Positions 1 to 20,148 of a stretch of DNA of 20,148 nt are shown piece by piece. A program made the position numbers and the translations under genes. Location of the stretch: positions 1-20,148 of the forward strand of contig JAFGNI010000709.1 of the NCBI GenBank assembly GCA_016927095.1, written 5' to 3'. Every line of letters starts with the position of its first letter. Positions within the stretch are counted from its first letter, which is position 1. Origin of the DNA: Anaerolineae bacterium (GTDB lineage Bacteria > Chloroflexota > Anaerolineae > B4-G1 > SLSP01). Below the pieces are notes generated by a model. The model was given only the letters and a program-made list of their open reading frames with translations, ran no database searches and was not told where the DNA came from.

Positions 1-77
1 ATATAGGTAGAGTTCAGAGAGCAATCACCGCCCCCACCGGGGCAGGAGGCCGAGCTGGCAGCAAAGGAGAACGCGAG

Positions 78-476
78 ATGACTGAGACGCGCACTGACGT
101 ATACGACCGCATCCGCGAGCGCATCGCCGAGGCCCGGGCCCGGCGCGACGCCCGCCCGGTGGCGACAATCACGGAGGAGCTGGGCCGCCTGTTCGTCACC
201 GTCAACGGACGGCGCGAACCGCTGCCCGACGAGGCCCACGCGATGCGCCGCATTGACGAGCTGGTCGCGGACGGCTGGCGCATCCACGACCCCGACTACC
301 TGCTCCACATCTGGAGCGCGTTCGACGACGCCACGAGTGCCGCTGAAGCGGACCGCGACGCGGCGGGCTACCCGGACTATCCGGCGGGTGGCACGCCCGC
401 CGGCGACGCGCTGATGACCGAGGAGGCGTTCCTGCGCTTCTTCGGCGCAGACCACGACGAGGGAGGTGAGTGGTGA
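78..476 (+). CDS. hypothetical phage protein, 132 aa
   Basis: I do not recognise the family. The ATG at 78 follows an AAGGAGA ribosome-binding site at 64-70. The frame stays open upstream to position 3, so the start rests on this site. The N-terminal half is charged and helix-prone (Arg/Glu/Ala-rich, residues 5-30), with a short beta-like stretch around residues 38-45. The C-terminal third is acidic and rich in Asp and Gly. No membrane segment, cysteine cluster or catalytic motif is visible. Its TGA overlaps the GTG start of the Rad52-like gene (GTGA, 473-476), so the two are probably translationally coupled and this protein may work beside the recombinase. That link is inferred from position only. 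Confidence 0.75.
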   Translation: MTETRTDVYDRIRERIAEARARRDARPVATITEELGRLFVTVNGRREPLPDEAHAMRRIDELVADGWRIHDPDYLLHIWSAFDDATSAAEADRDAAGYPDYPAGGTPAGDALMTEEAFLRFFGADHDEGGEW

Positions 477-1210
477 ACATCACAGAGGCGATGCAAGCGT
501 TCAAGCCGCCGTTCCCCGTGGGCGTGATGGAGTGGAAGGTGCAGGCGACGAACAAGGACAAGACCAAGGGACTCGCCGCGCCCTACGCTGACACCCGCGC
601 CTACGAGGACCGGCTCAACGAGGTCGTGCCCGCCGACTGGACGGACACGGCAGCGTTTATGCAGGCGGGCGACCGGCTCATCTGCACCGTCCACCTGACC
701 GTCCTGGGCGTGACCCGCGCCGGTGATGGCGAGTCGCCGCTGAGCGACCCCAACGCCGCCACCGTTGCCTATGCTCAGGCATTCAAGCGGGCGTGTAGCC
801 GGTTCGGGCTAGGGCGCTATCTCTACGACCTGGAGACGGGCTGGATGCCCACCGAGTCGCACGGGCGTTCCACGGTGTTCACCGGCGCGGCGCTCAATCA
901 GCTACGGGCGCAATACCAGCGGTACACAGCCGCCAGCAACGGGCAGCCCGTCGAACCGGAGCGCAAGCGCCAGGAGCACGCTACGAAACAGGATAACGGC
1001 AATGGCTTGCCACACTGGATCGACGACGACACCACGCGCGAGCGGTTCTGGGCCTGGACGGGTGAGATGGGCCTGAGCCACGACGATGTGCATTGGGCGC
1101 TGGGCGGCGTCGAGTCCGTCAAGGACTTCGCCGGCGATAAGGCCGCCGCTGTCGCCGCTATCAACCAGTGGGTACAGGAGCGCAGTGAGCGCCCCTTCAC
1201 CGAAGACTAG
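473..1210 (+). CDS. Rad52/Rad22-family single-strand annealing protein
   Basis: Likely a phage recombinase that anneals complementary single strands during recombination or double-strand-break repair. Family signals, numbered from the alternative GTG at 470: a YADTRAYEDRLNEV block at about 39-52, a beta-rich centre at 68-82 (LICTVHLTVLGV), and a helical block at 99-121 containing AYAQAFKRACSRFGLGRYLYDL. These resemble the conserved core of Rad52/Rad22-type phage annealing proteins. The polar linker (150-180) and a small C-terminal helical domain (185-246) may mediate oligomer or SSB contacts, which is inference. GTG 473 is preferred because GGAGG at 462-466 is well spaced and the GTG overlaps the upstream TGA. 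GTG 470 and ATG 491 are alternatives. No partner exonuclease or SSB is visible in the window. Confidence 0.85.
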   Translation: MNITEAMQAFKPPFPVGVMEWKVQATNKDKTKGLAAPYADTRAYEDRLNEVVPADWTDTAAFMQAGDRLICTVHLTVLGVTRAGDGESPLSDPNAATVAYAQAFKRACSRFGLGRYLYDLETGWMPTESHGRSTVFTGAALNQLRAQYQRYTAASNGQPVEPERKRQEHATKQDNGNGLPHWIDDDTTRERFWAWTGEMGLSHDDVHWALGGVESVKDFAGDKAAAVAAINQWVQERSERPFTED

Positions 1211-1507
1211 CAGCATGCCGGTGGCGCGATGTTGGCGCTGGGGCGTCGCAGCCCACACCGGCACTCCGGCATCCGCAGCAGCGTGTCTGAGCAGCGCGCC
1301 CTGCTTCTTCGATTCGCGGGCAACGCCGGGCCCGCAATGGTCAGAGATCACTCACTTATCAGCCTGGAGGAGGTGGCGAGCGCCGCGCAAGGCGCCGAGG
1401 TTGCTAACACACCCAACCAGGCCGCGCACGTAACGCGCCGAGTCCCCGCCCAAACGCCGGATGGTGCGCTCCGGCTGGCGGGGGCGACTAGCGAGAGGAG
1501 ATGAGAC
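1211..1507 (+). other. 297-base stretch without a convincing gene
   Basis: No recognisable gene lies between the Rad52-like gene and the small zinc protein. A 72-codon frame starting at ATG 1218 and ending at 1433 has many G/C third positions, but it lacks a ribosome-binding site and any family I know. Other frames here look like shadows. The right end holds a strong GC-rich hairpin at 1444-1483, just ahead of the ribosome-binding site of the 1508 gene. The stretch may be a regulatory leader or the remains of a lost small gene. The sequence does not decide between these. Confidence 0.5.
1444..1483 (+). repeat. GC-rich inverted repeat (stem-loop)
   Basis: Outer arms CCCCGCC (1444-1450) and GGCGGGG (1477-1483) pair perfectly over 7 bp. 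Inner arms GCCGG (1456-1460) and CCGGC (1471-1475) pair over 5 bp around a 10-nt loop. The two stems are separated by CAAAC on the left side and a single T on the right. No T-run follows, so it is not a classical intrinsic terminator. It ends 10 bases before the GAGAGGAG ribosome-binding region of the gene at 1508. It could be an RNA leader structure, a processing site or a protein-binding site. Confidence 0.6.
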
Positions 1508-1711
1508 GTGAAAGACGAGACACATACAGTCGCTGAAAAGGCTGAAGCGCAGCGCGAATACTGCAAGCGCATGGGCTACCCGCGTTTCGCGCCGGCCAAT
1601 GGCGTATGTTGGAGCTGTCACAGACAAATCTACGACGCGATAAGCTACGAGAAAGCGAGCACGAGGTTGATCACAGGATGCCCGTTGTGTTCGCGGACGT
1701 ACTGCGATTAG
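1508..1711 (+). CDS. small zinc-ribbon-like protein, 67 aa
   Basis: This resembles a small phage and mobile-element protein of unknown function that is widespread in my recollection, with a conserved aromatic/cysteine-rich C-terminus. Two CxxC knuckles are visible, C34-W-S-C37 and C58-P-L-C61, plus C66 at the end, which together suggest one bound zinc ion. The N-terminus is a polar helix (residues 1-20). The start is GTG 1508, about 8 bases after GAGAGGAG (1493-1500). An ATG at 1501 is out of frame and stops after 11 codons. It leads a run of small co-oriented genes and is followed by the repeated initiation cassette. A nucleic-acid-binding role is inferred from the zinc knuckles alone. Confidence 0.8.
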   Translation: MKDETHTVAEKAEAQREYCKRMGYPRFAPANGVCWSCHRQIYDAISYEKASTRLITGCPLCSRTYCD

Positions 1712-1732
1712 CGAGAGGAGAGAGCGATGACG
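1711..1732 (+). repeat. repeated translation-initiation cassette, copy 1
   Basis: A 22-base direct repeat, identical to 1935-1956, carries GAGAGGAGAG and the ATG of the 1727 gene with its first bases. In both copies the ATG is 16 bases from the repeat start. A shorter related sequence (TAGCGAGAGGAGA) lies at 1489-1501 before the GTG of the 1508 gene. The repeat looks like a duplicated ribosome-binding/start module, perhaps left by gene duplication or recombination between small genes. Confidence 0.7.
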
Positions 1733-1930
1733 ACGCGAGATGAGTTGAGACGGTGCCCGTTCTGCGGGGCAAAGCCCCGTGTGGAAACATATCGGTCAGG
1801 AAAGACCCTTGTTGCCTGTCCCGGACGGGCACCTGACTATGATTGCCCAATCTGGTTTCTGTGGATGGAGCCGGATGCGTGGAATGGGCAGGTCGCTGAC
1901 CCTCGCCCCACGGTGATGGAGGAGAGATGA
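1727..1930 (+). CDS. Lar-like zinc-ribbon protein (restriction alleviation family)
   Basis: A 67-aa protein with the pattern of Lar-type phage restriction-alleviation proteins: C10-P-F-C13-G-A-K-P near the N-terminus, then C31 and C40, then a late Trp-Asn pair (W52-N53). In known cases Lar modulates host type I restriction. Many phage relatives share only the zinc ribbon, so this role is tentative. ATG 1727 sits in a strong ribosome-binding cassette (1711-1726). The TGA (1928-1930) overlaps ATG 1927, an alternative start for the next gene. If it does alleviate restriction, it would complement the possible DNA-modification genes at 4536-5491, which is inference. Confidence 0.7.
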   Translation: MTTRDELRRCPFCGAKPRVETYRSGKTLVACPGRAPDYDCPIWFLWMEPDAWNGQVADPRPTVMEER

Positions 1931-1934
1931 CGAC

Positions 1935-1956
1935 GCGAGAGGAGAGAGCGATGACG
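1935..1956 (+). repeat. repeated translation-initiation cassette, copy 2
   Basis: Identical to the 22 bases at 1711-1732, with the ribosome-binding purine stretch followed by ATG 1951. Matching the first copy places the true start of the next gene at 1951 rather than at ATG 1927, because the codons between them encode the ribosome-binding site. Confidence 0.7.
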
Positions 1957-2145
1957 TGGCGTGACGAAAAGCTGGCGGAGTTTGCCGACAACAAGCTCCG
2001 TGTGGAGCAAGTGGACACCGACGACCCGGAGGCGGTCAAAGCGTGCCTGATGCGCTGCGTCGCCGGTCGGGGATTGTGGAACGCGTGGAGACAACGGGAG
2101 GCGGGCGATGATGACACGACAGGAGTTTATTGCGAAGCTGTATGA
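1951..2145 (+). CDS. hypothetical protein, 64 aa
   Basis: Unrecognised small acidic/charged protein. ATG 1951 is chosen because the purine-rich cassette (1935-1950) lies directly before it. An upstream in-frame ATG at 1927 overlaps the previous stop and would add eight residues (MTTREERA) that merely translate the ribosome-binding site. The body is helix-prone, with one Cys-x-x-x-Cys (CLMRC). It overlaps the next gene by 38 nt. That is long for this block, so either its 3' end or the next start could be misjudged. No function can be proposed. Confidence 0.55.
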   Translation: MTWRDEKLAEFADNKLRVEQVDTDDPEAVKACLMRCVAGRGLWNAWRQREAGDDDTTGVYCEAV

Positions 2146-2431
2146 CTACGGATGCTACCGGGTTAGGCGGCACAACCGCGAAGACCCCCTGTACTACGAC
2201 GCCATCCGAATGGTGAATAAGCTCGAGGCCGAGATCCTTGCCGTCTATGACGACCAGGCCAACCGCATCGAGGCCCTAGAGACCGCTCTGGCGCGGCTGG
2301 TGGAGGCGGTGACGGTATGCCGCGATGGTGCTGGCGACACGCCAATCCTGAGAGAGGCACGCACAAATGATGTGGACGCCGCATTCAAGGCGGCGCGGGA
2401 GGTGATGGGCGATGGCGCTGAAGCCCGGTGA
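2108..2431 (+). CDS. hypothetical coiled-coil protein, 107 aa
   Basis: Unrecognised. Residues about 38-70 form a regular heptad-like helix (KLEAEI...RIEALETALARLVEAV), a probable coiled coil. The N-terminus has an aromatic, basic stretch (LYDYGCYRVRRHNRED). The start is ATG 2108, or 2111 immediately after it, behind GGGAGGCGG (2097-2105). It overlaps the previous gene by 38 nt and the following gene by 20 nt, typical of compressed phage accessory blocks. No catalytic motif or membrane segment is seen. A structural or adaptor role is possible but unproven. Confidence 0.65.
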   Translation: MMTRQEFIAKLYDYGCYRVRRHNREDPLYYDAIRMVNKLEAEILAVYDDQANRIEALETALARLVEAVTVCRDGAGDTPILREARTNDVDAAFKAAREVMGDGAEAR

Positions 2432-2672
2432 GGAGGTCGTGATCGACAAGGACGGTCTGCGCTACACCCAGCGCCCCGAAGCCATCACCACGCCCGACGA
2501 GGTGCGGGCGCTGCGGGAGCGGGTGGCGATGCTGGAGGTGGCGGCGCGCCAGGCATGGGGAATGCTCAATCTTGCTATCAACGGTGCAATGCGCATCCTG
2601 ACGCATCACGAGGTCAAGATGCTGGAGGCTGCCCGCGATGCTTTGTTGATTGCCCTGGAGCGCGATGCCTGA
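2412..2672 (+). CDS. hypothetical helical protein, 86 aa
   Basis: Unrecognised. ATG 2412 follows a strong GGGAGGTGA ribosome-binding site (2398-2406) inside the end of the upstream gene. The N-terminal 25 residues look beta-like (EEVVIDKDGLRYTQ). The rest is helical, with a likely coiled coil at 28-47 (EVRALRERVAMLEVAARQAW) and a second helix at 65-84. It overlaps its neighbours on both sides, the downstream one by 8 nt. With the 2108 product it forms a pair of small coiled-coil proteins that could interact, which is inferred only from adjacency and similar build. Confidence 0.65.
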   Translation: MALKPGEEVVIDKDGLRYTQRPEAITTPDEVRALRERVAMLEVAARQAWGMLNLAINGAMRILTHHEVKMLEAARDALLIALERDA

Positions 2673-3027
2673 CTGGGCGCGGCTGGTCGGGCTGCTCTAC
2701 GAGAAGCTGGGGACGTGGCAGGCCGTCGCGGATGAATGCGCGAACGGGCACGCCTACGCGCCGTCCTACTACTGGCGGATCGCGCATGGCGAGATCGAGC
2801 GACCGGGCAGACAGGCGCGTTTGGGGATCATTGCTGCCGTCAAATCTCTTCTAGAAGGCGATGTAACCGAGTTAAATGCGCCGACAGAGAGAGCAGCACG
2901 ATACGGCTTTTCCGTCAATCGTCTACTCGGTCAGAGAATCACTGGCTGGCGAAATCGTCACCAGCTAACAGTCAATCAGTGGGCTGAGCATGCCCAAGAT
3001 TTGATGGAGAAACACTATGGGAATTGA
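2665..3027 (+). CDS. small putative helix-turn-helix DNA-binding protein, 120 aa
   Basis: Residues about 6-36 (LVGLLYEKLGTWQAVADECA, then PSYYWRIAHGEI) have the spacing of a phage-type helix-turn-helix: helix, turn at GTW, then a second helix followed by a YYWRIxxGxI recognition-like segment. A regulator or DNA-binding role is inferred. ATG 2665 overlaps the previous stop; a TTG at 2650 would add five residues. Base composition changes inside the gene. Up to about 2840 it is GC-rich like its neighbours. Beyond that it is visibly AT-richer, continuing into the HNH gene. The C-terminal half may therefore be acquired or exchanged sequence. It ends 3 bases before the HNH gene. Confidence 0.65.
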   Translation: MPDWARLVGLLYEKLGTWQAVADECANGHAYAPSYYWRIAHGEIERPGRQARLGIIAAVKSLLEGDVTELNAPTERAARYGFSVNRLLGQRITGWRNRHQLTVNQWAEHAQDLMEKHYGN

Positions 3028-3030
3028 GCT

Positions 3031-3585
3031 ATGAGTCGCCAGCGGGGGGACTACAAATACCGCTGGGAGAGGCTGATCGAGATATATGGGACCACATGCT
3101 TCTGGTGTGGAGAGGAGGTTGCAACGACGATAGACCATATCATTCCCGTCTCTTGGAATGAGGACAACTCTATCGAGAATCTAGTGCCATCATGTGCGCT
3201 TTGCAATCTCCTGGCATCCGACAAGGTATTTGAATATATAGCTGAGAAGCGCGCCTACATTCTTCATCGCCGCAAGCAGTACACCAACCGGCGCGCCATC
3301 TGTACGGAGTGCCTGTTGCCTTATGCCTACCGCGTGAACTCGCCATCCTTGTTTTTGTGCGCGGAATGCTATGACCGCGAGTACGGCACGGGATATGCAA
3401 AGAAACGCGCCTGGCATCAATGGCTCAGAGAGCTTCGGGCCGCAGGGATCGTCCCAGAGGCACATCGCGCTGCTCGTGAGAAGTGCGGTCCATATCTAAA
3501 GCGATATGGAAAGATCTATCTGAATGTTATTGCGGACGGCTATGAAGACTATTGGGAAAGACAGATCGAGTGGGCCATCAGATAG
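3031..3585 (+). CDS. HNH endonuclease with additional zinc knuckle
   Basis: Likely metal-dependent DNA nuclease of the HNH superfamily. The core is clear: C23-x2-C26, D35-H36 (IDHIIPVS), N50 in SIENLVPSC, and C55-x2-C58-N59, giving both the beta-beta-alpha metal site and the structural zinc. A second pair, C91-x2-C94 and C110-x2-C113, adds another zinc ribbon. The C-terminal 70 residues are helical and basic or aromatic, and may bind DNA. ATG 3031 lies 3 bases after the previous stop and has only a weak purine stretch upstream. The gene is AT-richer than its surroundings, which suits a horizontally acquired or homing-type nuclease. A packaging-associated HNH is less likely because no terminase is nearby here. 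Confidence 0.87.
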   Translation: MSRQRGDYKYRWERLIEIYGTTCFWCGEEVATTIDHIIPVSWNEDNSIENLVPSCALCNLLASDKVFEYIAEKRAYILHRRKQYTNRRAICTECLLPYAYRVNSPSLFLCAECYDREYGTGYAKKRAWHQWLRELRAAGIVPEAHRAAREKCGPYLKRYGKIYLNVIADGYEDYWERQIEWAIR

Positions 3586-3601
3586 ACGCCCTGGAGGAAC
3601 G

Positions 3602-4522
3602 ATGACCACAGAGGAGCTGGAGATCCACCCATCGCGCCAGCGCGGATCGTCGCAGACCATCATCGAGCATGGTGGCGGCGACGAGCGCAAGCTGGCAGCA
3701 GGCTACGGGCGGGCGCTGTTTGGCCTCGCCCTGGTCGGCGTGGCGTGGTGGCTGCTCGTGGTCCCGCTGCTCGTGGGGCGGGGCGCTGCCGTCGCGCTGG
3801 TGGCCGGCGGCCTGTGGTGGGCGCTGACCCGGCTGCACGTCGAGCGCCTGACCCGCGCCATCTACACCGGACTCGTGGCGCTCAGCGTGGGCGTCGCGGT
3901 ATTCGTGTGGGGCGCGCTAGATCGCGCCTGGTGGCCTGTGTGGTGGTCGTGGGGCAACGGGCGGATGCCGCTCTGGCTGGGTAGCTGGCGGATCAACCTG
4001 CCCGCCTGGGCGGTCTGGTTCCGCGCATTCGCCATCATCGGGCCGTCGCTGGCCTGGTGGCTGTCCTGGCGTTTCGTGATCTGGCGCTACCGCGTCGAGA
4101 TCGTCGCGCCCACGGCCTCGAGCGTGCCGGTGCAGCAGGCGCGGGCGTCGAGCGTCCGGACACCACGCGGCGCGCCGGTGCGCTTCCGCGACCCCGACGA
4201 GCAGCCGCCGCCGGTGATCGTGCAGCGACCCGTCAAGCCGGTGCCGTATCAGAGCAGTGGGACGCTCATCCACGACGTGCTTGTGACCGAGAGCGGCGGC
4301 GAGATCGGACGCGACCAGTTGCTCGACATGATCGCGGTGCAGCCGCAGGTGGGCTTCTCGTGGCGCACATGGCGCACGCGAGGCTGGACGCGCTCGGAGT
4401 GGGATGCAGCGATGGAGCTGCTCACCGAGATGGGGATGGTGACGACGCCCACGCCGGGCCAGACCACGGAGCTGCAAGTGCCGGTGGACATCGCGGAGGC
4501 AGCGGTGGAGAGGCTGATATGA
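3602..4522 (+). CDS. putative four-helix membrane protein with cytoplasmic C-terminal domain
   Basis: A 306-aa protein that I cannot assign to a family. Hydrophobic, Trp-rich segments at about 37-58, 61-76, 87-106 and 139-161 suggest four membrane helices with a polar 36-residue N-terminus. A proline-rich linker (185-215) leads to a compact C-terminal region (225-285, including GEIGRDQLLDMI and WTRSEWDAAMELLTEMGMV) that resembles a winged-helix fold. A membrane-tethered DNA- or protein-binding factor is possible. ATG 3602 follows GGAGGA (3593-3598). The reading frame is open further upstream, but that overlaps the HNH gene and has no better site. Superinfection exclusion or replication anchoring are guesses. 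Confidence 0.75.
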   Translation: MTTEELEIHPSRQRGSSQTIIEHGGGDERKLAAGYGRALFGLALVGVAWWLLVVPLLVGRGAAVALVAGGLWWALTRLHVERLTRAIYTGLVALSVGVAVFVWGALDRAWWPVWWSWGNGRMPLWLGSWRINLPAWAVWFRAFAIIGPSLAWWLSWRFVIWRYRVEIVAPTASSVPVQQARASSVRTPRGAPVRFRDPDEQPPPVIVQRPVKPVPYQSSGTLIHDVLVTESGGEIGRDQLLDMIAVQPQVGFSWRTWRTRGWTRSEWDAAMELLTEMGMVTTPTPGQTTELQVPVDIAEAAVERLI

Positions 4523-4535
4523 TCAGGAGGATGGG

Positions 4536-4856
4536 ATGATCTTCGAGATTCTGAACAATGCGGCGGATCGGGGCGAGCTTTTGCTGGTAGATGGTGGGCT
4601 ATGCCATTGGCATCTGCGGCGCGATGGGCAGCTTACCATTCGCGAGATCCTGGTGCTCCCGGAATACCGGGACGAGGGTATTGGCGCGGCGATGATTGAC
4701 CAGCTCAAAATGACAGCTGGCGCATCATCGCTCTTTGCGCGGTGCCCCGCTGGGCTACCCGCCAATGGCTGGTATAGTGCCATAGGATTTGAGTGCGAGG
4801 GCACGGAGACGACGCGATCAGGACGGGAGCTGAACCTCTGGCGCCTCCAACTCTGA
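4536..4856 (+). CDS. GNAT-family N-acetyltransferase
   Basis: A 106-aa compact GNAT. The beta4 strand plus motif A is visible as LTIREILVLPEYRDEGIGAAM (residues 33-53), with the acetyl-CoA pyrophosphate loop R45-x-x-G48-x-G50. Motif B follows around residues 77-88 (NGWYSAIGFECEG). The C-terminal strand ends NLWRLQL. It is shorter than usual (about 140-180 aa), with a reduced N-terminus. ATG 4536 follows AGGAGG (4525-4530); ATG 4531 is out of frame and stops after two codons. It overlaps the next gene by 64 nt. The substrate is unknown. The neighbour suggests a modified nucleobase or tRNA, but a protein or small-molecule acceptor is equally compatible with the sequence. Confidence 0.85.
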   Translation: MIFEILNNAADRGELLLVDGGLCHWHLRRDGQLTIREILVLPEYRDEGIGAAMIDQLKMTAGASSLFARCPAGLPANGWYSAIGFECEGTETTRSGRELNLWRLQL

Positions 4857-5491
4857 TCTATTGCGCTGACGGTAACAGACGCCTCGCTCAGATCGCTATT
4901 GAGGCAGGGTTCCGCTACGGCGCGCGGTTGCCCGGCACGATCTATTATCCGATCTGGTTTGCCGACCAGGATTGGCGGAAGCCAAACCGGGCAGGCTACA
5001 TGACGGCATTGGCGGAGCATCGCCCGGTGCAGGCGACGGTGCTGGATTTAGAGCGGGAGGAACAACTCAGCGAGGTGCTAGGATGGGCGGAGGAGGCGGC
5101 GCAATATGTTGAGCGAGTCGTCATTATCCCCAAGGCTTTTGGTATCATCGACCGGATACCAGCGCATATAGCTAGTGCTGAGGTTGTGCTGGGATATAGC
5201 GTACCAACGCGCTACGCCGGAACAGAGGTGCCCGTATGGGAGTTTGGGCGGCGCCCAGTGCACTTGCTCGGCGGGCGCCCGTCGGCTCAATTGCGCCTGT
5301 CGCATTATCTGAACGTGGTTAGCGCCGATGGCAACTATGCTAATCTCAAGGCGACACAGTTTTGTCAGTGGTGGGACGGCAATCGCTGGCGCCAGCTTTT
5401 AGATGATAATGGTAACGTGTGGGGACGGGACGCCATATATGAAGCATTCAGGCGGAGCTGTGAAAGCATCATCGCGGCCTGGCAATCATGA
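4793..5491 (+). CDS. phage TGT/DpdA-like protein (putative base-exchange enzyme)
   Basis: This resembles a phage family I recall as DUF6610/'queuine tRNA-ribosyltransferase-like', thought to have a transglycosylase-type TIM barrel. Relatives (DpdA) swap guanine for 7-deazaguanine bases in DNA. Visible blocks: YCADGNRRL (23-31), TVLDLE with D85, VVIIPKAFG (109-117), LGYSVP (133-138), VHLLGGRPSAQ (156-166) and VVSADGN (175-181). These alternating strand-plus-polar-loop blocks fit a barrel whose Asp residues could be catalytic. I cannot see the classical TGT zinc cysteines. GTG 4793 is the only conventional start before Met70. The homologous part begins near residue 21, so an atypical start near 4853 is possible. 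Family recall is from memory and the enzymatic role is inference. Confidence 0.72.
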   Translation: MRGHGDDAIRTGAEPLAPPTLIYCADGNRRLAQIAIEAGFRYGARLPGTIYYPIWFADQDWRKPNRAGYMTALAEHRPVQATVLDLEREEQLSEVLGWAEEAAQYVERVVIIPKAFGIIDRIPAHIASAEVVLGYSVPTRYAGTEVPVWEFGRRPVHLLGGRPSAQLRLSHYLNVVSADGNYANLKATQFCQWWDGNRWRQLLDDNGNVWGRDAIYEAFRRSCESIIAAWQS

Positions 5492-5545
5492 CCGCTCCCC
5501 CACCCCACCGCCCGCCTGTGCGGCGTGAGAGCCGGGGCTGTGGAG

Positions 5546-5574
5546 TCTACAGCACACACAAAGTGGGATAGAAT
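5546..5574 (+). promoter_or_regulatory. candidate sigma70-type promoter
   Basis: TCTACA (5546-5551, 4/6 match to TTGACA) and TAGAAT (5569-5574, 5/6 match to TATAAT) are separated by exactly 17 bases. It lies in the 132-base gap after the DpdA-like gene and about 50 bases before ATG 5624. The gap is the only one in this half, other than 1211-1507, that could hold a promoter. It would drive the three small genes up to 6384. No operator repeat is obvious. Confidence 0.4.
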
Positions 5575-5623
5575 AGTCGGCAATTGCGGATAAGTGAAGA
5601 GGAAACGTATCAAGGAGGCGACG

Positions 5624-5845
5624 ATGACATTCGACGCATTCGAGACACCGCTCAAGGAGTGGGCGCAGCGCATCCGCCACATCGCGGAGCGGCTGGACGG
5701 GGCGATGGTAATTGACGGCGAGTGGCCTGACTACCGCGTGCCGATTGACGAGCTAGACCGCGCCGTCGCGGACCTACACGACCTGGCGGAGGAGATGGAC
5801 CCCGGCAGCGGCGCGGACCTGGAGGCGTACTGTGACGACGCTTGA
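5624..5845 (+). CDS. hypothetical acidic protein, 73 aa
   Basis: Unrecognised. ATG 5624 follows a strong AAGGAGG (5611-5617). The frame extends back to GTG 5594, but that start has no comparable site. The protein is acidic and mostly helical (residues 8-25 and 43-58), with a short beta-like central part (GAMVIDGEWPDYRVP). It overlaps the next gene by 14 nt, so the two are probably coupled. It is the first gene after the candidate promoter. Function unknown. Confidence 0.7.
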   Translation: MTFDAFETPLKEWAQRIRHIAERLDGAMVIDGEWPDYRVPIDELDRAVADLHDLAEEMDPGSGADLEAYCDDA

Positions 5846-6062
5846 CGAGATCGGCGTGACTGTCCGCACATCAGACCTGAGGCCGCTTTCGCCGTTGGCG
5901 CAACGCTATGTCTGCGCGCCGGCCTGGCTGCGCTGGCTGCGGCCGCGAGCGCGGAGGGCGTGGCGTAAGGAACGCATCTTGCGGATGATGGAGTTAGAGG
6001 ACGCTGTGATGCGGGCACTATGGAGCGAGGTGGACCATGACCGCCATGCCGATGCGCCGTAA
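5832..6062 (+). CDS. hypothetical basic protein, 76 aa
   Basis: Unrecognised. GTG 5832 is supported by GGAGG (5821-5825) at 6 bases. The middle is strongly basic and Trp/Arg-rich (residues 29-48, LRWLRPRARRAWRKERILR), followed by an acidic helix. This charge pattern could bind nucleic acid or a membrane surface, but no family is visible. It overlaps the preceding gene by 14 nt and the following gene by 26 nt, so it is part of a three-gene coupled unit. Confidence 0.65.
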   Translation: MTTLDEIGVTVRTSDLRPLSPLAQRYVCAPAWLRWLRPRARRAWRKERILRMMELEDAVMRALWSEVDHDRHADAP

Positions 6063-6384
6063 GGTACGCTCCCCGCTGCTCTGGCTCGTGCTGGCGGCGC
6101 TCCTGCTCGTGGCGCTCCCCACGCTCAACGGGCACGCCACCGCCCGCCACGGACGGACCGCCGCGTCGGCCTGGCGCTACGTCTCGCGCTGCGACCCCGG
6201 CGACCCGCGCCTGTGGTGCGGCGAGCAGGAGGACGGGCGCGAGGTGCGCATTCTGGAGCTGGACAAGCTGCCGGGCAAGCCGCGCACCTGGGCCATCGTC
6301 ATCACTTGCGCGGGCGGGCTGGTGACGGCGTTCCTGTCGCAGCACCGGCAGAGCGTGGAGAAGATCAGGGAGCGATGCTCATAG
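6037..6384 (+). CDS. exported or membrane-anchored cysteine-containing protein, 115 aa
   Basis: The N-terminus has a basic start (MRRKVR) and a hydrophobic segment at 13-29 (PLLWLVLAALLLVALPTL), a signal peptide or anchor. The mature part carries C52, C61, C91 and C114, a HATARHG stretch at 33-39, and two likely strands (REVRILEL at 68-75; TWAIVITCAGGLVTAFLS at 84-101). The layout, with a His/Arg start, a short Cys loop, a 'W-x-I-x-I...VTAF' core and a helical tail, recalls a small phage/plasmid family of unknown function. That resemblance is from memory. ATG 6037 follows GAGGTGG (6025-6031). The stop overlaps the convergent minus-strand gene by 6 nt. A role in lysis is conceivable but nothing specific supports it. 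Confidence 0.72.
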   Translation: MTAMPMRRKVRSPLLWLVLAALLLVALPTLNGHATARHGRTAASAWRYVSRCDPGDPRLWCGEQEDGREVRILELDKLPGKPRTWAIVITCAGGLVTAFLSQHRQSVEKIRERCS

Positions 6385-6591
6385 CGCCGCTGTGGTGATG
6401 GCGCGGATGGTCCCGTTGCAGTTGACCTGGATCTCGGCGTCCGTCGTCTGGTAGCCGTAGTCGCCGTGATGCGGTAGCGTCGTAGTGGTGAAGTCGATGG
6501 CGCTGGTGCCCCGGTAGTGGGTGAGGCGCGGTCCTTCCAGCGCCGCAACCCGCTCCCTTAGCGCGTCAAGCGCCCGCAATAAGTCGTTCAT
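6379..6591 (-). CDS. small coiled-coil phage protein, 70 aa
   Basis: Last gene of the tail operon. Residues 1-20 (MNDLLRALDALRERVAALE) form a short coiled coil. The rest is beta-prone and Thr-rich, with one Cys (NCNGTIRAITT), a design common in small trimeric tail-tip or fibre accessory proteins. ATG at 6591 is preferred over a TTG at 6639. The extension before Met17 is Cys/Arg-rich and coincides with the broken gene read in another frame. It overlaps the end of that remnant (stop at 6566) by 26 nt and the plus-strand gene by 6 nt at its 3' end. Function unknown. Confidence 0.6.
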   Translation of the reverse strand: MNDLLRALDALRERVAALEGPRLTHYRGTSAIDFTTTTLPHHGDYGYQTTDAEIQVNCNGTIRAITTAAL

Positions 6592-6747
6592 TCTCGCAAT
6601 CCAGTCGCACGTCCTCGAACACCTGCCCCTCCCCGTCAATCGAAACGATGGCGCTCCACACTATCGCAGAGAATTGGTCGCTACCCGCACGCGCGTTTCA
6701 GCATAGAAGCTCTGTATCCGAGCGTCATCGGAAGTAGGGGGGATTAG
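6566..6747 (-). pseudogene. frameshifted remnant of a small tail-region gene
   Basis: Two adjacent frames join into one protein-like sequence. The first frame reads LIPPTSDDARIQSFYAETRV from 6747. It runs into a TAG at 6663-6661 if continued. Just after GTA (6684-6682) the sense passes to a second frame, reading DQFSAIVWSAIVSIDGEGQ, then VFEDVRLDCENERLIAGA, and ends at TGA 6568-6566. A single missing base near 6681 would restore the join. The first frame also lacks any ATG, GTG or TTG back to its upstream stop, although AAG at 6750 is one change from ATG. The product looks like a small beta-rich protein that would sit naturally between the 1096-aa enzyme and the 70-aa gene. Real decay or a sequencing error are both possible. 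Confidence 0.6.
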
Positions 6748-9700
6748 CTTAGGCGTGCCCTGACTGCCTCTAGGATGTGGGTTTTGCCTTCAATGGTCCA
6801 CTGGTCCCCGGCCCAGCGGTAGAGCGCCAGGCCGGCGATGCCCATATACTCGGCTGCGATGTGGGCCCGCTTGACGATCTCCGCGGCGCGCGCGTCGTCG
6901 ACCCAGCCCCAACTCCCCTCGCCACCGTCGGTCCAGAGGTGATTGAACTCCGTGACGTAGACCGGGAGGTCGCCATATCCTGCCGGCAGCGCCTGCAGGA
7001 GGGCCGTCACGCTCCCCGGATAGTTGAGGTACTGCCACGTGAGCGGTTCATCCTGGAACTTCGCCGTCGACCCGACCAGCGCCGGATCCGGGCCCCTGAC
7101 ATAGCCGTGCGCTGCGACGAACTCCGCCCCGGAGATGGTCCGGTAGATCGCACCCAGCCAGCTTCGCGGATCGCCGGCCTGGGCATTGTAGGGATCCAGG
7201 GCCCCCACCGCCATCCGGGTGTGGAGGTCGGCGACGCGATCGCGGATCATGTTGTAGGCGGCCGCCACATCACCGGGCTGCAGGCGCCCGTCGCGGGGCC
7301 ATTCCCGCGGATTGTTGGCTTCGTTGCCGATCGTGTAGCCCCACACGCCCTGCGATCCGCGGATGGTATTGGCTGCCGCATCGATGAAGCGTCCCCAGTC
7401 CCGGGAATAGGGTAGGGGCAGCGTGCCCGCCCCGCCGCAGTCCGTGCTCCAAGAATAGCGCAGGTTCAGGATCACCCGGATGCCATCGGCCTCTGCCTGC
7501 CGCGCGTCGACCGCGACCGGGGTCCCGCCCAGGAAGAGCGGCCGCACGATCAGGCCGTTCCGGAGCCCATTGTCCTGCAGCCACTTGAGCCCGGTCCCGC
7601 TCTGGCCGTCGTGGTCATTGAAGCCCAGAAAGACCGGCTCTGCCGGCGGCTGTGCGGGTTCATCATCAACCTGCTTGTATTCGACGGCGGCATAGATGGC
7701 CTGTTCCAGCGTCCGATCTGGCCCGTAGCTCTCCCGCAGCCGGTCCACTGTGCCCCTCCAGGGATCCATGATCTCGATGTCATTGCCTTCTTCGCGAAGC
7801 GCCAGAACGAAGTGACTATCGAGCGCCGATGTCGCCGGCTTGAAGTCCACCTGGATGATAGTCGGGCCCATGCTCAGGAGCCGCCGCACCGTGGCGAGGT
7901 CCGCCGTCTGCCCTTCCTTCCGCCAGGTGTGGTAAGCGACGAAATCCCAATCGGGCGTCATCTCCGCCGGCTTGGCGATCCACAGCCGGCCCGTGTCGGT
8001 GAAGCCCTCATGCTCGTTAAGCCACGTCACCAGCTTCAGCGGCGTCATCTCCGGATCGGTCAGCGTCAGCAGGCTCGCGAAGGCCGTCACCAGGCAGCCG
8101 GCCCCGCCCATCGTGTAGTCGCTCTCCCCGAGCTTGATCCCCGCCCAGCGCGCGTCGCGCTGCGAGAACGGGACCGGCCCCGGCTCTTCCGGTGGCGCCG
8201 GCACCACGACGGTCGCACCCGGGTTCACCCGGTCCTTCACGCTCTCCGCGTAACTAATGAACGCCGGATAGATGGCCTTGAAGGCGCGATTGTAGTCCTC
8301 CCACCCTTCGACGTCGCTCACGGTGTACATATGCGCCATCGCGTAGGGGTCCTCGGCCAGCGCTGCATCTGTGGCCCGCACCCAGTCCATCAGGTCGAAG
8401 GTCTGATCTGGCAGCAGGTGCCGCCAGGGCCCGCACTCGGTCAGCAGCATCGGGATGTCGAGCATCCGCGGCAGAATGTGCTCATCATACAGGAACCGGT
8501 GCCGCAGCAGCAACCACGTCATATCATCCGGCACGCGGTGATCGTGGTAGCTGTGCAGCGCGATGGCGTCGCCGCGCTCGGCGATCAACTCGAAGACCCC
8601 CGCGTCGGCGATCGGTTGCCAGTAGGTGAGATCTGACGGATTGCCCGGCCCAAAGGAGAAATGTGCCAGACCCAGCCATCCCGGCGCCACTTCCATCGCG
8701 CGCTTGACGAACCGCGCCAGTTTCGCGGCGCCGGCGAGGTCGGGGATGTCCTGCTCATTGATGTACTCCGCCCAGTCGAACTTTCCCTCCCAGGGCTCGA
8801 GGATCTTGGCCAGCGCCCCGATCCGCGCCTCAGCCTGGGTCTCCGGATCGCCGTTGTAGTCGAAGCCTTCCAGCTTCCCATAGCCGGGCCAATCGATCAG
8901 CCGCACAACCCGGTAGCGTGCCGGCATCTTGCCGATGTCGCCGATCGCCTGCAGCAGCTTGATCGTTGGCGACTGCAAGGTAGCGTGCAATTCCGGCAGC
9001 CCGCAGTTGCCGATCGCGTGCCAGCCCAGCTTCGTGCCCGTGGGGATGTAGGTGTGCGGCCGCCAGACGTCGCCATGCTCTTCATCGTCGAAGACGAGGA
9101 CCGTCTCCGGGTCCCGGTCGGCCACCCATTCGCGGTAGAGATCGCGATCGCCGGCCGGCAGGGGCCCGGCGTTGACCGTGTTGCTTTGCCATTCCCGCGG
9201 CCGTGTCGCTGCCGGCTGCACCGCATCATTCCACGAGGGCGTCACCGTCCGCAGCTCAGCCCGCCCGCGGTCGTAGGCCGTGTCGAGCTTCGCCGCATCC
9301 ATATACGTCGGGTCAGCCATGATCACATAGCGATCGTAGCTCTCTGCCGGCGGCTCTACCTCGACGGCGATCAGGTAGGCGTCATCGAAATAGGCATCGC
9401 AGTGCTTGAACGGCCACAGCACCGAGCTCCGCAGGAACACGGTCACAGTCTCGGCCTCTGCCTCGATCTCGAGTTCCGGGATCTCGGCATAAGCGTTGTA
9501 GATGTGCCGGCCCGGGCCCCAGACCACCGTGTCCGCCCACGGATCCGCCGCTCCGGTCGGATCGATCCCCACGCGGAACGTCACGTTCCGATCGCCGTCG
9601 TCGAGCCCCGGCGTGCCCTCATCGAACCATATGCCGCCGCAGCCCACGTTCGCCCCGGTGCTGCACCGCGGATCGTCCTGTGTCGAGCTCCAAGCGTGGG

Positions 9701-10034
9701 CCCAGCCGCCGGCCCGCAGCCGCGTTCCCGGCGTGATCCCGCTCACCGTCTGGTAGATCCCGGCATCGTGGATCCGATAGAAGGTGAACAACTTCAGCGC
9801 CCGCTCGCCGCTGTGAATGCGCGGTGGATCCAGATACGGCGCCTCACGGTTGATCACGTGCATCTCCGGCCGCCCATACCCGTCCGGATTCGCCAGATCG
9901 TGCGCCACCGGCCCGCCCTCCCACCAGAACGCCACCCACCCTTCCGGCACGAAGATCTCGCCGTACTCCACGCCGGTGTGCGTCCGGCGCGTCCAGCCGC
10001 CGTCGGTGCTGCCATTTGTCAACAAGTTCTGCAT
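6744..10034 (-). CDS. tail-associated multi-domain enzyme: jelly-roll, glycosidase barrel, C39-like peptidase, glycosidase barrel
   Basis: A 1096-aa protein with four modules. Residues 1-230 look like a carbohydrate-binding jelly-roll (paired strands, FDDAYLIAVE ending). Residues 235-605 resemble a clan-A glycoside hydrolase barrel, with acid/base candidate N426-E427 (EYINEQD) and nucleophile candidate E533 (LLTECGPW). A Pro-rich linker precedes a C39-type peptidase fold (622-770) with Q625, C647 (GAGCLVTAF), H741 (DSHFVLAL) and D757 (IMDPWRG). A second clan-A-like barrel (790-1096) has N904-E905 (TIGNEANN) and E1029 (VYVTEFN). It probably degrades host surface polysaccharide and peptide cross-links at the tail tip. 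The domain calls are motif-based and the substrates unknown. ATG 10034 follows GGGAGGT. No signal peptide or holin partner is seen, so a classical endolysin is less likely. Confidence 0.85.
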   Translation of the reverse strand: MQNLLTNGSTDGGWTRRTHTGVEYGEIFVPEGWVAFWWEGGPVAHDLANPDGYGRPEMHVINREAPYLDPPRIHSGERALKLFTFYRIHDAGIYQTVSGITPGTRLRAGGWAHAWSSTQDDPRCSTGANVGCGGIWFDEGTPGLDDGDRNVTFRVGIDPTGAADPWADTVVWGPGRHIYNAYAEIPELEIEAEAETVTVFLRSSVLWPFKHCDAYFDDAYLIAVEVEPPAESYDRYVIMADPTYMDAAKLDTAYDRGRAELRTVTPSWNDAVQPAATRPREWQSNTVNAGPLPAGDRDLYREWVADRDPETVLVFDDEEHGDVWRPHTYIPTGTKLGWHAIGNCGLPELHATLQSPTIKLLQAIGDIGKMPARYRVVRLIDWPGYGKLEGFDYNGDPETQAEARIGALAKILEPWEGKFDWAEYINEQDIPDLAGAAKLARFVKRAMEVAPGWLGLAHFSFGPGNPSDLTYWQPIADAGVFELIAERGDAIALHSYHDHRVPDDMTWLLLRHRFLYDEHILPRMLDIPMLLTECGPWRHLLPDQTFDLMDWVRATDAALAEDPYAMAHMYTVSDVEGWEDYNRAFKAIYPAFISYAESVKDRVNPGATVVVPAPPEEPGPVPFSQRDARWAGIKLGESDYTMGGAGCLVTAFASLLTLTDPEMTPLKLVTWLNEHEGFTDTGRLWIAKPAEMTPDWDFVAYHTWRKEGQTADLATVRRLLSMGPTIIQVDFKPATSALDSHFVLALREEGNDIEIMDPWRGTVDRLRESYGPDRTLEQAIYAAVEYKQVDDEPAQPPAEPVFLGFNDHDGQSGTGLKWLQDNGLRNGLIVRPLFLGGTPVAVDARQAEADGIRVILNLRYSWSTDCGGAGTLPLPYSRDWGRFIDAAANTIRGSQGVWGYTIGNEANNPREWPRDGRLQPGDVAAAYNMIRDRVADLHTRMAVGALDPYNAQAGDPRSWLGAIYRTISGAEFVAAHGYVRGPDPALVGSTAKFQDEPLTWQYLNYPGSVTALLQALPAGYGDLPVYVTEFNHLWTDGGEGSWGWVDDARAAEIVKRAHIAAEYMGIAGLALYRWAGDQWTIEGKTHILEAVRARLS

Positions 10035-10046
10035 CGTACCTCCCTG

Positions 10047-10499
10047 CTACGGATCAAGCCGATAGCTCAGCTTCTCTTCCAGATACCAACGCAGGAACGT
10101 CAGCACCTCGCGGTGCGCCAACATCAGTTCATCGGCATGTGCCAGGAGCCACGACTGCTTCCCGGCGTTGTCCAGCGAGGACCAGGACGCATACTCCGCT
10201 TCAAACCACGGAATCGCCGTATCCATCCGGGCACCGAACTCCCGCAAGTATTCTCGGTCCTCAAAGACCCGCGACGGTGGATTGACCGAGATGGTGTTGC
10301 CACGCCAGGTAAGCACCCCGCCATTGAGGTTGAAGGCAGCCTCGCTGTCGTTTCGCACCAACAACGCGATGTGTTCGTTGGTGCGCTCGTCAACCGCCAA
10401 CTCTTCGGCATACTCCGTTGGAGCACCGATGTTCTGTTCGTCGGCCTCGGTGCGTAGAATCCGAATCACTGCTCCACTTGCATTAGCGTAGAATCTCAT
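10047..10499 (-). CDS. hypothetical tail-region protein, 150 aa
   Basis: Unrecognised family. The N-terminal half (residues 1-75) is beta-rich, with a short hairpin-like segment (GGVLTWRGNTISVNPP) suggesting a small sandwich. The C-terminal half is helical and rich in Trp/Leu/Glu (EAEYASWSSLDNAGKQSW, then LTFLRWYLEEKL). ATG 10499 follows GGAGAGAA, and the gene ends 12 bases before the start of the multi-domain enzyme. Its place between a lectin-like protein and the enzyme suggests a virion component, perhaps an adaptor or chaperone for the tail enzyme, which is inference. Confidence 0.7.
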   Translation of the reverse strand: MRFYANASGAVIRILRTEADEQNIGAPTEYAEELAVDERTNEHIALLVRNDSEAAFNLNGGVLTWRGNTISVNPPSRVFEDREYLREFGARMDTAIPWFEAEYASWSSLDNAGKQSWLLAHADELMLAHREVLTFLRWYLEEKLSYRLDP

Positions 10500-10510
10500 T
10501 TTTTCTCTCC

Positions 10511-11227
10511 TTACCAGAGGCTGTACAGGGTGTTAAAATACGTGCGTAGCGAGTCTACCTCAACAGCCGTCAATTCGCGGCTGTAAATTAGGTGCTCCGC
10601 TACAAGGCCATTCAGAGCAAACGCCGACGACCCGATCTTGTCATAGAACAGGCTGGCGATGGCGGTTACGGACGATCCATGATCTGTGCTGTTGGTGTAG
10701 CGATAGATGCGACCATTAGATGCGCTATGGCTGGCGATTTTGAGATAGAACGTCGCGGCGGTCATGGCAACCGTGGTCGTATCACTGCCGACGTACCATG
10801 TAGAGCTGTATTGCAGGTATGGATAAGCCACGCCACTGTAGATCAGAACTGCGTCATTGGCCGCAGCAACGTCCTTGGACCAAACAAGGATGTAGGTGGA
10901 TTCGGTTAATTCGTGGTACGTTGAGAATCCCACATAGTCCGAGGCAAAGTCAATCGCCGGGAGGCTATTAATCTGATTCGTGCGGAACGTTGGTTTGTAG
11001 CCCGCATCCGCCTGTGTCATGTGCCGGGCGTTACCGGACTGGTCGGTGAGTTGGCTCACCGCATCCGTATCGCTATAACCAGTCTCCAGACGTGCCGCTC
11101 CCCAGAAATACAAGTCCGCTATCTGGGTGGGGCTAAAGGTGCCATGCGATTTGGTGTCGATCAGACCTGGTATGCGCCAGGGAGAGCGACCGCGTACTGC
11201 GTGTGGATTATCCACGAACCAACTCAT
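10511..11227 (-). CDS. concanavalin-A/LamG-like receptor-binding protein
   Basis: A 238-aa beta-sandwich candidate. Residues from about 30 onward match the phage/bacterial pattern 'FSPTQIADLYFWGAARLE', then 'QLTDQSGNARHMTQ' and 'SLPAIDF', ending in an 'AEHLIYSRELTAVEVDSLRTYFNTLY' helix-cap. This is typical of LamG/laminin-G-like or pentraxin-like lectin modules in phage fibres. It probably binds host glycans or serves as the distal receptor-binding tip. ATG 11227 overlaps the preceding TGA (ATGA). The gene is less GC-rich than the core tail genes. Ligand unknown; the fold call is from pattern recognition. Confidence 0.78.
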   Translation of the reverse strand: MSWFVDNPHAVRGRSPWRIPGLIDTKSHGTFSPTQIADLYFWGAARLETGYSDTDAVSQLTDQSGNARHMTQADAGYKPTFRTNQINSLPAIDFASDYVGFSTYHELTESTYILVWSKDVAAANDAVLIYSGVAYPYLQYSSTWYVGSDTTTVAMTAATFYLKIASHSASNGRIYRYTNSTDHGSSVTAIASLFYDKIGSSAFALNGLVAEHLIYSRELTAVEVDSLRTYFNTLYSLW

Positions 11228-11577
11228 GCCGTAATCCTGTTCACAAAGCCGTGAATGAGAATCACGTCAGCGGTTCCCGCAAATGCCTTCACCACCAGCT
11301 CGTTCTGTAACAATAAGCCTGGCGCAACAAGCACCAGTCCATTCTCTGCCGGTATCGTCACTTCTATGTTGCCATCAGGTGCAGTGGCCTCTCCCCACTC
11401 AAGCGTCAGCTTCACATCAGCCGCCGCCGAGTTCACCGCATACAGCCAGATCTCGTCCAGGTCGCTTGTTCCAGCAACGGCTGTATGAATCGTCGTGCCC
11501 GGTGTCGAGCTTGCCGCAACTTTAATCGCTTTGCCTTGGGTGCTACCGCTCAACAGTCGCTTTGTGTATGTCGCCAT
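11224..11577 (-). CDS. small beta-rich structural phage protein, 117 aa
   Basis: This belongs to a type I have often seen in phage tail modules: MATYTKRLLSGS start, then 'AIKVAASSTPGTTIHTAV', 'DEIWLYAVNSAAADVKLTLEWGEATAPD', 'IEVTIPAENGLVLVAPGLLLQN', and a 'VNRITA' end. It is almost wholly beta-strand with no Cys. It probably trimerises or decorates a fibre; the exact role is unknown. ATG 11577 is preceded by AGGAGCAAC. It is coupled to the lectin-like gene downstream through ATGA. Confidence 0.75.
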   Translation of the reverse strand: MATYTKRLLSGSTQGKAIKVAASSTPGTTIHTAVAGTSDLDEIWLYAVNSAAADVKLTLEWGEATAPDGNIEVTIPAENGLVLVAPGLLLQNELVVKAFAGTADVILIHGFVNRITA

Positions 11578-11585
11578 TGTTGCTC

Positions 11586-12938
11586 CTAAAAGAACACCTG
11601 AACCTCTAGAATACCAGCGCCACCCCCTCCGCCAGCATCTTCCAGATCTTTGACCCGCTCAGCCAGTTGATCAAACGCATCATCGGCGTTACCAGGATCA
11701 GCAGACCCGTCCCAGTCCGCAGCCGTTGTCGGCGTGTAGGTTACATCGTCAGCATCAACAACACCACCAGCAGGAGGATCTTCCCACGCCGCATTTCCGG
11801 CACCGTCTGATGTAAGTACCTGACCGTCTGTGGAGGCTCCGCTGGTCAGATTAGCAGCGTCAAACGTCCCACCCTCTGCATCCGCGCTGTGGTTGTGAAC
11901 CGCATCGCTCCACACCTCGTCCCAGTCAAGTTGACCCCCGTCACCTGCATCTCCGCTGTGATCGTGGTCGGCAATAGGGATATCGTCGACGTAGATCATC
12001 TTTTTGGCATCACCGTCGGCGGCGTCTTCAATGACTAGCATGTCATAGCCCGTCGGCGCAGCCTTATTGGCAATGCCGCTGATCTCCGCAGCCACATCAA
12101 CATGGATGGCATCTGCATCAGTGCCACCCGCGCCACCTCCGCCAGCACCAACCACGCACCAGCTTGTGCTCTCGGCATCATAGATCAAGAGGACGTGATA
12201 CTCGTAATCGTCCATCGTGATGTCAGAGCCACCCGGCACATAGATGTTGCCTGTACCGTGTTTAAGCACGACGGTTCGTGCATCGTTCTCAGGATGCAAG
12301 ATCAGCAGTTCGCCGTCATTCGCGAGTCCGTTGATCGTGTCCAGGTCGTCACTGGCACCGTCAGCGTTGGTGTCAACGCGATGATAGAATTGCGTTACTG
12401 TGATTTCCCCCGCGCCATCTATCGTAACTTCCGAATCGGCACCTGGCGACACACGCGGCACAACGCTCCACGTTCCTCCGCTGACGTGCGCGATACCGCT
12501 GTCTCCCGATGTGTCCTGTCCCGTTCCGCCTAACGCCGCTGATAGCTCTGTCAGGATGCTCCATGTTCCGGCGGAGATCGTCGCGACACCCGACGCTAGG
12601 CTGGTGTCTAGCTCGGTGCCGCCGTGTGCTGCGTCGACAAGTCCGTCACCATCCTCGTCATAGTCGCCTACATCCATGATCTCTAGCCAGATCGCCGCTC
12701 CGACCGAAGCATCAAGACACACATAGGCTTTATCATTGGTGACATCTACCCATCGCGAACCAGGTGCGTAGCCGTCATTAGAATCGTCGCCGGTGGTCGG
12801 CGCTGCCACAGCGTCATAGACTGAGAGCGGCGTGTGATACAGCCATTCCTCAGCATCATACTCGTTGGTGTGTTCGTCCGGATAGTCGGCTACATTCCAG
12901 GCAGAGCGGTCACCGTGTAGTGGCGTTCCCTCACCCAA
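11586..12938 (-). CDS. large Gly/Asp-rich tail fibre protein
   Basis: A 450-aa fibre-like protein. Residues 50-90 form a repeated phage module ('GYAPGSRWVDVTNDKAYVCLD'). Residues 94-102 (DEDGDGLVD) and 189-197 (DTNADGASD) are EF-hand-like calcium loops. Residues 115-165 hold two related 'SGxAxxSxGTWSV' blocks. Residues 165-265 resemble a recurrent fibre domain ending 'VLLIYDAESTSWCVVG', followed by a Gly-rich hinge. HxH pairs H325/H327 and H348/H350 could bind metal along a trimer axis, as in T4 gp37. The C-terminus is a short coiled coil (FDQLAERVKDLEDAGGGGG). The TTG start at 12938 overlaps the previous gene by 8 nt. Receptor-binding or fibre-shaft role is inferred. Confidence 0.75.
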   Translation of the reverse strand: MGEGTPLHGDRSAWNVADYPDEHTNEYDAEEWLYHTPLSVYDAVAAPTTGDDSNDGYAPGSRWVDVTNDKAYVCLDASVGAAIWLEIMDVGDYDEDGDGLVDAAHGGTELDTSLASGVATISAGTWSILTELSAALGGTGQDTSGDSGIAHVSGGTWSVVPRVSPGADSEVTIDGAGEITVTQFYHRVDTNADGASDDLDTINGLANDGELLILHPENDARTVVLKHGTGNIYVPGGSDITMDDYEYHVLLIYDAESTSWCVVGAGGGGAGGTDADAIHVDVAAEISGIANKAAPTGYDMLVIEDAADGDAKKMIYVDDIPIADHDHSGDAGDGGQLDWDEVWSDAVHNHSADAEGGTFDAANLTSGASTDGQVLTSDGAGNAAWEDPPAGGVVDADDVTYTPTTAADWDGSADPGNADDAFDQLAERVKDLEDAGGGGGAGILEVQVFF

Positions 12939-13728
12939 GACGCACCCCCGATGTGTGAATGCCTGCGGACAAAGACCCTAACATCACCTGCCCTCCGGTA
13001 ACACAGCCTCCTGCTGCGCCCCACAGCGCTGCTCGCTCGGATTCACTCAACACCTTGTGCCACAAACGCACCTCATCCATCCTGCCACGCCCGTACAACG
13101 TCGTGCCGGCAACGTCAACGGCATAGTTGATGCGAAATGGCGCGGGAGATACACCACCATCATACACGCCCCCAACCCACGCCTTCAGCTCTGGAGTTAG
13201 ATTGTTCACCTGTATGCCGATCTGGTTATTGATTGAGTCATGCCAGCCGATTGCCAGATACCACGTTTCCAGTGTGCTGGTTGTGCCGTGCGCCACATAG
13301 TCATAGTTAACACCGTTTGACGATGTAAACATAGCAAACTTCTGCAAGTCGGTTGCATAGGCCAGCATATACTGGCGTCCACCTGATATGGGCCAGATGC
13401 CTCCGGGTATCAGATAGCGTGCCCATGATGTGTCGGTCAGATATACCCAGGCAGCTATCGTAAAATCCATATCGCCCATCACCAGATCTGCGCCAGGTGG
13501 GTTGTCCTCCAAGTAGATGCCGTCTTGCTGGAAGTCGTTGGAGAAGCCGATCTTGCCACCCGCGTTTGGTATAGTCACATTGGGTGTCAGATCATTGGTG
13601 CCCCACGAATCGATACGAGTTGCAAGTGCGTCCTCTTCGAGACGCCACCAAGCCACGCCGACAGGGATGCTAGATGGGTTACCAACCAACTCGTCAGCCA
13701 ACGTCACATTTGCAGTAGAAATACCCAT
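12931..13728 (-). CDS. LamG-domain lectin-like fibre protein
   Basis: A 265-aa protein with the typical LamG/ConA pattern: an N-terminal strand with a Trp-rich start (VGVAWWRLEEDAL), MDFTIAAWVYL at 87-97, and GRMDEVRLWHKVLSESERAALW at 215-236. These elements define a full lectin-fold domain of about 210 residues. It probably binds host surface glycans as part of the tail tip. ATG 13728 has GAGG upstream. It lies 6 bases after the beta-helix gene stop and overlaps the next gene's TTG by 8 nt. It is somewhat AT-richer than the core tail genes, as is usual for host-range cassettes. Confidence 0.82.
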   Translation of the reverse strand: MGISTANVTLADELVGNPSSIPVGVAWWRLEEDALATRIDSWGTNDLTPNVTIPNAGGKIGFSNDFQQDGIYLEDNPPGADLVMGDMDFTIAAWVYLTDTSWARYLIPGGIWPISGGRQYMLAYATDLQKFAMFTSSNGVNYDYVAHGTTSTLETWYLAIGWHDSINNQIGIQVNNLTPELKAWVGGVYDGGVSPAPFRINYAVDVAGTTLYGRGRMDEVRLWHKVLSESERAALWGAAGGCVTGGQVMLGSLSAGIHTSGVRLG

Positions 13729-13734
13729 AGTGCC

Positions 13735-14493
13735 TCAGTTGAACGGATCGGTAGATCCGCGTGCCCATCCACCAAAGACAGCCAGCGTCCCGGCGCTCAG
13801 TCCATCCCAATATCCAGCATATCCATCACCGCCACCGCTGGCGTTACCATATAGATAGCAGTTCCATGCGATGATGATGCTTCCCAGCGGTAGCTCGACC
13901 CCATAGGCATCCCCCGTGCCCGTGTTCTCCACCTCGATGTTGCACCCGTACAGATGCGCTGTGCCTGACGCACTGTTGCTGAGACCCGTGACTTCACCTG
14001 CGCTAGATTCAGAGCGTCTAATCGTCAAGTTCTCTAGCGTGCAGCCACTGGCAACTGTTATCTTTCCGGTCAGCACTGTAGCTGCACGGCTTGCGCCAAC
14101 GTAGTGCACCCCCGCTGCCAGCGTATGGTCCCCGCTGATCGTCCCCGCTGGCAACTCCACCACATCCCCGCTCGCCGCCGCAGCCGACGCTGCATCCAAC
14201 CCCGCCCCGGAGTGCGCATACTCCGCCATCACCGTCCCATCGCCGTGCTTCAGCAGGATCACATTCCCCGCCCGCGCGATCGTATAATTCGGGCTCGCTC
14301 CCGACAGATCGATGTCCGCCCCCGCGGTGAGCTCGATCTCCTCCAGGATCTCGATATACGTGATCTCCCCATCGCCGCTGCCCGGATCCGCCGTCGGCAG
14401 CGCAGCATAGCCCTCCAGGTCATCGAGCCGGCGCTCGAGCTCCAGCACCCGCTCTAGGAGATTCTTGGGAATCGAGACGTATTCCAGACTCAT
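13735..14493 (-). CDS. right-handed beta-helix (pectate-lyase-like) tail fibre protein
   Basis: A 252-aa protein. Residues 8-27 form a coiled coil (IPKNLLERVLELERRLDDLE). Residues 40-105 carry a short beta-rich module (ADIDLSGASPNYTIARAGNV). From about 108 to 235 the repeating strand pattern (GDVVELPAGTISGDHTLAAG, TLENLTIRRSE, LYGCNIEVENT, IAWNCYLYGNAS) fits a right-handed beta-helix of the pectate-lyase superfamily used in phage tailspikes. I see no obvious catalytic acidic pair, so binding without cleavage is possible. ATG 14493 overlaps the hub gene's TGA (ATGA). Confidence 0.8.
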   Translation of the reverse strand: MSLEYVSIPKNLLERVLELERRLDDLEGYAALPTADPGSGDGEITYIEILEEIELTAGADIDLSGASPNYTIARAGNVILLKHGDGTVMAEYAHSGAGLDAASAAAASGDVVELPAGTISGDHTLAAGVHYVGASRAATVLTGKITVASGCTLENLTIRRSESSAGEVTGLSNSASGTAHLYGCNIEVENTGTGDAYGVELPLGSIIIAWNCYLYGNASGGGDGYAGYWDGLSAGTLAVFGGWARGSTDPFN

Positions 14494-15563
14494 TCGGGCT
14501 CTTCCTCCGCCTCATCCTGATAAACCCACGGCTCAACGCTGTGCGGCTCCTCTACCACCAAATCGCATGCCCCCGTGGCCGGATTGAACTCCCGGGCGAT
14601 CACCCGCAAGGTGCCATCGAAGCCGCTGAAGCCGTAACTCGGTATGATGGCGTTGACCGTGTCTCCGAGGTCGTAGGCCGCGAAGAGCCCCGGCTCGTGA
14701 TCCGTCACCGGTAGCGTGAAGATCTTCCGCGGCTGGCTGTTGGTATCCAGGGCATTGCGAGCGTGCATCTCCAGCGTGCTTTGCTCGCTCACCCCGCTGT
14801 GTATTTTCCCCACCTCCCGCAGGCCGTAGGTCGCGATGCTCTCGTTGTCTCTTGCCGCCACTACCACCCGTTCCGTCCCCCAGGTCGAGCCCTCACCGAC
14901 GGCATAATAGCTGTTGATGATCTGCCCCTTCTCCGCCAGTCTGAACCCCGCCGCGATGTTGCGCCCCTCGACCAGGGCCACGCTTGCGCTCTTGTCGTCA
15001 CCGGCCTCCTGGTAGAGGCTGGCCCGGAAAAGAATGCGACCGTTATCGATGTAGGGGATGAACCGGAAGTCGCAGCGCTCCATCCGCCGCAGGCTGTAGT
15101 CGAGGACGTACCAGAGGCTCTTGTAATGGTAGCGGGGCCAGTGCGGGTGTCCGCCCATCCAGATACTGCCGAAGGTGATGCCCAGCGGGTCCTGTTCCTC
15201 CTCCCGCCGCAGCAGCTCGCGGAAGATCAGGCCCGCCGGCCGCTCGTAGAAGGCGTCGTTCTTGCGGGTGCAGCGCCATTGCAATAGCCACGGCAGCTCG
15301 TAGGCCGTCATCGCGACCATGCCGTGGCTCCAGTTGCGCGGCATGTCCAGCACGCCGCCCCAGTCCGGCAGCCCGTTGTCGAACGCCAGATAGAGCCGGT
15401 TCCCGATGCGCAGATTTTCCTCGGTCGCCTTGGCGTCGCTCAGCGCCAGCGAGATCGCCGTCCGCCCGATCCCGTTGAGGATCCAGGTCGTGCTTTCTAC
15501 CCGTGCCTGGACCTCCGTCAGGATCTGCCCAAACCGGTCTCCGATCAATGTCCTAACGAGCAT
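14490..15563 (-). CDS. tail hub/minor tail protein (ReqiPepy6 gp37-like)
   Basis: A 357-aa protein resembling the siphovirus minor-tail/baseplate-hub group sometimes annotated as ReqiPepy6 gp37-like. It opens MLVRTLIGDRFGQILTEVQ, then 'TWILNGIGRTAISLALSD', 'LRIGNRLYLAFDNGLPDWGGVLD', a long mixed middle, and a late OB-like strand set ('GLFAAYDLGDTVNAIIPSYG', 'LRVIAREFNPATGACDLVVEE'). The opening strand pattern matches hub proteins that cap the tail tube below the distal tail protein. ATG 15563 lies 2 bases after the upstream stop. A longer frame to 15725 has an implausible Arg-rich extension overlapping the distal tail gene. The function fits its place after the tape measure and distal tail genes. 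Confidence 0.82.
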   Translation of the reverse strand: MLVRTLIGDRFGQILTEVQARVESTTWILNGIGRTAISLALSDAKATEENLRIGNRLYLAFDNGLPDWGGVLDMPRNWSHGMVAMTAYELPWLLQWRCTRKNDAFYERPAGLIFRELLRREEEQDPLGITFGSIWMGGHPHWPRYHYKSLWYVLDYSLRRMERCDFRFIPYIDNGRILFRASLYQEAGDDKSASVALVEGRNIAAGFRLAEKGQIINSYYAVGEGSTWGTERVVVAARDNESIATYGLREVGKIHSGVSEQSTLEMHARNALDTNSQPRKIFTLPVTDHEPGLFAAYDLGDTVNAIIPSYGFSGFDGTLRVIAREFNPATGACDLVVEEPHSVEPWVYQDEAEEEPE

Positions 15564-15565
15564 CG

Positions 15566-17455
15566 TCAGTAGTACCTGGCACGGAACTCTGTCGTAACGG
15601 TCACGTTCCCCGTCCCGGTGTCGTCGAAGCGCAACGTGTTGTTGCCCGGTAGCAGACGCAGCCATTGCCGGCGCGCCGTCGACAGGCTCAGCGCCTGGAA
15701 CTGCCGGCTGTCGTCTTCCAGCCACGTCACGGTGCGGTTTTCCGTGTCGATCTCGATCTCCGAGTCGACGTCCATCACAAACGCCAGCGTAAGCGCTTCG
15801 CCCGTCGTCTGGTTCGTCAGCGTGCAGGCCAGCTCGTAGTTGCCCTCCTCGGCGTTGACGCTGACGAGGGGAACCTCATCCGTGTTCAGCGAGACCGTAA
15901 CCGTGCCGGCCTCGAAGTCGCCGTTATAGGCATACAGCACCAAGGCGATGTAGTCCGCCGGATCCCAGTCCGCGACCGCGGCGCTCTCGCTCCACCCTTC
16001 CCACGTGTTGTCGGCCGCCAGAGGATCGTCGACGCCCAGCCACTGCAGCTGCTCGCTCCACCAACTGTCCCCGCGCACCCAGTAGCGCAGCCGGAAAACG
16101 AACTCGTCTTTGTTTTCGGCCCGCGCCTGACCGTCCGCCCATGCCGCGTTGACAATACCGCACGGGTTGTAGAGCTGCCATCCCTGCGCGAAATGACCGG
16201 TCGTTGTGTCGCGGAAGGCGCCGATCGCCGTCCACGGCGTGGCCCAGGTGCGCTGTGTCGCTGTGTAACAGCCGCCGTAATACGGCCCGGTTGCCCAGCC
16301 GATGTGTTCCCAGGAGGCGGCCTGCATGTACATCACGTCGCCGAACTCTTCGTAGTGCCATTCTTCGTTGTCGCTGTCGTCGAGCTCGAAGGCCGGTATG
16401 GAGTAGTTGTCCACCGTCGGCGCCGTGGCCGCGGCGTTGCCGTAGAGAATGTAGACGTCGTGCTGGATCCACCAGACGTCATCCCCCACGGTGTGCGCGC
16501 CCATGCTCGTGCCCTTGGCCGCCCGCGTGATGCCCGTCAGTTGCTTGTCCGTCAGATTGCGCGCGGTGTAGGTGAAGGCTTCATCGTCGATCAGGACGAT
16601 GCCGCTTTCGGGCATCAGCGCCAGCTCCTCCTCGTCATCGACCTCGATGCTGGCGATGGAGCCGGCGCCGGCGATCGCCGTCGCCAGCGTGAGCTGCGGG
16701 GCCCGCGCGAAATAGAGGTTGAACCAGATGCCGGTGGCCACGGTGTTCATATCGTCCAGCCAGCGGTCGATCTGCAGGTTGTCCGAGAGAATGCGCAGAT
16801 CGTCGCCGTCCGCCTGCATCTTGCCCGCCGTGACCAATGCGTCGGTGTCGAGCTCCGCCCGCACCGGATACTTGACGCCGGCGTTCTCCGATCGCCACAC
16901 CACCGGCACCCAGCGCCGGTAATCGTATCCGCCGGTCTTGCCGCTCGTCGGCTTGATGGTGTAGACGGGATAGGCTTCGTCCTCCCCGCCGTTGGCCACG
17001 ACGTGCGTCTGCCCGCTGGCCGTGAGGTTCCACGTGTCGGAGGTCTCGGTCTCCGCCCGCCAGCGCACGTCGCCGTCCACCACCAGTGTCGCGACGAAGA
17101 CTTCCTGATGCCGTGGGTCGCTGTAGAGCCGCAGTTCCTCGCACAGCGCATACACGTACATCTCGACGTCAGCGTGGTTCTCGCAAAGCAGCTTCTTCGG
17201 GGTCTCATCCTCCGGATCGAACCACCTGAAGAGCTGGGTCCGCAGCGTGTGGACGTTGTCATAGTCGGTGATCTTCATGATCAGCGCGATCTTCTGCGAA
17301 TTGCGTTGCAGCGCCGAGACCACCGGATAGGCGCCGATCCGTTCCAGCGTGGCCACCGTCGCCGACGGTAACCCGGGCGCCGTGCCCTGCACAAAGTCGA
17401 CCTCGTAGCTGCCCGCGAAGGCGTGGCCGTCGTAGCTGATCACATCTTCAATCAT
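15566..17455 (-). CDS. distal tail protein (Dit / Sipho_tail family), enlarged
   Basis: A 629-aa protein. The N-terminal 1-135 region has the Dit-type start (IEDVISYDGHAFAG, then YPVVSALQRNSQKIALIMKI). The C-terminus (545-629) has the characteristic closing strand set, with LLPGNNTLRFDDTGTGNVTV near 601-620 and FRARYY at the end. Between them lie a widely used phage module (272-328, with GIVLIDDEAFTYTARN and 'LTGITRAAKGTSMGAHTVGDDV') and a Trp-rich jelly-roll-like domain (330-530). It is more than twice the size of a basic Dit (about 250 aa), an 'evolved' type that may bind carbohydrate. ATG 17455 overlaps the tape measure stop (ATGA). Confidence 0.84.
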   Translation of the reverse strand: MIEDVISYDGHAFAGSYEVDFVQGTAPGLPSATVATLERIGAYPVVSALQRNSQKIALIMKITDYDNVHTLRTQLFRWFDPEDETPKKLLCENHADVEMYVYALCEELRLYSDPRHQEVFVATLVVDGDVRWRAETETSDTWNLTASGQTHVVANGGEDEAYPVYTIKPTSGKTGGYDYRRWVPVVWRSENAGVKYPVRAELDTDALVTAGKMQADGDDLRILSDNLQIDRWLDDMNTVATGIWFNLYFARAPQLTLATAIAGAGSIASIEVDDEEELALMPESGIVLIDDEAFTYTARNLTDKQLTGITRAAKGTSMGAHTVGDDVWWIQHDVYILYGNAAATAPTVDNYSIPAFELDDSDNEEWHYEEFGDVMYMQAASWEHIGWATGPYYGGCYTATQRTWATPWTAIGAFRDTTTGHFAQGWQLYNPCGIVNAAWADGQARAENKDEFVFRLRYWVRGDSWWSEQLQWLGVDDPLAADNTWEGWSESAAVADWDPADYIALVLYAYNGDFEAGTVTVSLNTDEVPLVSVNAEEGNYELACTLTNQTTGEALTLAFVMDVDSEIEIDTENRTVTWLEDDSRQFQALSLSTARRQWLRLLPGNNTLRFDDTGTGNVTVTTEFRARYY

Positions 17456-19485
17456 CCCTCACCCCCGCCGCCGGCCAGCCGGTAGAGCTCCGCCAGGAAG
17501 CCCTCGCGGTCCTGGACCCCCTCGACCGTCAGTCCATAGATCACGATCGTGCCGCCGCCCCCCGTCCCGGTCCCCGCCTGTGGCTGCGGCACCAGCTGCA
17601 TGGTGTTATAGAGCGAGCCTTGTGTGGCCTGCAGCAGCGCCTCGCCGGCCGCCAGCGCAGCCCTGCGCAATCGCGGCAGCGCATCCTCGATGCCGGCGCC
17701 GATGCCGGCGACGAACGGTTCACCGATGATGTCCGCTGCCTGCTTCGATGGCGACTGAATCCCTAGGAAGCCCTTCGCCGCATCCAGGGCCGCCCTGGCC
17801 GCCCGCTTCGCCGCGTTCTTGATGATGTCCAGTCCGGCGCTGATGCCCTTCGCGATGCCCTCCAGGATGTTCCGGCCCACGCTGCCCCAATCGGTGTTGC
17901 GGAAGAAGTCTTTGATCGCCGTCCAAGCCTTCTCGCCGATCTCCTTGATCTTGGCCCAGCCTTCGTCCCAATACTGCCGCAGTTTCTCGCCGAATCCGCG
18001 CCAATCTCCCTCGAATGCCAGCCGGAATGCGCTGAATAGGGTAGTGAACTGTCCCTTGAACCACTCGAAGATGGCGACGACCTTGTCCCAGATCTCCTGA
18101 GCCTTGGCCATGATCGTTGCGCCATGCTCGGCCCAGAACGTCTGGATGGCCGTCACGACGTTGTTGAAGATGGTCCGGATCGTCTCCAGTGCCTGGGGGA
18201 TGAAGGTCTGCAGGAAGGTCCACACCTGTTCGCCGATATCGCGGATCCCGAGGAAGTTGGTCTCCCACGCCGTCCGCAGTGCCGCGACTATGGCGATGAC
18301 TGCCACGAAAACGGCAATGATGCCGGCAACATGGGCAAGTAGGGGGAGAAACGCCGCCGCTGCGACGCCGATCGCGATCCCCAACGCGATCAGCACATCC
18401 TGCAGTTTGACGTTCTCCGTCACCCACGCCACCACCGGCTCGATGGCTGTCCAGATCTGATCCACAAACGTGCGGATGCCGTCGACGACGCTCATGATCT
18501 TGTCGGCGACCTCCGGCCCGAAGATCTGCCCCAGCGCGATCTTTAGCGCATCCATTGGCGCCACACCCACATCGAGCATCCACAGGAAGTCCTGGAACGC
18601 CCCCACCACCGTCGCGATCGCCGGCGCCACGGTGTTCTGCAGCACGTCCACCAGCGGCGGCAGCACCCGGTCTGCCAGGTCTGCCACGATCTCCAGCACC
18701 CCCGATAGCGCCGGCAGGAACGCCATCCCGATCTGGTCCTTCACGTCCTGGAACCGCGCCCGCATCTGGGCCAGCTTGGCGTTGGCGCTTTCGGTCACAT
18801 CGGGCATAGCCGCGGTGTTCGCTGCCAGCTTCTCCAGCGCCACATTCATCATGCCCGCTTGCAGTTGTGTCTTGTCCAGTGCCGCAGCCTCCACGCCGAA
18901 CATCTCCGCGGCCCGGGCCGTCGCCTCCGCCTGGCTCACCTGGATTCCCAGGTTGTCCAGGATCATCGGGGACAGCCGGCCCACACCGACGACCAGGCTG
19001 TCCATCAGGAAACCCATATCCTGACCGGTGGAGGCCGAGACCTTGGAGAGATACTGCATTGCTTCGGGGAGTTGCACGGCGAAGTCCGTCGAGACGAGGC
19101 TCGCCGCCTTGTTGAAGGACAGCATTAGGTCGCGCTGGGAGATCATCCCCGCGCTGCCCTCTTGTAGCGCCTGGATCATCGCGTCGCCGCCAACGCCGGC
19201 GCTCTGGGCGAGGCCGTCGAAGGCGTCCCGGATGCCTTCCACCGGCGCTGCGTCGATCGTGATCTTGCCCAGCGCCGCGCCCAACCCGGCCACCGCACCC
19301 GCGGCCACGCCGATGCCGGCCAGGGCCCCGGTGCCGATGGTCTGGAGGTTGCTGACCGCGCCTGACGCGATGCGCTTGACGGCGCTGTCGACCTTGCCGC
19401 GTGCCTGTGCCAGATCGCCGTCGAGGCTCTCCAGCGTCGCGCGTACCGCTACATTGGCGCGTCCTAGTGTCGCATCAACGCCCAT
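17452..19485 (-). CDS. tail tape measure protein
   Basis: A 677-aa tape measure that sets tail length and is ejected with DNA. The N-terminus is helical, followed by a Gly/Ala-rich hydrophobic stretch (50-72). Long amphipathic helices occupy most of the body. A strongly hydrophobic region lies near 360-402 (LIALGIAIGVAAAAFLPLLA). Trp/Phe-rich helical repeats follow (EIWDKVVAIFEWFKGQFTTL, then GWAKIKEIGEKAWTAIKDFF). The FLGIQSPSK motif near 574-582 and a Gly-rich tail are typical of siphovirus tape measures. At about 1.5 angstrom per residue, a tail of roughly 100 nm is expected. ATG 19485 overlaps the chaperone frame by 11 nt. Confidence 0.92.
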   Translation of the reverse strand: MGVDATLGRANVAVRATLESLDGDLAQARGKVDSAVKRIASGAVSNLQTIGTGALAGIGVAAGAVAGLGAALGKITIDAAPVEGIRDAFDGLAQSAGVGGDAMIQALQEGSAGMISQRDLMLSFNKAASLVSTDFAVQLPEAMQYLSKVSASTGQDMGFLMDSLVVGVGRLSPMILDNLGIQVSQAEATARAAEMFGVEAAALDKTQLQAGMMNVALEKLAANTAAMPDVTESANAKLAQMRARFQDVKDQIGMAFLPALSGVLEIVADLADRVLPPLVDVLQNTVAPAIATVVGAFQDFLWMLDVGVAPMDALKIALGQIFGPEVADKIMSVVDGIRTFVDQIWTAIEPVVAWVTENVKLQDVLIALGIAIGVAAAAFLPLLAHVAGIIAVFVAVIAIVAALRTAWETNFLGIRDIGEQVWTFLQTFIPQALETIRTIFNNVVTAIQTFWAEHGATIMAKAQEIWDKVVAIFEWFKGQFTTLFSAFRLAFEGDWRGFGEKLRQYWDEGWAKIKEIGEKAWTAIKDFFRNTDWGSVGRNILEGIAKGISAGLDIIKNAAKRAARAALDAAKGFLGIQSPSKQAADIIGEPFVAGIGAGIEDALPRLRRAALAAGEALLQATQGSLYNTMQLVPQPQAGTGTGGGGTIVIYGLTVEGVQDREGFLAELYRLAGGGGEG

Positions 19486-19831
19486 CGTTGTCCTTCCCCG
19501 TGTCGCGGGCCCATGCCCGCTTCATCTCATCGAACTCCCGGCGCCGTTCTGCGATCGGTTGCCGCGCTGCCTCGCTGGGCTGCGCTTTGCGTAACAGGGA
19601 CCGCAGCGAGGGGAAGCGCCGCGCCCGCATCAGGGATGCCGTATGCCATGCTTGCGAGATCGCTCCGTGCGTCTCCTGCTCGATGCGCCAGGCTGCCGCC
19701 TCAATCGCCCCCAGCGTCTCCCGTGGCGTCATCTCCCAGAACTGCAGTACCGGGACCCCGGCCCGCAGTGCGTCCCGCATAAACTCGCGGAAGTTGATCG
19801 GCTCTGCGGGCTCAGGCTCCCGGTCTACAAG
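19475..19831 (-). CDS. tail assembly chaperone, -1 frameshift extension (GT-type)
   Basis: This frame is best read as the C-terminal part of a fusion made by -1 frameshifting from the upstream chaperone gene. After slipping on CCCAAAC, translation continues LVDREPEPAEPINFREF and then MRDALRAGVPVLQFWEMTPR. In many siphoviruses the GT-type fusion binds the tape measure and is needed for tail assembly. The helical, charged C-terminus (RRFPSLRSLLRKAQPSEAAR) fits this. The internal ATG 19780 has no good ribosome-binding site, which supports expression by frameshift rather than independent initiation. The stop overlaps the tape measure start. Confidence 0.75.
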   Translation of the reverse strand, partial: LVDREPEPAEPINFREFMRDALRAGVPVLQFWEMTPRETLGAIEAAAWRIEQETHGAISQAWHTASLMRARRFPSLRSLLRKAQPSEAARQPIAERRREFDEMKRAWARDTGKDNDGR

Positions 19832-20148
19832 TTTGGGTCCGGCTCCGGTTCAGTCTCGCCGTCGTAGCCCAGCACCTCGGCCACTGCCGTCATCACCGCC
19901 GCGGCCACCTGCGGGAAGCCGACCTGGTCCAGCACGTCGAAGGCGTCCTGGAGCGTGACGGTTCTGCCGCCGCTCCGGGCGTCACGCCGCGCCGCCTCCA
20001 TGCCGACCCGCAGGGTCTGGGCGATCTCGGTGATGCCCGAAGTCCCGTTGGCGAAGCCTTCCGCCACGCCGATGATGCTCCTGCCCAGGTGTTGCTCGGC
20101 CTCCGCCAGCGCGCGGTTGGTGTAGAGGACCGTGACCTCGCTGCCGTC
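19825..20148 (-). CDS. tail assembly chaperone (G-type), partial at the right edge
   Basis: The frame is open to the window edge: codons before 20067 read DGSEVTVLYTNRALAEAEQH, then LGRSIIGVAEGFANGTSGI, joining smoothly to the rest. The true start is therefore beyond 20148, and the GTG at 20067 is an internal codon. The segment resembles small tail-assembly proteins of the gene-transfer-agent gp10/lambda G type. It has a short beta opening, then helices (ITEIAQTLRVGMEAARRDAR, then AFDVLDQVGFPQVAAAVMTAVAEVLG), and an acidic Pro/Glu tail ending PEPDPNL. The frameshift site lies at its 3' end, just before the tape measure gene. Assignment rests on order and shape. Confidence 0.75.
   Translation of the reverse strand, partial: DGSEVTVLYTNRALAEAEQHLGRSIIGVAEGFANGTSGITEIAQTLRVGMEAARRDARSGGRTVTLQDAFDVLDQVGFPQVAAAVMTAVAEVLGYDGETEPEPDPNL
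19831..19837 (-). other. -1 ribosomal frameshift slippery heptamer CCCAAAC
   Basis: The minus strand reads C CCA AAC in the chaperone frame, an exact X XXY YYZ heptamer, three bases before the in-frame stop TAG (19827-19825). A -1 slip moves the ribosome into a frame open for 118 codons after the slip to 19475. Position, spacing and the flanking genes match the known G/GT frameshift of siphovirus tail chaperones. Confidence 0.8.

Follow-up and report, generated by a model that had tools for sequence, protein, structure and literature searches.

The final gene of a tail operon in a 20,148-nucleotide stretch of Anaerolineae DNA (contig JAFGNI010000709.1; the whole stretch is called the window here) encodes a protein of 1096 amino acids that we consider a likely virion-associated enzyme of an uncultured Chloroflexota siphovirus, one that would penetrate the host envelope from the tail tip by cutting envelope glycan and the peptide part of peptidoglycan. 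It probably serves for boring through the envelope of Chloroflexota bacteria. Module boundaries, predicted barrel folds, invariant residues, the place of the gene in its operon, repeated swaps of the middle module and the company that the second barrel keeps with wall-targeting modules were all computed in this work.

The reading frame given in a preliminary description of this DNA exists, but it lies on the minus strand, as the plus strand in the frame of 6744..10034 is interrupted by stops, and the module list given for it was short by one, at residues ~232-315. A chance reading frame or chance motifs were dismissed because homologues exist and the residues concerned are invariant. The gene and its identified neighbours are as follows.

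17452..19485, minus strand: tape measure protein (phrog_58, E 3.9e-29), in the same gene run as the enzyme
15566..17455, minus strand: Dit-like distal tail protein (SPP1_Dit C-terminal domain, E 1.8e-9; phrog_5577, phrog_202)
14490..15605, minus strand: searched part of a Tal-like minor tail protein (phrog_1885, E 3e-12; reading frame 14490-15725)
10511..11227, minus strand: virion-structural-like protein (phrog_10356, E 4.7e-12), two genes upstream of the enzyme
6744..10034, minus strand: the whole enzyme gene, 1096 aa, from reading frame and translation

These genes belong to a siphophage-type tail operon, in which the order is tape measure protein, Dit, Tal and, at the end, the enzyme. Virion-associated lysins are recognised by being encoded in the tail module, and this is the arrangement found in the window. 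The Tal-like protein reached Prophage_tail (PF06605, 'prophage endopeptidase tail') below threshold (E 0.031, 14.4 bits vs 31.3). A related enzyme gene (L043/L044) likewise ends its tail module; on the contig of another relative, P0002, the gene lies away from the tape measure protein with a ribonucleotide reductase as its second neighbour, and placement in a tail module was not seen. The position of the gene makes it most improbable that the protein is a lysis enzyme (endolysin) instead of a virion component: it sits tightly behind the tail genes, on the strand opposite to the genes in the left part of the window, and its length of 1096 aa includes a glycan-binding-like head. Pfam searches at E<=0.01 found no wall hydrolase in the 18 other window ORFs that were scanned, which would suit a lysis role as well as the role favoured here; the window is only 20 kb long, and an endolysin may therefore lie elsewhere. 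Modular endolysins of mycobacteriophages with C39-like, amidase and M23 units also exist, according to an excerpt of PMC3314691.

An AlphaFold2 model of the whole protein (pLDDT 85; 89 for barrel 1 folded alone) contains a beta-sandwich at residues 1-225, an eight-strand barrel at 336-570, an alpha/beta domain at 622-788 and a second eight-strand barrel at 802-1071. Conservation was counted on modules cut from 54 related proteins, query included. The features of the protein are listed below.

9360..10034, minus strand: jelly-roll module (JR), residues ~1-225, from AlphaFold2 strands; HMM in 51/54 proteins
9090..9341, minus strand: small module (SD), residues ~232-315; HMM in 48/54 proteins; overlooked in the preliminary description
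8223..9047, minus strand: barrel 1 (B1), clan GH-A-like (beta/alpha)8 barrel, residues 330-604, predicted fold
8754..8759, minus strand: candidate acid/base motif N426-E427 of B1, after beta4; 46/46 rows
8436..8438, minus strand: candidate nucleophile E533 of B1, on beta7; 46/46 rows
7674..8171, minus strand: C39-like cysteine peptidase, residues 622-787; PF13529 E 0.0031 with the module alone
8094..8096, minus strand: candidate nucleophile C647, begins helix 647-656; 23/23 C39 rows
7812..7814, minus strand: candidate catalytic H741, at the start of strand 740-749; 23/23 C39 rows
7764..7766, minus strand: candidate catalytic D757, ends strand 752-757; 23/23 C39 rows
6762..7628, minus strand: barrel 2 (B2), clan GH-A-like (beta/alpha)8 barrel, residues 803-1091, predicted fold
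7320..7325, minus strand: candidate acid/base motif N904-E905 of B2, after beta4; 30/30 rows
6948..6950, minus strand: candidate nucleophile E1029 of B2, on beta7; 28/29 rows

The central proposal of the preliminary description, a tail protein in which two clan-A-like barrels flank a C39-like cysteine peptidase, is supported by profiles, conservation and predicted folds. Every residue that it had named (N426/E427, E533, C647, H741, D757, N904/E905 and E1029) was located where it had been placed, and the Glu-Glu spacings of 106 and 124 were recovered from the residue positions. Structure prediction, which it had proposed as a check, returned (beta/alpha)8 barrels for both glycosidase-like modules. 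The predicted barrels also carry the Asn-Glu after beta4 and the Glu on beta7 that mark clan GH-A: by strand count in the model, E427 follows beta4 (421-423) and E533 lies within beta7 (529-536) of B1, and in B2 E905 follows beta4 (899-902) and E1029 lies within beta7 (1025-1032). In clan A the asparagine contacts the 2-OH of the sugar. None of N426, E427 and E533 varies among the 46 barrel-1 rows, and the candidate residues are invariant in further alignments with proteins from Chloroflexota genomes, five for B1 and four for B2.

Structure comparison showed that both barrels resemble the polysaccharide hydrolases PslG, GH39 and GH5. They differ from PslG and from GH39, GH5 and GH128 of clan GH-A in sequence, with 7-17% identity among the matches listed. 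In searches with the window protein neither Pfam (E<=0.1) nor NCBIfam (E<=0.05) yielded a GH family, and no single family of either library rose above its cut-off; barrel 1 of the relative P0028 matched Glyco_hydro_cc below threshold (E 0.028, 14.4 bits vs 21). The best VIA matches of B2 (GH39, GH128, heparanase/glucuronidase, which we take to be GH79, GH51 and GH44) differ by no more than about 2 Z units, and the 50 listed for B1 all fall within 1.6 Z units; the matches listed for the whole model are those of barrel 2, and the absence of a family from these lists carries no meaning. Assignment to one known GH family was dropped because Pfam and NCBIfam gave no match and the VIA candidates are nearly equal in Z. 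B2, and possibly B1, could represent new clan GH-A families for the bacterial envelope, common to autolysin-like Chloroflexota proteins and to the phages of this phylum, an idea that we hold tentatively and at less than even chances. To our knowledge clan A holds no peptidoglycan glycosidase, and B2 would be the first clan-A barrel we know of to cut the glycan backbone of peptidoglycan, if that proved true.

The arrangement of the middle module in the model is papain-like, with the candidate Cys at the start of a helix and the candidate His and Asp on the strands that follow. The Gln, Gly-Cys, His-Phe-Val and Asp-Pro positions of Peptidase_C39_2 (PF13529) are conserved. The window protein nevertheless scores under the gathering cut-off of 24 bits (13.9 for the whole protein, 18.5 for the module alone), whereas three Chloroflexota proteins attain it (L090 with 28.0, L092 with 26.3 and L049 with 24.0) and also match an HMM built from the C39-like modules of the protein set. 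Of ten such modules tested, four match PF13529 at E<=0.01. The C39 profile found no significant match among PDB sequences; the best was 'Contact-dependent inhibitor A' (E 0.023), and C39-like 3erv had E 0.34.

The jelly roll proposed in the preliminary description corresponds to the AlphaFold2 beta-sandwich at residues 1-225, which is CBM-like by Foldseek and was modelled with block pLDDT values of 85-98 up to residue 220. Foldseek matches included CBM61 (2xom, E 1.5e-7), CBM4-2, CBM16 and a hyaluronan-binding module; they were placed on JR by fold type, the result table giving no model ranges. The predicted head thus has a jelly-roll fold like that of known CBMs, and no Pfam CBM family matched the window protein. 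SD has low pLDDT in the model, its fold is not confident, and in the window protein it matched nothing in Pfam or NCBIfam. It precedes barrel 1 here; of the 25 two-barrel proteins, 18 have it behind that barrel.

The relatives P0002, P0015 and P0017 share 39-47% identity with the window protein across nearly the full length, and identity in single stretches of relatives reaches 73%. The architecture is recurrent in a large protein collection: counting the query, 25 proteins have two barrels, and in 24 a recognised enzyme stands between them, C39 in 16 and Amidase_2 in 8, with neither in P0046. M23 occurs in four relatives (P0032, P0039, P0040 and P0043), in none of which the HMMs recognised two barrels, and C39, Amidase_2 and M23 are all missing from 16 of the 54 proteins. 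Trees of the separate modules conflict, and a single clade of all amidase-type proteins was rejected on each of three (AU p 4e-6, 3e-34 and 2e-52); these were quick trees of 23 proteins each, some with long branches. As judged from sequence, different enzymes can fill the position between the barrels, a finding new to this work, and the conflict and the rejection indicate that swaps occurred repeatedly.

The same data bear on the idea that the protein is non-catalytic in infection, with barrels that are receptor-binding scaffolds and a C39 unit that is an autoprocessing protease maturing the tail protein. Catalytic folds can be reused as binding domains, exporter C39 peptidases cleave the leaders of their substrates, and P0046 has two barrels with no recognised enzyme between them. 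We regard this explanation as improbable: the catalytic residues of both barrels and of the peptidase show next to no variation, and replacement by an amidase would not be expected of a self-cleaving protease.

B2 was also sought in genomes of one phylum, that of a Chloroflexi MAG. Of the 14 strong places found there, 13 are in one frame with C39, Amidase_2, SH3 or LysM. These proteins (L049, L054, L090, L092, L095 and others) share the invariant residues, as far as four of them were aligned, and they differ from the window protein in their head: HMMs found no JR in the 14, at least two of which have frames truncated at a contig end. The L047-L049, L054 and L057 loci may lie in prophages; blastp of their neighbours against the other window ORFs gave no match. 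A Chloroflexota host is proposed for the phage because modules are shared and because one contig of 4.2 kb belongs to the bin of a Chloroflexi MAG. The source of the relative P0037 names an Acholeplasmataceae MAG, which may be an argument against this host or a binning error.

The nature of the barrels and the head raises another explanation, a capsule or biofilm depolymerase whose C39-like unit cuts a surface (glyco)protein, such as an S-layer or sheath protein, and not peptidoglycan. C39_2 members act on assorted peptides, the barrels resemble polysaccharide hydrolases and the head resembles glycan-binding modules. Furthermore, certain Chloroflexi genomes lack peptidoglycan pathway genes and one encodes S-layer genes, according to an excerpt of PMC3971608. 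The recurrence of B2 with SH3, LysM and Amidase_2 in Chloroflexota genomes argues against this explanation. So do the Amidase_2 units in the slot of two-barrel proteins and the M23 units of four relatives, both families being known for wall hydrolases, and we judge the depolymerase explanation unlikely, if less so than a non-catalytic protein.

For the envelope-penetrating enzyme that we favour, we infer presence in the virion, catalysis, substrates and host from the evidence above. The jelly roll would bind surface glycan, B1 and B2 would act as retaining clan GH-A-type glycosidases on envelope or wall-linked polysaccharide, and the putative papain-fold C39-like peptidase would cut stem peptides or cross-links of peptidoglycan, so that all modules jointly make way for the tail and the DNA. 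Between the barrels would be an exchangeable lysin slot, filled by C39 or Amidase_2, or by M23 in related architectures; phages could therefore match muralytic activity to the host wall with the barrel frame kept. That one tail protein would cut both glycan and peptide had been suggested in the preliminary description; we infer the same, and the module swaps lend it backing at the level of sequence.

The architecture had also been called unusual. This holds for sequenced phages, as the whole protein (tblastn, E<=1e-5), B2 (E<=1) and the C39 module (E<=0.01) all found nothing in 50,697 phage records; it does not hold in the large protein collection described above. The tape measure protein found distant matches only, with 17-54% query coverage among the best 10 of 54 records. 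Scans of viral_contigs gave no match with the window protein; with P0002 they gave a single locus, the contig of P0002 itself, and with alignment A2 two loci, one of them again that contig. BFVD matches were mainly about 190-420 alignment columns long, to tail, CBM-annotated or unnamed proteins and without model ranges; they add nothing certain on the barrels. Among papers judged by title and the opening of the abstract, we found none with such an architecture.

Tail-associated lysins named in excerpts of PMC9662197 and PMC5380687 include phi29 gp13 (M23), Tal2009 of Tuc2009 and gp61 of phiMR11, the last bifunctional according to the title of a paper that PMC5380687 cites. Like them, the window enzyme is a putative tail protein with predicted wall-cutting domains; unlike them, it combines a CBM-like head with two GH-A-like barrels and a slot in which C39 and amidase are exchangeable. 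The Lysin A endolysins of mycobacteriophages share its combinatorial use of modules, with peptidases (one C39-like), M23 and Amidase_2; these are endolysins, and at their centre is an amidase, a muramidase or a transglycosylase (PMC3314691, in excerpt), whereas the window protein belongs to a tail operon and has GH-A-like barrels flanking the slot. What is new is the combination, in which a CBM-like head and a pair of glycosidase-like barrels of no assigned family are joined to a repeatedly exchanged lysin slot. Phage tail proteins with several wall-cutting activities were already known.

The swaps amount to a natural experiment, in which the middle unit varies and the constant barrels and head probably meet a barrier common to the hosts. 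The occurrence of B2 beside amidase, C39, SH3 and LysM in Chloroflexota genomes hints at an uncharacterised envelope glycan, and if B2 cuts a wall-linked polysaccharide it would point to an unknown Chloroflexota wall polymer. Chloroflexota walls differ widely and have received little study; the modules are suited to one-by-one expression and testing. If the new GH-A families prove true, the phage protein would be a frame that takes muralytic cassettes like tool bits.

All active-site residues named in the preliminary description (N426/E427, E533, C647, H741, D757, N904/E905 and E1029) were found at those numbers in the 1096-aa translation. Its link between the enzyme and a phage tail is supported by the window ORFs and family profile searches, since the gene is the final member of a minus-strand run of tail genes with tape measure, Dit-like and Tal-like genes upstream. 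The features concerned are as follows.

6744-10034, minus strand: enzyme ORF, 1096 aa
Upstream in the run, minus strand: tape measure protein (phrog_58, E 3.9e-29)
Upstream in the run, minus strand: Dit-like protein (SPP1_Dit, E 1.8e-9)
Upstream in the run, minus strand: Tal-like minor tail protein (phrog_1885, E 3e-12)
Upstream in the run, minus strand: LamG protein (E 2.2e-9)
Upstream in the run, minus strand: virion-structural-like protein (phrog_10356, E 4.7e-12)
6379-6639, minus strand: small ORF, 86 aa, a possible gene, after the enzyme gene
In the window, plus strand: Erf/Rad52-like annealing protein (family profile match)
In the window, plus strand: HNH nuclease (family profile match)
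4793-5491, plus strand: DUF6610 protein (E 1.1e-38), also matching phrog_16059 and phrog_23010, phage families of unknown function

The window is a fragment of a siphophage-type genome. Close to where the tail genes end, a 115-aa ORF (6037-6384, plus strand) has an N-terminal hydrophobic stretch by eye and a weak, sub-threshold match to DUF6232, and is possibly a membrane or lysis-related protein. A 106-aa ORF (4536-4856, plus strand) scores above the cut-off for the GNAT acetyltransferase domain PF13508 (E 8.8e-7). On the contig of the related protein P0002, the gene two places upstream of the enzyme encodes a ribonucleotide reductase large subunit (L045:4681-6435, minus strand; phrog_84, E 2.9e-110).

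The protein consists of a jelly roll, a small module (SD), barrel 1, a C39-like unit and barrel 2. The protein search, in which scoring was confined to the 7,999 candidates with the greatest word overlap with the query, yielded 54 proteins including the query, and module HMMs recognised the jelly roll in 51, SD in 48, barrel 1 in 46, C39 in 23 and barrel 2 in 30 of them. Some are probably truncated, because many come from short contigs. Barrel 1 precedes barrel 2 in all 25 two-barrel proteins (query counted). The middle slot between the barrels is exchangeable in this family: it holds C39 in 16 of the 25, Amidase_2 in eight and no recognised enzyme in one. M23 was found in four relatives (P0032, P0039, P0040 and P0043, the first two re-checked), none of them two-barrel by the module HMMs, and 16 of the 54 proteins had no recognised C39, Amidase_2 or M23. 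SD (window 9090-9341, minus strand), a small conserved module of unknown fold, shifts position relative to barrel 1, lying before it in seven two-barrel proteins and after it in 18; an SD match also occurs at the end of a jelly-roll protein (L050:6958-8271).

The C39-type peptidase of the preliminary description was upheld as a C39-like module rather than as a member of Peptidase_C39_2. Residues 622-787 match that family weakly (E 0.082 for the whole protein, 0.0031 for the module alone), and four of ten family modules match it at E<=0.01 (best E 1.5e-5). The link is made firmer by two Chloroflexota genome proteins, L090 and L092, which act as intermediates because they score 76 and 74 bits with an HMM of these C39 modules and also pass the Pfam C39_2 cut-off of 24 bits (28.0 and 26.3 bits). 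C647, H741 and D757 are each invariant in 23 of 23 C39 modules, and in the predicted structure C647 lies where a helix begins, H741 where a strand begins and D757 where a strand ends.

Relationships differ from module to module. The window protein and P0003, whose middle unit is an amidase instead of C39, are 74% identical in the jelly roll, 69% in SD and 71% in barrel 2, but only 24% in barrel 1; with P0002 the identity is 64% in barrel 1 and 35% in the jelly roll. Module trees were built for 23 two-barrel proteins, excluding P0025 (no jelly-roll match) and P0046 (no middle enzyme). The window protein, P0003 and P0004 form a clade on the barrel 2 and jelly-roll trees (support 93 each, not starred), and on the barrel 1 tree the window protein groups with P0002 (support 100). 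For groups named after the first trees were seen, the three-protein clade was rejected on barrel 1 (AU p 7.5e-6), the pair with P0002 was rejected for barrel 2 (9.2e-5) and less strongly for the jelly roll (0.019), and a single clade of all amidase-type proteins was rejected throughout (barrel 2, 4.2e-6; jelly roll, 3.2e-34; barrel 1, 1.6e-52). At least five middle-module changes are needed on each of these trees, and larger trees need at least nine for barrel 2 (30 rows), nine for the jelly roll (50) and eight for barrel 1 (46); all are quick trees, several of their branches long. The sequence comparisons thus indicate middle-module swaps that were repeated and independent of the remaining modules.

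A pattern scan with alignment A2 over genome_contigs (84,980 species) gave one encoding locus, on a 4.2-kb contig of a MAG titled Chloroflexi bacterium. The whole-protein profile matched 44 of 301 genomes of that phylum at E<=1e-3, many only through weak single-module matches; with the barrel 2 profile, at E<=1e-8, the count was 28 of 400. Strong barrel 2 matches (>150 bits) occur at 14 places in 13 genomes, and at 13 of these C39, Amidase_2, SH3 or LysM shares the open frame (nine of ten when the four places that are rows of the profile itself are left out). The partner has Pfam evidence in ten and is seen by the C39 HMM alone in three (L004, which has no Pfam match, and L047 and L048, which lie outside the Pfam scan). 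At the fourteenth place, L091, the frame ends at the contig edge; the frame at L097 is likewise cut, with a stop codon within the barrel match. Barrel 1 homologues also occur in Chloroflexota genomes, one with a Tat signal and one lipoprotein-like by eye. Chloroflexota is the probable host, and only probable because the relative P0037 is attributed by its source to an Acholeplasmataceae MAG and the module profiles were searched within one phylum.

Several proteins encoded in genome contigs combine these modules. A protein of approximately 1140 aa in five Chloroflexota genomes (L049:6350-9796, plus strand; L047, L048, L090 and L092) carries a C39 unit and barrel 2, with SH3 domains between them in L049, L090 and L092, the three covered by the Pfam scan, and a weak, below-cut-off transglycosylase SLT likeness in the N-terminal part of L092; from its sequence it looks like an uncharacterised autolysin. 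At L054:2345-6427 (plus strand), L095:3432-5969 (minus) and L096:3391-5928 (minus), a single Chloroflexota protein carries two or three Amidase_2 stretches C-terminal to barrel 2. At L052:2514-5144 (plus strand) the jelly roll and barrel 1 share a frame whose C-terminus matches an Rce1-like CAAX protease (E 4.8e-7); this frame may be an assembly join, since a short stretch of unknown residues intervenes.

Virion-associated lysins with peptidase domains, such as phi29 gp13 and Tal2009, are already established (PMC9662197), as are modular mycobacteriophage endolysins with C39-like, M23 and amidase units (PMC3314691) and the shuffling of phage-protein fragments as a theme (PMC10684548). Searched at the limits used, annotated phage records gave no match to the window protein, to barrel 2 or to the C39 module, and the architecture is undescribed in the literature searched, judged by titles and the start of abstracts.

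In the most economical account, for which we infer all substrates, the jelly roll would hold the tail tip on a surface glycan and the two barrels would hydrolyse envelope polysaccharide. The middle unit would break peptidoglycan peptides (C39 or M23) or, in the case of Amidase_2, the amide bond to muramic acid. In both barrels a conserved Asn stands ahead of the acid/base Glu; such an Asn usually contacts a 2-OH, and a hydroxylated sugar would therefore be favoured over the N-acetylated peptidoglycan backbone. At least one barrel would thus be expected to act on a wall-linked or extracellular polysaccharide.
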